64,000 nucleotides of DNA from contig JAFEGA010000006.1 in assembly GCA_018240285.1 (NCBI GenBank), positions 186,001 through 250,000 of the forward strand, given 5' to 3'. This document shows positions 1 through 64,000 of the stretch, piece after piece. The first letter of the stretch is position 1. Each line of letters starts with the position of its first letter. A model generated the notes under the pieces. That model did no database searches, had not been told where the DNA came from, and was given only the letters and a program-made list of their open reading frames with translations. The stretch is from Pseudomonadota bacterium. GTDB taxonomy: Bacteria > Pseudomonadota > Gammaproteobacteria > Burkholderiales > Nitrosomonadaceae. Both the position numbers and the translations under genes were made by a program.

Positions 1-450
1 CATTACCGGCTGGCGCATGTGCTGCACGGTTTGGGTGTGCCATTGATCGCGCGCATGATTTCCGAGATTGCGCATTCGGCAACGGGTATCGAGATTCATC
101 CCGGGGCGCAGATCGGCGGCAGTTTTTTTATCGATCATGGCACCGGTGTGGTGATCGGGGAAACCGCGATCATTGGGCAGAATGTCCGTCTGTATCAGGC
201 GGTTACGCTCGGTGCAAAACGTTTCCCGGTAGATGAGAACGGCGCCTTGGTAAAAGGTAATTTGCGCCACCCGATTGTCGAAGATGATGTAGTGATTTAT
301 GCCGGTGCCACGATATTGGGGCGCATCACCATCGGGCGCGGATCGACGATCGGCGGCAATGTCTGGCTGACGCGCAGCGTTCCGCCCGGCAGTAATATTT
401 CGCAAGCGCAGATGCGTCAGGAAGTGTTCGAAAATGGTGCCGGGATTTGA
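1..450 (+). CDS. cysE: Serine O-acetyltransferase, C-terminal part (5' end outside window)
   Basis: The reading frame is open from base 1, so the N-terminal helical domain lies outside the window. The visible 149 residues form the left-handed beta-helix acetyltransferase domain with hexapeptide-type repeats. The motif [10 protein letters not shown] carries the catalytic His of serine acetyltransferases, and the run TLGAKRFP followed by [18 protein letters not shown] is typical of the EpsC/CysE family. The enzyme makes O-acetylserine from serine and acetyl-CoA in the cytoplasm. That product feeds the cysteine synthase encoded at 43132. The tail lacks an obvious CysE C-terminal cysteine-synthase-binding Ile beyond the final GI, although the last residue is Ile, as in partners of cysteine synthase. 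Confidence 0.93.
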
Positions 451-476
451 TTTTTTAATTTTAAATCAGCGTGATT

Positions 477-890
477 ATGACGATGCATAAACTGATACTG
501 ACACTCGATGATGCCAAGAAAATCGCTGCCGGCGCTGAGGCGGAAGCGAAGCGGAATGAATGGCCGGTGGTCATCGCGATTGTCGATGACGGCGGCCATT
601 TGCTTTATCTGCAACGCCTGGATGAAACGCAGTATGGCAGTGTCCAGGTTGCCATCGAGAAAGCGCGCGCCGCCATTGCCTTCCGCCGCCCGACCAAAAT
701 TTGGGAGAACAATATTACCGAAGGCCGCCAGCACTATTTGGGGTTACCCGGTGCGTTGCCGGTCGAAGGCGGGTTACCGGTTGTGATCGATCAACAATTC
801 GTCGGCGCAATCGGTGTCAGCGGGGTGCGGTCTTTTCAAGATGCGCAGATCGCTCAAGCAGGGATTGATGCGTGGTTATCCGGTGGTTGA
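477..890 (+). CDS. GlcG/HbpS-type heme-binding family protein (DUF336)
   Basis: A protein of about 137 residues matches the GlcG/HbpS (DUF336) family over its full length: LTLDDAKKIAAGAEAEA at the N-terminus, VVIAIVDDGGHLLYLQR in the middle, and a glycine-rich LPVVIDQQFVGAIGVSG segment near the end. Family members are small cytoplasmic or secreted proteins; some bind heme or cobalamin, and others are accessory proteins of oxidation operons. No signal peptide is visible. Starts at 471 (GTG), 477 (ATG) and 483 (ATG) are all possible; none has a strong ribosome-binding site. It lies 20-30 bases after cysE on the same strand, so the two may be co-transcribed. The substrate cannot be told from sequence. 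Confidence 0.8.
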   Translation: MTMHKLILTLDDAKKIAAGAEAEAKRNEWPVVIAIVDDGGHLLYLQRLDETQYGSVQVAIEKARAAIAFRRPTKIWENNITEGRQHYLGLPGALPVEGGLPVVIDQQFVGAIGVSGVRSFQDAQIAQAGIDAWLSGG

Positions 891-952
891 TCTGGCGCAG
901 GAAGTATAGAGTTTTTGCTGGTTGATAAGCATTTAGAGAATCCACCGTATCC

Positions 953-1447
953 TTAGCGATGTCTTTCCTCATCACTTTGCACCAAGTAGATGAGCGTTGC
1001 TACGATGATCATCACTAAACGGAATGCAGCCTGCTGCCCGTTGGCAACTTCCGATTGCCACATCAGAAACCATTCGCCGCCGATCGTCATGAATCCGGTG
1101 AACCACAGTAAAAAGCCCAATGTGAATCCGAGAATCGCCAAACCTTTCGCTCGGTTGAAAGCAGCGGGGTCTTTGATATTTTTACATAGGCGAAAACCGC
1201 CTAACCAGCATAGTGCTGCGATGACAATTTCAGTGCCGATGATGAAACCGTAAACCGCATGATGAACCAGCGGAGAGTGCACAGCCCGCCATAGTCCCTG
1301 GTTGCCGGGAAACGTGGTATCCATCATCAGCACGTGTGCGACAAGTGTGAAATTGGAGTTGTAATCGGTGAGATTGCCGAAAGCCACTAGCGAAGCATAC
1401 AGCGCGAAAGCCAAGACCATGACAAGTTTGGATAATCTCGTAATCAT
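953..1447 (-). CDS. DUF2165 family small integral membrane protein
   Basis: This 164-residue protein has four hydrophobic segments (about residues 5-25, 65-85, 105-125 and 140-158). Between the first two is a loop with the pattern LTDYNSNFTLVAHVLMMDTT, which is diagnostic of DUF2165. It is an inner-membrane protein of unknown function. A His pair and the WLGG turn are family-conserved. It is transcribed leftwards and faces the GlcG-like gene; its start ATG at 1447 is preceded by a 135-base gap that holds a strong hairpin. Nothing in the neighbourhood fixes a role. Confidence 0.82.
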   Translation of the reverse strand: MITRLSKLVMVLAFALYASLVAFGNLTDYNSNFTLVAHVLMMDTTFPGNQGLWRAVHSPLVHHAVYGFIIGTEIVIAALCWLGGFRLCKNIKDPAAFNRAKGLAILGFTLGFLLWFTGFMTIGGEWFLMWQSEVANGQQAAFRLVMIIVATLIYLVQSDEERHR

Positions 1448-1509
1448 GGTCGATTAAAGTGCGCTGAAGATCTAACGGAATTTGCAAAAATGAATTCTAT
1501 GAATGGTTT

Positions 1510-1549
1510 CCGGCCGGATCACCTGTTTTCAGCGTTGTGATCCGGCCGG
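1510..1549. terminator. Strong 13-bp hairpin between the Tim44-like and DUF2165 genes
   Basis: A perfect 13-bp inverted repeat (1510-1522 and 1537-1549, arm CCGGCCGGATCAC) surrounds a 14-base loop. A short T run (GTTTT) follows on the plus strand; on the minus strand, where the upstream Tim44-like gene ends at 1583, the T run is missing. It probably ends or protects the 3' end of that transcript. A purely structural role is also possible. Confidence 0.5.
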
Positions 1550-1582
1550 GTTTTGATTCAATGTTGCGTTGCTGCAGAATTT

Positions 1583-2449
1583 TTACGAAACTTGTTGAAT
1601 TCCAGCCAATAACCAAGTGGCATTGGAATCTTTCAGATCTTTCTGCACATGCCAGATTTCATCAAAGGCTTCCGGTTCACCGTTCGGCAATTCGCGCAGT
1701 TGACCGGTGAAACGCACACTGGCAATGGCCATATCCGCGGTTGTTTCCACTTCCAGCAAATGGGCGTCGATGAACATGACTTCCGATTTTTGCTGTACAT
1801 TGCCTCTTTCTTGGATTTGCTGACTGATTTCCGCCAGCATTTCCGGTGTCGTGAAATCACGGATTTCGTTGATATCGCCACGGTCGTGCGCAGCTTGCAA
1901 GCGGATAAACGAAGCTTTGGCGTTGCGGATGAAAGGCTCTACTTGAAAATCCGCTGGGATGGCCGGTTGGCGCTGTGTTGCGCCAGCTTCATCGCTCGCT
2001 GTTTCTGCGGTTGAACTAAACGGCGGCGGAGTAAAGCGGTCTTGCGTGCCGGTGTTCATTCCTGAATATTGCATCGGGGACGCCTGCTCTGCACTTTTGG
2101 GTTTGCGCAGCATGCGGATGATAAAGAAAACAACGCCGATCAGCAGCGCCAAAACCACAAAATCCATCATGTTGATGTTTTCAAACGCGCCGCCCATGAA
2201 GAGCGCAGCCAGTAAGCCGCCAGCCGCAAGACCTGCCAACGCACCGCCCCATTTGCTGCCACCCGAAGCAGCTGCCGCCGGTGCCGCTGCAGAGGATTGC
2301 GGTTTATTCGGAGCTGCTTGTTGCGGATTAACCGATTGACGTTGCGTACCTACATTTTTGCCGCCGCCCATGCGTTTTGCTTCCGCATCAAAGGCGAGCA
2401 ATCCGAAACTGAGAAAAGCCAAAGTCAGAAAGGTGAGTGTTTTTTTCAT
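1583..2449 (-). CDS. Tim44-like domain membrane protein
   Basis: A 288-residue protein starting at the ATG at 2449 (MKKTLTFLTLAFLSFG), preceded by GGGAGACAAAACG. It begins with a signal peptide or first membrane segment, followed by a Gly/Pro/Ala/Gln-rich linker (GGGKNVGTQRQS onward). Next come a glycine-rich and a hydrophobic segment (LAGLAAGGLLAALFMGG, then VVLALLIGVVFFIIRML). The C-terminal 140 residues are a Tim44-like domain (FIRNAKASFIRLQAAHDRGD, then a beta-rich NTF2-like fold ending WLLAGIQQVS). Proteins of this architecture are widespread in betaproteobacteria and are annotated as putative import-translocase-like or lipid-binding domains. Their role is unknown. It appears to be monocistronic. 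Confidence 0.85.
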   Translation of the reverse strand: MKKTLTFLTLAFLSFGLLAFDAEAKRMGGGKNVGTQRQSVNPQQAAPNKPQSSAAAPAAAASGGSKWGGALAGLAAGGLLAALFMGGAFENINMMDFVVLALLIGVVFFIIRMLRKPKSAEQASPMQYSGMNTGTQDRFTPPPFSSTAETASDEAGATQRQPAIPADFQVEPFIRNAKASFIRLQAAHDRGDINEIRDFTTPEMLAEISQQIQERGNVQQKSEVMFIDAHLLEVETTADMAIASVRFTGQLRELPNGEPEAFDEIWHVQKDLKDSNATWLLAGIQQVS

Positions 2450-2591
2450 CGTTTTGTCTCCCAAGCTGTTATTAAAAAAATGAGTATAGCATCGGGTTTG
2501 CATTGCCAGCTACACGGAATTTTTCGACCTTAAATGTTTTGAATAATTTCAAAATGCTCCCAGTTGCAACACACCATGCATTTTCTGCGAT

Positions 2592-3020
2592 TCAACACAG
2601 CAAGATCAGACGAGGGATTGCATCGCGATCAATCCAGACGATCGCGTTTTGGTTGAATTGCTGTCCCAATGATTTTGCGGTATTTAAATCGATTCCAGGA
2701 ATAAAAAAACTTTTTTCCGCAGGCCACACCCCAGCCGGGTCGATATTCAAGCTTTCAATGACCGGAGTGGCATGGTGCATCAGGGAATTCCGGAGCGATT
2801 CATGTGCCGCCACATTCTCTTCGTCGCTTAATAATTCGCTATAGGGATTATAAGCGCTGATGATTGCGGCGTACGATTGATGAGATGTAGCTAAAAAACG
2901 CGCGAGTGGCGCCGAGTATTGATCGATTCTCAGCGTAATAGGTTCGGCCAGGGTACCGATCCGGTAATGCGCATCGGTGTAGTGTGTAATCAGATGAGCA
3001 GAGATCGCTGAGGAAATCAA
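2592..3020 (-). CDS. DUF3293 domain-containing protein
   Basis: This 142-residue cytoplasmic protein contains the DUF3293 signature: a His/Tyr-rich first strand, then AAIISAYNPYSELLSDEEN, an Asn/His helix, and a closing EKSFFIPGIDLNTAKSLGQQF segment. No signal peptide or membrane segment is visible. The likely start is TTG at 3020, twelve bases after the stop of the cytochrome gene, so the two are probably co-transcribed. No ATG with a better ribosome-binding site is apparent. The family function is unknown. Confidence 0.75.
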   Translation of the reverse strand: MISSAISAHLITHYTDAHYRIGTLAEPITLRIDQYSAPLARFLATSHQSYAAIISAYNPYSELLSDEENVAAHESLRNSLMHHATPVIESLNIDPAGVWPAEKSFFIPGIDLNTAKSLGQQFNQNAIVWIDRDAIPRLILLC

Positions 3021-3032
3021 AATTTTTTTCGG

Positions 3033-3596
3033 TTAATGTTCGCCATGCGCATGGCCGTGCGCATGAGTGTGCGTGTGGTCTTCGGTTGAATGAATGAGCG
3101 CCTGGTATTGCTCGGGTGTCATTTGGCTCATTTTAAGGATGAAAGCGGCCATCGCCCAGATCGAATCGTCATCGTGACTGAGTCCCCAAGCCGGCATGGC
3201 GGTCATTTTTAAACCGTTTTTTATCACCCAGAAGTATTTTCTGGCACGATCCTGTTTTGCGGCTGAATCAACGACCGGTTGGCGTTGGTGAAAGATAGGC
3301 GGCTGAGGATACAAACCAACGGAGAGTTCGGTAGGTTCCAAACCGGGCGCAAGATGGCAGATCGGGCACATGGCGTCGTAGTGAACGGCGCCCTTCAGTA
3401 ACCGTTCTTCGTCATCCAAAGAAGGCACTTCCAGATTCCTGGCGCGCGCTTCGATAGAACTCTCACGCACCCACTCGATGACCTTTTCTGTGACAGCCCA
3501 ATGCTTTTCGGTAGCTGCCATGTTGTAGGCTCCGGAACCGAGAGCGATGAGAACCAGAACGAGTACTACTGAAAACAAACTCAGGATCGTTTTCAT
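3033..3596 (-). CDS. Membrane-anchored cytochrome c with a His-rich tail
   Basis: A 187-residue protein has an N-terminal hydrophobic anchor (residues 5-24), then a class-I cytochrome c domain. The heme motif CPICH is at residues 77-81. The likely axial Met is in the TAMPAWG motif about 90 residues later, followed by the helix DDSIWAMAAFILKMS, a typical cytochrome c C-terminal helix. The last 20 residues alternate His with Ala, Thr and Gly (HTHTHAHGHAHGEH), a metal-binding-type tail. The protein should face the periplasm and carry one heme. It precedes the DUF3293 gene on the same strand. The electron partner cannot be told from context. Confidence 0.86.
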   Translation of the reverse strand: MKTILSLFSVVLVLVLIALGSGAYNMAATEKHWAVTEKVIEWVRESSIEARARNLEVPSLDDEERLLKGAVHYDAMCPICHLAPGLEPTELSVGLYPQPPIFHQRQPVVDSAAKQDRARKYFWVIKNGLKMTAMPAWGLSHDDDSIWAMAAFILKMSQMTPEQYQALIHSTEDHTHTHAHGHAHGEH

Positions 3597-3684
3597 GATT
3601 TGACCTCATTAGGTGATTGACCACTTGTCTTTTTGGGGTCGAGTACAGCTTCATCGGTCATCGTACTTTCAATCCCGGCGAGAA

Positions 3685-4635
3685 TCAACTTGCATTGTCA
3701 TTATCTTCGGATTTGCCGCTTTCCAGTTTGGCTTGAATACTCGCGTGATCAAGATGCGGCGCGAACATCTCGATAAAATCGAAAATGTAGTTGCGTATAT
3801 AGCTGTTGCGGCTGATGCCGATGCGTGTCGTGCTGGGCTCAAACAGATGACTGGCATCGATCGACCTGAGATTTTTGTCGCGCTTGGCATCAAAAGCCAT
3901 GTTGGCTAATATGCCGATACCCAGCCCCAGTTCCACGTATGTTTTGATGACGTCGGAGTCGATGGCCGTCAGCACCACGTTGGGTTCCAGTCCGCGGCTG
4001 GCGAATGCCTGATTGATTTTTGTACGACCGGTGAAAGCGAAATCGTAAGTGATGATGGGGTACTGATTGATCGCTTCCAAGGTGAGTTTTTTTAATTTTA
4101 GCAGCGGGTGTTTGGGCGGCACGATGATGCACCGGTTCCATTGATAACATGGCAACATGATGAGTTCCGGGTATTGTTCCAGCGCTTCGGTGGCAATGCC
4201 GATATCCGCTTCTCCGGAAGAAACCCAAGTGGCAATCTGTGTCGGATTGCCTTGCCGCAAAATGAGTTTGACTTTCGGGTAGCGCGCGGTAAAGCGTTTG
4301 ATCACCGGAGGTAATGAATAGCGCGCCTGCGTGTGAGTGGTTGCGATAGTTAATGTGCCGCCGGCTTCGTTGGTGAATTCCTGGGCTATTTTCTTGAGAT
4401 TATCGGCATCGCGTAACATCCTGACGGCGGTTTGTATGATCAGTTGTCCTGGCGGCGTTATTTTTACTATCCGTTTGCCATTGCGAAGAAAGATATCGAC
4501 GCCCAGTTCTTGTTCGAGCAATTGGATTTGCTTGCTGATGGCCGGTTGAGAGGTGTGCAGATTCTTGGCTGCCTTGGATAAGTTCATATCCTGATTGGCG
4601 GTTTCGCATAAATAGCGAAGTTGCTGAAGTTTCAT
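3685..4635 (-). CDS. cysB: LysR-type transcriptional regulator CysB
   Basis: A 316-residue LysR family protein. The N-terminal winged helix-turn-helix begins MKLQQLRYLCETANQDMNLS and continues with HTSQPAISKQIQLLEQELG, very close to CysB/Cbl. The effector domain follows, with TTHTQARYSLPPVIKRF and the CysB-like segment TYVELGLGIGILANMAFD. CysB activates sulfate assimilation genes and responds to N-acetylserine or O-acetylserine. It is divergent from the cys cluster that begins at 5072, which fits the role of local activator. Between them are 436 bases with an AT-rich inverted repeat. Cbl or another CysB paralogue is a possible alternative. Confidence 0.93.
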   Translation of the reverse strand: MKLQQLRYLCETANQDMNLSKAAKNLHTSQPAISKQIQLLEQELGVDIFLRNGKRIVKITPPGQLIIQTAVRMLRDADNLKKIAQEFTNEAGGTLTIATTHTQARYSLPPVIKRFTARYPKVKLILRQGNPTQIATWVSSGEADIGIATEALEQYPELIMLPCYQWNRCIIVPPKHPLLKLKKLTLEAINQYPIITYDFAFTGRTKINQAFASRGLEPNVVLTAIDSDVIKTYVELGLGIGILANMAFDAKRDKNLRSIDASHLFEPSTTRIGISRNSYIRNYIFDFIEMFAPHLDHASIQAKLESGKSEDNDNAS

Positions 4636-4660
4636 GGGTTATGCCTGCTAATAAAAAATT

Positions 4661-4681
4661 ATTATATCTATCTAATATAAT
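4661..4681. promoter_or_regulatory. AT-rich inverted repeat upstream of cysB
   Basis: In the 436-base space between cysB and the cys cluster (4636-5071), the first 65 bases are strongly AT-rich. They contain the inverted repeat ATTATAT-N7-ATATAAT, 25-45 bases before the cysB start. LysR regulators bind interrupted dyads of this kind near their own promoters, so this is a candidate CysB autoregulatory site or a promoter -10 region. No convincing gene is seen in 4636-5071: an opposite-strand frame at 4760-5038 has no family features. The promoter of the cys cluster should lie in 4850-5060. Confidence 0.3.
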
Positions 4682-5071
4682 ATTATTTTGATTTATAAAT
4701 GGGTATTGTTATCATGCCGAGCAGTAAAAAAGAAAAATGCAGTTGCGGGATTTATTCTGTCAGGTTCTCTGATCAGTTTCATTTATCATACGCGCCGGGA
4801 TTGATTGTCGTGGTGAGTTGCGAGCGATTGCCCCCGGGTTTTTTGATAAAATACAAATTACGCTGAGCTTCAATAGGGCTTTGTATTCTAAGGCTGTGAA
4901 ATGCCGGTGACGACTGGTCATGCGATCGCAGTGTATGTTCAAAAAAATTTTAATAAAAGCAGAGAAGCTGTTCTGTGCGCCAGGATAAAAGCTGAGCGGC
5001 TGGGGTGGCGGGCTGCCGGCCATGGCGGTTTCCGGCAATTTCCCATTAATGAAACAAGGATTGATTAATTA

Positions 5072-5302
5072 ATGAGTACAAACATTGAGAATAAGCCAAA
5101 ACAAGTGACATGGTTTAATGGTTGCGGCGGACGGATTGGTATCGTGGTCGGGGAAAGCGGTGAGCATGCTTATATCGGCATGGCATTGCGGCATGATGAA
5201 GATGATGATGTCGACCATATTATGAAATATGGCGCCAAATTTCCATTGGATGCGGCATTATCGTTACCAGTATCCAAACGTTATACGCAGTCAGAGTCTT
5301 AA
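5072..5302 (+). CDS. Small protein of unknown function heading the cys cluster
   Basis: A 76-residue protein that I do not recognise. It has no signal peptide. It contains a Gly-rich strand pattern (TWFNGCGGRIGIVVGESGEHAYIG split by short loops), an acidic stretch (DEDDDVD) and a basic C-terminus. It could be a small beta-barrel or a regulatory subunit. The start ATG at 5072 follows ACAAGGATTGATTAATTA. It lies 50 bases ahead of cysI in the same orientation and first in the cluster, so a role in sulfite reduction or its regulation is plausible but unproven. Codon use resembles that of its neighbours, and its position makes it likely to be a real gene. Confidence 0.65.
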   Translation: MSTNIENKPKQVTWFNGCGGRIGIVVGESGEHAYIGMALRHDEDDDVDHIMKYGAKFPLDAALSLPVSKRYTQSES

Positions 5303-5352
5303 AAATTAGTAACCTCTGGGCATCTTTGAACAAATAGGCGAGGAAATTAACG

Positions 5353-7095
5353 ATGTATCGCTATGATGAATATGATCAGCAAATAGTCGATGAGCGTGTG
5401 AAGCAGTACCGCGATCAGGTGCGCCGTCGTCTTTCCGGTGAATTGACCGAGCAGGAATTTTTGCCGCTGCGGTTGCAGAATGGCTTATATATGCAAATCC
5501 ATGGCTATATGTTGCGGATTGCCGTGCCGTATGGTTTGATATCTTCGCGGCAGATGCGCATGTTTGCGCATATCGCGCGCAAGTACGATCGCGGTTACGG
5601 CCATTTCACAACGCGCCAGAACATTCAGTTCAATTGGCTTAAATTGCAGGATACACCGGACATTCTCGCCGATCTGGCCTCAGTGCAGATGCATGCTATT
5701 CAGACCTCCGGTAATTGTGTGCGTAACATCACTTCGGACGAATTTATGGGGGTAGCGCGGGATGAAGTAGTCGATCCGCGTCCGTATGCCGAGATTCTGC
5801 GTCAATGGAGTACGTTCCATCCGGAATTCGCCTATTTGCCGCGTAAATTCAAGATTGCCATCAGTGGCGGACAGGAAGATCGCGCAGCCATTTATGCACA
5901 TGACATCGGTTTGGCGGTAACGAAAAATGCACAAGGCGAGGTTGGATTCCGCGTGCTGGTTGGCGGCGGATTGGGACGTACACCGATCATCGGTAGTGAA
6001 GTCTGTGAATTTGTGCCCTGGCAGCATATTTTGACGTATGTGGAATCGATTCTGCGTATCTATAACCAATACGGCCGCCGTGATAACAAATACAAAGCAC
6101 GTATCAAGATTCTGGTTAAAGCGCTGGGAATCGATGAATTCAAGCGTCAGGTGGAAGCCGACTGGGCGGATTTAAAGGATGGTCCGGGTACATTGACCAG
6201 CGAGGAAGTTAATCGTGTCGCGTCATTCTTTACTGATCCCGCTTATGAAACATTACCCGATCACGATTCGAAGTTGAACGAATTCAAGGCCGATAGCCGT
6301 TCATTCTCGCATTGGTTGCAGCATAACGTGAAGCCGCACCGGGTTCCCGGTTATGCGATCGTAGTTCTGTCCTTGAAAAAGCCAGGCAATGCGCCGGGCG
6401 ATGCAACAGCCGAGCAAATGGACTTTGTTGCGGATCTGGCGGACCGCTACAGCTTCGGCGAATTGCGCATCACGCATAAACAAAACTTGGTGCTGGCGGA
6501 TGTGCGGCAAAAGGATTTGGTCAGTTTGTGGCAAGAAGCCTCGGCGCAAGAGTTGACCACCCCAAATATCGGAATGCTGACGGATATTATCAGTTGCCCG
6601 GGCGCTGAATTTTGCACCTTGGCCAATGCGCGTTCGATTCCTTTGGCTAAATTGATTGCCGAGCGTTTTGAAGATTTGGATTATCAATATGATATCGGTG
6701 AGATTACGCTGAACATCTCCGGTTGCGTCAATGCTTGCGGTCAACATCATATCGGCAATATTGGCATCACCGGTGTGGAAAAGAAAGATCACGACGAGTG
6801 GTATCAGGTATCGATCGGCGGTTCCGAAGGCAACGACAGCTCGATCAGCAAGATTATCGGTCCGTCCTTTACTTTCCATCAAGTGCCGGAAGTGATTGAA
6901 CGGCTCGTGCAAGTCTATTTGCGCGAGCGCACTGAAGACGAACGCTTTATCGATACGGTGCGTCGCATCGGCCATGCGCCTTTCAAGGATCATGTGTATG
7001 CGACTGATTTCAGTGTGCAGGAAGAAGAAGTTGCCGACAAGCATAGCGTGGCGCCGGCACAGTATGATGTGCCGTATTTTTCACCGAGGTTTTGA
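5353..7095 (+). CDS. cysI: Sulfite reductase hemoprotein (siroheme, 4Fe-4S)
   Basis: A 580-residue nitrite/sulfite reductase. Two ferredoxin-like half-domains (GLYMQIHGYMLRIAVPYGL near the N-terminus and RYSFGELRITHKQNLVLAD later) alternate with siroheme-binding domains. Cluster ligands are CPGAEFC (Cys415, Cys421) and GCVNAC (Cys458, Cys462), the CX5C...CX3C pattern of siroheme enzymes. It reduces sulfite to sulfide with six electrons. No CysJ flavoprotein subunit is encoded nearby; as in many betaproteobacteria the next gene is DUF934, so another electron donor is likely. The start ATG at 5353 is preceded by GGCGAGGAAATTAACG. Confidence 0.93.
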   Translation: MYRYDEYDQQIVDERVKQYRDQVRRRLSGELTEQEFLPLRLQNGLYMQIHGYMLRIAVPYGLISSRQMRMFAHIARKYDRGYGHFTTRQNIQFNWLKLQDTPDILADLASVQMHAIQTSGNCVRNITSDEFMGVARDEVVDPRPYAEILRQWSTFHPEFAYLPRKFKIAISGGQEDRAAIYAHDIGLAVTKNAQGEVGFRVLVGGGLGRTPIIGSEVCEFVPWQHILTYVESILRIYNQYGRRDNKYKARIKILVKALGIDEFKRQVEADWADLKDGPGTLTSEEVNRVASFFTDPAYETLPDHDSKLNEFKADSRSFSHWLQHNVKPHRVPGYAIVVLSLKKPGNAPGDATAEQMDFVADLADRYSFGELRITHKQNLVLADVRQKDLVSLWQEASAQELTTPNIGMLTDIISCPGAEFCTLANARSIPLAKLIAERFEDLDYQYDIGEITLNISGCVNACGQHHIGNIGITGVEKKDHDEWYQVSIGGSEGNDSSISKIIGPSFTFHQVPEVIERLVQVYLRERTEDERFIDTVRRIGHAPFKDHVYATDFSVQEEEVADKHSVAPAQYDVPYFSPRF

Positions 7096-7102
7096 TTAGA
7101 AT

Positions 7103-7630
7103 ATGATTATCAAGAATAAAGCCATTGTTGCAGATGATTGGACGGTGTTGCGGCTGCAAGAAAATGAGGCAGCCGAAAGCGTTCATGTCGCGGCAGGGAA
7201 AATCATCGTGCCGTTGAAAGTATGGCAAGCGCAACGCGATGTGTTGCAGCAGCGCGAGGAAATCGGCGTATGGCTGGCGAGTGATGAGCGTCCCGAAGCA
7301 TTGAAAGAGGACATAAAAAAATTCACCGTGATTGCGGTGGATTTTCCCAAATTTTCCGATGGCCGCGGTTATTCAATTGCCTTTAATCTGCGCGTGCGCT
7401 TGGGTTATACCGGAGAATTGCGTGCGATTGGCGACGTACTGCGCGATCAGTTGTTTTATATGCAGCGCGTGGGTTTTGATGCCTTTGCGCCGCGTCCGGA
7501 CCGGAAGATTGAAGACGCCCTCAAAGGGTTGAGCGATTTTTCCGAGGTGTATCAAACTTCTTTTGATCCAAAGCTGCCGCTGTTCCGGCGCGTGCAACGC
7601 AAGGGAAGTCAGGCGGAAAACAGTCAATGA
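7103..7630 (+). CDS. DUF934 protein linked to sulfite reduction
   Basis: A 175-residue DUF934 family protein with the family pattern VDFPKFSDGRGYSIAFNLR followed by GELRAIGDVLRDQLFYMQRVGFDAF. Members are found almost only next to cysI and cysH in proteobacteria and are annotated as probably involved in sulfite reduction; the biochemical role is not settled. It lies 7 bases after cysI, and its stop overlaps the cysH start (ATGA), so translation is probably coupled. No cofactor motif is apparent. Confidence 0.9.
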   Translation: MIIKNKAIVADDWTVLRLQENEAAESVHVAAGKIIVPLKVWQAQRDVLQQREEIGVWLASDERPEALKEDIKKFTVIAVDFPKFSDGRGYSIAFNLRVRLGYTGELRAIGDVLRDQLFYMQRVGFDAFAPRPDRKIEDALKGLSDFSEVYQTSFDPKLPLFRRVQRKGSQAENSQ

Positions 7631-8325
7631 GCGGCTTGCAGCAAAAAATCGAACAGGTTATTGCAGTTCTGACCGAAACAATTCGTGACTTTTCGCCGGT
7701 TGCGTTTGCCAACAGCTTGGGGGCCGAGGATATGGTGTTGACCGATATTATCGACCGCCACCAACTCGCGATCGAAATGTTCAGTCTGGATACCGGGCGT
7801 TTGCCGCAAGAAACCTATGATTTGATGCAAATCGTGCGGGAGCGCTACAAGACGCCGTTGCGTATCTATTTTCCCAACGTGAAACAGGTTGAAGCCTATA
7901 TCGCCGAACACGGTGTCAACGGGTTTTATGACAGTATCGAGTTGCGCAAGGCCTGCTGCCATATCCGCAAAGTCGAGCCGTTGCGCCGTGCCTTGCAGGG
8001 TAAACGCGCCTGGGTAACCGGCATTAGAAGCGAACAAGCCTCGACACGTTCAAATTTGAAAGTATCTGCTTATGATATGGACAATCGCATGCAGAAGGTG
8101 AATTCATTGCTGGATTGGTCCAATGCGGAAGTCTGGGAATATCTCAAGCACTATGACGTGCCTTATAACAAGCTGCACGACAAATTTTATCCCAGCATCG
8201 GCTGCGCGCCTTGCACCCGTGCCATTACCCCAGGGGAAGATATCCGCTCTGGGCGCTGGTGGTGGGAAGCCCCGGAAACCAAGGAATGCGGACTGCATAC
8301 GAGTAAGGTTGTTCCCATAAAATAA
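7627..8325 (+). CDS. cysH: Adenylyl-sulfate reductase (thioredoxin-dependent)
   Basis: A 232-residue PAPS/APS reductase. The nucleotide-binding region has FANSLGAEDMVLTDII. It carries the [4Fe-4S] ligand set of the APS-reducing subtype, Cys110-Cys111 (KACCHIRK) and Cys193/Cys196 (GCAPC), and the C-terminal catalytic motif ECGLH. The four extra cysteines favour adenylyl sulfate over PAPS as substrate, and this agrees with the absence of an APS kinase gene in the cluster. Its start overlaps the DUF934 stop codon. It converts activated sulfate to sulfite for CysI. Confidence 0.93.
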   Translation: MSGLQQKIEQVIAVLTETIRDFSPVAFANSLGAEDMVLTDIIDRHQLAIEMFSLDTGRLPQETYDLMQIVRERYKTPLRIYFPNVKQVEAYIAEHGVNGFYDSIELRKACCHIRKVEPLRRALQGKRAWVTGIRSEQASTRSNLKVSAYDMDNRMQKVNSLLDWSNAEVWEYLKHYDVPYNKLHDKFYPSIGCAPCTRAITPGEDIRSGRWWWEAPETKECGLHTSKVVPIK

Positions 8326-8409
8326 ACGCTTGCAATTCAGCGTGACTCCTGCGTTGTAAGTCATCCCGGTTTGTCCGAAATAAATTTAACTGTACGTTCA
8401 AAAAGTAGA

Positions 8410-9315
8410 ATGAGTAATCATCCTTTCAGTCATCTGGATGCGCTGGAAAGCGAAGCCATCCATATCATGCGTGAAGTGGCGGCGGAATGCGCCAATCCCG
8501 TTTTGCTGTTTTCCGGCGGTAAGGATTCGATCGTTTTGCTGCGCCTGGCTGAGAAGGCCTTCCGCCCCGGCCGCTTTCCGTTTCCGCTGATGCACATCGA
8601 TACCGAACACAACTTTCCCGAAGTGATTGCGTTCCGCGATCATCGCGCGAAAGAATTGGGCGAACGGCTGATCGTGCGCAGCATGGAGGATTCGATCAAG
8701 AAGGGGCGCGTAGTGCTGCGTTCCGAGACGCAGAGCCGTAATGCTTTTCAATCGGTAACGTTGCTGGACGCCATTGCGGAATTCAAATTCGACGCTTGTA
8801 TCGGCGGTGCGCGCCGCGATGAAGAAAAAGCGCGCGCCAAGGAGCGGATTTTCTCTTTCCGCGATGAGTTCGGGCAGTGGGATCCCAAGAATCAACGTCC
8901 GGAATTATGGGATATCTATAACACCCGTACGCATCCGGGAGAGAATATCCGCGTTTTCCCAATCAGCAACTGGACGGAACTGGATGTCTGGGAATATATC
9001 GCGCGCGAGAAACTGGAAGTGCCCGAGATCTATTTCGCCCATTCGCGCGAGGTGATCCGTCGTGCTGCCGGCCTGCTGCCGGTTTCTCATCTGGTGCAAC
9101 CACAAGCAGGAGAAAAAACCGAGCATATCACGGTGCGTTTCCGCACCGTGGGTGATATGAGCTGCACCTGTCCGGTGGAATCGGCTGCGGCGACTGTCGA
9201 GGCGATCATTGCGGAAACCGCGATGACGCGCATTACCGAACGCGGCGCGACGCGCATGGATGATCAGACATCGGAAGCATCGATGGAGCCTCGCAAGAAA
9301 GAGGGATACTTCTAG
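8410..9315 (+). CDS. cysD: Sulfate adenylyltransferase subunit 2
   Basis: A 301-residue ATP sulfurylase small subunit, complete from MSNHPFSHLDALE to the conserved ending KKEGYF. The PP-loop motif LLFSGGKDS is at residues 32-40. A TTG start 39 bases upstream is in frame, but the ATG at 8410 agrees with family length. CysD adenylates sulfate with ATP, driven by the CysN GTPase. It starts 84 bases after cysH. Its TAG stop falls inside the end of a palindromic repeat (9312-9459), which separates it from its partner gene. Confidence 0.94.
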   Translation: MSNHPFSHLDALESEAIHIMREVAAECANPVLLFSGGKDSIVLLRLAEKAFRPGRFPFPLMHIDTEHNFPEVIAFRDHRAKELGERLIVRSMEDSIKKGRVVLRSETQSRNAFQSVTLLDAIAEFKFDACIGGARRDEEKARAKERIFSFRDEFGQWDPKNQRPELWDIYNTRTHPGENIRVFPISNWTELDVWEYIAREKLEVPEIYFAHSREVIRRAAGLLPVSHLVQPQAGEKTEHITVRFRTVGDMSCTCPVESAAATVEAIIAETAMTRITERGATRMDDQTSEASMEPRKKEGYF

Positions 9316-9459
9316 GGAAGCTCTGAAAAACTACTGCGCTCGGCCATGCTGCGTTGAAATCAAGTTTAAAATGCTCATTTACACCTCGTAAACTGGGCTT
9401 TTTCACCTGATTCCGCCTTACCTGACCGTCGCTCGCTACCTTTTTCAGAGCTTCCCTAG
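9312..9459. repeat. Palindromic MITE-like element, copy 1, between cysD and cysN
   Basis: A 148-bp element has perfect 19-bp terminal inverted repeats (9312-9330 and 9441-9459, arm CTAGGGAAGCTCTGAAAAA). It contains no gene. The inner core AAAATGCTCATTTA (9368-9381), then GTAAACT and GCTTTTTC, recurs in copy 2 at 57098-57237 and in degraded form in copy 3 near 34800. The cysD stop codon TAG lies within the left terminus. The whole could fold into a long hairpin in the cysDN transcript. It is probably a non-autonomous element; its transposase is not in this window. Confidence 0.8.
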
Positions 9460-9566
9460 GAAATAGCTGCGTTAGTGGTATGGCACAGACTCATCCAAGT
9501 TGTGTGTGCGCCAATCAATTCTTACTAATTTTTTTATGGCATTAGTCATTTCCAGAAGGTTTCCAA

Positions 9567-10856
9567 ATGTCGGCGATTGAAAAGATTTCACTTGATCAAA
9601 CCGGATTGTTGCGTTTTATTACTGCCGGGAGTGTGGACGACGGCAAAAGCACGTTGATCGGCCGCTTACTGCACGACTCTAAGTCCATTTTTGAAGATCA
9701 GCTGACGTCTATTACCAATACGACGCGTAAACGCGGTGCGGAGGGTGTCGATCTATCCTTATTGACCGATGGCTTGCAAGCGGAACGGGAACAAGGAATT
9801 ACCATCGATGTGGCCTACCGCTATTTCGCCACGCCCAAACGCAAGTTCATCATCGCCGATACCCCCGGGCACGAACAATACACCCGCAACATGGTGACCG
9901 GCGCATCGACCGCGAATCTGGCGATTATCCTGATCGATGCGCGCAAGGGTGTGCTGACGCAATCGCGCCGCCATGCCTACCTGGCCAGTTTGGTCGGAAT
10001 TCCGCATCTGGTGGTGGCAGTCAATAAAATGGATCTGGTGGATTATTCGCAAGCGGTTTTTGACAAAATTTGCAGCGACTTCGGCGCTTTTGCAGAGAAG
10101 CTCAATCTGCGGAATATCGTTTATATCCCGATGTCGGCGCTGAATGGCGACATGGTGGTGGAACGCGGCGAACATCTGGATTGGTATCAAGGTTCCACCC
10201 TGATGGATTTGCTCGAAACGGTATCGATTGAAGATGACATCAACCGGGAGGATTTCCGTTTCCCGGTGCAATGGGTATGCCGCCCGCAAACGAAGGAATT
10301 GCACGACTTTCGCGGTTACATGGGGCGCATTGAATCGGGCTCGGTGCGCACAGGTGACGCGGTCACCGTGTTGCCATCGGGCTTAAGTTCGCGCATCAAG
10401 GAAATTCTCGTGTACGAGGGGCCGCTTGCAGAAGCGTTTGCGCCACAATCGGTTACGCTGACCATTGAAGATCATCTGGATATTTCCCGCGGCGATATGC
10501 TGGTGAAGACGAGTGATACCCCGCAAGCGACCAAAGCGTTCGACGCGATGCTGTGCTGGCTTTCCGAGCAACCACTCGATTTGAACCGGAAATATTTGAT
10601 TAAGCAAACGACTCGCGTTGTTAAAGCCGTAATCAGCCGGATCGATTACCGCATCGACGTCAATTCGATGGCGCAGGAAGCGGTTAATATGCTCAAAATG
10701 AATGACATTGCGCGTGTTGGATTGAAAGTGCAACAGCCGCTGGTTTGTGACGATTATGCACGCAACCGTGCCACCGGCTGTTTTATCGTTATTGATGAAA
10801 GCAGTAATAATACCGTGGCTGCCGGAATGATTTTGCCGTCTGACCGGGCAGCATAA
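9567..10856 (+). CDS. cysN: Sulfate adenylyltransferase subunit 1 (GTPase)
   Basis: A 429-residue EF-Tu-like GTPase subunit of ATP sulfurylase. The P-loop GSVDDGKST is at residues 21-29, the G3 motif is DTPGHEQYTRNM, and the G4 motif is NKMD. The EF-Tu-type beta-barrel domains II and III follow. It ends without the fused APS kinase domain seen in CysNC proteins, matching an APS-type CysH. GTP hydrolysis drives sulfate activation by CysD. It sits 251 bases after cysD rather than overlapping it as usual, because the repeat 9312-9459 lies between them. The gap of 241 bases that follows shows no gene. Confidence 0.94.
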   Translation: MSAIEKISLDQTGLLRFITAGSVDDGKSTLIGRLLHDSKSIFEDQLTSITNTTRKRGAEGVDLSLLTDGLQAEREQGITIDVAYRYFATPKRKFIIADTPGHEQYTRNMVTGASTANLAIILIDARKGVLTQSRRHAYLASLVGIPHLVVAVNKMDLVDYSQAVFDKICSDFGAFAEKLNLRNIVYIPMSALNGDMVVERGEHLDWYQGSTLMDLLETVSIEDDINREDFRFPVQWVCRPQTKELHDFRGYMGRIESGSVRTGDAVTVLPSGLSSRIKEILVYEGPLAEAFAPQSVTLTIEDHLDISRGDMLVKTSDTPQATKAFDAMLCWLSEQPLDLNRKYLIKQTTRVVKAVISRIDYRIDVNSMAQEAVNMLKMNDIARVGLKVQQPLVCDDYARNRATGCFIVIDESSNNTVAAGMILPSDRAA

Positions 10857-11097
10857 ATAACGCAAAGTCGAATGATCGCTTGATAACTGCTGTTTATCCG
10901 GACGAAAGTAAAACTGAGCTTGTGTTTAATATTGCTGTGCTTATGCTCTGTAAATTGGCGGGAAATGCATAGCGGCCGTAGCGCGGATTGCTAAGTAATA
11001 TCGAATCAATTATGCGATTAATTCGCGGATGCGGGTAGAATACCGGCTGTAATACGTCGGGCCTAAACTACAAAAAATATTAAATCAAGCTAACACT

Positions 11098-11520
11098 ATG
11101 AATTTAATAAAAGAACAGAATAAGAAACTGAAGGGATTTACCATCCTGGTCGTGGAAGATAACGAGTTGAACCAGCAAGTGGCCAAAGGCCTGCTGGAAT
11201 ATAACGGTGCAACGGTAGCTATAGCCAATCACGGCAAAGAAGCCTTGGAAATGTTGAGTGAAGGGCCCTTTGATTGCATCCTGATGGATGTTCAAATGCC
11301 GGTGATGGATGGTTTGGAGGCCACACAATTGATCCGCGCCAACCCGGAATGTTCGGAGGCATTGATCATCGCCGTGACAGCCAATGCCGATGAGCATCAC
11401 AGAGACTTATGCCGGAACGCGGGCATGGATGATTTTCTGGCGAAACCGATTGATCCGGAACGATTGGTCGATACGCTGTTGAAGTGGTTGATACCAAAGC
11501 AGGATGTGTTAATGCCGTGA
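11098..11520 (+). CDS. Single-domain response regulator (receiver only)
   Basis: A 140-residue CheY-like receiver. The acidic pair ED at residues 20-21, phospho-acceptor Asp64 in ILMDVQMPVMDG, a conserved Thr (AVTANAD) and Lys (LAKPID) are all present. It lacks any output domain. Its sequence resembles the receiver domains at the ends of hybrid histidine kinases (VVEDNELNQQVAKGLL). It may accept phosphate from such a kinase or from an Hpt protein. It is 74 bases upstream of the receiver-EAL gene on the same strand. No kinase is encoded beside it. Confidence 0.88.
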   Translation: MNLIKEQNKKLKGFTILVVEDNELNQQVAKGLLEYNGATVAIANHGKEALEMLSEGPFDCILMDVQMPVMDGLEATQLIRANPECSEALIIAVTANADEHHRDLCRNAGMDDFLAKPIDPERLVDTLLKWLIPKQDVLMP

Positions 11521-11594
11521 GCCTTAAAAGATAAACAATGAAAGCTTTTCCTGATGAATTGGCGGTATTGTTTGCACATTAACTAAGTTTCGGG

Positions 11595-12797
11595 ATGAAT
11601 AAAGAAAAGCCGATACGTGTGCTGGTGCTCGATGATGACAAATTTATGCTCGAGTTTGTCAGTCATTTGCTCAGGGAATTGGGTGTCAGTGAGGTGCTGG
11701 TTGCCGAGGATGGCAAGGCTGGTTTGTTTGTTCTGTCTGCGCAAGTCACCGCGATTGATCTGCTGATTTGTGATATAGAAATGCCGGGCATGGATGGTAT
11801 CGAGTTTCTGCGCAATATTGCGGATCAATATTACAGCGGCAAGATTGTGTTGTTTTCCAGTGTGGATCCCGATTTGCTCAAAGCAACGGAACGCTTGGCT
11901 TCTGTACGTGGGTTGAATGTCATCGGCACGCTGACGAAACCGGTGACAGTGGGCGCTCTGGCAACCATTTTGGAGCAGTTGTCGACACCCAATTCAAAGC
12001 ACACCGATCTTACCCGGATACGGCAGATCTTTACTGTGGATGAGATTCAGCAGGCCCTGGCGGCGGAACAGATTGATTTGTTTTATCAACCTAAGATTGC
12101 TGTTTCCAGTGGCCGTGTTACCAGTGTCGAATGTTTGGTACGCTGGCGTCATGCGCAATACGGATATGTTTCTCCCGATAATTTCATTCCGGTGATCGAG
12201 CAAAGCGGATTGATCAATGATTTTACGTGCGATGTATTAAGGAAGTCTGCTCGACAATTGGATTTGTGGTTGCAACAAGGATTTGACTTAAAAGTTTCTG
12301 TCAACGTTTCGATGGAAAATCTGGATCGGTTTAATTTGCCGGAGATTTATGAATCGGCGGTGCGTGAGTGTTTTGTGCCGATTGACCGGATAACGCTGGA
12401 AATTACCGAAGGCAAACTGGGAAAGGATTTTGCGCAATCCTTGGACATTCTCACGCGGCTTAGACTGAAGGGATTCGGATTGGCTATCGATGATTTCGGT
12501 ATCGGCTATTCATCGATGGAAACACTGAAGCACATGCCTTTTACCGAACTCAAAGTTGACCGGATTTTCGCGCATGGGGCAACGAAGGATCCGGCTACGC
12601 GTGCCATACTGGAGTCGAGTATAAAATTAGGTAAGGCGCTTGGCCTGAATGTAGTTGTGGAGGGCATAGAAGCCGAAACGGATTACCAGCTGGCGGCAGC
12701 ACTCGGATGCGACGAAATTCAAGGTTTTTTTATTGCCAAACCGATGCTGGGCGGTGAGTTTACCGAATGGTTATCTGCTTATGAAAAAAACAAATGA
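11595..12797 (+). CDS. Receiver-EAL response regulator, predicted c-di-GMP phosphodiesterase
   Basis: A 400-residue protein. The receiver domain (residues 7-125) has the DDD acidic cluster and Asp60 in LLICDIEMPGMDG. The EAL domain (about 140-395) keeps the catalytic set: ECLVRW for the EAL motif, SVNVS, LEITEG, the DDFGIGYSS loop, LKVD, VVEGIE and IQGFFIAKP. It should hydrolyse cyclic di-GMP under control of receiver phosphorylation, like RocR-type proteins. It stands between a lone receiver and the large flavoprotein gene, all in one orientation, so a shared phosphorelay is likely. The start ATG at 11595 has CGGG just upstream. Confidence 0.9.
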   Translation: MNKEKPIRVLVLDDDKFMLEFVSHLLRELGVSEVLVAEDGKAGLFVLSAQVTAIDLLICDIEMPGMDGIEFLRNIADQYYSGKIVLFSSVDPDLLKATERLASVRGLNVIGTLTKPVTVGALATILEQLSTPNSKHTDLTRIRQIFTVDEIQQALAAEQIDLFYQPKIAVSSGRVTSVECLVRWRHAQYGYVSPDNFIPVIEQSGLINDFTCDVLRKSARQLDLWLQQGFDLKVSVNVSMENLDRFNLPEIYESAVRECFVPIDRITLEITEGKLGKDFAQSLDILTRLRLKGFGLAIDDFGIGYSSMETLKHMPFTELKVDRIFAHGATKDPATRAILESSIKLGKALGLNVVVEGIEAETDYQLAAALGCDEIQGFFIAKPMLGGEFTEWLSAYEKNK

Positions 12798-12910
12798 TGG
12801 ACGGTTCAGCTAGGATCTCAAACCATAAACCAGCAGTAGTTGGCGGTATGATCGGAGATCATTGCCGGATCGTATAGAATTGCGTAACAAGAGACTAATT
12901 TATTGAGAAT

Positions 12911-15900
12911 ATGACAAAAATGGATGCAACGCCGCACACACAACCAGAAGCAATCGCTGATTCAGCAAATTTTAGTTTTGGCTTTACCATCGCCGATCTC
13001 TACCGGCGCAGCGGTTTGGTCAAATTGGATCAAGTTTTTCTGGATTTTCTCCACGCTGGCGATGAAGCGCTGTATAAAAAACTCGAACACGCGCGCGCGC
13101 ATCCTGGCGATTTGCAACCCAAAGACGAATCCGCGTTATTGATCGAGATTGCACCTTGGCTGGAAGACTTTGTTGCACGGTTATTCAATATCGAGGCTGA
13201 AGTTCAACAATTGGCGGCACGGCATCACGAACTGGCGCCGCTGTATTTTTGCAAACGGCAATTTGTGCAACGCCGCGCCAAAGGGAAAGTGAGCGACGAA
13301 GAATTGGCAACCATCGATGGTTTTGCGTTGGAAAAAGAACTGGAAAAAGAATTTGGCGCAGCTTTCTCGGAACTTGTTTTTGCTACTCATGTTGCCCAAT
13401 GGATGGATGCGGAGACTGAAAACGAAGCCCGTCTGAACAAGGCACTGCACTATGCCGCCTGGGCATTGCGCACACCGGCCGGGCAACAGCATACGCAGCA
13501 GGGCATTCTATTCAAGACGCCCGCCAAACTGGATTTTCAGCACTTGTTGTCCTTGCACACCGACGAATCGGCGGGATATCCGTTGCACAGCCTGGGGCAT
13601 TTGCGCGAACGCAACGGCTTTGCATTGACCGATGACGGCACCGATCTGATGGGTGCGCTCGACGAAGCCAATTATTGCATTTGGTGCCACGAACAAGGCA
13701 AGGATTCCTGCTCGAAAGGCTTTAAACAAAAACCCAAAACCCCGGATGAGCCGGTAACCTTCAAGAAAAGTGAATTGGGCGCGCTGCTGGCGGGTTGTCC
13801 GCTGGAGGAGCGCATTTCCGAGTTTCATAAACTGAAAACGCAAGGCGTCGCGGTAGGAAGTCTGGCGATGATCGTGCTGGACAATCCGATGTGCGCCGGT
13901 ACCGGTCATCGCATTTGCAACGATTGCATGAAATCGTGCATTTATCAGAAACAGGATCCGGTCGATATTCCGCAAGCCGAAACCCGCACACTGAAAGATG
14001 TGCTGGCGTTGCCGTGGGGCTATGAGATTTACAGTCTGCTGACCCGCTGGAATCCGCTGAATCTGCGCCGTCCGGTGCCGAAAGCGGCATCCGGCCGCAA
14101 GGTTCTGGTGGTCGGCATGGGACCGGCCGGGTATACGCTGGCGCATCATTTGATGAACGAGGGGCATACCGTGGTCGGTATCGACGGTCTTAAGATTGAA
14201 CCGCTGCCGGAGGATATTTCCGGAGTTGATGCGCGAGGCGGGCGCGTGCCGTTCAAAGCGATCCGTTCCGCCAGCGCCTTGGAAGAGAATTTAGACGAGC
14301 GCATGCCGGGCGGTTTTGGCGGCGTCGCCGAATATGGCATTACTGTGCGCTGGAATAAGAACTTTCTGAAATTAATCCGTTTGCTGCTTGAACGCAGAGA
14401 GGAGTTTGCTTTGTTCGGCGGTGTACGTTTCGGAGGTACATTGACCACTGACGATGCATTTGCGCTGGGATTCGATCACGTCGCACTAGCGGCGGGCGCC
14501 GGGCGTCCGACGGTGCTCAACATGCCAAACGGCCTAGCGCGCGGCGTGCGTGCGGCGTCGGATTTCCTCATGGGGCTGCAATTGACCGGTGCGGCGCAAA
14601 GCGATTCGATCGCCAATATGCAATTGCGCTTGCCGGTCGTGGTGATCGGCGGTGGCTTGACCGCCATCGATACGGCAACTGAAGCGCTGGCGTATTATCC
14701 GGTGCAAGTGGAAAAATTCCTCAAGCGCTATGAAATTCTCACGGTCGTGCAAAGCGAGGCTGCGATCCGGGACACTTGGGATGAGGAAGAAAAAGCCATC
14801 GCGGATGAATTCCTGAATCATGCGCGCGCCATCCGTGCCGAGCGTCAAGCTGCGGAACAGGAGGGACGGGCGGCGAATGTCATCGGTTTGCTGCAATCCT
14901 GGGGAGGCGCAACGATTGCATATCGCAAACGCTTGATCGACAGTCCTTCCTATACATTGAATCATGAAGAAGTTGAAAAAGCGCTGGAAGAAGGCATTTG
15001 GTTCGCCGAAGGCATGACGCCGGTACGCGTCGATGTCGATGTTTGGGGGCATACGCAATCGGTGCGTTTTGCTGTGCAAAAACGCGATGAAGCCGGAGAA
15101 TGGCACGATGCCGGTGAAGTGCAATTAGCGGCACGCGCCTTGCTGGTGGCGGCTGGTACGCAGCCGAATACCGTGCTGGCGCGCGAAGATGACAAAACCT
15201 ATCAACTCGATGGCCGTTACTTCAATGCTTGCGACGAAGAGGGTAATCCGGTCAAGCCAACGTACGCCAATCCCAAACCGGATTATCCGGCCGTTCTGCT
15301 GAGCCGTTACAAGGATGCGCAAGATGGTCGTTTCATCAGTTTCTTCGGCGATTTGCATCCTTCGTTCTCGGGTAACGTGGTCAAAGCCATGTCCAGCGCG
15401 AAACAAGGTTATCCGGTGGTCAGTCGCGTGCTGGAGCGGGTTAAACCGGCGTCAAACGAATCCGCGCAGCAATTTTTTAACGGGCTGAACCGGCAATTGC
15501 GGCCGATTGTGCATAAAGTGGAAAGACTGGCGCCTAATATTATTGAAGTGATTGTTCATGCACCTATGGCGGCGGAACATTTTCAGCCCGGTCAGTTTTA
15601 CCGCTTCCAGAATTTTGCCACACATGCCCCGATCAGTAATGATACCCGGTTGGCAATGGAAGGCTTGGCGCTGACCGGCGCATCGGTGGATCTCAAGCAA
15701 GGTCTGGTTTCGCTGATTGTGCTGGAAATGGGCGGCTCCTCCAATCTGTGCGCCACGCTGAAACCGGGCGAACCGGTCATTTTGATGGGGCCAACCGGCA
15801 CACCGACGGAAATCCCATCGCATGAGACCGTGGTGTTAGTGGGTGGTGGTTTGGGTAATGCCGTGTTGTTCTCCATCGGTGCTGCCGCTCGCGCAGCCGG

Positions 15901-16459
15901 ATCCAAAGTGCTGTATTTCGCCGGTTACAAGAAACTGGTGGATCGCTATAAAGTGGCTGAAATTGAAGCAGCTGCCGACATTGTAGTGTGGTGCTGTGAC
16001 GAAGCGCCCGGATTTACGCCTACCCGTCCGCAAGACAAAAGTTTTACCGGAAACATTGTACAGGCTATGGTGGCTTATGCCAGCGGTGAGTTGGGTGAAC
16101 AGCCAGTGGCTTTGGCGGATGCCGGGCATATCATTGCCATCGGTTCCGATCGCATGATGGCGGCTGTCGGCGTGGCGCGCCACAATCAGTTAAAGCCTTA
16201 TCTGAAAGCAGATCATTTCGCCATCGGCTCAATCAATTCACCGATGCAATGCATGATGAAGGAGATTTGTGCGCAATGCTTACAACCGCACGAAGATCCG
16301 GAAACCGGCAAGATTACTTACGTGTTTTCTTGCTACAATCAAGATCAACCATTGGATCAAGTCGACTTCCCAGGATTGGCAATGCGTTTGCGCCAGAATA
16401 CTGTGCAAGAGAAGCTGACTAGCCGTTGGATCGATCGTTGTTTAAAAATCGGAGTATGA
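12911..16459 (+). CDS. Large two-flavin oxidoreductase resembling a fused NfnB-NfnA
   Basis: A 1182-residue cytoplasmic protein. Residues 1-240 are helical and not recognised. Two Cys-rich stretches follow: CIWCHEQGKDSC (about 255-266) and CAGTGHRICNDCMKSC (about 327-342), probably Fe-S ligands. A GltD/NfnB-like flavoprotein region has a FAD motif VLVVGMGPAG (about 398) and a nucleotide motif VVVIGGGLTAID (about 576). The last 320 residues resemble PyrK/NfnA ferredoxin-NADP reductase-like subunits, with a flavin barrel, VVLVGGGLGNAV, and the cluster motif CMMKEICAQC plus a later Cys. The enzyme probably moves electrons between pyridine nucleotides and an iron-sulfur carrier. It is 6 bases from the Hpt gene and upstream of pntAA. 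Substrates are unproven. Confidence 0.72.
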   Translation: MTKMDATPHTQPEAIADSANFSFGFTIADLYRRSGLVKLDQVFLDFLHAGDEALYKKLEHARAHPGDLQPKDESALLIEIAPWLEDFVARLFNIEAEVQQLAARHHELAPLYFCKRQFVQRRAKGKVSDEELATIDGFALEKELEKEFGAAFSELVFATHVAQWMDAETENEARLNKALHYAAWALRTPAGQQHTQQGILFKTPAKLDFQHLLSLHTDESAGYPLHSLGHLRERNGFALTDDGTDLMGALDEANYCIWCHEQGKDSCSKGFKQKPKTPDEPVTFKKSELGALLAGCPLEERISEFHKLKTQGVAVGSLAMIVLDNPMCAGTGHRICNDCMKSCIYQKQDPVDIPQAETRTLKDVLALPWGYEIYSLLTRWNPLNLRRPVPKAASGRKVLVVGMGPAGYTLAHHLMNEGHTVVGIDGLKIEPLPEDISGVDARGGRVPFKAIRSASALEENLDERMPGGFGGVAEYGITVRWNKNFLKLIRLLLERREEFALFGGVRFGGTLTTDDAFALGFDHVALAAGAGRPTVLNMPNGLARGVRAASDFLMGLQLTGAAQSDSIANMQLRLPVVVIGGGLTAIDTATEALAYYPVQVEKFLKRYEILTVVQSEAAIRDTWDEEEKAIADEFLNHARAIRAERQAAEQEGRAANVIGLLQSWGGATIAYRKRLIDSPSYTLNHEEVEKALEEGIWFAEGMTPVRVDVDVWGHTQSVRFAVQKRDEAGEWHDAGEVQLAARALLVAAGTQPNTVLAREDDKTYQLDGRYFNACDEEGNPVKPTYANPKPDYPAVLLSRYKDAQDGRFISFFGDLHPSFSGNVVKAMSSAKQGYPVVSRVLERVKPASNESAQQFFNGLNRQLRPIVHKVERLAPNIIEVIVHAPMAAEHFQPGQFYRFQNFATHAPISNDTRLAMEGLALTGASVDLKQGLVSLIVLEMGGSSNLCATLKPGEPVILMGPTGTPTEIPSHETVVLVGGGLGNAVLFSIGAAARAAGSKVLYFAGYKKLVDRYKVAEIEAAADIVVWCCDEAPGFTPTRPQDKSFTGNIVQAMVAYASGELGEQPVALADAGHIIAIGSDRMMAAVGVARHNQLKPYLKADHFAIGSINSPMQCMMKEICAQCLQPHEDPETGKITYVFSCYNQDQPLDQVDFPGLAMRLRQNTVQEKLTSRWIDRCLKIGV

Positions 16460-16465
16460 AACCAA

Positions 16466-16858
16466 GTGATTGAGATTGACGAAGTGGAAAAAGGAGCGTT
16501 TCCGGATGAGTCATTACCGGTCGATATGGCCGTCATGCGCCGGATGTTTCATGACAATCCGGCACTGGTGCGTAAATTCGGCCTTAAATTCATTGAAGTA
16601 GCCACTGACACGTTAGTGGAGATGAAAGCGGCGCAAGCCGGGAAAGATTTGCTGGCGCTAGGCCGCTTAGGCCACAAATTGAAATCTTCCGCCAGAACGA
16701 TCGGTGCTTCGGGTTTTGCCGATTTATGCGAAGCGCTGGAAAAAGCGGGTACAGAGAATAACTGGTCCGGTGCGGAATCGTTAATGGCCGAGATTCCTGT
16801 TCTGCTGGAACGGATTACACAACAACTGGAAAACGAATTCAGCAACATGAGCGAGTAA
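16466..16858 (+). CDS. Hpt (histidine phosphotransfer) domain protein
   Basis: A 130-residue four-helix Hpt protein. The phospho-acceptor His70 lies in LGHKLKSSARTIGASGFADL, the family signature. It has no other domain. The start is GTG at 16466, 6 bases past the stop of the oxidoreductase, so the pair is surely co-transcribed. An internal ATG (about 16526) would remove the N-terminal extension but keep the helix bundle. It could relay phosphate between a hybrid kinase elsewhere and the receivers at 11098 and 11595. The link to a redox enzyme is unusual. The 279 bases that follow have no gene; they contain TATAAT at 17056-17061, a possible pnt promoter element. Confidence 0.87.
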   Translation: MIEIDEVEKGAFPDESLPVDMAVMRRMFHDNPALVRKFGLKFIEVATDTLVEMKAAQAGKDLLALGRLGHKLKSSARTIGASGFADLCEALEKAGTENNWSGAESLMAEIPVLLERITQQLENEFSNMSE

Positions 16859-17137
16859 ACATCACGGCAGAAACCGCGCGTTGTTTTGGTGGCAGCTCAC
16901 GAATAAACACTGTGTGACCGAGCAGCCGATCTCATCCATCGCATGTCGTGTTCATGTGTTGCCATTATCACTACAAAAAACTTGGTGAATCATCAGAGAG
17001 TCCCACTGTATCAAGTTTTTCCTGATGCAATTAATGCATCTCAGGCAAATTGATTTATAATCCGCAATTCATTAAAAAATTAAGCACAATTTTAGTTTTT
17101 ATTTGCCAGCAAGCTGGCAAGAAAAGGGAGATCATCA

Positions 17138-18265
17138 ATGCATATAGGCATACCCGCAGAGATTCGCGGCGGAGAAACGCGTGTAGCAGCTACACCGGAG
17201 ACCGTGAAAAAATATACTGCCAAGGGTGTTCATAAAGTTTCAGTGCAATCAGGTGCCGGAGCAGGTGCCAGTATACCGGACTCAGCTTATCAGGAAGCCG
17301 GTGCGACGATTGTCACAGATGCGGCTGAATTGTACGCGCAAGCACAGATTGTACTCAAAGTACGTGGCCCGGAACCGGGTGAATTGGCCATGATGCGTAA
17401 GGATGCGGTGTTGCTGGGATTATTGTCGCCGCATCATAAGGAAAGTGTCGATGCGCTGACACAGCATGGATTGACTGCATTTGCGATGGAAAAACTGCCG
17501 CGCATTTCACGGGCTCAGAATATGGATGTTTTGTCGTCTCAGGCCAACATTGCAGGCTATAAAGCGGTAATCATGGCGGCCAATGTCTATCAAAAATTTT
17601 TCCCCATGCTGATGACCGCAGCAGGTACTGTCAAGGCTGCGCGGGTTCTGGTTCTGGGTGCAGGTGTTGCCGGTCTGCAAGCAATTGCGACAGCGAAAAG
17701 ATTGGGAGCCGTGGTTGAAGCCTTTGATGTGCGTCCGGCGGTGAAAGAGCAAGTCGAAAGCTTGGGTGCCAAGTTTGTAGAAGTGCCACTCAGCGACGAA
17801 GAAAAAGCCAAAGCGGAAACAGCGGGCGGCTATGCGACTGAGATGTCGGATGATTACAAACGCCGCCAAGGTGAATTGGTGCACGAGCGTGCGATGGCGG
17901 CGGATATCATCATCACCACCGCGTTAATCCCCGGACGCCCGGCGCCTGTTCTGATCAAGGAAGAAACCGTCCGGGCGATGAAACCGGGTTCGGTGATCGT
18001 CGATATGGCGGTGGAAGCCGGTGGTAATTGCCCGCTATCGGAATTGAACAGCACGGTCGTCAAACATGGTGTGCATCTGATCGGTATTGCGAATCTGCCC
18101 GGTTTGGTGGCAGCGGATGCCAGCACCTTGTACGCGCGCAATCTGATGAATTTTCTGAATCTGATGCTTGATCCGGCAAGCGGTGAATTAAAAATAGATC
18201 GTGCGGATGAGATCATTGCGGGAACATTACTGTGCGGCGGCGGAGAAATCGCCGCTAAGTCATAA
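17138..18265 (+). CDS. pntAA: NAD(P) transhydrogenase subunit alpha, part 1
   Basis: A 375-residue soluble NAD(H)-binding domain (domain I) of proton-translocating transhydrogenase. It begins MHIGIPAEIRGGETRVAATP and carries VLVLGAGVAGLQAIATAKRLGA (Rossmann fold), then the mobile-loop region and TTALIPGRPAP. It starts at the ATG at 17138 after AAAAGGGAGATCATCA, a good ribosome-binding site. It is followed at 15 bases by pntAB and then by pntB. The split alpha chain is common in alpha- and betaproteobacteria. The complex uses the proton gradient to make NADPH from NADH. Confidence 0.95.
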   Translation: MHIGIPAEIRGGETRVAATPETVKKYTAKGVHKVSVQSGAGAGASIPDSAYQEAGATIVTDAAELYAQAQIVLKVRGPEPGELAMMRKDAVLLGLLSPHHKESVDALTQHGLTAFAMEKLPRISRAQNMDVLSSQANIAGYKAVIMAANVYQKFFPMLMTAAGTVKAARVLVLGAGVAGLQAIATAKRLGAVVEAFDVRPAVKEQVESLGAKFVEVPLSDEEKAKAETAGGYATEMSDDYKRRQGELVHERAMAADIIITTALIPGRPAPVLIKEETVRAMKPGSVIVDMAVEAGGNCPLSELNSTVVKHGVHLIGIANLPGLVAADASTLYARNLMNFLNLMLDPASGELKIDRADEIIAGTLLCGGGEIAAKS

Positions 18266-18280
18266 TTTAAAGGAGTAATC

Positions 18281-18589
18281 ATGATTGGTGAAGTCGATCC
18301 GGTGATTGTCAATTTAACGGTCTTTGTGCTGGCAATTTTTGTCGGCTACCACGTGGTGTGGAACGTCACACCGGCGTTGCACACCCCGCTCATGTCGGTA
18401 ACCAATGCCATTTCCGGCATTATTCTGGTTGGTGCCATGCTGGCGGCGGGCCCTGCGGAAACCGATTGGGGTGTCTGGTTGGGCGCCGCAGCAGTTACAC
18501 TGGCGGCGATTAATGTGTTCGGCGGGTTTCTGGTGAGTCAACGCATGCTGGAAATGTTCAAGAAAAAAGATAAAAAAGGAAATGCCTAA
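18281..18589 (+). CDS. pntAB: NAD(P) transhydrogenase subunit alpha, part 2
   Basis: A 102-residue membrane protein with three transmembrane helices (about residues 8-28, 38-60 and 63-85) and the conserved loop [19 protein letters not shown]. It forms the N-terminal part of the proton channel (domain II). The ATG at 18281 follows AAAGGAGTAATC. Its stop codon directly abuts the pntB start at 18590, so translation is coupled. Confidence 0.94.
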
Positions 18590-19969
18590 ATGTCAGCCAA
18601 TATGGTCGCACTTGCATATTTAGTCGCTTCGGTATTCTTCATACTGGCGCTGAAAGGTCTCAGTTCACCTGAGTCTGCGCGCCGCGGCAACCTGTTCGGA
18701 ATGATCGGCATGGCAATCGCTGTTGCCACAACGCTGACACTGACTCAGAACTGGATTTTGATTTTAAGTTGTATCGCTGTGGGCGGCGTGATCGGTGCCA
18801 TTGTCGCGCAACGCGTGCAAATGACCGCGATGCCGGAACTGGTTGCGTTCATGCACTCCTTGGTGGGTTTGGCGGCGGTTTTTATTGCGATTGCCGCAGT
18901 CAATAATCCGGTTTCGTTCGGATTGCCCGAAGTGTTACCAGCGGGCAGTAAGCTGGAATTATTCTTGGGTACATTCATCGGCGCCATGACATGGTCGGGT
19001 TCCGTTATTGCATTCCTGAAGTTGTCCGGACGTATGAGCGGCACGCCAATTGTATTTGCTGGCCAGCATGCGCTGAATTTAATTTTGGCGCTGATGATGG
19101 TTGGTTTCGGGTTGTGGTTTTTCTTCAGCGAAATCACCAACTGGAACGCGTTTGTCGCCATGACAGCCATTGCTTTTGTATTGGGATTCCTGATCATTAT
19201 CCCGATCGGTGGCGCGGATATGCCGGTGGTGATTTCCATGTTGAACTCGTATTCCGGATGGGCGGCTGCCGGTATCGGTTTTTCGTTGGGCAATCCGATG
19301 TTGATCATTGCCGGATCGTTGGTTGGTAGTTCCGGTGCGATTCTCTCCTATATCATGTGTAAGGCGATGAATCGCCCGTTCTTGTCCGTTATCTTGGGTG
19401 GGTTTGGCAGCGATGGTGGTACTGCGGCAGCGGACAGCGGGGTACAAAAAACCTACCGCAGCGGCAGTGCTGACGATGCAGCATTCCTGATGGGAAATGC
19501 CGATAGCGTTATTATCGTGCCGGGTTATGGCTTGGCGGTTGCCAGAGCGCAGCATGCGGTTAAGGAATTGGCCGAGAAGTTGCACGAGAAAGGAGTAAAT
19601 GTGCGTTTTGCCATCCATCCTGTTGCCGGACGTATGCCGGGTCATATGAACGTATTGCTGGCAGAAGCTGAGATCCCTTACGAGCAAGTTCAGGAAATGG
19701 AAGAGATCAATAGCGATTTTTCGAATACCGATGTGGTTTTGGTGTTGGGGGCGAATGATGTGGTAAATCCAGCCGCCTATGTTTCCGGTAGCCCAATCTA
19801 TGGCATGCCGATATTGGATGCGCACAAGGCGCGTACGGTAATGGTAGTCAAGCGCAGTATGGCTGTGGGCTATGCCGGTCTTGATAACGACCTATTCTAT
19901 ATGGATAAGACCATGATGATTTTTGGCGATGCCAAGAAAGTCGTTGAAAATATGGTTAAGGCCCTGTGA
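18590..19969 (+). CDS. pntB: NAD(P) transhydrogenase subunit beta
   Basis: A 459-residue subunit. The first 260 residues hold about nine transmembrane helices that complete the proton channel. The C-terminal domain III binds NADP(H): IIVPGYGLAVARAQHAV is the fingerprint, with HPVAGRMPGHMNVLLAEA and GANDVVNPAA. The gene immediately follows pntAB and ends before a strong intrinsic terminator at 19996. With icd at 22949, it is the second clear NADPH source in the window. Confidence 0.95.
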   Translation: MSANMVALAYLVASVFFILALKGLSSPESARRGNLFGMIGMAIAVATTLTLTQNWILILSCIAVGGVIGAIVAQRVQMTAMPELVAFMHSLVGLAAVFIAIAAVNNPVSFGLPEVLPAGSKLELFLGTFIGAMTWSGSVIAFLKLSGRMSGTPIVFAGQHALNLILALMMVGFGLWFFFSEITNWNAFVAMTAIAFVLGFLIIIPIGGADMPVVISMLNSYSGWAAAGIGFSLGNPMLIIAGSLVGSSGAILSYIMCKAMNRPFLSVILGGFGSDGGTAAADSGVQKTYRSGSADDAAFLMGNADSVIIVPGYGLAVARAQHAVKELAEKLHEKGVNVRFAIHPVAGRMPGHMNVLLAEAEIPYEQVQEMEEINSDFSNTDVVLVLGANDVVNPAAYVSGSPIYGMPILDAHKARTVMVVKRSMAVGYAGLDNDLFYMDKTMMIFGDAKKVVENMVKAL

Positions 19970-19995
19970 TGTAAAGAATTAAGGTCTAGAAAGAA

Positions 19996-20033
19996 GGCGC
20001 AATTATTGAGTTAATTGCGCCTTTTTGTTTTTA
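19996..20033 (+). terminator. Intrinsic terminator of the pnt operon
   Basis: A perfect 10-bp stem (GGCGCAATTA, 19996-20005; TAATTGCGCC, 20012-20021) has a 6-base loop and is followed by TTTTTGTTTTTA. It lies 27 bases after pntB. The convergent EAL-like gene ends at 20046, just beyond it. Confidence 0.9.
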
Positions 20034-20045
20034 TCGCCAGTTAAA

Positions 20046-21560
20046 TCATTGCGCTACAGATTCAAGATCATTGAATGGATGAGGTTTGGCAATACCGAAT
20101 CCTTGCGCATAATCCACTCCGATTTCCCGCAGCGTTGCAGTAATATCATCTGTTTCAACCATCTCAGCAATTGTTTGAGTACCTGCTTCAGTAGCAAACT
20201 GCTGAATACTTTTTATTCTGGCTAAGTCATCTTCGTCGCGCAGTATATTGCAAACGATGCCCCCGTCAATTTTCAGATAATCGATTTTTATCTTATCAAG
20301 CAGACTGAATGATTCAGGAGCTTCGGTGAAACTGCATAGTGATACCAAGCACCCTAATTCGCGAATCTTTTTGGCAAACGCAGCGGTATCGGCTAAATTG
20401 GCTTCTGCATCGGAGATCTCGATCTCAAAGCAGATATTGGCAGCGGGAACTCCCGTTCTTTTTAATAAATCTTGAACAAAACCGGGGAGGTCTTGGTCAC
20501 TCAGAGAATCTTTGGCAACATTCAGATAAAAGACTGAATTGGCTTTGGGGTGACCGGATAGCCAGTGGATGATGTGATTGATAATCCAGCGATCCAATTT
20601 CGGCATCATTTTGAATTGATCGACAAGCGGCAAGAATGAGCCTGGTGGCATCAAATTATTTTCTTCTTCGTGCATGCGGATCAGAATTTCGTAATGAGAA
20701 GCGGAAGAAACTGAGGGTTTGATCGGGACTATTTTTTGGCAGTATAAGTTGAATTCTCCACCTTCGATTGCCTGTGCAATGCGGTTTGCTGTAACACCCG
20801 ATTTAGATGTTTGCGTGCTGAGCTGAAAGGTTGCCTCATTTTTATTCTCTATTGCATTGGATTTCTTCGCTTCCGGTTTTGGTGCGTTATCTACTTTGTT
20901 ATTTTTTGCCGAGATGCGGCTTTTTTCCTGAGCGCGTGGTGTGTGCAGCGTATAGAAACCAATCGTTTTTCCCTTATTATCTAAATGTGGCAGGTACTGT
21001 TCTGTGAAAATGTAAGGAAATCCTTTGGTAGATTTAAGGATGCGTTCATTATGAACGGTTTTTCCGGATAAGATTTCTTCGATACGATTCTGGATATCCG
21101 AGAGAAATTCTTCATTAGAAAACTCTTTTATGTGTCGGCCATCGATTTGATCCGGTTTTAATCCGAACCAGCGGCGGAATATCCGGTTGTGGTAGCGGCA
21201 GCGTAGATCAGTATTGAAATAAGCCAACATAACTGGAATATTTTCATCAATAAACTGTGATTTTATTTTATTCTCAGATGCGGTTTTCTCAGCCCATAAC
21301 CGGTGTTTGATCTCATTTCCGAGTCTTTCCTTGCTGATAGTGAGCTGATCGGAAAGATTCCGGATAGTTTTCTCTGTACGTGCTATCTGAATGATTGTGA
21401 TTGAAATTGTGAAAATCAGTGAGGACCATAATGTTGCTCGCCAATGCGATGCAATTTCGCCAATAAAAAAAGCGTCAGCTATCAGGATGGCAGCGAGAGT
21501 CAACGCAATGCTGATTGCTAAATAGGGCTTAACGCTATCAAATAAAGAAGTTTTTTGCAT
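20046..21560 (-). CDS. Membrane PAS protein with a degenerate EAL domain
   Basis: A 504-residue protein. Two transmembrane helices near the N-terminus (about 13-33 and 40-60) are followed by a coiled segment and a PAS domain (VMLAYFNTDLRCRYHNRIF, WFGLKPDQIDGR; about 110-230). A low-complexity Lys/Asn linker and an EAL domain (about 255-500) complete it. The EAL motif is EIL and the strand LNVAKDS, the AEMVE and the AQGFGIAKP motifs remain. However, the DDFG metal-binding loop reads CSFTEAPES, so both Asp residues are gone. It probably binds c-di-GMP or a protein partner rather than hydrolysing the nucleotide. It lies 92 bases upstream of the RpfE-like gene. Confidence 0.83.
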   Translation of the reverse strand: MQKTSLFDSVKPYLAISIALTLAAILIADAFFIGEIASHWRATLWSSLIFTISITIIQIARTEKTIRNLSDQLTISKERLGNEIKHRLWAEKTASENKIKSQFIDENIPVMLAYFNTDLRCRYHNRIFRRWFGLKPDQIDGRHIKEFSNEEFLSDIQNRIEEILSGKTVHNERILKSTKGFPYIFTEQYLPHLDNKGKTIGFYTLHTPRAQEKSRISAKNNKVDNAPKPEAKKSNAIENKNEATFQLSTQTSKSGVTANRIAQAIEGGEFNLYCQKIVPIKPSVSSASHYEILIRMHEEENNLMPPGSFLPLVDQFKMMPKLDRWIINHIIHWLSGHPKANSVFYLNVAKDSLSDQDLPGFVQDLLKRTGVPAANICFEIEISDAEANLADTAAFAKKIRELGCLVSLCSFTEAPESFSLLDKIKIDYLKIDGGIVCNILRDEDDLARIKSIQQFATEAGTQTIAEMVETDDITATLREIGVDYAQGFGIAKPHPFNDLESVAQ

Positions 21561-21652
21561 GATAATTCCTTATTCCGGAGAGCCGAGATTCATGATGGTG
21601 ATTTGGCTATGAGTAAAGTTAGAGCCGCTATAATGTTCATTTTGATTTAGGC

Positions 21653-22693
21653 TTAGTGTTTCTCGCTGTAAGTAGAAAGGGGTTTGGTGATAAGCCAGAA
21701 TTTCCATAAGTTTGAACGAGTGAGCATAAAATTTCGCGTTGAGGTGTCATCGAGTGCTGTAATCGTCAATTGATCGATTTTCCCTTGCTTAAGTGCTGCG
21801 TGTAACGGAGAAAACCAGTCTTTTTCCATCGCTGCAAGTGTTTCGCGCCAGCTATAAGCATTCCGATATTTGGCTTTTCCCCGGAGTGAATCCAATACCA
21901 CGAGGTGATCGCCTTGCGGTTGAGTCATTAGCCATTCATTAGCATTCGCCGGTAGCTTTGAATACTTGGTGGTGCTAACCAATGCTAATGCATGGACAAA
22001 ATCATCATTACTCCATATATGGGTATAAGGTGATTGGATCGATTGCGGCGATTTTCCGCCTCCCCACAACCAAACGCTATTAATGGCTAATTCGCCGCGT
22101 GATTCGCGCGCCAGATTGATTGAGTGTTCATGTAACAACATCTGAATTTCATTGAAAATTTTATGCCATATATTGCTATCAATCCCAGATGGCAGGAAAT
22201 TATTGATGTTTCTGCATGTTACCTGCCCCAGCGTATATGTTCGCATATCTGGTATTTTCGATAACTGCAGATACCACCTATCGGGCCGTAACGGCAAGAG
22301 TGCGCAATTGTAGTCAGCAAGATTATGATTTAGATCTTGTGTCAATTCCTTGGCTTCTTCTTTAGTGATCTGGAAAGCCTGGCTATCAGCTAACATGATG
22401 TGATTCTGTTCAATGCGGAGATGGACAGGATCGGCACGTATCCAGAAATCTTTACTTGCTGCTAAGTCAGGAGCGTCCATGTGCAACATCATTGCTGCAA
22501 TCGGCCAATCGTTTTGCTGTTGTGCAATATTAAACTGCCGGCACAGCCAAATTTCCATTTCTTGTGCTGGGTCTACTGTCGAAACACTCTTTGACAACAG
22601 TGCTTCCAGGTGATGAACCGGTAATTCATTATAAATATTGATCTGTACTGCGTCAGGCCAAAACAAATTGGGTATGAGGATGTTTAAATTCAT
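21653..22693 (-). CDS. RpfE-like / phosphoglycerate-mutase-related protein
   Basis: A 346-residue cytoplasmic protein. Features include NILIPNLFWPDA at the start, PIAAMMLHMDAPDLAA with ADPVHLRIEQNHIMLADS in the middle, and VWLWGGGKSPQS in the C-terminal half. These are the marks of a beta/gammaproteobacterial family annotated as RpfE-type regulatory protein or cofactor-independent phosphoglycerate mutase-like. The complete alkaline-phosphatase-type metal ligand set of true mutases is not evident, so enzymatic activity is doubtful. It lies upstream of the EAL-like gene on the same strand. Confidence 0.65.
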   Translation of the reverse strand: MNLNILIPNLFWPDAVQINIYNELPVHHLEALLSKSVSTVDPAQEMEIWLCRQFNIAQQQNDWPIAAMMLHMDAPDLAASKDFWIRADPVHLRIEQNHIMLADSQAFQITKEEAKELTQDLNHNLADYNCALLPLRPDRWYLQLSKIPDMRTYTLGQVTCRNINNFLPSGIDSNIWHKIFNEIQMLLHEHSINLARESRGELAINSVWLWGGGKSPQSIQSPYTHIWSNDDFVHALALVSTTKYSKLPANANEWLMTQPQGDHLVVLDSLRGKAKYRNAYSWRETLAAMEKDWFSPLHAALKQGKIDQLTITALDDTSTRNFMLTRSNLWKFWLITKPLSTYSEKH

Positions 22694-22895
22694 TATAGAA
22701 GAATTGTTTACGGCTATTTTAAATTTTCTGATTAGAATGGGATCAGCATTGGCAAAGAATGCAGTCTCTCTTGTGTCTATCGTAGAAAGGCATCCTGTTT
22801 GACGTATAATGATCAGCTAGTTTAAGCCCATACAAGAGTAAAAGGTTTTTCTTGTAATGAGATTAATGGTACGGTTGAATAGTTTTTGCGAAATA

Positions 22896-22923
22896 TTGCT
22901 TGCAACCTAGACTTAATTATAAA
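22896..22923 (+). promoter_or_regulatory. Putative sigma-70 promoter of icd
   Basis: TTGCTT (22896-22901), a 16-base spacer and TATAAA (22918-22923) lie 26 bases before the icd ATG. The remainder of the 255-base spacer between the divergent RpfE-like gene and icd contains no gene. Confidence 0.35.
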
Positions 22924-22948
22924 TTGTATTTGAATACTTGGAGATGTC

Positions 22949-24199
22949 ATGTATCAGCATATAAAGATACCTCATGATGGAGAAAAAATTCAGATCGGTC
23001 ATGATAATTCATTGAGAGTACCTAATAATCCAATCATTCCATTTATCGAAGGAGATGGTATTGGTATCGATATCACCCCGGTAATGCGCAAAGTTGTGGA
23101 TTCGGCGGTTGAGAAAGCGTATGGAGGAAAGCGTAAGATTTCTTGGATGGAGATCTATGCGGGCGAGAAAGCAACGCAAATTTATGGATCCGATGTATGG
23201 TTGCCGGAAGAAACTTTGCGAGCGGCTCAAGAATTTGTGGTTTCCATTAAAGGTCCGCTCACAACTCCAGTGGGTGGGGGTATTCGTTCGATTAATGTAG
23301 CGTTGCGTCAGCAGCTGGATTTATACATCTGTTTGCGGCCTGTGCGCTATTTTAGTGGCGTCCCTAGTCCGGTTAAGAATCCGGAAAAAACAGACATGAT
23401 CATTTTCCGGGAAAATTCTGAAGATATCTATGCCGGCATTGAGTGGGAAGCGGAATCTGAGTCTGCCAAAAAAGTAATTAATTTCTTGGTGAAAGATATG
23501 GGGGTAACGAGTATACGTTTTCCTCAAACCTCTGGTATTGGTATCAAGCCTGTATCGAGGGAAGGCACGGAGCGTTTTGTGCGCAAAGCTATTCAGTATG
23601 CGATAGACAATAAGCGCCGGTCCGTGACGCTCGTGCATAAGGGCAATATCATGAAATTTACTGAGGGAGCGTTTAAGAAGTGGAGCTATGCAGTAGCTGC
23701 CAAGGAATTTGGAGCAGAGCTGTTGGATGGCGGTCCATGGATGAAATTGCCGCCGGAAAAAGGCGGAATTATTATCAAGGATGTGATCGCGGATGCCTTT
23801 CTGCAACAAATTTTATTGCGCCCGGAAGAATATGATGTGGTAGCTACTTTAAATCTGAACGGTGACTATATTTCCGATGCGTTGGCTGCCCAGGTTGGAG
23901 GTATCGGCATTGCGCCAGGAGCTAATCTGAGCGATTCAGTCGCAATCTTTGAAGCAACCCATGGTACGGCGCCTAAGTACGCAGGAAAAGATCAGGTCAA
24001 TCCCGGTTCGATTATATTATCCGCCGAGATGATGTTGCGGCATTTGGGCTGGGTGGAAGCGGCCGATATGATGATCAAAGCGATGGAAACTACCATTCAA
24101 AATAAGACAGTTACTTATGACTTCGCACGATTAATGCCAGGCGCCAGACAGGTCTCGTGCTCTGCTTTCGGGAATGAGATGATTAAATATTTAAGCTGA
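22949..24199 (+). CDS. icd: Isocitrate dehydrogenase (NADP-dependent)
   Basis: A 416-residue homodimeric isocitrate dehydrogenase of the E. coli type. Ser114 in GGGIRSINV matches the phosphorylatable active-site Ser. The metal ligand region ([16 protein letters not shown]) is intact. The coenzyme motif [16 protein letters not shown] has the Lys-Tyr pair that selects NADP. It converts isocitrate to 2-oxoglutarate and supplies NADPH. The gene is monocistronic; a hairpin follows 11 bases after the stop. The start ATG at 22949 follows TTGGAGATGTC. Confidence 0.96.
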
Positions 24200-24202
24200 T
24201 GA

Positions 24203-24240
24203 TAAAAAAATGCCTCTCCCTATAATATAGGAAGAGGCAT
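24203..24240. terminator. Bidirectional terminator between icd and the cold-shock gene
   Basis: A near-perfect hairpin (ATGCCTCT 24210-24217 and AGAGGCAT 24233-24240, with further pairing inside). Seven A residues flank it on the left, so on the minus strand the hairpin is followed by a T run; this end best serves the leftward cold-shock gene. On the plus strand it can fold in the icd transcript but the T run is weak. Confidence 0.8.
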
Positions 24241-24301
24241 TATGTCATCAGGTTAAAACCTTATTATTGTCAATAAGTCCTAAACCAGTATTTTATAAAA
24301 G

Positions 24302-24505
24302 TTAAGTGGATTGGATATTAGAGGCTTGTTTTCCTTTCGGTCCTTGAGTGACATCGAAACTCACTTTCTGACCTTCTTTAAGGGTTTTAAAACCAGACAT
24401 GTTGATTGCTGAGAAGTGTGCGAATAAATCTTCACTGCCATCATCTGGAGTAATAAAACCAAAACCTTTGGAATCGTTGAACCATTTTACTGTACCTGTT
24501 GCCAT
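24302..24505 (-). CDS. Cold-shock protein (CspA family)
   Basis: A 67-residue single cold-shock domain. RNA-binding motifs RNP1 (KGFGFIT) and RNP2 (DLFAHFSAI) are intact, and the start [14 protein letters not shown] is typical. It acts as an RNA chaperone or transcription antiterminator in the cytoplasm. The 303-base region from 24506 to 24808, between it and clpS, contains no other gene. Part of it is probably a long 5' leader, as in cold-inducible csp genes, and part carries the clpS promoter. Confidence 0.95.
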
Positions 24506-24811
24506 TTCTACTTCCTATATAAAAAACTGGGCCGGAAACCCTAATACTATTTGAATTTCAAGACTATTGACGGATAAAACCTGTACCGCTGAAACTTGAA
24601 GTCAAACGCCATTTGCTGTTTTACGCAAATCCAGGGTTAAAGTCAAGAGGTTACGGGGTATTTGTATACCTAGATCTGGTAATTATCTTAAGAGACTTGA
24701 AAATTTTGTCGTAATCGTCAAATATGTTTTTCCTAAAAGGAGGTATTTTATTTATGTGGATAATATTTATATATTTATAATGGATAATAGGGATGAGATA
24801 GGAATTGTGTG

Positions 24812-25120
24812 ATGATGGAAAGTAACGCAGAAGGCGTTAGACTCGCAGAGGAAAAGGTAAAGCACAAGCCACCTCCGCTGTATAAGATATTATTGTTGAA
24901 TGATGATTTTACACCGATGGAGTTTGTGATTGAGGTATTAAAGCTATTTTTTTCTATGAATCAGGAGCAAGCAACGCAAATAATGTTAAAGGTGCATACG
25001 GAGGGGGTTGGAGTGTGCGGTGTATACCCTAGTGATATTGCGAGTACAAAGGTGAGGCAAGTGGTTGAATTTTCTAGAAAGAATCAGCATCCACTAAGGT
25101 GTGTAATGGAGGAAAACTGA
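24812..25120 (+). CDS. clpS: ClpS adaptor for the ClpAP protease
   Basis: A protein of about 102 residues with the ClpS core: [20 protein letters not shown], the helix [16 protein letters not shown], and [16 protein letters not shown]. The N-terminal disordered tail contacts ClpA; the Asp-Asp and Met residues line the N-degron pocket. It delivers N-end-rule substrates. GTG 24809, ATG 24812 and ATG 24815 are all possible starts; 24812 has AGGA eight bases upstream. It is one base from the clpA start and the two are co-transcribed. Confidence 0.94.
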
Positions 25121-25121
25121 A

Positions 25122-27377
25122 ATGATCGCACCCGATTTAGAAGTCAGTTTGCATATGGCGTTTGTGGAATCCAGACAGAAGCGCTATGAATTCATTACAG
25201 TAGAGCATTTGCTGTTGGCAATGCTGGATAATGCAAGCGCTGTGGAGGTATTAAATGCTTGTTTGGTTAATATCGAAGAGTTGCGATCAGTATTGCTCGA
25301 CCACGTTGCACGTCATACTCCAGTGATTAAAGGTAATGAGGATGTTGATACACAGCCGACATTAGGTTTTCAGCGAGTCATTCAGCGCGCCATATTGCAT
25401 GTTCAGTCGTCGGGAAAGAAAGAAGTTACAGGTGCGAATGTTTTGGTGTCGATATTCGGTGAGAAGGATTCTCATGCTGTTTACTTCTTGCATCAAAGAG
25501 GTGTGACACGTTTGGATGTAGTGAATTACATCTCACATAATATCCGCAAAGTGCCGCAGGAGAATGACGCTAAAACCGGGAGCGAAGGAGATACCGAGCA
25601 TGAATCGAATTCTGGCGGATTGCTCGAAAGTTACACAGTGAATCTTAATCACTTAGCGCTAATCAATAAAATTGACCCGTTAATCGGGCGTGAAAAAGAA
25701 ATTGAACGTGTTATTCAAACGTTATGCCGGCGCCGTAAAAATAATCCTTTGCTAGTCGGTGAAGCAGGTGTCGGAAAAACGGCCATTGCTGAGGGTTTGG
25801 CTAAGCGCATTGTTGATGAAGATGTGCCCGATCTTCTTCTAAAGCACCAGATTTATGCGCTTGATATGGGGGCGTTATTGGCAGGTACCAAATATCGCGG
25901 AGATTTCGAACAGCGCTTAAAATCATTGCTAAAACAGCTTACTGATAATCCAAATGCAATTTTGTTCATCGATGAAATTCATACGCTTATTGGTGCAGGC
26001 GCTGCATCAGGCGGGGTTTTGGATGCATCGAATTTGCTGAAGCCGGTTTTAAGTTCAGGGCAATTGCGATGTATTGGTGCTACAACTTTTAATGAGTATC
26101 GCGGAATCTTCGAGAAAGATCATGCGTTATCAAGGCGTTTCCAGCAAATTGAAGTGAATGAACCGAGTGTTGATGAAACAGTAGCCATTTTACGCGGGCT
26201 GAAATCACGTTATGAGCAGCATCACAAAGTTAAATATACTTCAGGTGCATTAATTTCTGCTGCAGAACTGTCAGAACGTTATATTAACGATCGGCATTTG
26301 CCGGATAAGGCGATCGATGTGCTTGATGAAGCGGGTGCAGCGCAACGATTATTACCGAAATCCAAGAAACGCAAGGTTATCGGTAAAAGTGAAATTGAAA
26401 GCGTGGTGGCAAAAATTGCGCGAATTCCGCCGCAAAATATTTCAACCGATGATCGCAATAAGTTGAAGACACTGGGCCGAGATATGAGAGCAGTTGTTTT
26501 TGGCCAGGATAATGCAATTAATGCATTAACGGCGGCGATCAAAATGGCAAGAAGCGGGCTAGGTAATCCACGAAAACCGGTGGGGTGTTTCCTTTTTTCC
26601 GGTCCCACGGGTGTTGGGAAAACGGAAGTGGCCAGACAATTGGCTTATGCGCTGGGTATTCATTTACATCGCTTTGATATGTCCGAATACATGGAACGCC
26701 ACGCAGTGTCTCGCTTGATTGGTGCGCCACCCGGGTATGTCGGGTATGATCAAGGTGGATTATTGACCGAAGCCATGATTAAGCATCCCTATTCGGTTTT
26801 ATTATTGGATGAGATTGAAAAAGCGCATACAGATATTTTCAATATTCTGCTGCAGGTCATGGATTATGGCACTTTGACGGATAATAATGGCCGTAAAGCC
26901 GATTTTCGCAATGTCATCATCATTATGACCACAAATGCAGGCGCCGAATCTTTGAGTAAATCCTCGATTGGATTTACTCAATCAAGATCCGCGGGTGATG
27001 AATTGGTCGATATTAAGAAGCTTTTTACGCCTGAGTTTCGCAACCGGCTTGATGCCATTATTTCATTTGCTCCGCTCAATCAAGAGATTATTTTGCAGGT
27101 AACCGATAAATTCCTGATTCAACTGGAAACTCAGTTGCACGAGAAGAAAGTGGAAGCAAGCTTTACGGAAAAACTTCGCAAATATCTTGCGAAACATGGC
27201 TTCGATCCGCTCATGGGTGCACGTCCAATGGAGCGGTTAATCCAAGACACTATTCGTAGCGCTTTGGCGGACGAATTGCTATTCGGGCAATTGGTCAACG
27301 GTGGTAAGGTAACCGTCGATATTGATGATAATGATAAAGTAATACTGTCTTTTGAAGAGGAAGCTGCGATCATTTGA
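25122..27377 (+). CDS. clpA: ATP-dependent Clp protease ATP-binding subunit ClpA
   Basis: A 751-residue AAA+ unfoldase. A Clp N-domain (residues 1-145) is followed by two AAA+ modules with Walker A motifs GEAGVGKT (about 213) and GPTGVGKT (about 495). The Walker B sequence [13 protein letters not shown] and the pore loops (KYRGDFEQR and GYVGYDQGG) are present. No ClpB-type middle coiled coil is present, which fixes it as ClpA. It works with ClpP, not in this window, and with the upstream ClpS. A strong terminator follows at 27451. Confidence 0.96.
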
Positions 27378-27450
27378 TTAATAAGCAGCCACTCTGCAAT
27401 AGAGTGAAGATCGCCTAAAATATCCAGCGCAGATCACTTGCAAGTAAAAT

Positions 27451-27488
27451 AAGGGAGGTTTCATGAAAATGAACCTCCCTTATTTTTT
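27451..27488 (+). terminator. Intrinsic terminator of clpS-clpA
   Basis: A long stem (AAGGGAGGTTTCAT / ATGAACCTCCCTT, 27451-27464 with 27469-27481) has a GAAA loop and an ATTTTTT tail. It lies 73 bases past clpA. Confidence 0.92.
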
Positions 27489-27584
27489 CGCCATTAACTT
27501 GAGATCAGCTATCAGCGTTTCTTCAGGTAATGGTAATATACAAATTTTCTCGGTTTCCAAAAATTTCAAAGGATTGGTATCACC

Positions 27585-28832
27585 ATGTTTTCGCAGAAAC
27601 ACACAATAGAAAATGTCGACCCCGAATTATGGCAAGCGATTAAAGGGGAGATGCAGCGTCAAGAAGAGTATATCGAATTGATTGCGTCGGAAAATTATGC
27701 CAGCCCGGCAGTTATGCAAGCCCAAGGTTCGGTTCTAACCAATAAGTACGCCGAAGGTTATCCAGCAAAACGCTATTATGGCGGTTGCATGTATGCCGAT
27801 CAGGTAGAGCAACTAGCGATTGATCGCTTGAAGGCGCTTTTTGGCGCTGAGTATGTCAATGTGCAACCTCATTCCGGTTCGCAAGCTAATGCGGCCGTCT
27901 ATCTGTCCGTGCTTAAACCGGGCGATACCCTGCTGGGTATGTCACTGGCGCACGGCGGGCACTTGACACATGGCTCCAGCGTCAGCATGAGTGGAAAGAT
28001 TTTTAATTCTGTTTCGTATGGCTTGCACCCGGAAACAGAAATTCTGGATTATGACGAAGTAGAACGATTGGCGCATGAGCACAAACCGAAGATGATCGTT
28101 GCAGGCGCTTCTTCTTATGCGCGAGTGATTGATTGGAAACGTTTCCGCAAGATTGCCGATTCTGTAGGCGCCTACTTGTTCGTTGATATGGCGCATTATG
28201 CCGGACTGGTCGCTGCCGGTTTTTATCCCAATCCCGTTGGTATCGCGGATTTCGTGACGAGTACCACGCATAAAACCCTGCGCGGTCCGCGCGGCGGCAT
28301 TATCATGGCAAAACCAGAGCACGAAAAAGCGCTGAATTCTGCTATCTTCCCGCAAACCCAAGGTGGACCCCTGATGCATGTCATCGCTGCGAAAGCGGTT
28401 GCGTTTAAGGAAGCGGCCAGCAAAGAATTCAAGGATTATCAAGAACAAGTGATCGAGAATGCACGCGTCATGGCGAAGGTGCTGACCAACCGCGGTTTGC
28501 GCATCGTTTCCGGGCAGACGGACTGTCATATGTTTTTAGTTGATCTGCGAGCGATGAATCTGACCGGTAAACAGGCGGAAGCATCGCTGGAACATGCGCA
28601 TATCACGGTTAACAAAAATGCTATTCCGAACGATCCGCAGAAACCGTTCGTAACCAGCGGCATTCGTGTCGGTTCCCCAGCGATTACTACGAGAGGTTTC
28701 AAAGAGCTGGAAGCAGAGCACTTGGCTAATTTGATCGCCGATGTTTTGGCGGCACCGGAAGATGCGGCGGTTTTGTCGCGTGTAGCTGGCGAAGCGCAAA
28801 AACTGTGTGCAAAATTCCCGGTTTATGGATAA
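27585..28832 (+). CDS. glyA: Serine hydroxymethyltransferase
   Basis: A 415-residue PLP enzyme. The PLP Lys is residue 230 in [14 protein letters not shown], and the N-terminal [19 protein letters not shown] is characteristic. The tetrahydrofolate site region ([26 protein letters not shown]) is complete. It interconverts serine and glycine and supplies one-carbon units. It leads a cluster glyA-nrdR-ribD in one orientation, an arrangement common in proteobacteria. A small dyad lies between glyA and nrdR (about 28843-28880). Confidence 0.96.
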
Positions 28833-28898
28833 CCCACGTTGACCTGGACAGAATGAATAATCGTTTGTTCAGGTTGACTAGTGTGCGTTTAGCTGTAT

Positions 28899-29390
28899 AT
28901 GAAATGTCCTTTTTGTAATGCCGAAGACACCAATGTCATCGATTCAAGGGTCAGTGAGGATGGTCACAAGATTCGCCGCCGCCGCCGTTGTCCTGCCTGC
29001 GATAAGCGTTTTACTACATACGAAACGGTCGAACTGCGTTTGCCGCAAGTGGTAAAGCACGACGGCAGCCGCACGGAATTTGACCGGAACAAATTATTGA
29101 CGGGGTTTAAACGGGCGTTGCATAAAAGACCCGTTCCCACCAGTTATGTCGATGCTGCGATTGACCGGATTGTGCAAAAATTTTTAGCCATGGGCGAGCG
29201 CGAAGTGACTTCACGCAGTATTGGTGAGAGCGTGATGGAAGAGCTCTATAAACTCGATAAAGTTGCCTATATCCGCTTTGCCTCGGTTTATAAAAGCTTT
29301 CAGGATGTGGATGATTTTCGCGATGCGATCAAGGAAGTGCAGAAACCGCATCCGTCATTGCCATCCAAGAAAGTATCCCGAAACAGCTAG
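28899..29390 (+). CDS. nrdR: Transcriptional repressor NrdR
   Basis: A 163-residue protein. The N-terminal zinc ribbon has CPFC (Cys3, Cys6) and CPAC (Cys31, Cys34) with [17 protein letters not shown]. An ATP-cone domain follows ([23 protein letters not shown] trimmed by loops). It senses ATP/dATP and represses ribonucleotide reductase genes. The start ATG at 28899 lies 66 bases after glyA, and ribD follows at 66 bases. Confidence 0.95.
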
Positions 29391-29456
29391 GTGATCGTCT
29401 GTGCGTTTCTTTTCCGGCACCATCAACCCGATCATTTCATAGTAATAACAGCTTAG

Positions 29457-30548
29457 ATGTTCTCGGCTGCAGATTACGTCTTCATGTCCCATGCTTTACA
29501 CTTGGCCGGGCAGGGGTTGTATACCACGATGCCCAATCCGCGCGTCGGTTGTGTAATCGTCCGTGATGAGCAGATTGTTGGCAGCGGCTGGCATCAGAAA
29601 GCCGGTCAGCCGCATGCGGAAATTAATGCCTTGGCCGAGGCTGGAGCAACGGCACGCGGTGCGGCCGCGTATGTCACGCTCGAGCCCTGCAGTCATCATG
29701 GACGCACACCGCCCTGTGCGGATGCCTTGATCGCGGCAGGCATCGCGCGGGTTGTTATGGCGATGGAAGATCCCAATCCATTGGTATCAGGGCGCGGGCG
29801 TGCTTTATTGCAACAAGCGGGAATCAGCGTGCAGACGGGATTGTTGCAAGCAGAAGCACAGGCGCTGAATGCCGGTTTTATTTCTCGGATGACGAGGAAA
29901 AAGCCCTGGGTGCGGCTAAAAATAGCGGCAAGCCTGGATGGCAAGACTGCGCTGAACAATGGCGCCAGTCAATGGATTACCGGTGAAGCTGCGCGGCAAG
30001 ATGGCCATCGGTGGCGGGCGCGCTCATGCGCTATCATGACAGGTATCGGCACAATAAAATCCGATAATCCGCAGTTGACCGTTCGTCACATCAAAACAGA
30101 CCGTCAGCCAAAAAAAATCGTGGTGGATAGCCGTCTGGCGATTCCATTGGACGCCCGAGTATTGCAAGATGACGAAGAAACGTTCATTTTTACCGCTCAA
30201 ACTGGGAATCCGGAAAAGAAAGCCGCGCTCGGTCAGATGAATACCCGAGTCATTGTTTTGCCGAATGCCGCCGGTAAGGTTGATCTGCAAAAAATGATGG
30301 TCGTGCTGGCCGAATCCGGAATCAATGAAGTGCTGGTTGAAGCCGGGAAAGGACTCAATGGCGCTTTGGTTGAAGCCGGATTGGTGGATGAATTGGTTCT
30401 TTATCTAGCGCCGCATTTACTCGGCGATGACGCGCAAGGTATGATCAAATTGCCTGAATTAACTCAGCTTGAACAAAAGAAAAAGCTTGAAATTCAGGAT
30501 GTGCGTATGATCGGTCAAGATATCCGGGTAATTGCTAAATTTTTGTAG
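29457..30548 (+). CDS. ribD: Bifunctional riboflavin deaminase/reductase
   Basis: A 363-residue two-domain enzyme. The N-terminal cytidine-deaminase-like domain has zinc ligands HAEINAL and EPCSHHGRTPPCADAL. The C-terminal RibD reductase domain has PWVRLKIAASLDGKTAL and the NADPH segment VLVEAGKGLNGALVEAGL. It carries out steps two and three of riboflavin synthesis. The ATG at 29457 is followed by an in-frame ATG at 29484. It stands at the end of the glyA-nrdR-ribD run and converges on regA, with only 7 bases between the stops. Confidence 0.95.
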   Translation: MFSAADYVFMSHALHLAGQGLYTTMPNPRVGCVIVRDEQIVGSGWHQKAGQPHAEINALAEAGATARGAAAYVTLEPCSHHGRTPPCADALIAAGIARVVMAMEDPNPLVSGRGRALLQQAGISVQTGLLQAEAQALNAGFISRMTRKKPWVRLKIAASLDGKTALNNGASQWITGEAARQDGHRWRARSCAIMTGIGTIKSDNPQLTVRHIKTDRQPKKIVVDSRLAIPLDARVLQDDEETFIFTAQTGNPEKKAALGQMNTRVIVLPNAAGKVDLQKMMVVLAESGINEVLVEAGKGLNGALVEAGLVDELVLYLAPHLLGDDAQGMIKLPELTQLEQKKKLEIQDVRMIGQDIRVIAKFL

Positions 30549-30555
30549 AGCTTTT

Positions 30556-31116
30556 TTATTCGCGCAACGGCCGTTTGGCAAGCTTACGCTGCAATGTGCG
30601 GCGGTGCATGTTTAATATTCTTGCAGTAACCGAAATATTATTGTCGTTCTCGGTGAGGATACGTTGAATGTACTCCCATTCTAATCGTCCCACGGATAAG
30701 GGGTGCGCACTGATCGGAATATTCGCTTCACCTACCGTACGCTCAAAAGCCGCCATGATTTCATCCGCATCGACGGGCTTGGCAAGATAATGCGTGGCGC
30801 CCAGTTTGATCGCTTCTACTGCGGTCGCGATGCTGGCATAACCGGTCAGCATGACAATCCGGGTTCCTGGATCCAGGTTTCTCAATTTCTCAACCAATAC
30901 CAAACCCGATTCACTGGATAATTTCAGATCGACGATCGCATATTCCGGAGTGGCTGTTTCAGCCAGACTCAGCGCCTCTTCAATCGTATGTGCGCAAGTG
31001 ATGCTGAAACCTCGTTTGGTGAGCGCTTTGGATAACACACCACAAAAGACTTCATCGTCGTCTACGATTAGTAAACTCGGGTACTCACTACTGTCTGTTA
31101 ATGCGGGTTCAATCAT
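30556..31116 (-). CDS. regA: Redox response regulator RegA/PrrA/ActR type
   Basis: A 186-residue regulator. The receiver domain has the DDDEVF acidic patch, Asp63 in YAIVDLKLSSESG and Lys in LAKPVDADE. The C-terminal Fis-type helix-turn-helix (RLEWEYIQRILTENDNNIS, then ARILNMHRRTLQRKLAKR) is the almost invariant DNA-binding region of the RegA family. With RegB it controls respiration, carbon fixation and nitrogen genes according to redox state. The start is 4 bases after the regB stop, so both are expressed together. Confidence 0.92.
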   Translation of the reverse strand: MIEPALTDSSEYPSLLIVDDDEVFCGVLSKALTKRGFSITCAHTIEEALSLAETATPEYAIVDLKLSSESGLVLVEKLRNLDPGTRIVMLTGYASIATAVEAIKLGATHYLAKPVDADEIMAAFERTVGEANIPISAHPLSVGRLEWEYIQRILTENDNNISVTARILNMHRRTLQRKLAKRPLRE

Positions 31117-31120
31117 GTTT

Positions 31121-32425
31121 TTATCCTATCAGCGGTAAAACAACTTGCGTGCAGGCTCCGCCATCTTCGAGATTAAACAAGCGGACACTGCCGCCAAATC
31201 GTTCAATGTTGGCATTGGCGAGGAACAGCCCGATGCCGAAACCCTGCCCCGGCGCTTTTGTGGAAAAGAAAGCTTCACCGGCTCGCTGTATCACTTCTGC
31301 GGATAACCCTTTGCCGTCGTCAATAATTTCCAGTTTCAGCTCCAGGTTATTGTCCCAGTGGCTCTTGATTTCAATACGCTCGGAAGATGCGTCTGCGGCG
31401 TTGTTCAGCAAGTTCAGCAAGGACTGGCTCAATAATTGATTGTCCATAATTTTGGGAACGGGCTGGCCGCCTGTGCTTTGATAGGTGAATTTGACCGAAG
31501 GACGTATCAACTTCCATTTGTCGAGAACTTGATTAAGAAATACGTCAACGGGTAATTCACTACCGTGCTCGGCTCTGGTTTGACCCGCCTTTGCGAGTAA
31601 TTGCGTCAAGGTTTGCTTGCAATGCGCTATTTGATCGCGAAGGATATGAACATTATTTTGGAATTCCTTGTCTTGCGTATACTCTTGCTGCAACTCTCCC
31701 GCCACAACCGCCATGGTTGAAAGCGGTGTGCCGAGTTCATGTGCGGCACCGGCAGCCAATGTGCCTAGTGCAATGATTTGTTCGTTGCGTAACGCATGTT
31801 CCCGGGCTTTCGCCAGATCCTGATCGCGTTCGCGGATGGAAGAGCTCATTTTCACAACGAACCACGCGATGATGACGGTGCTTAACACGAAAGCAAGCCA
31901 CATTCCGGACACATGCAATGCAAATTCAACCAGATGCTTGTTGTGATCGTGCGGTAGCGGTATGTAATTGAACAGTAATAAGGTATAGCAGGCGATTGTG
32001 ATGACAGCCATGGTCCAGGTATAGCGCCACGGTAGTGTGGCGGCGGCGATCGTCATGGGTAACAAAAAGAAGGAAATAAACGGATTCGTTGAACCCCCGC
32101 TGAAATACAGCAATGTACTGAGTGCCAAGACATCGATCAGCAGTTGTAAAAAAAATTCCAAGTGAGATACCGGCCAATTGCGATGCAACCGAACCCATGT
32201 CAGCAGATTTAATAAAGCGAGCACTGCAACAACGGTGATCATTTCTGCCCAGGGAATAACGATATCGATAGTCCAGTACACGAGTGCAAAGGTTAAGCAC
32301 TGCGCGGCGATGGCGATATTGCGCAACAGAAATAGGCGTTGTAAATTTTTGCTAAGCGGGGATTGGCTGAGATCACTGAACATTTGGGATGGTGCTGCTT
32401 TGATTGCCTGCAAAATTGCTAACAT
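31121..32425 (-). CDS. regB: Redox sensor histidine kinase RegB/PrrB type
   Basis: A kinase of about 434 residues counted from the ATG at 32425; a TTG at 32458 is also in frame. Six transmembrane helices lie in the first 195 residues, with the quinone-sensing box GGSTNPF at about residues 110-116. The H-box AAGAAHELGTPLSTMAVVAGE carries phospho-His229. The conserved redox Cys (IAHCKQ) is near 269, and the ATPase domain has DDGKGLS and GFGIGLFLANANIE. It signals to RegA, encoded immediately downstream. Confidence 0.92.
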   Translation of the reverse strand: MLAILQAIKAAPSQMFSDLSQSPLSKNLQRLFLLRNIAIAAQCLTFALVYWTIDIVIPWAEMITVVAVLALLNLLTWVRLHRNWPVSHLEFFLQLLIDVLALSTLLYFSGGSTNPFISFFLLPMTIAAATLPWRYTWTMAVITIACYTLLLFNYIPLPHDHNKHLVEFALHVSGMWLAFVLSTVIIAWFVVKMSSSIRERDQDLAKAREHALRNEQIIALGTLAAGAAHELGTPLSTMAVVAGELQQEYTQDKEFQNNVHILRDQIAHCKQTLTQLLAKAGQTRAEHGSELPVDVFLNQVLDKWKLIRPSVKFTYQSTGGQPVPKIMDNQLLSQSLLNLLNNAADASSERIEIKSHWDNNLELKLEIIDDGKGLSAEVIQRAGEAFFSTKAPGQGFGIGLFLANANIERFGGSVRLFNLEDGGACTQVVLPLIG

Positions 32426-32657
32426 TAGCGTAAATTTTACAGTATGGCTATGCGACAAATTGTCTCATGCGGAATTTACCAGATTGATTGCGCGGAAAAG
32501 TGCGGTATATTTTTGCTGTAACGCAGCTGATAGGATAAAAAACTCTAGCAATAGGAACATTTGCCGGGGTCATGGTAAGCAACGGTGTTTTCGGTTAGAA
32601 TCGTGAGCCGGTTTTATAGTCTGTCGGAAGTTAGCATCATCTTATTGAAATTATTTT

Positions 32658-33776
32658 ATGATTCTGATCCTTGTTCCCAACACCCGGTCTGATAGTCTGG
32701 AATATAAACAGTTGATGGCGCATCTTGCCAACTTTTCTGGGATATCGGCACGCATTCATACTGAAGCCGGTACTGAGCAAACATTAACAGAAATCTACCT
32801 GATCGGTAATACCAAAGTGTTGTCGATTGAGGAAGTTAGCGCCCTTCCTTGTGTTGACCGCGTAGTCAGAGTTTCCGAGGAGTACCGGGTTTTGGGGCGG
32901 CACAAAAATGATGACCGGCCAACTCATTTTGATTATAACGGTGTCCGTTTTGGGCAGGATTCACTGAATGTATTTGCTGGATTGTGTGCAGTAGATACTA
33001 TCGAGCATGTTGAGACGATGATGAAAGCACTGCGCGAACATGGACAAGTTTGTACGCGCATGGGGGCATACAAACCGCGTACCAGTCCCTATTCATTTCA
33101 AGGTCATGGAAAAACCTGCTTACCCTATGTTTTCGATTTGGCGGGAAAATATGGGATCAAAGTGATCGCTATGGAGATTACGCACGAATCGCATTTGGAA
33201 GAAATAAGCAACGCATTGTACCAAACGGGAAATGCGACCGGAGTCATGCTGCAGATTGGAACCAGAAACACACAGAATTTTGAGTTGTTGAAGATCGTCG
33301 GCCGGCAGCAAAATTTTCCGGTTTTGATTAAGCGAGGTTTTGGCATTACTCTGGATGAATCATTAAACGCGGCTGAATATTTGGCCTCGGAAGGAAATCG
33401 CAAAGTGGTGTTCGGCTTGCGCGGCATGAAAACCAATATGGGGGATCCGCATCGCAATTTTGTCGATTTTTCCCATGTTCCTGTGGTCAAACGGCTGACG
33501 CGCATGCCGGTTTGTATCGATCCGTCTCATTCGGTGGGCACACGCGCCGGTTCACCCGAGGGTATCTTGGATATTATGCATGTCACGGCGCAAGGTATTA
33601 TTGCGGGCGCTAATATGGTGCTGGTCGATTTTCATCCGGTGCCAAGCAAGGCGTTGGTTGATGGTCCGCAAGCGTTGCTGCTGAAAGAATTACCGCAATT
33701 TCTGGAAGACATCCAAATTGCCCGGGAAGCGTATGAAAGACGTGTTGCATTGAGCCGACGTTATCAAGAAGCGTGA
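32658..33776 (+). CDS. 3-deoxy-7-phosphoheptulonate synthase
   Basis: A 372-residue DAHP synthase of the type with an N-terminal ferredoxin-like regulatory domain (about residues 1-70), as in Thermotoga. The catalytic barrel has RMGAYKPRTSPYSFQGHG, the lysine-containing FPVLIKRGFG and the metal motif CIDPSHSVGTR. It joins phosphoenolpyruvate and erythrose-4-phosphate as the first step of aromatic amino acid synthesis. Residue FDYNGVRFGQDS differs slightly from the usual GPC/CSVE segment, which I could not evaluate. It is divergent from regB and followed by ispH. Confidence 0.9.
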   Translation: MILILVPNTRSDSLEYKQLMAHLANFSGISARIHTEAGTEQTLTEIYLIGNTKVLSIEEVSALPCVDRVVRVSEEYRVLGRHKNDDRPTHFDYNGVRFGQDSLNVFAGLCAVDTIEHVETMMKALREHGQVCTRMGAYKPRTSPYSFQGHGKTCLPYVFDLAGKYGIKVIAMEITHESHLEEISNALYQTGNATGVMLQIGTRNTQNFELLKIVGRQQNFPVLIKRGFGITLDESLNAAEYLASEGNRKVVFGLRGMKTNMGDPHRNFVDFSHVPVVKRLTRMPVCIDPSHSVGTRAGSPEGILDIMHVTAQGIIAGANMVLVDFHPVPSKALVDGPQALLLKELPQFLEDIQIAREAYERRVALSRRYQEA

Positions 33777-33853
33777 AAAACTAAATTTTAATACCCTAAA
33801 CTTGTATTGATGAGTAAGTTTAGATTGCCTGTCCATTGTTGGAGGATAAATAA

Positions 33854-34798
33854 ATGATCAAAGTATTACTTTCGAACCCGCGAGGGTTCTGTGCTGGCGT
33901 GGATCGTGCGATCGAAATCGTTGAGCGCGCATTAACCATGCATGGTGCGCCGATTTATGTGCGCCATGAAGTAGTGCATAACCGCTTCGTGGTCGAGAAC
34001 CTCGAAAAGAAGGGGGCCGTATTTGTTGAAAATCTGGATGAAGTGCCGCAAGACAGCATTCTGATTTTCAGTGCGCACGGTGTGTCGCATGCGGTAAGAC
34101 GAGAGGCGGCTGAACGGAAATTAAAAGTATTTGACGCCACTTGCCCGCTGGTTACCAAAGTGCATGTCGAAGTAGCCAAAATGCGCAAGGAAGGAAAGGA
34201 AATTATCATGATCGGCCACCAAGGACATCCGGAGGTTGAAGGCACGATGGGGCAAATTGAGGGTGCCGACAATGGTATGTACTTGGTCGAGACTGAAAGG
34301 GATGTCGATACCTTGAAAGTTAAGGATGAAAGCAATCTTGCGTATGTGACGCAGACGACATTGTCGGTCGATGATGCGGCACGCATTGTGGATGCTTTGA
34401 AGAGAAGGTTTCCACAGATTATCGGCCCTAAGAAAGACGATATTTGCTATGCCACGCAAAATCGTCAGGATGCCGTTAAGAAAATGGTGAATCAATGTGA
34501 TTTGGTCATCGTCGTCGGTTCTCCCAACAGCTCGAATTCCAACCGGCTCTGTGAAGTAGCGAGAAATGCCAATGTCGAAGCCTATATGGTGGATCGTGCT
34601 GAGCAACTACAGGAATCGTGGTTCGTCGGGAAGAAAAATATCGGTATAACAGCTGGTGCATCCGCTCCGGAGATACTGGTACAACAAGTGATTGCCCGTC
34701 TTAAACAAATCGGCGCCGAACAAATTGGTGAGGATGTGACAATTGAAGAGTTGAGCGGGGTTGTGGAGTCGGTTGTATTTCCGCTACCCAAAGCTTAG
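33854..34798 (+). CDS. ispH: 4-hydroxy-3-methylbut-2-enyl diphosphate reductase
   Basis: A 314-residue enzyme of the non-mevalonate isoprenoid pathway. The three [4Fe-4S] cysteines are Cys13 ([11 protein letters not shown]), Cys97 ([11 protein letters not shown]) and Cys198 ([11 protein letters not shown]). Conserved His residues ([17 protein letters not shown]) and the Thr/Ser cluster TQTTLS are intact. It makes isopentenyl and dimethylallyl diphosphate. The ATG at 33854 follows TTGGAGGATAAATAA, a strong ribosome-binding site. A degenerate repeat element begins right at its stop codon. Confidence 0.96.
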
Positions 34799-34949
34799 AG
34801 GTGGTAAAAAAGTAGCGAGGGCGAAGGAGCGATCGGGCTAAGTGGAATTAGCCGGAGAACGTTGTTTACGAATGGACAATGAGAATTTCCGTTTTGATTT
34901 CAGCGCTGTATGATCATGTGTGGTAGTTTCTCAGCACTTCCTTAAGGTT
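34799..34949 (-). repeat. MITE-like element, degenerate copy 3, between ispH and thiO
   Basis: Read on the minus strand, this stretch aligns to copy 1 (9312-9459). The terminus CTTAAGGAAGTGCTGAGAAAC corresponds to CTAGGGAAGCTCTGAAAAA (the first 20 of 21 bases are shown elsewhere in shorter form). The inner part has TGAAATCAAAAC and CTCATTGTCCATTCGTAAAC, and the far end has CTCGCTACTTTTTT. Terminal repeats are no longer perfect, so it is probably an old copy. It contains no gene and separates the convergent ispH and thiO. Confidence 0.65.
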
Positions 34950-34951
34950 AA

Positions 34952-36058
34952 TTAGTGCTTGCTCCATCCCGCTTGGTAGGGAGTAGTATCAAATGGTTGC
35001 GATGCTCCGGTGATCTCATTTACCAGCATCTCGGCGCTGGCGGGAGCCATTGTGACACCATAGCGGAAGTGGCCGCTATTGATCAGTAAATTACGAATAT
35101 CGGGATGCCGCCCAATCGTTGGAATATTTTCCGGCGAAGCTGGACGTAATCCTGACCATTGCTGCTTAAGCGGCATTCCTTTAAGCGTTGGAAAAATGGC
35201 TTGAGCGCGCTGTAATAAATAATCTCGAACGGCGACTGTTGTTTGTTTATCAAACCCAGTATCTTCCAAAGTACTGCCAATGAGTAAATGACCATCACGG
35301 CGCGGGATGAGATAGATGTCGTTTTGGACGATAATGGATCGTACTGGCGGCACGTCAAATTTAAATAATAACATTTGTCCTTTGATTGGTCTGATATTCA
35401 GTCCGAGTGCGTGGATTCCCAAAATTTCTTTACTCCATGCGCCTGCGCAAACAATATAGTAATCGGCGGCATATTCGCCGCACGATGAATCAATGGCTTG
35501 TATGTGTTGATGTGCGGTTTTAAAGTGATTAACCGCGCAGTTCTCAATGATTTTCCCTCCTAATAGTTCAACACGGCTGCGCAACGCACGTAAGAGTCTT
35601 GGATTGCGGATCTGAGCTATATCCGGCAAAAACAAGGCGTTATCTTGCGATCTTTGTACATGAACTTCGATATTGTTATTGGCTGAATGAATATTGCAAG
35701 CCGAATGTTGTTCCATGTTAATTTCTTGCTTGGAGCACCATAGTCGTGCGGTTTCTCCATCAAACGGCGGCAATATGAGCATACCGGATATTTCATACTC
35801 GGGATCAATCCCGGATGTTTGCTGTAAAACTGAAACCCAAGCCGGAAATTGCCGTGCGCTGTAGCTGGCAAGACGAGCAACGGCATCGGAATAATCCCAG
35901 GGAAAAAGTGGCGACAGAATGCCGCCACCCGCCCAAGATGCCTCTTTTCCCGCTTTATCGCGTTCAAGAATTGTAACTTTAGCGCCTTGGATTAAAAGGC
36001 GCTCTGCGGTTGCAAGTCCTATGATTCCCGCACCGATGATAATTATATCTTGCTGCAT
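34952..36058 (-). CDS. thiO: Glycine oxidase ThiO
   Basis: A 368-residue FAD enzyme. The N-terminal dinucleotide motif IIIIGAGIIGLATAERL is followed by ERDKAGKEASWAGGGILSP, typical of ThiO/DadA-like oxidases. The C-terminal WSGLRPASPENIPTIGRHP and GHFRYGVTMAPASAEM complete the FAD site. It oxidises glycine to iminoglycine for thiazole synthesis in thiamine formation. Other thiamine genes are not in the window and no TPP riboswitch is seen upstream. The 234 bases before the pilE start are AT-rich and hold two GTTAAAT-type repeats but no other gene. Confidence 0.88.
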   Translation of the reverse strand: MQQDIIIIGAGIIGLATAERLLIQGAKVTILERDKAGKEASWAGGGILSPLFPWDYSDAVARLASYSARQFPAWVSVLQQTSGIDPEYEISGMLILPPFDGETARLWCSKQEINMEQHSACNIHSANNNIEVHVQRSQDNALFLPDIAQIRNPRLLRALRSRVELLGGKIIENCAVNHFKTAHQHIQAIDSSCGEYAADYYIVCAGAWSKEILGIHALGLNIRPIKGQMLLFKFDVPPVRSIIVQNDIYLIPRRDGHLLIGSTLEDTGFDKQTTVAVRDYLLQRAQAIFPTLKGMPLKQQWSGLRPASPENIPTIGRHPDIRNLLINSGHFRYGVTMAPASAEMLVNEITGASQPFDTTPYQAGWSKH

Positions 36059-36292
36059 ATTTAAATAGATTGCTTGTTTATGTTGATAGGGTTTTGGATA
36101 AGGCTAATCTATATTCTTTGTTATGGGTTTTACATCCAAGTAAACGTTAAATGACGAAATTATGAAGTAAAGGGTAAATGAAATTACCTTCTTTAAAACT
36201 AAAGTTAATTAACATCATAACCGTTAAATCAACAGTCATTCAAATGCGTGAAATAGAATTAGATTAAAGTGAATTGCTCGGAAATTCTACCA

Positions 36293-36697
36293 ATGAAAAA
36301 GAAACAAGTTTTAACGATCCAGCTGGGTTTTACATTAATTGAATTAATGATCACGGTAGCTATTATCGGCATTTTGGCTGCGGTGGCTTATCCAGCATAT
36401 ACGCAATACGTGATAAGAGCGAATCGTGCGGCAGCTCAGTCAGAGATGATGGATATTGCTAATCGCCAGCAGCAATTCTTGCTATCCAATCGGAGTTATG
36501 CGAGCAAAGCAACTTTGGAAGCAAGTGGTTATACGTTGCCATCAAGCGTAAGTAGTAAATATGGATATGCAATTGCTATTGGAGGAGGGACAATTCCTTC
36601 CTATACGCTCACCTTTACGCCAACAGGAGCGCAAGCGGTTGATGGGAATCTGATACTCACTAGCGAGGGGGGCAAAACTCCTGTAGATAAATGGTAA
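36293..36697 (+). CDS. pilE: Type IV pilin-like protein PilE
   Basis: A 134-residue prepilin. A 12-residue leader ending in Gly precedes FTLIELMITVAIIGILAAVA, with Glu5 of the mature N-terminus. The body has the AQSEMMDIANRQQQFLLSNRSYA helix of PilE minor pilins and no C-terminal disulfide loop. An upstream in-frame GTG at 36269 would add eight residues; the ATG at 36293 gives a typical leader. It opens a pilus operon with pilV, pilW, pilX, pilY1 and fimT. Its base composition is AT-richer than that of the flanking housekeeping genes. Confidence 0.88.
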   Translation: MKKKQVLTIQLGFTLIELMITVAIIGILAAVAYPAYTQYVIRANRAAAQSEMMDIANRQQQFLLSNRSYASKATLEASGYTLPSSVSSKYGYAIAIGGGTIPSYTLTFTPTGAQAVDGNLILTSEGGKTPVDKW

Positions 36698-36703
36698 TAA
36701 GAA

Positions 36704-37291
36704 ATGCAGATCTCATGTAATCCAGCTTCTGTCTTTTTAATGCGCGGAGTGTCACTGATTGAAGTTCTTGTCACCATGGTAATTTTGGCCGTTGGCTTAC
36801 TGGGATTGGCTGGATTGCAAATACGTTTGCAATCGTCCGAGCTGGAATCGTATCAGCGCACTCAAGCATTAATCTTGTTAGAGGATATGACAAACAGAAT
36901 ATCGACTAATCGCGCAAATGCAGCCGCGTATGTTACTACAGCAGCAAATCCTCTGGGCATAGGAGATAGTCAACCTATTTCTTGTTCGGGTAACGGCCAA
37001 AGCTACGACGTATGTCAATGGAGTAATGCGCTAAAAGGTGCTGCTGAGCAATCATCGGACTCAATAAATGTAGGTGCAATGGTGGGGGCTCGAGGGTGTA
37101 TAGAAGATCTCGGTACAGGCGATCAATACATGATCACTGTCGTATGGCAAGGCATGACCCCGATTTCGGCTCCACCATCAAATTGTGGGGCGGGGCTCTA
37201 TGATAGCGTGACTGAAACCAAGTGTATAAATGATTTGTGCCGACGTTCCATGAGCACTATTGTGCGCATTGCAAATCTTGCATCACCATGA
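36704..37291 (+). CDS. pilV: Type IV pilus minor pilin PilV
   Basis: A 195-residue protein with the prepilin site RG followed by VSLIEVLVTMVILAVGLLGL and the PilV-typical LAGLQIRLQSSELESYQRTQA cut by loops. Several Cys pairs (CSGNG, VCQW, CGAG, CINDLC) may form disulfides outside the membrane. It belongs to the priming complex of the pilus tip. It starts 6 bases after pilE, and its stop overlaps the pilW start (ATGA). Confidence 0.88.
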   Translation: MQISCNPASVFLMRGVSLIEVLVTMVILAVGLLGLAGLQIRLQSSELESYQRTQALILLEDMTNRISTNRANAAAYVTTAANPLGIGDSQPISCSGNGQSYDVCQWSNALKGAAEQSSDSINVGAMVGARGCIEDLGTGDQYMITVVWQGMTPISAPPSNCGAGLYDSVTETKCINDLCRRSMSTIVRIANLASP

Positions 37292-38361
37292 ATATATTTA
37301 TATTAAGTCGCAAAATATATAAGCCGGGGTTTGGGACGCTTTATCAACAAAGTGGCTTTTCTTTGATCGAGTTAATGGTCTCAATCGCATTGGGATTATT
37401 AATTATGACTGGAGTGCTCGCATTATATTCCGATTTGACTAGAAGCAATGCTGAGCTAGCACGTATGAATCGGCAAGTTGAAAATGGCCGATTAACTCTG
37501 CATATATTGCAACAAGGGTTGTGGCACGCTGGATATTGGGATACTTACGTGCCAGTTTTACCGTCGGTACTGCCTCCAACAGCAATACCCAATCCATGCT
37601 TGGCTTTTTCTGATTGGGATGCGGCTTATATTAGTAATATCTATTCAATACCCGTGCAAGGTTATACAGCGGGTGGAGCATTACCTTCTGAGTGCTCCTC
37701 AATCGTGACAAACCGGCAAGCAGACTCTGATGTTCTTGTAATTCGCTCAGTTTCGACTTGCGTTGCGGGTGTCGCGGGCTGCGAGAGTTTCACAGCAGGA
37801 AAATTGTATTTGCAGACCCAGTTATGCGGAGATATAGCGCATACCCACTATGTTCCCGGCGCTGCTACTACGCCATTATTGAGCGTTTCCACAGACGTGG
37901 TTTATAAAAAAGACTGTGTAACGGTAGCAGACAAAAGAAAAATGATGATTTCTATTTTCTATGTGAGAAATTATTCTGTTAGTTTAGGAGATGGAATACC
38001 GACACTCATGCGTGCGGACTTTGATTTGAGTGGTGGTGTCGTCAAAATGCAGACAGCGCAACCGATTATTGAGGGTATACAAAGTATACGGTTTGAATAC
38101 GGCCGAGATACGGATGGAAATGGAAGTGTGGATATTTTTGATGATTGTACTACATGCACAGCATTGGATTGGGCAAATGTAGTTGCTGTTCAAGTATATG
38201 TACTTGCGCGGAACTTAGAAGCTTCTGCGGGTTATGTGGAGGATAAGACTTATCGGCTTGGGGCGGCAACATTAGGGCCTTTTAATGACGGATATGTACG
38301 TCATGTGTACTCTAGTTACATCGGTTTGATGAATCCATCTGGTCGAAGAGAGAAACCATGA
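37288..38361 (+). CDS. pilW: Type IV pilus minor pilin PilW
   Basis: A 357-residue protein starting at the ATG at 37288, which overlaps the pilV stop. A leader of about 23 residues ends in Gly before FSLIELMVSIALGLLIMTGV. The large C-terminal domain is PilW-like, with paired Cys (CVAGVAGC, CTTC) and TDGNGSVDIFDDC, an Asp/Asn-rich stretch that could bind calcium. The minor pilin sits with PilV, PilX and PilY1 at the pilus tip. An in-frame start at 37237 lies within pilV and is unlikely. Confidence 0.88.
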   Translation: MNIFILSRKIYKPGFGTLYQQSGFSLIELMVSIALGLLIMTGVLALYSDLTRSNAELARMNRQVENGRLTLHILQQGLWHAGYWDTYVPVLPSVLPPTAIPNPCLAFSDWDAAYISNIYSIPVQGYTAGGALPSECSSIVTNRQADSDVLVIRSVSTCVAGVAGCESFTAGKLYLQTQLCGDIAHTHYVPGAATTPLLSVSTDVVYKKDCVTVADKRKMMISIFYVRNYSVSLGDGIPTLMRADFDLSGGVVKMQTAQPIIEGIQSIRFEYGRDTDGNGSVDIFDDCTTCTALDWANVVAVQVYVLARNLEASAGYVEDKTYRLGAATLGPFNDGYVRHVYSSYIGLMNPSGRREKP

Positions 38362-38864
38362 GAAATGAGAATTCGTTCTCACAGCAGAATGGTGCTACTT
38401 TGGTAGTTGGGTTAATTATGCTGGTCACTATTACTTTGTTAATGCTATCAGCTTTTTCACTTAGCGGCAGCAATCTGAAAGTAGTTGGTAATATGCAATT
38501 CCGCAATGAAGCTATTGCATCTGCCAATATAGCTATCGAACAAACTATCGATATTAATTTCGCAACCATTGATCCCGCAAACTATCCGAATGCCATTGAT
38601 ATCGATATTGATCAAGATAATACGACTGACTATGTCGTAACCATTAAAACCCCCCTCTGTTTAAAAGCCACCTTGGCACCGGCAAATGTAGCAGCATTGA
38701 GTGGAATTAATTCCACGATAACCAATTCATCAAATTATTTGACACTCTGGGAAATTGAAGCAACTGCTCAGAATCAGGCAACTGGTGCCTCGGTCGTTGC
38801 TAAGCAGGGTATTGGTAAGGAAATGGCGCAAAGTGAATATCTGTTGTCTTTGTGTTCAACATAA
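38358..38864 (+). CDS. pilX: Type IV pilus assembly protein PilX
   Basis: A 168-residue protein starting at ATG 38358 across the pilW stop. After QNGATLVVGLIMLVTITLLM there is a single membrane helix without the Glu5 of major pilins, as usual for PilX. The segment SGSNLKVVGNMQFRNEAIA is the family signature. It helps to place PilY1 at the pilus tip. pilY1 begins 24 bases downstream. Confidence 0.85.
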   Translation: MRNENSFSQQNGATLVVGLIMLVTITLLMLSAFSLSGSNLKVVGNMQFRNEAIASANIAIEQTIDINFATIDPANYPNAIDIDIDQDNTTDYVVTIKTPLCLKATLAPANVAALSGINSTITNSSNYLTLWEIEATAQNQATGASVVAKQGIGKEMAQSEYLLSLCST

Positions 38865-38888
38865 TAATTTCAGAAAGAAAGGATATCT

Positions 38889-41800
38889 ATGTTGGCAATA
38901 TTTAGAAGAAATTTGATAATTGTTATGTTTCTATCAATTATCAGCGCCACTTCAATTGCTGAAGATATTGATCTATTCACGGGTGTTACGCCTTCCGGTT
39001 CAGCAGATGTTCCTAATGTTCTGATCATCCTTGACAATACAGCAAACTGGAATACTGCATTCACTAATGAGATTAATGCATTATCAACAGTTCTAGGCGG
39101 TTTGGCTGTAAATAAATTTAGAGTAGGGTTGATGATGTTTAGTGAGACGGGATCGGGTAACGGGAATCCCGATGGTGGATATGTGCGGGCTGCAATTCGG
39201 TTGATGGATTCTTCAAATAAACCGAAATATCAGACCCTTGTTAATAGCTTGCACGTACTCAATGATAAATCCAATAACGGTAAACTCGGATTAACTCTAG
39301 CTGAAGCCTATTATTATTTCTCAGGTGTAAATGCCTATGCTGGATACAATAAAGCAAAGAGAGATTACACTGGAAATACTTCCGGTACTACTGCATCTAC
39401 TGCCGTTTACGCTTTGAGCGGAAATGCATTATCGTCTTCGAATGATACTAGCTATGAGAGTCCGGTGAGTTCAGGGTGTCAAAAGAATTTTATTATTTAC
39501 ATCAGTAATGGCCCTGTACAGGATAATAGTTCTGACACATCAACATCCAATTCAAAACTGTCAGCAGCCGGAGGCAGCACATCGCAAATTACGATTTCTC
39601 CTAGCGGATCGCAGTCAAATTCCGCAGATGAATGGGCGCGTTTCATGGCAAATTCAAGTAATACGCAAATTATCACGTACACCGTTGACGTGGATCCAGG
39701 AACTACAGGCCAAGGACCTGGATTTACCGCATTGTTAAAGAGTATGGCAAGTCAAGGTAAGGGAAAATATTTTGCAGTCAATTCTTCGGTTGATAGAGGT
39801 TCGCAGATTTCCGTAGCATTAAATCAAATTTTTTCTGAAATACAAGCAAAAAATAGTGTTTTTTCTTCGGCCAGCTTACCGGTTAGTGTTAATACACAGG
39901 GTACATACTTAAATCAGATATTTGTAGGTATGTTTCGTCCAGATGCGACTGCAAGTCCCCGTTGGCCAGGAAATCTCAAGCAATACCAATTTAAACCAAG
40001 CTTAGTGAATAATAAAGTCGAATTAAAGTTAGCAGATGCTGACGGTGTCTTGGCGATAAATAATACAACTGGATTTGTTACCCAATGCGCTCGTAGTTTT
40101 TGGACGCCGAGCACAACAAGCCCTGACACCTATTGGTCTTTTACACCGCAGGGTTCGTGCTTAGCTGTTGCCAACTCCGAACAATCCAATACCCCAGATG
40201 GGGAAGTTGTTGAAAAAGGTGCAGCAGCTTATAAAGTACGAGCGATTGGTTCTGGGTCACGCATTGTTAAAACTTGTGATGCGGCCAGTTGTACGGGGTT
40301 GACTAGTTTTAATGATGCTAACACTTCAATTACCCAATCCTTATTGGGAGTGACAAGTAGTAGTGAGCGAACCAATCTCATCAATTGGGTTCGTGGTCAG
40401 GATGTTAAGGATGAAAATATTAATGGGAATATCACTGAAATGAGGCCATCTGCACATGGCGATATTGTTCATTCAAGGCCTGTTGCTGTTGACTATGGTG
40501 GAAGTACCGGGGTCGTTGTGTTTTATGGTGCCAGTGACGGCATGTTTCATGCGATCAATGGAAATCAAACGAGTAGTATTGGAACTTTAACGCCCGGCAG
40601 TGAGCTATGGACATTTGTTGCACCCGAGCAATACGGACGGTTAAAACGTATTTATGATAATAGCCCGGCTATTACCTATCCAAGTATTGGTGATATCACA
40701 GTTAAACCTTATTTTTTTGATGGCCGTGTTACCGCCTATAAAGATGCGAGTACCGTATGGGTTTACGCTACGCAACGGCGTGGTGGAAGGATGATTTATG
40801 CTTTTGATGCAAGTACGCCAACAAACCCTAGTTTGAAATGGCGTCAGGGCTGCCCTAATTTGAACAATGATACAGGGTGTACTTCAACTGACTTTAGTGG
40901 CATTGGACAAACCTGGTCGGCGGCAATCACCTTAAAATCATCAGGCTATATTTCTGGGTCGGCGCCATTACCAATGCTAATCATAGGAGGCGGATACGAC
41001 ACTTGTGAAGATGGAACGGGAGGAAGCGATCTCAATACCTGCACAGCTCCAAAGGGAAACAGGGTTTTTGTTTTGGATGCGAATAGTGGAATCTTACTCA
41101 AAACTTTCTCTACGGATCGCAGTGTAGTGGGAGATGTGACGGTTGTGCCAAATTCTGTCACGGGATTGGCGGAATATGCTTACGCAGCCGATACGGGTGG
41201 AAATGTTTATCGCATTACGATCGGATCAAATCTACCTGCTAATTGGACTATTACAAAGATTGCTTCGCTTGGATGCAGTACAACCAATTGCCCAGGCGGA
41301 GTGGCCAATCGTAAATTTATGTTTGCTCCCGAAGTCGTTGTAGCGCCTGACTACAACATCGTTTTGATCGGGTCTGGCGATCGTGAGCACCCACTTTTAA
41401 GTAATACAACCACGGTCAGTGTCGATAATGCATTCTTCATGATTAAAGACAAACCATCTGATACTGTGTGGTGGTCATCGGAAGCAGCAAATTGTGAGTC
41501 GCAGGCGTTGGCATGTATTACTTCACTGCTTTCGATAGATCCCGATAGTACTTTGTTACCAACAGATGAGCAATTAGCTGCCAAGAAAGGGTGGTATATG
41601 CCTTTTGGTGCTGGTGATCATGATAAGGAGCAGGTTGTGACATCAGCAATTGCTGTACTCGGGGTTGTTACCTTTAGTACTCATACACCGACACCTACTG
41701 ATTCAAATAGCTGTGGGTCAAATTTAGGATTGGCGCGTGTATATAATCTTGGTTTCTTGAATGGGAAGCCTGCCTCTGGAACAACAAGATATATTCCAAT

Positions 41801-41993
41801 TACAGGTGGTGGTTTGCCACCTTCACCAGTGGCTGGGTTAGTGACCGTTGTACATCCAACCACTGGTCAAAATATTACAGTGCCATTTGTAATAGGTTCG
41901 AGTCCCGATTCTCCGCTTGAAGGGGCATCACCTCAAGCAATTGCAACACCATCTAGCGCTAAAACCCGGGCATACTGGTATTTGCAGCAATAA
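38889..41993 (+). CDS. pilY1: Pilus tip adhesin PilY1
   Basis: A 1034-residue secreted protein with an N-terminal signal segment. The N-terminal half has a von Willebrand A-like region (VPNVLIILDNTANW, with a degenerate metal site). The C-terminal half is the PilY1 beta-propeller: AHGDIVHSRPVAVDYGG, FYGASDGMFHAING, ELWTFVAPEQYGRLKRI and YATQRRGGRMIYAFDAS. The protein works in pilus extension, adhesion and surface sensing. It is the largest gene of the operon. The stretch 39360-39640 is Ser/Thr/Asn-rich and probably a flexible linker. RBS: GAAAGGATATCT. Confidence 0.92.
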   Translation: MLAIFRRNLIIVMFLSIISATSIAEDIDLFTGVTPSGSADVPNVLIILDNTANWNTAFTNEINALSTVLGGLAVNKFRVGLMMFSETGSGNGNPDGGYVRAAIRLMDSSNKPKYQTLVNSLHVLNDKSNNGKLGLTLAEAYYYFSGVNAYAGYNKAKRDYTGNTSGTTASTAVYALSGNALSSSNDTSYESPVSSGCQKNFIIYISNGPVQDNSSDTSTSNSKLSAAGGSTSQITISPSGSQSNSADEWARFMANSSNTQIITYTVDVDPGTTGQGPGFTALLKSMASQGKGKYFAVNSSVDRGSQISVALNQIFSEIQAKNSVFSSASLPVSVNTQGTYLNQIFVGMFRPDATASPRWPGNLKQYQFKPSLVNNKVELKLADADGVLAINNTTGFVTQCARSFWTPSTTSPDTYWSFTPQGSCLAVANSEQSNTPDGEVVEKGAAAYKVRAIGSGSRIVKTCDAASCTGLTSFNDANTSITQSLLGVTSSSERTNLINWVRGQDVKDENINGNITEMRPSAHGDIVHSRPVAVDYGGSTGVVVFYGASDGMFHAINGNQTSSIGTLTPGSELWTFVAPEQYGRLKRIYDNSPAITYPSIGDITVKPYFFDGRVTAYKDASTVWVYATQRRGGRMIYAFDASTPTNPSLKWRQGCPNLNNDTGCTSTDFSGIGQTWSAAITLKSSGYISGSAPLPMLIIGGGYDTCEDGTGGSDLNTCTAPKGNRVFVLDANSGILLKTFSTDRSVVGDVTVVPNSVTGLAEYAYAADTGGNVYRITIGSNLPANWTITKIASLGCSTTNCPGGVANRKFMFAPEVVVAPDYNIVLIGSGDREHPLLSNTTTVSVDNAFFMIKDKPSDTVWWSSEAANCESQALACITSLLSIDPDSTLLPTDEQLAAKKGWYMPFGAGDHDKEQVVTSAIAVLGVVTFSTHTPTPTDSNSCGSNLGLARVYNLGFLNGKPASGTTRYIPITGGGLPPSPVAGLVTVVHPTTGQNITVPFVIGSSPDSPLEGASPQAIATPSSAKTRAYWYLQQ

Positions 41994-42015
41994 AATACAA
42001 AATTAGAGTGAGAAA

Positions 42016-42573
42016 ATGGACATCACAGAGAAATTTCAAATTCCTCGTGGGGTAACTCTGATTGAATTATTAGTAACTCTTTCAGTGCTTTCAATTTTAC
42101 TAACTATAGGTGTGCCTTCTTTCAACCAGTTTTCCACTAGTAGCCGTTTGAATAGTTATTCCAATACACTGTTTTCTCATATGGCGTTAGCTAGATCGGA
42201 AGCGATAAAAAGGAATTCACGCGTTGTCGTTTGCAAAAGTTCGGATGGATTGTCGTGTACGAATTCAGGCAATTGGAGTCAAGGGTGGGTTGTATTTGTT
42301 GATCTAGATAACAATGCGAATATTAGTGGCGGTGAACAAATTCTCACTACAATGTCATCCTTACCAAGTGGTTATAGTTTTTCTGGGAATGCAAATGTTA
42401 GCGGGTATGTTTCTTATGATGGACAGGGGATTACTAAACTGATTACTGGTGCATTTCAATCCGGCACAATTACATTGTGCCCAAAACCACCAGCAGAAGG
42501 TGGTAATGGGAGGAATATCGTAATAAGCAGTAGTGGAAGATTGCGTATTGCCAGGATAACTTCCTGTGCATAA
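42016..42573 (+). CDS. fimT: Type IV pilus pseudopilin FimT/GspH family
   Basis: A 185-residue prepilin. The leader MDITEKFQIPRG precedes VTLIELLVTLSVLSILLTIG. The segment LFSHMALARSEAIKRNSRVVVCKS is the GspH/FimT domain signature, and a Cys pair near the end may close a loop (TLCPKPPAEGG to SCA). FimT proteins support pilus assembly and, in some species, DNA binding during uptake. The gene ends the pilus operon, and a composite repeat element starts 10 bases after its stop. Confidence 0.88.
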   Translation: MDITEKFQIPRGVTLIELLVTLSVLSILLTIGVPSFNQFSTSSRLNSYSNTLFSHMALARSEAIKRNSRVVVCKSSDGLSCTNSGNWSQGWVVFVDLDNNANISGGEQILTTMSSLPSGYSFSGNANVSGYVSYDGQGITKLITGAFQSGTITLCPKPPAEGGNGRNIVISSSGRLRIARITSCA

Positions 42574-42583
42574 TCAGAATTTC

Positions 42584-42840
42584 CTTAAGGAAACGCTGAT
42601 TAATTGACTGCGCGAGCGAATTGCTTCGTTGCGCGGTACTCACACTCTCACTTATCTTGTTGATATGTCTCGGTTGCTGCGTTCCGTGCGCCTATCGCTT
42701 CGTCTCCTTCGCCGAATTAATCTCTGTGGGTTCAATTCCCCGCCCCTTGGGGCGAAAGCTGGTTGAGAACCAGCAGATTGAGGAGCGCAGTTAATACCCC
42801 GCTGCTTGCGGCGGGGTGCTTTATTCAGCGCTTCCTTAAG
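42584..42840. repeat. Composite inverted-repeat element, copy 4, with nested hairpin insert
   Basis: Terminal repeats CTTAAGGAAACGCTGATTAA (42584-42603) and, inverted, TTATTCAGCGCTTCCTTAAG (42821-42840) match at 18 of 20 positions. An inner dyad GATTAATT (42598-42605) and AATTAATC (42715-42722) marks the ends of an original element of about 150 bp. Between the inner right arm and the outer right terminus lies about 100 bp of hairpins (42723-42823), apparently inserted into the right arm. The outer termini resemble those of copies 1 and 3. The right end sits inside the truncated comEA. Confidence 0.72.
42741..42817. repeat. Three consecutive hairpins, REP-like
   Basis: Three hairpins follow each other: CGCCCC/GGGGCG (42741-42754), CTGGTT/AACCAG (42759-42773, GAG loop) and ACCCCGC/GCGGGGT (42796-42817). 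The spacing and GC-rich tips resemble REP sequences mobilised by RAYT (IS200-like) transposases. No transposase is present nearby. The last hairpin, followed by GCTTTATT, could also stop transcription. Confidence 0.5.
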
Positions 42841-43002
42841 TCAAAAGCGATCATTGAGTATCGTGAGAAAAGCGGTGCTTTCACTTCCGTGGACGATTTG
42901 GCAAAAGTGAGCGGAATCGGTCCGCGAACAATCAAGCAGCTGCGTGATGCGGCTATTGTCGAAGGCGAAAAAAGCGCAGAAGTTCCAGCTAAGCCGGAGT
43001 AG
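42838..43002 (+). pseudogene. comEA: ComEA fragment: C-terminal half only
   Basis: The frame from 42838 encodes KSKAIIEYREKSGAFTSVDD and continues through KVSGIGPRTIKQLRD to the stop at 43000-43002. This is the C-terminal half of the paired helix-hairpin-helix domain of ComEA, the periplasmic DNA-binding protein of natural transformation. The signal peptide and first hairpin (usually VNINTA...GIGP) are missing; their place is taken by the repeat element ending at 42840. A start in the element (42763) could make a 79-residue chimera without a signal peptide, which would not reach the periplasm. A terminator follows at 43021. Confidence 0.75.
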
Positions 43003-43020
43003 TTTGTTGTGGTGGATTAG

Positions 43021-43054
43021 AACCCCTTCTGAAGTAATTCAGAAGGGGTTTTTA
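43021..43054 (+). terminator. Intrinsic terminator after the comEA fragment
   Basis: A perfect 13-bp stem (AACCCCTTCTGAA, 43021-43033; inverse at 43038-43050) has a GTAA loop and a TTTTTA tail. Its survival shows that the end of the original comEA transcript unit is intact. Confidence 0.93.
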
Positions 43055-43131
43055 TTTGTGTGATTACATTGTTTCAATGCGGGTGGCAGCTTGTGCGATA
43101 ATCTAGCCTATCCGTAAAAAAGTTTGAATTC

Positions 43132-44019
43132 ATGTATAAAACGATTGAGAATTTTGTTGGCAACACGCCTTTAGTAAGACTCAAGCGCCTACCCGGAAAA
43201 ACCCAAAATATTATTCTTGCCAAACTTGAAGGCAATAATCCGGCGGGGTCGGTAAAAGACCGTCCGGCTTTGTCGATGATTTCCCATGCGCAGAGACGCG
43301 GCGAAATCAAACCGGGCGACACCCTGATCGAAGCCACCAGCGGCAATACCGGCATTGCGCTGGCAATGGCTGCCGCCATGATGGGATATCGCATGGTGCT
43401 GGTTATGCCGGAAAATCTCAGCATCGAACGGCGGCAGTCGATGAGTGCTTACGGCGCGGAAATCATCCTCACGCCGAAAAGTGGTGGCATGGAGCAGGCG
43501 CGCGATCTGGCGGAGAAGATGCGTGCTGAAGGAAAAGGTATCATTCTCGATCAATTCGCCAATCCGGATAATCCGCTGGCGCACTATGAAAGCACGGCAC
43601 CGGAAATCTGGCGCGATACGCAAGGAAAAGTCACGCATTTTGTCAGCAGCATGGGAACCACGGGTACCATCATGGGGTGCTCGCGATTTTTCAAGGAGCA
43701 GGCAACACCGGTCAAAGTGATCGGCGTGCAGCCGGAGGAAGGCGCGCAGATTCCCGGAATCCGCAAGTGGTCACCGGCGTACCTGCCGAAAATTTTCGAC
43801 GCCAAACAAGTCGATGAGATGATTTATGTTTCTCAGCCCGAAGCGGAGGATATGACACGCCGCTTGGCGCGCGAGGAAGGAATTTTCGCCGGCATTTCAT
43901 CCGGTGGAGCATTGGTGGCTGCATTGCGCGTATCCGCTGCGGTTGAAAACGCTGTCATCGTCTTCATCGTGTGCGATCGCGGCGATCGTTATTTGTCGAC
44001 CGGTGTTTTTTCCGCTTAG
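43132..44019 (+). CDS. cysM: Cysteine synthase B
   Basis: A 295-residue PLP enzyme. PLP Lys42 lies in NPAGSVKDRPAL, the substrate loop is EATSGNTGIALAMAAA, and the phosphate-binding loop is SSMGTTGTIMG. The segment GVQPEEGAQIPGIRKWSP and the ending IVFIVCDRGDRYLSTGVF favour the CysM type over CysK. It makes cysteine from O-acetylserine and sulfide (or thiosulfate). It is the final step for the cysE and cysIHDN genes elsewhere in the window. ybgC follows 50 bases downstream. Confidence 0.93.
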   Translation: MYKTIENFVGNTPLVRLKRLPGKTQNIILAKLEGNNPAGSVKDRPALSMISHAQRRGEIKPGDTLIEATSGNTGIALAMAAAMMGYRMVLVMPENLSIERRQSMSAYGAEIILTPKSGGMEQARDLAEKMRAEGKGIILDQFANPDNPLAHYESTAPEIWRDTQGKVTHFVSSMGTTGTIMGCSRFFKEQATPVKVIGVQPEEGAQIPGIRKWSPAYLPKIFDAKQVDEMIYVSQPEAEDMTRRLAREEGIFAGISSGGALVAALRVSAAVENAVIVFIVCDRGDRYLSTGVFSA

Positions 44020-44069
44020 GGAAAAAAAGCCGGTATGAGGTATCATTGCAGCCTGGTGTTCAATTCACA

Positions 44070-44480
44070 ATGCTAAACGATAATTTTTCGCTTCCCGTTC
44101 GCGTTTATTATCAGGATACGGATGCGGGCGGCGTGGTCTATCATTCGACATATCTGAATTTCCTGGAACGGGCGCGCTACGAGTGGCTCAGGGCCTTGGG
44201 GTTCAATGTGCATTCAATGAGCGAAATTCATAAGATACTATTCATGGTGCGTGCATTGGAGATTGAATATTTAAAACCGGCCGTGCTGGATGATCTGCTG
44301 CAAGTATCGGTTGCGGTTACCGAAGTCGGCGGAAGCCGTATCGCATTACTGCAGGAAATCACATGCAGTCATGTAAAGCTAGTCAATGCCACGGTGCAGG
44401 TGGTGTGTGTCGGTGCGGAAACGCTCAAACCCACGCGTATTCCCGCACTATTACGTGAGAAAATTAGGAAAGTCGCATGA
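44070..44480 (+). CDS. ybgC: Acyl-CoA thioesterase YbgC
   Basis: A 136-residue hot-dog-fold thioesterase. The catalytic Asp is in VYYQDTDAGGVVYHSTY, followed by LNFLERARYEWLRALG. The start ATG at 44070 removes a 33-residue in-frame extension that would overlap cysM. It acts on short-chain acyl-CoA and opens the tol-pal cluster as in most proteobacteria. Its stop overlaps tolQ (ATGA). Confidence 0.93.
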   Translation: MLNDNFSLPVRVYYQDTDAGGVVYHSTYLNFLERARYEWLRALGFNVHSMSEIHKILFMVRALEIEYLKPAVLDDLLQVSVAVTEVGGSRIALLQEITCSHVKLVNATVQVVCVGAETLKPTRIPALLREKIRKVA

Positions 44481-45157
44481 GTACAACAGTAACACAAGAT
44501 ATGTCGTTTCTTCATCTGATCACTAGCGCCAGTGTGTTGGTGCAATTGGTGATGCTGATTCTGATGTTGATTTCACTTTCATCGTGGTGGTTCATATTCC
44601 GCAAATTGTTCGTCATCCGCTACGAGATCAAAAAAACCGATGATTTCGAGGATATTTTCTGGCGCGGTGTCGATTTGAACGCGTTGCATCAACGTATCAT
44701 CAGTTCGCGCTATGAATCAGGCAGCTTGGAGCGCATTTTTGCCGCTGGTTTTGGCGAGTTCACCAAGCATCCTGCCGGGTCTGATCTGGAAGCGGTGATG
44801 GAAAGCACGCGCAGGGCTATGCGCGCTACGTATCAGCGGGAAATGGACTATCTGGAGTCGCATTTGTCTTTTCTCGCCACTGTCGGATCGGTCAGTCCTT
44901 ACATCGGCCTGTTCGGTACTGTATGGGGCATTATGAATTCCTTCCGCAGTTTATCGAGCGTGACCCAAGCGACCATCGCCCATGTCGCGCCAGGGATTGC
45001 CGAAGCGTTGATCGCCACCGCGATGGGATTGTTTGCGGCGATTCCGGCGGTAGTGGCCTACAACCGTTACGCCAGCAGAACGGATCAACTGGCAACGCGT
45101 TTTGAGAGTTTTATGGAAGAGTTGTCCAATGTGTTGCAACGGCGAGCAGCTGAATAA
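44477..45157 (+). CDS. tolQ: Tol-Pal system protein TolQ
   Basis: A 226-residue inner-membrane protein of the MotA/ExbB/TolQ family with three helices (about 18-40, 135-160 and 170-195). The signature SVSPYIGLFGTVWGIMNSF precedes the second helix, and GIAEALIATAMGLFAAIPAV forms the third. With TolR it uses the proton gradient to energise TolA. It starts four bases before the ybgC stop. Confidence 0.95.
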   Translation: MSTTVTQDMSFLHLITSASVLVQLVMLILMLISLSSWWFIFRKLFVIRYEIKKTDDFEDIFWRGVDLNALHQRIISSRYESGSLERIFAAGFGEFTKHPAGSDLEAVMESTRRAMRATYQREMDYLESHLSFLATVGSVSPYIGLFGTVWGIMNSFRSLSSVTQATIAHVAPGIAEALIATAMGLFAAIPAVVAYNRYASRTDQLATRFESFMEELSNVLQRRAAE

Positions 45158-45176
45158 ACGAGATTGAGGGGTTGTT

Positions 45177-45590
45177 ATGGCGCGTCGTGCCAAGCATAGG
45201 CTGGTGAATGAAATCAATGTAGTGCCCTACATTGATGTGATGCTGGTGCTGCTGATCATTTTCATGATCACGGCACCGATGATTAACCACGGCCAGATAG
45301 AATTGCCGCAAATCGGCAAATCGCTGGCGGCACCGGTGGCGCCGCTGGAAGTGATCATTAAAGCGGACGGCAGTCTGACCCTGCGCGATCGTGCCAAGTC
45401 AACAACAGAGCAAAAAGTCGATCGCAATCAGCTGATCGAAGCGATCAAGCAAAAGCAGACGCAAAATGCCGAGCAGCCGGTTGTCATCGCCGCAGATAAA
45501 AATGTGCGTTACGAAGAAGTCATCAAAGTGATGGATATTCTGCAGCAAAACCAGGTGCAGAAAGTCGGTTTGTTGGCTCAACAGAAATGA
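45177..45590 (+). CDS. tolR: Tol-Pal system protein TolR
   Basis: A 137-residue ExbD/TolR protein. A short cytoplasmic N-terminus ends in VNEINVVPYIDVMLVLLIIF, with the essential Asp in the single membrane helix. The periplasmic domain (residues 40-137) follows. The start ATG at 45177 comes 19 bases after tolQ, with TTGAGGGGTTGTT upstream. Confidence 0.95.
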   Translation: MARRAKHRLVNEINVVPYIDVMLVLLIIFMITAPMINHGQIELPQIGKSLAAPVAPLEVIIKADGSLTLRDRAKSTTEQKVDRNQLIEAIKQKQTQNAEQPVVIAADKNVRYEEVIKVMDILQQNQVQKVGLLAQQK

Positions 45591-45600
45591 ACGATTGCTC

Positions 45601-46689
45601 ATGAGTTCGAGCGACCCGCGCAATTCTCCCCATTCCGAACCAAGATCATTACTCGCAGGTGTGCTGGCGGTGCTGGTGCACGTGGTGTTTATTGCATTTT
45701 TGATTTTTGGTGTGAGCTGGAAAGATCACCCGCCGGAAGGGATGGTGGTCGATATTTGGACTGAATTGCCCAAGCCGGTTCAGGAACCGGTGAAAACGCA
45801 AGTGCCGCCGAAGCAGCCTAAGCCAGTCGAAGAGCCTGTAAAACCAAAACCGGAGCCAGAACCGGAAACACCCAAACCGGAACCGGTTAAACCCGAGCCA
45901 CCGAAACCAGAGCCGCCAAAGCCCGAACCGCTTAAGCCGGAGCCGATTAAGCCTGCGCCACCCAAAGCAACCGTGACGCCGCCAGTCAAGAAACCGGATA
46001 TCGCGATGAAGGAAAAACCGGAACCAGTCAAAGAAAAACCGGATTTGGAAGCGCAAAAGAAAAAAGAACAGGAAAAAATCAAGGAACAGGAAAGATTAAA
46101 GGAACTGGAAAAACAAAAAGAACTTGAGAAAAAGAAAGAGCTCGAGAAAAAGAAGGAACTAGAAAAGCAGAAAGAGTTAGAGAAGCAAAAAGAAGCCGAG
46201 AAGCAGAAAGAGCAGGAAAAGCAAAAGGAATTGGCAAAACAGAAGGAAATAGAGAAACAGAAGGCGCTGGAAAAGCAGAAAGAATTACAGAAGCAAAAAG
46301 AACAAGAACTGGCGGCGCAACGGCAGCGTGAACAGGAAGCCAAAGCGCAACGTGAGGCAGAAGCGCAACGCGCCGCGCAACAGGCTGCGGCAAGGAATCA
46401 GGTGACAAGCGAGATCGGTAAATACAAGGCACTGATTGGAGCAAAAATCAGAAGCAGAACTGTGATGCCACCCGATCTTCCAGGTAATCCTGTGGTTGAA
46501 TTTAACATTACTTTGTTACCGGGTGGAGATATTCTTGATGTCAAATTAATCAGAAGCAGCGGACACGCGTCTTTTGACAGCGCGGTCGAGCGCGCCATCT
46601 TTTTGTCCAAACCGCTGCCGTTACCGCCCGATCCGGCGCTGTTTAACGAGTTCCGCAATCTGAATATTAAGGTGCATTATCGTGAATGA
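45601..46689 (+). CDS. tolA: Tol-Pal system protein TolA
   Basis: A 362-residue protein. One membrane helix (about 20-40) is followed by a Pro-rich linker of Lys-Pro-Glu-Pro repeats (about 60-130). A long alpha-helical Lys/Glu/Gln repeat (about 145-265) follows, with a six-residue period such as KQKELE repeated more than ten times. The C-terminal TonB-like domain has GNPVVEFNITLLPGGDILDV and ASFDSAVERAIFLSKPLPLP. It bridges TolQR to Pal and TolB across the periplasm. ATG 45601 is favoured over the TTG at 45595. Confidence 0.93.
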   Translation: MSSSDPRNSPHSEPRSLLAGVLAVLVHVVFIAFLIFGVSWKDHPPEGMVVDIWTELPKPVQEPVKTQVPPKQPKPVEEPVKPKPEPEPETPKPEPVKPEPPKPEPPKPEPLKPEPIKPAPPKATVTPPVKKPDIAMKEKPEPVKEKPDLEAQKKKEQEKIKEQERLKELEKQKELEKKKELEKKKELEKQKELEKQKEAEKQKEQEKQKELAKQKEIEKQKALEKQKELQKQKEQELAAQRQREQEAKAQREAEAQRAAQQAAARNQVTSEIGKYKALIGAKIRSRTVMPPDLPGNPVVEFNITLLPGGDILDVKLIRSSGHASFDSAVERAIFLSKPLPLPPDPALFNEFRNLNIKVHYRE

Positions 46690-46737
46690 TTGTTATAATC
46701 AATCGGTAATTTTTTGTTTTTTGAAAATTTAATCGCT

Positions 46738-48036
46738 ATGTCAATTTATTGGTTCAAATCTATCCGTAGTGTATGGATTCTGTTGTTATGCCTGATCAGC
46801 ATACCTGCGCATGCGCAACTGAATATCGAAATTTTCGGTGGCGGCGCATCGCGTATTCCGATTGCGATCGTTCCTTTTGCCGATGAAAATAAACTACAGC
46901 AGAGTATCACACCAATCATCGGTGCCGATTTGCATCGCACCGGCTTGTTCAATCTGATCAATCCCGCCGGTTTGTCGCCGCATGCGCCGGTGGAAGTCGT
47001 GTACGCCGATTGGGTAAACCGCGGCGCGAATGCATTGGTGATCGGGCGCGTGGTCGCGTTATCCAGCGAGCAGGTGGAAATACAATTCCGTTTGATGGAC
47101 GTCGCCAAGAAATCGCAATTGACCGGTTTGGCGATCACAGTGCCTACGACACAATTGCGCGCGGCGGCGCACCGTATCGCCGATGTCATTTACGAGGCGC
47201 TGACCGGCGATGTGGGCGTTTTCAGCACACGGATCGCCTACGTGCTCAAGCGCGGCAACAAATATGCCTTGCAGGTGGCCGATTCCGACGGCTACAACGC
47301 CCAATCGATCATTGAATACACCGAACCGATCATTTCGCCGGCCTGGTCGCCGGATGGCGGTCAGTTGGCATACGTCTCCTTTGAGAATAAAAAACCGATT
47401 GTCTATGTGCAGACATTAGCAACGCGCGAACGCAGAGCGGTTGCCAGTTTTAAAGGCAGCAACAGCGCACCGGCCTGGTCTCCCGACGGTAAGAAATTGG
47501 CCGTGGTGCTGTCCGGGCAAGGCGGATCGCAAATTTTCCTGGTGAATGCGGATGGCAGCGGTTTGCAGCGCTTGAGTAAAAGCTCAGGAATCGATACCGA
47601 GCCGAGTTTTTCTCCGGATGGCCGGTACATTTTGTTTACATCCGATCGCGGCGGCAGTCCGCAAATTTACCGCATGCCAGTAACCGATTCGGAATCTAGC
47701 AATGCCGAACGTCTGACTTTTGAGGGCAGCTACAATGTCAGCCCGGATTATAGCCGTGACGGGAAAAGTTTTACTTTCATCCACCGCAATAATGGCCAAT
47801 TCAACGTGGCGGTTCAGGAAGTCGGTTCGCGTCAGGTGCAAATACTGACAAATTCCAAGTTCGACGAATCTCCCAGCTTTGCGCCGAATGGCAAGATGAT
47901 CTTGTATGCAACCGAGATTAACGGGCATGGTATATTATCCGCTGTTTCCAGAGACGGGCAGACGAGGCAGCATCTGTCAGTTCAAACAGGCGATATCAGA
48001 GAGCCGGCGTGGGGGCCCCTACCGAAATGGAAGTAA
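46738..48036 (+). CDS. tolB: Tol-Pal system beta-propeller protein TolB
   Basis: A 432-residue periplasmic protein with a signal peptide ending about AHAQ (residues 1-26). The N-terminal domain (IPIAIVPFADE) is followed by a six-bladed propeller with repeats such as PAWSPDGGQLAYVSFEN, PSFSPDGRYILFTSDRGG and PSFAPNGKMILYATE. It binds Pal at the outer membrane. The ATG at 46738 gives a correct signal peptide; an upstream start (46714) would lengthen it. Confidence 0.95.
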   Translation: MSIYWFKSIRSVWILLLCLISIPAHAQLNIEIFGGGASRIPIAIVPFADENKLQQSITPIIGADLHRTGLFNLINPAGLSPHAPVEVVYADWVNRGANALVIGRVVALSSEQVEIQFRLMDVAKKSQLTGLAITVPTTQLRAAAHRIADVIYEALTGDVGVFSTRIAYVLKRGNKYALQVADSDGYNAQSIIEYTEPIISPAWSPDGGQLAYVSFENKKPIVYVQTLATRERRAVASFKGSNSAPAWSPDGKKLAVVLSGQGGSQIFLVNADGSGLQRLSKSSGIDTEPSFSPDGRYILFTSDRGGSPQIYRMPVTDSESSNAERLTFEGSYNVSPDYSRDGKSFTFIHRNNGQFNVAVQEVGSRQVQILTNSKFDESPSFAPNGKMILYATEINGHGILSAVSRDGQTRQHLSVQTGDIREPAWGPLPKWK

Positions 48037-48067
48037 TTCGCAATTTTTAATCACAAGGAGTTAATAA

Positions 48068-48592
48068 ATGAGAAAGCTATTAGGTGTTTCATTGATCGTG
48101 CTGTTATCGGCGTGCGCCAGCCAAACCACGCAACCCGAAGTGGACGATCTTGCTGCCGGCTCGGGTGCCGGTGGCGGCATGAGCAGCAGCGATTTGGGCG
48201 GAAGCGGCTCAGGCAGACCCGGCTACTTCAGCCAACTGAATGATCCTAACAGTATCTTGTCGCAACGCAGCGTTTATTATGATTATGACAGTTATACCGT
48301 CAAAGGCGAGTACCGGGAACTGGTATTGGCACATGCCCGGTTCTTGCGTGACAACGCCAGCGCCAGCGTAATCCTGCAAGGAAACACCGATGATCGCGGC
48401 AGCCGCGAATACAATCTGGCTTTAGGTCAACGCCGCGCCGATAGCGTCAAGAACATGATGACCTTGGCGGGCGCCCGCGATGCGCAAATCGAATCCGTCA
48501 GTCTGGGTGAAGAAAAACCGCGCGCACTGGGACAAGGCGAAGCAGTCTGGAGTCAGAACCGCCGTACTGACATTCTGTACCGGGGCGAATAA
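48068..48592 (+). CDS. pal: Peptidoglycan-associated lipoprotein Pal
   Basis: A 174-residue lipoprotein with lipobox LLSAC (Cys16). A Gly/Ser-rich linker is followed by an OmpA-like domain: VYYDYDSYTVKGEYRELV, LQGNTDDRGSREYNLALGQRRADSV, and NRRTDILYRGE. It joins the outer membrane to peptidoglycan and to TolB. It lies 31 bases after tolB and 2 bases before cpoB. Confidence 0.96.
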   Translation: MRKLLGVSLIVLLSACASQTTQPEVDDLAAGSGAGGGMSSSDLGGSGSGRPGYFSQLNDPNSILSQRSVYYDYDSYTVKGEYRELVLAHARFLRDNASASVILQGNTDDRGSREYNLALGQRRADSVKNMMTLAGARDAQIESVSLGEEKPRALGQGEAVWSQNRRTDILYRGE

Positions 48593-48594
48593 AC

Positions 48595-49500
48595 ATGCTG
48601 ATACGCGCTTTTCTTCTGCTGGTATTGCTGAGCAGCAGCGTCAGCCATGCCGCATTGTTTGGCGATGACGAAGCACGCGAGCAGATCAATGCATTACGTC
48701 AGCAGGTCAAGGAAATGGAAGCGCGTATCGCCAAGATGGAGCAAGCGCTGAATAGCCAGGCATTGCTGGAGCTCTACAGCAAAGTTGAAACGCTGGAACA
48801 GGAACTGGGGAAGCTGAACGGTCAGATAGAAATGCTGAGTAACGATAACGCGTTGCTGCAAAAACGGCAGCGCGATTTCTATATCGACCTGGACAACCGG
48901 TTACGTGCGATCGAGCAGCCGGACAAGCGAGCGCCTTCCGCTCATCCGGCACCGAAAAATACGCCGCACAGCATGGCTGAGCCGCAGCCGGAAGAGCAGC
49001 GCGCCGCTGCGCCGCCAGCCGATGCGGTAGCGGCTGCGGAGCCGCAATATTCCGCTGGAACGGATTCTGCTGCGGCTGCGGATTCCGTTTCGTCAGCAGT
49101 CAATGAAGCGGCGCCAGCCGACGGCGCGACGGAAAATAGTGCTTATAAAGCAGCGTATGATCTATTCAAGAATGGTGAATATGCTAACGCCATCGCGCAA
49201 TTTGAAAGTTTCCTGGAAAATTACCCGCAATCCAGCTTGGCGCCGGGTGCCGCTTATTGGATCGGCAATGCGCGTTATGCGATGCGGGATTACCAGTTGG
49301 CGATTGCAGCACAGAAAAGATTGATCGCCAAGTATCCCAACAGCAACAAAGTGCCGGATGCCTATCTGAATATTGCCACCAGCCAGCTGGAGATGGGCGA
49401 TAGCAAAGCAAGCAAGCAAACCCTGGAAAGTATACTGGCGAAATATCCGCAAAGCGATGCGGCAAAAAAAGCCAAGCAACGCTTGGCCAACATCAAGTAA
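48595..49500 (+). CDS. cpoB: Cell division coordinator CpoB (YbgF)
   Basis: A 301-residue periplasmic protein. A signal peptide (cleavage near SHA, residue 19) precedes a coiled coil (about 25-105) and an Ala/Pro-rich linker. The C-terminal TPR repeats are AYDLFKNGEYANAIAQFESF, APGAAYWIGNARYAMRDYQ and PDAYLNIATSQLEMGDSKAS. It links outer-membrane constriction with peptidoglycan synthesis and binds TolA. It closes the tol-pal set. Confidence 0.93.
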   Translation: MLIRAFLLLVLLSSSVSHAALFGDDEAREQINALRQQVKEMEARIAKMEQALNSQALLELYSKVETLEQELGKLNGQIEMLSNDNALLQKRQRDFYIDLDNRLRAIEQPDKRAPSAHPAPKNTPHSMAEPQPEEQRAAAPPADAVAAAEPQYSAGTDSAAAADSVSSAVNEAAPADGATENSAYKAAYDLFKNGEYANAIAQFESFLENYPQSSLAPGAAYWIGNARYAMRDYQLAIAAQKRLIAKYPNSNKVPDAYLNIATSQLEMGDSKASKQTLESILAKYPQSDAAKKAKQRLANIK

Positions 49501-49587
49501 GTTTCCGGCTTGAAAAATAGCCAATCGACCGCAGTTTTCCGTATCATTCATCCAGCAAAATCTGCATTTTTCCTCCAGGCATTCGAT

Positions 49588-50247
49588 ATGGTGCAAGTGT
49601 TAGAAACGACAACCTTGCGTATCAGTGAAATTTTCTTTTCCTTGCAAGGCGAAACCAGCCGGATCGGCTTGCCGACCGTTTTCGTGCGGCTGACGGGCTG
49701 TCCTTTGCGGTGCGGTTACTGCGACACGGCGTATGCCTTTAGCGGCGGTGAGAATCGTTCGATAGCGGAAATTTTGCGCCAAGTCGCCCGGTATAAGACG
49801 AATTATGTCACGGTCACCGGCGGCGAGCCGTTGGCGCAGAAAGCCTGTCTGGTTTTGCTGACAGCGTTATGCGATGCGCACTATTCGGTATCGCTGGAAA
49901 CCAGCGGAGCGCTGGATTTATCCCAAGTCGATGCGCGTGTATCGAAGATCATGGATATCAAAACACCCGGCTCGGGCGAAGTTTCCAAAAATAACTGGAA
50001 CAATCTCGAGTACCTGACACCGCATGACGAAATCAAATTTGTGCTGTGCGACGAAGCTGACTATCGCTGGGCGTGTGAACTGATTGAGAGCAAGCAGTTG
50101 CAGCCGATATGCCCGATCCTTTTTTCTCCGGTTTATGAAAGCCTCGATCCTGCCCAATTGGCGTCCTGGATATTGCGCGACCAAGTGCCGGTCAGGATGC
50201 AGGTTCAATTGCACAAACTGCTGTGGGGCGAGGGGCCGGGGCGATGA
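49588..50247 (+). CDS. queE: 7-carboxy-7-deazaguanine synthase QueE
   Basis: A 219-residue radical-SAM enzyme. The cluster motif CPLRCGYC (Cys38, Cys42, Cys45) and SAM-binding [12 protein letters not shown] are present. It makes carboxy-deazaguanine for queuosine. The start [20 protein letters not shown] at 49588 is preferred to the in-frame 49510, which has no family match. queE overlaps queC (ATGA), and both follow the tol-pal genes as often seen in betaproteobacteria. Confidence 0.94.
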
Positions 50248-50918
50248 AAAAAGCCGTGGTATTGTTGTCGGGCGGATTGGATTCCGCCACTGTGCTGGCG
50301 ATCGCGCGCGACCAAAGTTTTCAATGTTATGCTTTGAGCGTCGATTACGGTCAGCGTCACCGGTCGGAATTGGAAGCTGCGCAAAAAGTCGCGTGCGCGC
50401 TCGGCGCTTACCAGCACCAGATGATCAAACTCGATTTGATTGCTTTCGGCGGATCGGCGCTTACCGATCAAGCGATTGCAGTTCCAACTGCCGGAGAGAA
50501 AACGCAAATTCCGGTGACCTATGTGCCCGCGAGAAACACGATCATGCTGTCGCTCGCGCTGGCATGGGCGGAAACGCTGCAAAGTCAGGATATTTTTGTT
50601 GGCGTGAATGCAGTCGACTACTCCGGCTATCCCGATTGCCGTCCGGAATATATCCAGGCATTCGAGCAGATGGCGAGCCTGGCGACTAAAGCGGGGATCG
50701 AAGGCAAGAAACTAACGATTCATGCACCGCTGATGCATTTGTCCAAAAAAGAAATCATCCAAACAGGGATTGCGTTGGGTGTTGATTACAGCTTGACGGT
50801 TTCGTGTTATCAAGCGGATGAAACGGGGCGAGCGTGCGGTGTGTGCGATTCCTGCCGGATTCGCAAGGCGGGGTTTGCAGCGGCAGGTGTGACCGATCCG
50901 GCCTGCTATCGATCTTAA
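50244..50918 (+). CDS. queC: 7-cyano-7-deazaguanine synthase QueC
   Basis: A 224-residue ATP-dependent enzyme. The PP-loop [15 protein letters not shown] is at the N-terminus, with [15 protein letters not shown]. The zinc site [18 protein letters not shown] is near the C-terminus. It converts carboxy-deazaguanine to preQ0. It starts at ATG 50244 across the queE stop. A dyad (50918-50925 with 50955-50962) and a T run follow. Confidence 0.95.
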
Positions 50919-50968
50919 GCTGACTAATGCTTGATCGATAAACCCCGGCGATACAGTCAGCTACTTTT
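50918..50968 (+). terminator. Weak convergent terminator after queC
   Basis: AGCTGACT (50918-50925) pairs with AGTCAGCT (50955-50962) around a long loop, and CTTTTT follows on the plus strand. The long loop makes it a modest candidate. It lies between queC and the convergent LTXXQ-like gene. Confidence 0.35.
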
Positions 50969-51308
50969 TCTGCACTGCGTTTTTTTTGCTTTCCTGGCGC
51001 ATTTTGTTCTCGAGTTTTTCCATTTGCTCCGGACTCAATACCGCTTTCAGACTGGATCGGGTTTCTTCCTGGATGGATTGCAGTTTCTTCCGCTCTTCGT
51101 TGAAAACAGCTTCAACTTTCATTTTTTCCGTGTTGAGAATGGTCTCAACTTTACTGCGCTGCGTATCACTCAACCCCAATTCTTTCGTCATCCGGTTGAT
51201 GGCGTCACGGCCGTCTGCCGGTGAGCTGTTCTTTTGCGCGTGCGCGGCAGAGACGGTAAAAAATAGCATCAAGACCAGCATTGCAAGGATCGTTTTTTTT
51301 TGCATCAT
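50961..51308 (-). CDS. Periplasmic Spy/CpxP-like (LTXXQ) helical protein
   Basis: A 115-residue protein with a signal peptide (cleavage after AHA, about residue 23). The mature part is charged and helical, with LGLSDTQRSKVETILNTEK and VLSPEQMEKLENKMRQE, resembling the LTXXQ repeats of Spy/CpxP stress chaperones. The C-terminus is very basic (KKNAVQKK). It could protect envelope proteins or bind metals. It is the last gene in a minus-strand run of envelope genes. Confidence 0.7.
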   Translation of the reverse strand: MMQKKTILAMLVLMLFFTVSAAHAQKNSSPADGRDAINRMTKELGLSDTQRSKVETILNTEKMKVEAVFNEERKKLQSIQEETRSSLKAVLSPEQMEKLENKMRQESKKNAVQKK

Positions 51309-51366
51309 GCGCTCCTAGGTTTTTACAATAGAAAAGAAAGTGTTTTGTGGATGAAGGGAAGTAAAG

Positions 51367-51394
51367 CCCCGGTTGCGATCGTCTGCAACCGGGG
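51367..51394. terminator. Hairpin downstream of the TraT-like gene
   Basis: A perfect 10-bp stem (CCCCGGTTGC, 51367-51376; inverse at 51385-51394) with an 8-base loop lies 37 bases beyond the TraT-like gene on the minus strand. The following T run is weak (CTTTAC). Confidence 0.5.
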
Positions 51395-51430
51395 GAATAT
51401 TTTCAACCGGATTGGAGTCCAGATTCTGTT

Positions 51431-52204
51431 TTAGAAAAGGCCGGAAATAGAACGCGCCAATCCATTGGTCAATTCAACCGCGGCTTCTTCGTACTGCAAA
51501 TTCACTTTATTGGCTGTGCTCACTACGCGCGTGCGGAATTTGTTCATCTCGCTGACTTTTGTCGACGATTGTCTTCGCGCGCCACCGACGCCTTGTTTTG
51601 CATCTTGCTGCCGGTCTTCACGGACAATGACGCCTTCTTCGGCGCGTTCCGCGATCTCGACATCGGTAATCGCCATGAATGTGACATCTTTCACCGCCGC
51701 ATCGGCGAGCGTGCTCGCGACACCAAACGCCGCCGCGCCAGCCAATCCGCCAATGCCAGCGCCCGTCCAACCGCCCATCGCCGCGCCAGTGGCTGTTCCC
51801 ACGGCAGCACCTAAGGCGGCACTACCCATGCCGCCATACCCGGCTCTCAGCGCAGACTCTGCGGCGGTCGGGCTGGCCTTGTCGACACTCAGCACGTTGG
51901 CTTGCAGCCAGTAATGCGCTTCTTTCGGATTGGTGGTGATACGGTAACCGCGGCCTTCCAATGCTCTGGCGACTGTCGCGGTAATATCAAAATTGGTTTT
52001 ATCGGAAGTGTTGCGAATGTTCAGGTAGATGACTTTTTTACTGGGTTCGACGGGATCCAGAAAAATAGAGTCGCTCATTTTGGTTTGCACATCCAGATCC
52101 TTTTTGGCAATGGACGTGTGAACCGCGGCGCACCCGCTTAAAATCAAAGAACATAGCGCGATTCCTGTCATTACCCAGGTATTTTTGTTAATGGAGTAAC
52201 CCAT
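51431..52204 (-). CDS. TraT-like outer-membrane lipoprotein
   Basis: A 257-residue lipoprotein (lipobox ILSGC). It matches the TraT complement-resistance/surface-exclusion family: AVHTSIAKKDLDVQTKMSDS, VYLNIRNTSDK-type strand, a Gly/Ala-rich central hydrophobic segment (GAAVGTATGAAMGGWTGAG) and the end FRTRVVSTANKVNLQYEEA. Chromosomal TraT homologues are common in proteobacteria and need not be linked to conjugation; no plasmid genes are nearby. It sits between the LTXXQ-like and Gly/Tyr-rich genes on the same strand. Confidence 0.85.
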   Translation of the reverse strand: MGYSINKNTWVMTGIALCSLILSGCAAVHTSIAKKDLDVQTKMSDSIFLDPVEPSKKVIYLNIRNTSDKTNFDITATVARALEGRGYRITTNPKEAHYWLQANVLSVDKASPTAAESALRAGYGGMGSAALGAAVGTATGAAMGGWTGAGIGGLAGAAAFGVASTLADAAVKDVTFMAITDVEIAERAEEGVIVREDRQQDAKQGVGGARRQSSTKVSEMNKFRTRVVSTANKVNLQYEEAAVELTNGLARSISGLF

Positions 52205-52280
52205 TGCATCTCCCTTCTGATGATTAATAAAAAATTAAATCGTTTGCGTGATCAATTCTGTTTGCCGGTTATCCGCAAAA

Positions 52281-52631
52281 TTACCAGCCGTAGTAATACG
52301 GCACATAACTGTTAACGCCATACAAACCGCCGTAATAAGGGCGTGTGTAACCGCCGAAATAACTGCCATAACCATAATTCTGCCCTAAAACGCAACCTAA
52401 ACCATAGCAACCCGGCATATAGCTCGGTGTTTTGGTCGGCGTACCGCGTTGCGTGGCTTCTTTGAGCGCTTTCGTCAGCGTAGCGTCATCGGGAACGCTG
52501 AAGGGCTTGCCAACAGTCTCCGCATTGAATTGTCTTTGAATTTCGCTGACATCCTGTGCCATAACCGCACTGCTCAGAGCGAATACCGCTGCAACGGCAT
52601 AAAAAATAGGGGTAACGTGTATTGTGCGCAT
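52281..52631 (-). CDS. Secreted Gly/Tyr-rich small protein of unknown function
   Basis: A 116-residue protein with a signal peptide (cleavage near MAQ, about residue 25). The middle part is charged; the C-terminal 45 residues are rich in Gly and Tyr (NYGYGSYFGGYTRPYYGG) with two Cys (GCYGLGC). I do not recognise a family. It may be an envelope or extracellular structural protein. It lies 76 bases upstream of the TraT-like gene. The 190-base gap to the TPR gene (52632-52821) holds no gene. Confidence 0.6.
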   Translation of the reverse strand: MRTIHVTPIFYAVAAVFALSSAVMAQDVSEIQRQFNAETVGKPFSVPDDATLTKALKEATQRGTPTKTPSYMPGCYGLGCVLGQNYGYGSYFGGYTRPYYGGLYGVNSYVPYYYGW

Positions 52632-52821
52632 TGAATACCTCCAAATCCCGGATAAGTGAACGATATTATCAAATTATAGAATCGGCCGTCGCAAGTTTTT
52701 TACCAACTGAATCTGTAACGGCAAGGAACCAGCAACGCAATCGCATGACGAAAAAGCACTGATCATACGTGCACTAAGACTCTGAACAGTACCAGCGGTT
52801 CTTGCATCGATTGTAAATGAT

Positions 52822-53937
52822 CTACTGTAGATACAGCCGTTTGAATAGACCAGTTTGAGCCGCATATTCCGCATTTGCCTTGTCGAGCAGCGCGATATCT
52901 TCAGCAACAGCGGCTTGAATATCGGCACCGATGCCGGTTTTGATCGCTTGCGCTGCTCGCATCGTGCGCTGCGCGTCATCTTGCTGATCCAGCAGGAACT
53001 GCATCAATCCCAGCTGATACAACACGTATTGCCGCTTCTCGTCCGGCGTTTCCAGCAACGTGCCATGAAAATTCCAGGTGGCTTGATTCTTCGGTTGATC
53101 GCTGACGGTTTTCTGACCGGCTAATGTCATGAATTGCTCCAAGTAGAGCTTTGCCATCCGTGGTTTACCCGAATGCGCATAGCTTTGCGCGATCCCCACA
53201 TGCGCCAGCAGGTAATCGCGATCCAGCGTCAGGATTTTTTCATACAATTTGATCGATTCTGGGTATTGGCCGAGCTTGCGGAGAATTCCGGCGAGATTGT
53301 TCAAATAAGACTGATTCCACGGTGAGCGCTCGACTGCTTTCTGATAGTGCACCAATGCTTGCGCTAGATTCGACTGGATTTCATGCCAATAACCCATGCC
53401 GAAATAAGCCGCTGCCGGTTGGCGGCCGGATTGCATCGCCGTTTCGTAATATTTCTGCGCTGCGGCAAAATCCTCCCGCTGCACCGCAAGATCGCCGTAC
53501 AGAATGAGCACGTACGGATTATCCGGCTGCTGCCGCTGCAGAAAATCGAGTTGCCGTTCAACCGCTTGCGGCCGGAAATCCTGCCGGATTTGACGTGCCG
53601 CTTCGACGATGAAGCGGCCGATTTGTGCGTCGACGTGCAATTTGTCGATCGCCAATGCCTTGCCGAATTCGTCATCGGCTTGATCGTAAAGCTGGTCGTC
53701 TAAGAACGCCTGCCCGAGCGCCACATGATTGGCCACCACTTGCTGCTGGAATTGCCGCTGCTGCTCGGCGTAATCGAAGCCTTGCTGTTCGGCGACGATG
53801 CGCTTGAGCATGTGCAGCGGTTGAATGTCGTGCAGCACCCATGCCGCCAGCGCCACCGCAATGGTAAAAATAACGCCGAGCGCCGGTAAGATTTTATTGA
53901 ATTGCTCCAGCGATTGCTGCAATCGTTCAAACGTCAT
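52822..53937 (-). CDS. Membrane-anchored TPR protein, partner of the WD40-caspase gene
   Basis: A 371-residue protein. One transmembrane helix (about residues 18-36, GVIFTIAVALAAWVLHD) follows a short cytoplasmic N-terminus. The remaining part is soluble and helical, with TPR-like repeats: LGQAFLDDQLYDQADDEFGK, AAYFGMGYWHEIQSNLAQAL, NLAGILRKLGQYPESIKLYE and HVGIAQSYAHSGKPRMAKLY. By the positive-inside rule these repeats should be periplasmic. The start lies 11 bases past the stop of the caspase gene, so the two form an operon. A protein-binding role is likely. Confidence 0.78.
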   Translation of the reverse strand: MTFERLQQSLEQFNKILPALGVIFTIAVALAAWVLHDIQPLHMLKRIVAEQQGFDYAEQQRQFQQQVVANHVALGQAFLDDQLYDQADDEFGKALAIDKLHVDAQIGRFIVEAARQIRQDFRPQAVERQLDFLQRQQPDNPYVLILYGDLAVQREDFAAAQKYYETAMQSGRQPAAAYFGMGYWHEIQSNLAQALVHYQKAVERSPWNQSYLNNLAGILRKLGQYPESIKLYEKILTLDRDYLLAHVGIAQSYAHSGKPRMAKLYLEQFMTLAGQKTVSDQPKNQATWNFHGTLLETPDEKRQYVLYQLGLMQFLLDQQDDAQRTMRAAQAIKTGIGADIQAAVAEDIALLDKANAEYAAQTGLFKRLYLQ

Positions 53938-53948
53938 GGTCGGGTTGC

Positions 53949-56900
53949 TTATGGTTTACAGCCCGGCTTATCGTAACCGGCTTTGCACGCAATCGGGAAC
54001 GAATCGCCCTGGATCAGGCGCATCGGGATCTGCTCGAAGCCCCATTTCTGCTGCGTAATTCTCGGCACTTGTTCGCGCACGTAGTCGGCCAGTTCGTCGA
54101 GCGAAATGCTGCCGTCGTTCGAGCCTGCGCGGCTGGCGTGGCCTTTCAAGCCCTCAAGCAATGCCCAGGTAAATACGCCGTGCTGGTCGTGCCCTTCCAG
54201 TGCTTGCTGTTTTTCCGTGGTGGCGGCCAGCACGTAACGGCCGGTGGCGCGCATCAGGCGGTCGATCGCCGATTTGTCGCCAATGCCGCCGCGTGTCAGC
54301 ATGGCAAACTGCTGGCCTTCGGCAAAATCGGCGGCGAGTTGTCCGGCGGAACAGGAATCGAGAATGATCAGGCTCTTCGATGTCGGGATGCGTTTCAGCA
54401 GCGCCGCGATTTTTTCCTGCGACAGACTGGCCTTGACCAGTGTTTCGGTATTCTCGTACAGTGCTTCCCACGGGATGAAATGATAATCGCCTTGCCACGC
54501 CATGCCGTGACCTGCCATGAACAGTACGAACACGTCGTTCGGTTCCACGCGCTTGGCGGTGTCAGCAAAGGCTTTTTCGATTTTTTCAATCGTGGCATTT
54601 TCGTTGACCAGCGTTACCGGCGTATGCACGGTACGGTACAAGCCTTGTGCTTGCTGTTGCAAACGTTGGCTCAGCGTTTGCGCATCGTTGGCGGCAAACT
54701 TGAGATTCAGGTCGCGGTCACGGTAGCTGGAAATACCGACCGCCAGAATGTGCAGGCTCGGTTGTTTACTCTGCGGGTCGTGCACGCTACGCGTCAGTTG
54801 GGTGCCGCGCGAGCAAATGGTGTTGTTTTTATTGCACGCGATTATCGTGACGGTGTTGTCGCCGTCCGGCAACGTCAGCGGTTTTTCGGCATACTGCTCG
54901 TCGTCCTTGATCACGCCGCTGCGGCGGAGGGCTGAAGGCGCTTCCGAGCGCGCGGTAGTCGAGGCGATTTCAGCGCCGTTGACGAAATAACGCACCGTGC
55001 CGATGCCGCCGTTCAGTGCCTTGACCGCCACTTGCAAGATGAAGTTTCTCTGATCGCTTTTCTCACCGCTTGCACTCAACAAGCGCACTTCCGGCGGCAA
55101 GCCGTTGGCGATGAGCTGATCGATCGAACCGATGCGTGCCAGTTCGGCGGCGATTTCGCGTTCATGGCCGCCTTGCACGGTTTTCGCCACCAGATCGGGG
55201 CGGTAAAAATGCCGGCCGATCTGGTCGAGACCGACATAATCCGCCGCTTGGCCGTCACCGCGGTTGATATGGTAGCCGACATAAGCATCGCCTTTCGCCG
55301 ACGCGGTATAAAACCCGTCCTCGGTCCACGCCACCCACTCGCCGTCGTTGCCGTGGAAAATGGTCAGTAGCAACTTACCCGATGCGATTTCCCACAATTT
55401 GACCGTTTGATCGACCGAACCGGAAACCAGTAAACGGCCGTCGGGCGAAGGCGCAACCGCCCAGACGTCGCCGGTATGGCCGGTAAAATCGCGCAGCTCG
55501 CGGCCGCTGGCGGTATCATACGCTGTGAGGACACCATTGCCGCCACCGCTGATCACCGTGCGGCCATCCGGCGTTAATGTGATGCTGAGGTGATCATAAC
55601 CGGTCGTGTTATCGCGAGTAATCGTGTGGAGGACTTGGCCGTTTTTTTTGATCTGCAATGTGGGGTCGATCCGGCCGGATGCGGTACCCACCGAAATCGC
55701 ACCTACCGTGCCGATTGCGCGCAGGAAGCGGGCCGATGCGGGCGAACTGGGCGCGGTAGAATCGACGGGTTTGCCGAGCGTCAGACTGAAATTACCGGCA
55801 GCATCTTGCAGTTGGAAAGAGTGTTCCAGTGCTGTCAAGCTCATTATTTCTACATTTCGTGGCACTCTACCCCACGCAATCGACCGGCCGTCGTCGGCAA
55901 AACCGGCGCTCCGGATTTGTCCGCCTCGTCCAATCAGGCGTTGCTGGATTGTGCCGGTGCGGATATTCCACAAATAAATTTCCTGATTGTTGCCACCGCC
56001 AGTTGCGGCGGTGTTGCCGTCCGGGGAAATCGCGGTGGCCAGCACGATGTTTTGATGACCGGAAAACGAAGCCATCAGATCGCCGGACGGGATGGCGAAC
56101 ACGTTGTTTGTACTCCCCTGACCTTTACCTACTCCTGTCAGCACTTTGCTGCCATCCGGAGTTATGGATAAATGTTCGACCGAAGCATCTTGCCGTGCCA
56201 GCACTTTGATCGCCGCGCCGGTTTTGCCGTTCCATAAGCGGATGGTTCGATCGACACTGCCGGATAGCAGGTAGTGGCCGTCCGGCGTAAACGCAGCCGA
56301 GGCTACTTCGTCCTCGTGTCCGTGCAAATTGTTAAGCAGTTTGCCGGAGGTGGAATGCCACAGTTTCAAGCTGTGATCGAGACTGCCGGTCACGACCAAA
56401 CGGCCGTCGGGCGAAAAAGCCACGGCGTAAATGTGATCGCGATGCCCGCTCAGCGTGTACAGGCTTTGATCGCTGGTGACGTCCCAAATCCTTGCGGTGT
56501 TGTCAAAACTACCGGATACTAGCCGACGGCCATCCGCTGAAAAAGCCAAACTGAGAATGACATTTTGATGGCCTTGCAACAAGCGCACGACTTGGCCGCT
56601 GGCGAAATCAATCAGACGGATATTACCGCATTGTCCCGCGCACTCGGGATGCAACCATCCCCCCAAAGCCAGCCAACGGTTATCCGGCGACAAAGCGGCG
56701 GCATAAATTTTACCTTCGTTCCCCGGCCCGATCTGGCCGCGCAAGATGCGGAGCGTTTTGCCGCTGGCGATGTCCCATACGCGCACGGTTTTGTCGTTCG
56801 ACGCTGAGATCAACGTTTTGCCGTCGTTAGTGAAAAAGATATTTTTTATTTTTGCCATGTGCCCGCCGCTGTCGATTTGCAGGATCGGCTGGGTGTCAGG

Positions 56901-57020
56901 CGCCGTCCGGGAGGCGTCAGTAGTGGGAGATTGCGCCGGTCCGGGAGCGGGCGGCACGGTGCTGCACGCGCTGACGAGCCAAGCCAGCAGCAACTCTACG
57001 AGAAACAGCCGGTTTTTCAT
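53949..57020 (-). CDS. WD40-repeat caspase-like (peptidase C14) lipoprotein
   Basis: A 1023-residue protein counted from the ATG at 57020 (ATG 57032 is also possible). The N-terminus is a lipoprotein signal with lipobox VSAC followed by Ser, predicting an outer-membrane lipoprotein. About ten WD40-type repeats follow (residues 45-640), for example GRRLVSGSFDNTARIWDVTS and GRLLVSGSVDQTVKLWEIAS. The C-terminal caspase (C14) domain has the dyad His838 (FMAGHGMAWQGDYHF) and Cys890 (LDSCSAGQLAADF). It is expected to be an Arg/Lys- or Asp-directed cysteine protease regulated by the propeller. The frame remains open upstream to 57548 but that part has no family features. A repeat (57098-57237) lies in its upstream region. 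Confidence 0.85.
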   Translation of the reverse strand: MKNRLFLVELLLAWLVSACSTVPPAPGPAQSPTTDASRTAPDTQPILQIDSGGHMAKIKNIFFTNDGKTLISASNDKTVRVWDIASGKTLRILRGQIGPGNEGKIYAAALSPDNRWLALGGWLHPECAGQCGNIRLIDFASGQVVRLLQGHQNVILSLAFSADGRRLVSGSFDNTARIWDVTSDQSLYTLSGHRDHIYAVAFSPDGRLVVTGSLDHSLKLWHSTSGKLLNNLHGHEDEVASAAFTPDGHYLLSGSVDRTIRLWNGKTGAAIKVLARQDASVEHLSITPDGSKVLTGVGKGQGSTNNVFAIPSGDLMASFSGHQNIVLATAISPDGNTAATGGGNNQEIYLWNIRTGTIQQRLIGRGGQIRSAGFADDGRSIAWGRVPRNVEIMSLTALEHSFQLQDAAGNFSLTLGKPVDSTAPSSPASARFLRAIGTVGAISVGTASGRIDPTLQIKKNGQVLHTITRDNTTGYDHLSITLTPDGRTVISGGGNGVLTAYDTASGRELRDFTGHTGDVWAVAPSPDGRLLVSGSVDQTVKLWEIASGKLLLTIFHGNDGEWVAWTEDGFYTASAKGDAYVGYHINRGDGQAADYVGLDQIGRHFYRPDLVAKTVQGGHEREIAAELARIGSIDQLIANGLPPEVRLLSASGEKSDQRNFILQVAVKALNGGIGTVRYFVNGAEIASTTARSEAPSALRRSGVIKDDEQYAEKPLTLPDGDNTVTIIACNKNNTICSRGTQLTRSVHDPQSKQPSLHILAVGISSYRDRDLNLKFAANDAQTLSQRLQQQAQGLYRTVHTPVTLVNENATIEKIEKAFADTAKRVEPNDVFVLFMAGHGMAWQGDYHFIPWEALYENTETLVKASLSQEKIAALLKRIPTSKSLIILDSCSAGQLAADFAEGQQFAMLTRGGIGDKSAIDRLMRATGRYVLAATTEKQQALEGHDQHGVFTWALLEGLKGHASRAGSNDGSISLDELADYVREQVPRITQQKWGFEQIPMRLIQGDSFPIACKAGYDKPGCKP

Positions 57021-57097
57021 CGGTCGGTCCATATCAAGAATTAAGTGGCTGAATCTTAAACCGGACAGCGCTGGTTTGCCAATAGCGGCGGGTGTAA

Positions 57098-57237
57098 CAG
57101 GCCGTTGAAAAACTATCTGCGTTGCCGCTACGGTGTTAAAAACAAGCTCAAAATGCTCATTTATTGCGCATAAACTGCGCTTTTTCGCCTGTTTTTGCTT
57201 TGTATCGGCTGCCTCGAAAACGTTTTTCAACGGCCTG
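57098..57237. repeat. MITE-like element, copy 2, upstream of the caspase gene
   Basis: A 140-bp element with perfect 16-bp terminal inverted repeats (57098-57113 and 57222-57237, arm CAGGCCGTTGAAAAAC). The inner core AAAATGCTCATTTA (57150-57163), then TAAACTGCGCTTTTTCGCCTG, is nearly the same as that of copy 1 (9368 onward). The termini differ from copy 1 but are self-complementary. It fills the space between folB and the caspase gene. Confidence 0.75.
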
Positions 57238-57244
57238 GTAACGG

Positions 57245-57604
57245 TCAGCCGTTGCGCTGGCCGCGTTCGATGCGCACGCCGAGTTTTTTTACGCCACGGA
57301 TGATGCCGAGTTTGGCGACGCTGACCTTGACCCACGGCGCGTGAAAGTCGGTCAGGATAGTTTGCGCGATGTGTTCCGCCAGTGCTTCGAGCAGCGAGAA
57401 ATGTTGGTGGGTCAGGATATCGTTGATTTTTTCGACGATCAATGCGTAATCGAGCGCGTCGTCGATGTTGTCCGTTTGGCACGCGCGGCTGCTGGGCAGG
57501 GCGATTTCCAGGTCGAGCTGGATGGTTTGCGGTACGATGCGCTCCCACGGGTACACGCCGATCAGCGTTTTGGCTTTGAAGTCGTGCAGAAAAATAATAT
57601 CCAT
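57245..57604 (-). CDS. folB: Dihydroneopterin aldolase
   Basis: A 119-residue protein. LHDFKAKTLIGVYPWERIVPQ at the N-terminus, the DALDYALIVEKI segment, the catalytic region (LLEALAEHIAQTIL) and VSVAKLGIIRGVKKLGVRIER match FolB. The enzyme splits dihydroneopterin in folate synthesis. It is divergent from plsY, with 106 bases between them, as in many proteobacteria. Confidence 0.93.
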   Translation of the reverse strand: MDIIFLHDFKAKTLIGVYPWERIVPQTIQLDLEIALPSSRACQTDNIDDALDYALIVEKINDILTHQHFSLLEALAEHIAQTILTDFHAPWVKVSVAKLGIIRGVKKLGVRIERGQRNG

Positions 57605-57710
57605 GAATGATTAAGCGCTAAAATGTGCGGATTGTTCGGGTATGGCCGGAAGCTTTTGAGAGCGGGCGATACCGGATTCTAGTCTATTTTTTCCAGGTGG
57701 TGCTAATCCG

Positions 57711-58325
57711 ATGACGTTATTGCTGTTTGCCGTGCTGGCTTATTTGCTGGGCTCCGTGCCGTTTGCGCTGATTTCCAGTTGGATTTTTAAACTGCCCGAT
57801 CCGCGCACCTACGGTTCGAAAAATCCCGGTGCGACCAACGTGTTGCGCAGCGGCAAGAAAGCCGCGGCGGTGCTGACCTTGCTCGGAGATGCCGGGAAAG
57901 GCTGGCTGGCGGTTTTTCTGGCGCAAACTTATGCGCCGCAGTTGGGATTGGGTGACGAAGCGGCTGCCGTGGCAGCGTTGGCGGTGTTTCTCGGCCATGT
58001 GTTCCCGGTGTTTTTGCGTTTCCAAGGCGGCAAAGGCGTGGCGACGGCGGTTGGTGTACTGCTCGGTTTGAATCTGTGGCTGGGGTTGCTGGCGATGGCA
58101 ACCTGGTTGTTGGTGGCGTTCATTTGGCGCATTTCGTCGTTGTCGGCTTTGGTCGCGGCGGTGTTAACACCGCTGTATGGCATCGCTCTGCTCGGTTTTG
58201 AAGTCAGCACCTTGGCGGTTTCGGCGATGTCGTTGCTGCTGATTTGGCGCCATCAGTCGAATATCGTCAATCTGCTAGCGGGCAAGGAAGGGCGGATCGG
58301 TGAGAAAAAAGAACCTGGCGTTTAA
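57711..58325 (+). CDS. plsY: Glycerol-3-phosphate acyltransferase PlsY
   Basis: A 204-residue inner-membrane protein with five to six transmembrane helices. The three PlsY motifs are present: [33 protein letters not shown] and [19 protein letters not shown]. It transfers the acyl group from acyl-phosphate to glycerol-3-phosphate in phospholipid synthesis. Its end overlaps the convergent tsaD gene by 4 bases. Confidence 0.95.
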
Positions 58326-59356
58326 TCGGCTTCAGGTGTTTCCAGCATCTCCAGATTCCAGCGTGCGTGCACATTGAAGCTGCGCGCCGGTTGCCGGGCG
58401 GATTCCGGCATCGCTTGCAGCCGCATTGCGCCAGCAAATGCGATCATGGCGCCGTTGTCGGTGCAGAATTCCAGTTCCGGATAAAACGCCGTGGCGCCTT
58501 GCGCTGCGGCTTTTTCGCTGAGTGTGCGGCGCAGTTGCGCGTTAGCGCCGACGCCTCCGGCTACGACCAGTTGCTTTAATCCGCTTTGCGTCAGCGCAGC
58601 CAATGATTTTTCCGTCAACACTTCCACCACCGCGTCTTGAAACGCCAGCGCGATGTCAGCGCAGATTTGCTCGCTGTTTTCCTGTTTGTTGAGCAAAGTC
58701 AGCACCGCGGTTTTCAGGCCGCTGAAACTGAAATTCAGATCGCCGCTATTGAGCATCGGGCGCGGTAGTTTGAATTGCCCCGGACGGCCTTGCCGGGCGA
58801 GCTGCGATAATGCCGCACCGCCCGGATAACCCAATCCCAATAACTTGGCGGTTTTATCGAATGCTTCACCGGCGGCGTCGTCGACCGTTTCACCGAGCAA
58901 GCGGTAATGGCCGACGGCATCGACTTGCATCAACTGCGTATGGCCGCCAGATACAAGCAGCGCGATGAATGGAAAAACGGGCGCTGGAGTCGACAGCAGC
59001 GGCGACAGCAAATGACCTTCGAGATGATGGATGCCGAGCGCCGGAATGTTCAACGCAAAGCTCATCGCAGCGCCAATGCTGGCACCAACCAGCAGCGCGC
59101 CGGCTAGTCCCGGGCCTTGCGTGTAGGCGATGGCATCGACTTGGCGCAATTCGCAGCCGGCGGCGGCCAGCGCTTGTGTGATCAGCGGCAGCGCGCGGCG
59201 GATATGATCGCGCGACGCCAGCTCCGGCACCACGCCCCCATATTCACGGTGCATGGCGATTTGCGAATACAGCGTATGGCTGAGCAAGCCGCGTTGGGTG
59301 TCGTATAGCGCGATACCGGTTTCATCGCAGGAGGTTTCAATACCGAGAACAAGCAT
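58322..59356 (-). CDS. tsaD: tRNA threonylcarbamoyltransferase TsaD
   Basis: A 344-residue ASKHA-fold protein. [17 protein letters not shown] opens it, metal-binding [12 protein letters not shown] is near residue 110, and [26 protein letters not shown] and [12 protein letters not shown] follow. It forms the t6A base of tRNAs reading ANN codons, together with TsaB, TsaC and TsaE elsewhere. It converges on plsY. Confidence 0.96.
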
Positions 59357-59532
59357 GAAGAAAAATTGCGGGCAGTTAAATTGAGAAATGGCGGTAACGG
59401 CGGTATTTTAACATTGCTGCAACACGGCGCACGGTTTGCCTGCAAGATTTGGGAGTAGGGGCCGGGGCTGTATCGAACATGAGGTCTGTGCTAAAGTTCG
59501 GCTTTTGCAATTTTAGAGCAGGAGATAACGTC

Positions 59533-59721
59533 ATGGATTATAACTACGAATCTGAACACACCAAATTTATGCGCGAATTCCTGGAAAAGAATCCGCAAGT
59601 GAAAGAAAAGCGATTGGCGGCGCGTAGCGTGTGGTGGGACAAAGAGCAGAATTTGGAGGAGCGCAAACGCTTCAAAGAATCTGCTGAGCCGATGAAGCCG
59701 TATGTTTATTTTGGCGGTTAG
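59533..59721 (+). CDS. DUF3460 family small protein
   Basis: A 62-residue protein, MDYNYESEHTKFMREFLEKN to KPYVYFGG, with the DUF3460 pattern KEKRLAARSVWWDKEQ. The family is small, cytoplasmic, found mainly in betaproteobacteria, and of unknown function. ATG 59533 follows GAGCAGGAGATAACGTC, a good ribosome-binding site. An in-frame extension to 59449 is not supported by the family. Confidence 0.85.
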   Translation: MDYNYESEHTKFMREFLEKNPQVKEKRLAARSVWWDKEQNLEERKRFKESAEPMKPYVYFGG

Positions 59722-59779
59722 CATTTGATCAATAACGAATTGCTTATCAGCCGTTGCGTTTTTCTTTGAAAGTGCTGCG

Positions 59780-60274
59780 ATGAAGCGCTGCATTGTGGTT
59801 TTAACTACATTCTTCATGACGGCATGTGCAAATTTGCACGATGCAAGCGGTGATAAAACGCAGCATTTCGAAGAAAGATTGGCTGGAGAACACGCCGCGC
59901 TCGCGGCGTGTGTGACCGCCAAATTGCAATCCGACGGCCGGTCCTTCTTGCGGCCGCTGCAATTCCGGAACCGCCAATATCCCGATATTCACGCTTCCGA
60001 AATTCATGCCTACGATACTCGCTTTTTGCGTAACGCCATCCCCACGTATGCACCGTCGAATCCCGACGCCATTTTGATCTATGGCAATCCGGCAGTGGAA
60101 GTTCAATCAGCCACCCAACGCAGTGACAACGATAAACCGGCTTATGCCTTTGCCTTGATGTTGCAGCAAATCGACGCCGCAACTGTCAATGCATCGCTGC
60201 GAGGGGATGTGTTCTTCGGTGATATTGCCTGGAAAATGCTGCAATCGTGTGCGGCTTCCACGGCTAACCCTTAG
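59780..60274 (+). CDS. Putative lipoprotein of unknown function
   Basis: A 164-residue protein with a lipoprotein signal (FMTAC, Cys16). The mature part has AGEHAALAACVTAKLQSDGR and HASEIHAYDTRFLRN. No known domain is apparent. The +2 residue Ala predicts outer-membrane sorting. It follows the DUF3460 gene on the same strand and converges on the SDR gene, with 11 bases between stops. Confidence 0.7.
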   Translation: MKRCIVVLTTFFMTACANLHDASGDKTQHFEERLAGEHAALAACVTAKLQSDGRSFLRPLQFRNRQYPDIHASEIHAYDTRFLRNAIPTYAPSNPDAILIYGNPAVEVQSATQRSDNDKPAYAFALMLQQIDAATVNASLRGDVFFGDIAWKMLQSCAASTANP

Positions 60275-60285
60275 ATTTTCCCGGA

Positions 60286-61122
60286 TCAGTTACTGTTTCC
60301 CGATTTCGCCAGCAGCACGTCCAACGCGCGCGTGCTGAGTATGCGTTTGAGGAAACCAAACAGGTACGTCGGGACTGTCACGTAATAACGTGCTTGAGGC
60401 TTGGGCGCTTCCAGTGCGTGAATCACGCGTTTCAGCACGGCTTCGGGTGGTAGCGTAAATGGAACGGCAGGGCCTTGTTTATTCAATCGTGCCAGTACGC
60501 CTTGATATTTTTCGCGATGCACGCTGTTTTCGATATCGATATATTTTTCTAACGCTTTGACGGCGTTCATGCGGAACAGACTGGAAATCGGTCCAGGTTC
60601 GATCAGGCTGACATACACATTGCTGCCTCTGAGTTCCAAGCGTAGCGTGTCGCTCAAGCCTTCAATGGCGTACTTGGAGGCGTTGTAGGCGCCACGGAAA
60701 GGCATGGCGACAAAGCCGAGCACCGAGCTGTTCTGTATGATGCGTCCATACCCTTGTTGGCGCATTACGGGAATCGCAAGATTGGTCAATTCCTGCCAGC
60801 CGAATACATTGGTTTCAAATTGCGCGCGCAAGGCATCGCGATTTAAATCTTCCACCGCGCCGGGCAAGCCGAATGCGCCGTTATTGAACAGCGCGTACAA
60901 TTCACCGCCGGTACGGCGCATGACTTCCTCAAAAGCGAAATGAATCGAATTGGAGTCGTTTAAATCCAGACGGAAGCTTTCCAGTCCTTCAGCCAGCAGT
61001 TTCTCAATGCTGTTGCGCCTTCTGGCCGTGGCAAAGACACGATAGCCGCGTGCCTGCAAACCTTTTGCAGTGCAGTAACCGATTCCGCTGGAACATCCTG
61101 TAATAAGTACGGTTTTTTTCAT
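60286..61122 (-). CDS. Short-chain dehydrogenase/reductase (SDR)
   Basis: A 278-residue classical SDR. The cofactor motif TGCSSGIGYCTAKGL is at residues 8-22, and Arg in FATARRRN suggests NADP. NNGAFG, the catalytic Ser in QNSSVLGFVAMP and YNASKYAIEG are intact. The extended C-terminus (residues 190-278) with RVIHALEAPKPQARYYVTVP is typical of members acting on retinol- or steroid-like substrates, but the true substrate is unknown. No neighbour helps. Confidence 0.9.
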   Translation of the reverse strand: MKKTVLITGCSSGIGYCTAKGLQARGYRVFATARRRNSIEKLLAEGLESFRLDLNDSNSIHFAFEEVMRRTGGELYALFNNGAFGLPGAVEDLNRDALRAQFETNVFGWQELTNLAIPVMRQQGYGRIIQNSSVLGFVAMPFRGAYNASKYAIEGLSDTLRLELRGSNVYVSLIEPGPISSLFRMNAVKALEKYIDIENSVHREKYQGVLARLNKQGPAVPFTLPPEAVLKRVIHALEAPKPQARYYVTVPTYLFGFLKRILSTRALDVLLAKSGNSN

Positions 61123-61253
61123 TTCTTCAGATCAACTTGTAAATGGGTGTTGCTATTTTTCATGACTTAGGAATAAATTTGCAAATGGTGCGAGTGTCAC
61201 TCGGCGCTGGTAAACATTTACACAACAGAAAATAACATATCGAAAGACTCTTC

Positions 61254-61619
61254 ATGGCAAAAATTATATTCAGGCTGAATGGCGTTCCCGATGATGAAGC
61301 GCATGAAGTACGCGAATTGTTTGCTCGCAATGCGATTGATTTTTATGAGACCTCAGCGGGAAATTGGGGAGTATCGATGTCCGCGCTGTGGCTTAAAGAC
61401 GATAGTCAGTTTGAACAGGCGCGCGTATTGCTGGATGCGTATCAAACCGAACGGACAGCTAGAATGCGAGCGGAGTACGCACGCTTGAAGCGTGAGGGGA
61501 AGAATAAAACCTTTTGGGATGCAGTGAAGGAAAAGCCGGTCAGTTTTACGATTCACCTAGCGGTTGCATGGCTGGTGATCTATTTATCCATTCAACTGGT
61601 TCTGGATTTTGCCAAATAA
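61254..61619 (+). CDS. DUF6164-like protein with one membrane helix
   Basis: A 121-residue protein. The N-terminal 70 residues form an alpha/beta domain (IIFRLNGVPDDEAHEVRELF, NAIDFYETSAGNWGVSMSAL). A charged helix and one C-terminal transmembrane segment (about 97-117) follow. This agrees with DUF6164, a proteobacterial family of unknown function. It lies about 100 bases before the P460-family cytochrome. Confidence 0.75.
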   Translation: MAKIIFRLNGVPDDEAHEVRELFARNAIDFYETSAGNWGVSMSALWLKDDSQFEQARVLLDAYQTERTARMRAEYARLKREGKNKTFWDAVKEKPVSFTIHLAVAWLVIYLSIQLVLDFAK

Positions 61620-61719
61620 AAGATCGTTGCGCGTAGCGGTAATTTTTATCAGTTAATACGGTATGATAGCGATTCAAATCTTGTTTTATCCAGAAACATT
61701 CCAAGAAAGGAGAAGAAGC

Positions 61720-62241
61720 ATGAAATATACGTTGAAAGCAATGATTGCAGCATTGGCGATTTCCTCGGTGAGCGCTTATGCCGGTGGAGATCCGGAACAC
61801 GTCAAATTCCCGGAAGGCTATAGCAAAACCTTCACGCAGTATGCAACCATGAATCGCGCGAATCAAACCCAAGTGGCCAAGCTGTATGCCAACGAAGCTG
61901 CGATTTCCGGTTATAAGCAAGGAAATAAAAGCGCTCCCGGTGGTATTGTGATTATGGAAATCTATACACCGAAAAAAGGCGCGGACGGCAAGCCGGTTGC
62001 CGGTAGTGACGGTTTGTTTGAAATCGATTCGCTGGCTGCTGTTGCGGTGATGGAAAACCGGAATAACTGGGATGCTTCCTTTCCAAAGGAAAATCGCACC
62101 GGGGACTGGGGCTTCGCGGTTTATAATCCGGACGGCACGGCAAAAAGCAACGACCTGAATTGCGTGCAATGCCACACACCACTGCAGGCGCAGGATTATT
62201 TATTTACTTATCAGAAACTGGTTGATTTCGTCAAAAAATAA
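61720..62241 (+). CDS. Cytochrome P460 family protein (possibly cytochrome c'-beta-like)
   Basis: A 173-residue periplasmic protein with a signal peptide (cleavage near AYA, residue 21). The heme motif CVQCH is at residues 148-152 near the C-terminus, as in cytochrome P460. Other matches are FPEGYSKTF-type opening and GNWD-like segment with GDWGFAVYNPDG. In P460 a Lys crosslinks to heme and hydroxylamine is oxidised to N2O. At the position where I place that Lys, this protein has Met (IVIMEIY), so it may be the non-crosslinked cytochrome c'-beta branch, which binds NO. ATG 61720 follows AAGGAGAAGAAGC, a strong ribosome-binding site. Confidence 0.85.
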   Translation: MKYTLKAMIAALAISSVSAYAGGDPEHVKFPEGYSKTFTQYATMNRANQTQVAKLYANEAAISGYKQGNKSAPGGIVIMEIYTPKKGADGKPVAGSDGLFEIDSLAAVAVMENRNNWDASFPKENRTGDWGFAVYNPDGTAKSNDLNCVQCHTPLQAQDYLFTYQKLVDFVKK

Positions 62242-62358
62242 TCAATCCAAGATTGTCCCTGGACGATTCTGCACTGATAGGTCGTCCAGCGGAGATAGTC
62301 CGCAGGCAATCTGCGAAGCTTTATAAAACGCTTTTATTCAGACAGTCGCGTGTGATCG

Positions 62359-62718
62359 ATGAGTGATCTGGCTCTCAATTTAGATAAGCTTAATTCCTGG
62401 CGGCAAATAGATCCTGCGGGCGGAGCCGGGTTTTTGAAAAAGCTGATTTCAATTTATTTGTCATCTGCGCCAACATTCCAAACTCAGATAGAAAATGCGA
62501 TTCAAGCCGAGGATAGCGATGCGCTGGTCAAAGCGGCGCATACCTTCAAATCCAGTGCAACTAATATCGGAGCGGAATTGCTTGCCGATATCTGCCAGCA
62601 ACTGGAGGAATGTGGCGATAAGAATCAGCTTAGCCGAACTGCTGAGTTGCTGGAAAAAATGCATAGCGAATCCCGGCGTGTCATCATCGCGCTAGAGGAA
62701 TTGCTGGAAAAATGTTGA
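62359..62718 (+). CDS. Hpt domain protein, second copy
   Basis: A 119-residue Hpt protein: His61 lies in KAAHTFKSSATNIGAELLADIC. Otherwise it is a plain helix bundle. It is unlike the Hpt at 16466 apart from the core. No kinase or receiver is beside it, so it probably serves a hybrid kinase elsewhere. The 117 bases before it include a dyad (62259-62266 with 62282-62289) without a T run. Confidence 0.87.
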   Translation: MSDLALNLDKLNSWRQIDPAGGAGFLKKLISIYLSSAPTFQTQIENAIQAEDSDALVKAAHTFKSSATNIGAELLADICQQLEECGDKNQLSRTAELLEKMHSESRRVIIALEELLEKC

Positions 62719-62784
62719 GTTGTGCGGTAAAAGAATTACCGTACTCCGTCTTTTCTCCATAAATTATTGTCAAATTAGGAAGAT

Positions 62785-63963
62785 ATGCGGGAAGTCGTTG
62801 TTTTGAGCGGTGTGCGAACTGCGATAGGTGATTATGGCGGTGCGCTTAAAGATATCGCACCTGCTGATTTGGCGGCGAAAGTCGTGCGTGAGGCAGTCGT
62901 TCGTGCCGGGATTGACGCTGAAGAAGTCGGGCATTTGGTTTTTGGTAATGTTATTCATAGCGAAGCGCGCGATATGTATCTGGCGCGCGTGGCCTGCATC
63001 GATGGCGGTTTGCCGCAGCATACTTCCGCATTGACGGTGAACCGGTTGTGCGGAAGTGGCCTGCAGGCAATTATTTCAGCAAGTCAGAATATTTTGCTCG
63101 GCGATACTGATGTGGCTGTTGCGGGTGGTGCGGAATCCATGAGCCGCGGCGGTTATTTATTACCTAGTTTACGCTGGGGGCAGCGTATGAACGATGGTGC
63201 AGCGGTAGATATGATGGTGGGCGCATTAACCGATCCGTTTGATCATGTGCATATGGGAATTACTGCTGAAAATATTGCCGCCAAATGGCAAATCAGTCGG
63301 GAGGAACAGGATGCGTTTGCAGCGGAAAGCCATCGGCGCGCTTTGCGGGCGATCAAAAATGGTTATTTCAAGGATCAAATATTACCGGTGGAAGTGGTAA
63401 AACATAAAGAAACCGCTATTTTTGATACCGATGAGCATCCACGTGAAAATTCCAGTCTGGCCAATTTGGCTAAATTGCGACCGGTGTTTCAGAAAGAGGG
63501 TACTGTAACGGCCGGAAATGCTTCCAGTATTAATGATTGCGCTGCCGCTTTGGTATTGATGGAACATAATGCAGCGCGGCAACGTGACCTGAAACCGATG
63601 GCGCGGTTGATTTCGTATGGTCATGCCGGTGTTGACCCTAAATTTATGGGGATGGGGCCGGTTCCTGCCGTTCAGGACGCTTTGCGGCGCGCCGGTCTCA
63701 AAATGGCAGATATGGATGTGATTGAATCCAACGAGGCGTTTGCTGTGCAAGCCTGTGCAGTAGCAAAGGAGCTGCGGTTTGATCCAGAAAAAACTAATCC
63801 GAATGGCGGGGCTGTTGCGCTAGGCCATCCTATCGGTGCAACAGGAAGTATTTTGGTGATCAAAGCGATTTACGAACTGCATCGTTGTGATGGTCAATAT
63901 GCATTGATAACCATGTGTATAGGCGGGGGGCAAGGTATAGCCGCAATTTTTGAGAAGCTTTGA
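62785..63963 (+). CDS. Acetyl-CoA acetyltransferase / thiolase
   Basis: A 392-residue thiolase. The nucleophile Cys lies in TVNRLCGSGLQAIISA (about residue 89). His in GGAVALGHPIGATGS (about 349) and Cys in TMCIGGGQGIA (about 380) complete the active site. The enzyme condenses two acetyl-CoA to acetoacetyl-CoA or splits longer ketoacyl-CoA. It may serve polyhydroxybutyrate synthesis (PhaA/BktB) or fatty acid breakdown; no phaB or phaC is in the window. The remaining 37 bases after the stop hold no gene. Confidence 0.93.
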   Translation: MREVVVLSGVRTAIGDYGGALKDIAPADLAAKVVREAVVRAGIDAEEVGHLVFGNVIHSEARDMYLARVACIDGGLPQHTSALTVNRLCGSGLQAIISASQNILLGDTDVAVAGGAESMSRGGYLLPSLRWGQRMNDGAAVDMMVGALTDPFDHVHMGITAENIAAKWQISREEQDAFAAESHRRALRAIKNGYFKDQILPVEVVKHKETAIFDTDEHPRENSSLANLAKLRPVFQKEGTVTAGNASSINDCAAALVLMEHNAARQRDLKPMARLISYGHAGVDPKFMGMGPVPAVQDALRRAGLKMADMDVIESNEAFAVQACAVAKELRFDPEKTNPNGGAVALGHPIGATGSILVIKAIYELHRCDGQYALITMCIGGGQGIAAIFEKL

Positions 63964-64000
63964 AAGATTCTAAAAAATAATAGTTAATTGGAATTGCGCG

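Follow-up and report, generated by a model that had tools for sequence, protein, structure and literature searches.

An exported WD40-caspase and its conserved TPR partner: a candidate two-protein envelope module in a Nitrosomonadaceae genome

Bacterial WD40-metacaspases and orthocaspases (PF00656) have a C14 domain with a His/Cys dyad that can be fused to WD40 repeats, and they occur in membrane and extracellular forms as well as in operons with OmpA (PMC3501461). The 2012 survey of this group counts 98 caspase homologs at the membrane and 30 outside the cell, reports N-terminal signals or helices, names WD40 as the commonest extra domain, finds OmpA in 14 operons with bacterial caspase homologs and discusses an extracellular or fratricidal action (PMC3501461). 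The statement of an initial annotation of the locus studied here, that described caspases with WD40 or TPR partners are cytoplasmic, is thus not borne out. Similar effectors and repeat sensors are also found in the caspase/TIR/TPR conflict systems of multicellular prokaryotes (PMC7159879, PMC8195603, PMC10907252), with some periplasmic sensors being predicted in Thiohalocapsa (PMC10907252). The anti-phage proteins ThsB (Thoeris) and bSEFIR, as defined in PADLOC, resemble only the TIR or SEFIR domains of relatives of this locus.

The window, i.e. the whole stretch of 64,000 nucleotides that was analysed, stems from a nitrifying bacterium of the Nitrosomonadaceae and carries a gene for an apparently exported WD40-caspase followed by a gene for a single-pass TPR protein. 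In contrast to the WD40-metacaspases and orthocaspases described so far, the clade of the window caspase has a dedicated single-pass TPR partner, in some members with a TIR or SEFIR domain. Unlike in ThsB and bSEFIR, this domain is joined via a transmembrane (TM) helix to a presumably periplasmic TPR region and paired with an exported caspase, and the window copy has neither TIR nor SEFIR. The pair also differs from the conflict systems of multicellular prokaryotes in having no NTPase, EAD or EACC1 part and in that the caspase itself is exported. By analogy only, the relatives share with animal Toll-type receptors a repeat ectodomain, one TM helix, a cytoplasmic TIR domain and an extracytoplasmic protease nearby; the orientation, however, is opposite, TPR replaces LRR, and no homology is claimed. 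The caspase, WD40, TPR, TIR and SEFIR parts are already known, and the new result is the partner family of an exported WD40-caspase clade. In our search of the open-access literature we found no description of the pair or of any exported caspase with a transmembrane TIR/SEFIR-TPR partner.

The gene pair in the window

The locus comprises the following features, all on the minus strand:

52822..53937, minus strand: single-pass TM-TPR partner, 371 aa, TM helix at 16-34 (open reading frame, Pfam, profile searches, hydrophobicity)
53949..57020, minus strand: WD40-Ig-caspase (C14) lipoprotein, 1023 aa, with H838/C890 dyad (open reading frame, Pfam, dN/dS, tree)
56964..57020, minus strand: lipoprotein signal with its expected cleavage site ahead of Cys19 (LVSA↓C; from the sequence, LVCA↓C in Nm75)
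54759..55341, limits approximate, minus strand: conserved linker (WxxWTxxGFY...FYRPD) and Ig-like segment, the spacer between propeller and caspase (alignment of relatives)
53949..54758, minus strand: caspase domain, residues 755-1023 (Pfam, dN/dS 0.115, tree)

The caspase gene, whose stop codon ends at 53949, has two candidate in-frame starts, ATG 57020 (1023 aa) and ATG 57032 (1027 aa), the first of which underlies the numbering of the dyad. His838 lies in AGHG and Cys890 in LDSCSAG, both being intact, and the Asp two residues ahead of the catalytic Cys is conserved in the alignment of relatives. Together with this dyad, a Peptidase_C14 match (71.7 bits, cut-off 21.4) that spans residues 763-1004 in the 1027-aa form makes the protein a member of peptidase family C14. 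Six WD40 stretches are individually above the Pfam cut-off (PF00400, E 5e-69), about ten degenerate blades can be counted by eye, and beta blades extend from approximately 57 to 555 in the structure model. The AlphaFold model of the full protein has a mean pLDDT of 58.7, with a good propeller and a modest caspase part, and the PDB matches listed for it are propeller proteins, Apaf-1 propellers among them; no solved structure similar in sequence to the caspase domain was found. The N-terminus, MKNRLFLVELLLAWLVSAC followed by STV, contains a textbook lipobox with Ser at position +2, the assignment as lipoprotein resting on the motif (LVSAC at 15-19).

The ATG of the TPR gene is located 11 bp past the caspase stop codon. 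Its product gave TPR matches in Pfam and contains a single hydrophobic helix (residues 16-34), and its AlphaFold model (mean pLDDT 38) is useless. These results confirm what the initial annotation had read from the letters, namely the coordinates, the fusion of WD40 repeats to a C14 domain with His838 and Cys890, the lipoprotein signal and the single-pass TPR protein 11 bases downstream. Neither Pfam nor PADLOC detected a TIR or SEFIR domain in the window pair, which is assigned to neither Thoeris nor bSEFIR. PADLOC and NCBIfam gave only weak, generic or sub-cut-off matches for the window proteins and no assignment: the caspase scored 84.8 bits against the curated cut-off of 140 bits for EACC1-associated caspases (NF047832), and the TPR protein 54.6 against 312.2 bits for the PrsT PEP-CTERM TPR lipoprotein (TIGR02917). 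Rfam yielded no match at the locus, and a Pfam search of the genome revealed no second C14 gene.

Export is not peculiar to the window. With start codons of the relatives being picked by eye, a lipobox was found in the window, Nm75 (LVCA↓C) and G894 caspases and a Sec signal in those of G889, G1013, G934, G998 and G324, G numbers denoting genomes. Nearly all distant WD40-caspases that share the linker and Ig segment and have a readable N-terminus likewise start with a Sec signal or lipobox. Since the relatives are exported and the survey lists membrane and extracellular homologs (PMC3501461), envelope location is a property of a known group, in agreement with the export of the caspase proposed initially.

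A partner family beside one caspase clade

A search with the window TPR protein against 837 open reading frames from caspase neighbourhoods returned, besides the Nitrosomonas oligotropha Nm75 protein, the caspase-adjacent genes of G889 (4e-23), G1013 (3e-19) and G324 (9e-6), and weakly that of G1066 (0.0016). The similarity is not confined to the TPR repeats but includes the C-terminal region. In the whole genomes of G889 and G1013, but not in that of G324, no gene matches the window TPR protein better than the caspase-adjacent one. A profile built from five partner sequences (A4) found non-seed members adjoining caspases of the same clade in G1056 (7.5e-101), G934 (1.8e-81), G998 (5.9e-45) and G894 (6e-112). 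The partner family thus stands beside one caspase clade in nine genomes from two orders, and the window, with a caspase of this clade and an adjacent TM-TPR gene, belongs to these WD40-caspase + (TIR/SEFIR-)TM-TPR pairs. Similarity within the family is limited, the window TPR protein sharing only 23-30% identity with the Chromatium-side partners, and the G324 partner is a weak, long-branch member.

All six partner-bearing genomes among 181 of one order also encode an exported WD40-caspase, which corresponds to a hypergeometric probability of ~1e-8 by genome and ~0.001 by genus, assuming ~11 caspase-positive genomes among the 181 and with relatedness being only partly removed. In a tree of 35 caspase domains a branch with support 99/95 groups all nine partner-bearing caspases together, and partner presence requires one change as compared to 8.1 in shuffles, partner absence being based on a whole-genome profile search for most, not all, rows. 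Pairwise identities of partners and caspases are correlated (r 0.89, Mantel p 2e-4). The clade and co-occurrence tests reject the idea that the two genes are chance neighbours, and the conserved pairing is well supported. Failure to see the TPR gene conserved next to the caspase gene in any genome had been named at the outset as evidence against the pairing; finding the family next to the caspase in nine genomes and tracking one caspase clade argues instead for the specific, evolutionarily stable pair that had been suggested.

Several copies are damaged. G926 has a truncated partner and no caspase at a site where its relative G934 keeps both, as would be expected if the pair is useful only together. 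Frameshifts affect the caspases of Nm75 and G894, the SEFIR domain of G934 and the propeller of G998; as some assemblies are fragmentary, those in the G genomes may be assembly errors.

The partners differ in their N-termini. A TIR_2 domain is present in G1056, G1013 and G324 and a SEFIR domain in G926 and, in another frame, in G934, whereas the proteins of the window, Nm75, G889, G894 and G998 consist of TM helix and TPR only. The G1056 gene encodes an intact TIR-TM-TPR protein and starts a few bases past the caspase stop codon; that of G1013, with the same architecture, overlaps the caspase stop (GTGA) and is cut by the contig end, and G324 has a divergent version. PADLOC assigns matches to ThsB for the TIR domains of these partners (1e-38 to 1e-46) and to bSEFIR for the SEFIR domain (7e-32). 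These domains of the relatives, which the window does not show, had escaped the initial annotation. Such TIR and SEFIR domains work in the cytoplasm, where NAD is their target, suggesting that the N-terminus of the partner is inside and the TPR region in the periplasm together with the caspase. The charges flanking the TM helix fit this orientation in G1056, G889, G894, G998 and G934 and oppose it in G1013, G926 and G324; in the window protein they are equal, so that its sequence alone does not reveal the topology. A periplasmic TPR region with cytoplasmic N-terminal effectors, as judged from the TIR/SEFIR-TM-TPR relatives, is nevertheless reasonably supported. Of the initial proposal that both parts reside in the envelope, the export of the caspase is supported, and the periplasmic location of the TPR region is carried over from the relatives.

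Selection and local history in Nitrosomonadaceae

The pair is present in two of 125 Nitrosomonadaceae genomes, that of the window and that of Nm75, and a scan of named genomes yielded only Nm75 and two distant relatives. With this count, the expectation that the pair is widespread in the family did not hold and was rejected. Comparison of the window genome with Nm75 gave dN/dS values of 0.35 for the WD40 part, 0.23 for linker and Ig segment, 0.115 for the caspase domain and 0.19 for the TPR protein, indicating that both genes are real, coding and constrained, with the propeller being the fastest-changing part of the pair.

At both loci the pair is flanked by folB on one side and, on the other, by a gene for a protein of 116 aa with a TraT-family gene after it. 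In relatives that share these flanks, among them the closest one by TsaD identity (G034, 96%), only a few hundred bases without a match to the pair separate the flanks, and the pair thus behaves as a presence/absence unit. As pair and flanks have diverged to the same degree between the window and Nm75 (86%), a pair that was present early and lost repeatedly is no less probable than one gained by recent transfer. We found no phage match for the window caspase, no plasmid match or viral contig for the TPR protein and no association of the pair with defence islands. In Nm75 the 7-bp unit (GCAACCG)n occurs three times where the Ig segment meets the caspase domain (L065 8935-8956), and the third copy puts the caspase gene out of frame; slippage at such a repeat could serve as an on/off switch.

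Two further features adjoin the pair. The TraT-family (PF05818) lipoprotein gene at 51431-52204 has matches in 31 of the 85 members of the genus. The other lies outside the module, between folB and the caspase gene just upstream of the latter:

57095..57240, no strand assigned: element of ~146 bp with 19-nt inverted repeat ends (from the sequence; absent at this site in Nm75)

Its ends are 95% complementary, and 50 bp of it recur at 92% in G069 (L099), likewise inside the folB-TraT interval; it looks like a small mobile element.

Possible roles of the pair and other caspase neighbourhoods

We give a probability of roughly one half to a two-protein envelope module with outside-in sensing of the conflict type, for which we infer topology, complex formation, specificity, trigger and the role in conflict or defence. 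After export the WD40-Ig-C14 protease would be tethered by its lipid, probably on the periplasmic side of the outer membrane, and in the periplasm the TPR ectodomain of the inner-membrane partner is its likely docking partner or substrate. Orthocaspases cleave after Arg or Lys, and the same is predicted for the window caspase. Sister systems carry TIR or SEFIR on the presumed cytoplasmic end of the same membrane protein, and the family most likely relays a periplasmic event to a cytoplasmic NAD-type effector, with a ligand on the propeller possibly resulting in proteolysis or a conformational change at the TPR region. As the window partner has no TIR or SEFIR domain, this signal transfer is borrowed from the relatives, and, the effector being absent, the output would be the envelope protease itself or an unknown cytoplasmic partner.

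In a bolder version, which we regard as possible but tentative, the exported WD40-caspase detects or processes a periplasmic threat and acts via the TPR region of an inner-membrane TIR/SEFIR receptor to cause NAD depletion or signalling, making the family an undescribed outside-in immune module; the window would then represent an effector-less branch with the lipoprotein protease alone. If true, a single-pass TPR protein that links a caspase located beyond the inner membrane to a TIR or SEFIR domain in the cell interior would form a receptor-like arrangement that could report an envelope attack before entry. To our knowledge, known anti-phage caspase and TIR systems respond to triggers inside the cytoplasm. 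Concrete genes are available in an intact TIR example (G1056) and in the minimal TIR-less form of the window.

The pair might also be a general envelope protease, that is an orthocaspase lipoprotein that processes envelope proteins or serves in their housekeeping, with the TPR protein serving as membrane anchor or chaperone and without any role in alarm. Such a function would agree with the purifying selection on caspase and TPR, with the missing cytoplasmic effector in the window and with other exported WD40-caspase clades lying near or being fused with OmpA, or lying near CHASE2/FecR envelope genes. We nevertheless consider it rather unlikely, as it does not fit the patchy distribution within the genus, the frequent frameshifts and the TIR and SEFIR domains on sister partners; patchiness, frameshifts and the resemblance to ThsB and bSEFIR are also the reasons why we favour a conflict role over housekeeping.

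It is quite improbable that a conflict system of the TIR/SEFIR type has lost its effector and is decaying, the residual pair being neutral or disappearing. The dN/dS values of 0.115-0.19 for caspase and TPR and the intact dyad and lipobox of the window copy speak against decay, and a TM-TPR partner without TIR in three other genomes may well be a stable form, even though the window pair lacks TIR, the Nm75 caspase is frameshifted by its 7-bp tandem repeat, the pair is absent from G034 and decay of this kind is seen in G926. We think it very unlikely that the caspase is a suicide protease which damage frees from the propeller for killing in the periplasm, without signalling via the partner. Propeller and caspase do resemble parts of the apoptosome, with Apaf-1 among the structural matches as for any WD40 propeller, and broad periplasmic proteolysis could lyse cells; release of the protease, however, is a conjecture, and the conserved membrane partner and the TIR/SEFIR domains on the inner face in relatives would be left unexplained. 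The envelope module with outside-in sensing remains the reading we prefer.

Other exported WD40-caspases have OmpA, a glycine-zipper lipoprotein, FecR or CHASE2 as neighbours. OmpA, CHASE2/FecR and trypsin neighbours were rejected as general partners, as they belong to other caspase clades. CHASE2 proteins near exported WD40-caspases (L070, L075, L078 and L102), of which two contain a cyclase domain, make up a second recurrent neighbourhood, which in L070 also includes a FecR gene. Another lipoprotein WD40-caspase, in G650, is followed by an overlapping gene for a single-pass membrane protein (L101 7782-8381) that has no Pfam match and that a sequence search did not relate to the TPR partner. 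In a SAR324 bacterium a trypsin-DUF4384 protein with a signal-like N-terminus is encoded directly upstream of an exported WD40-caspase (L077 1500-3098). Finally, two loci (L070 4088-9064, L103 572-5569) encode fused signal-TPR-OmpA-WD40-caspase proteins of 1659-1666 aa, counted from stop to stop.
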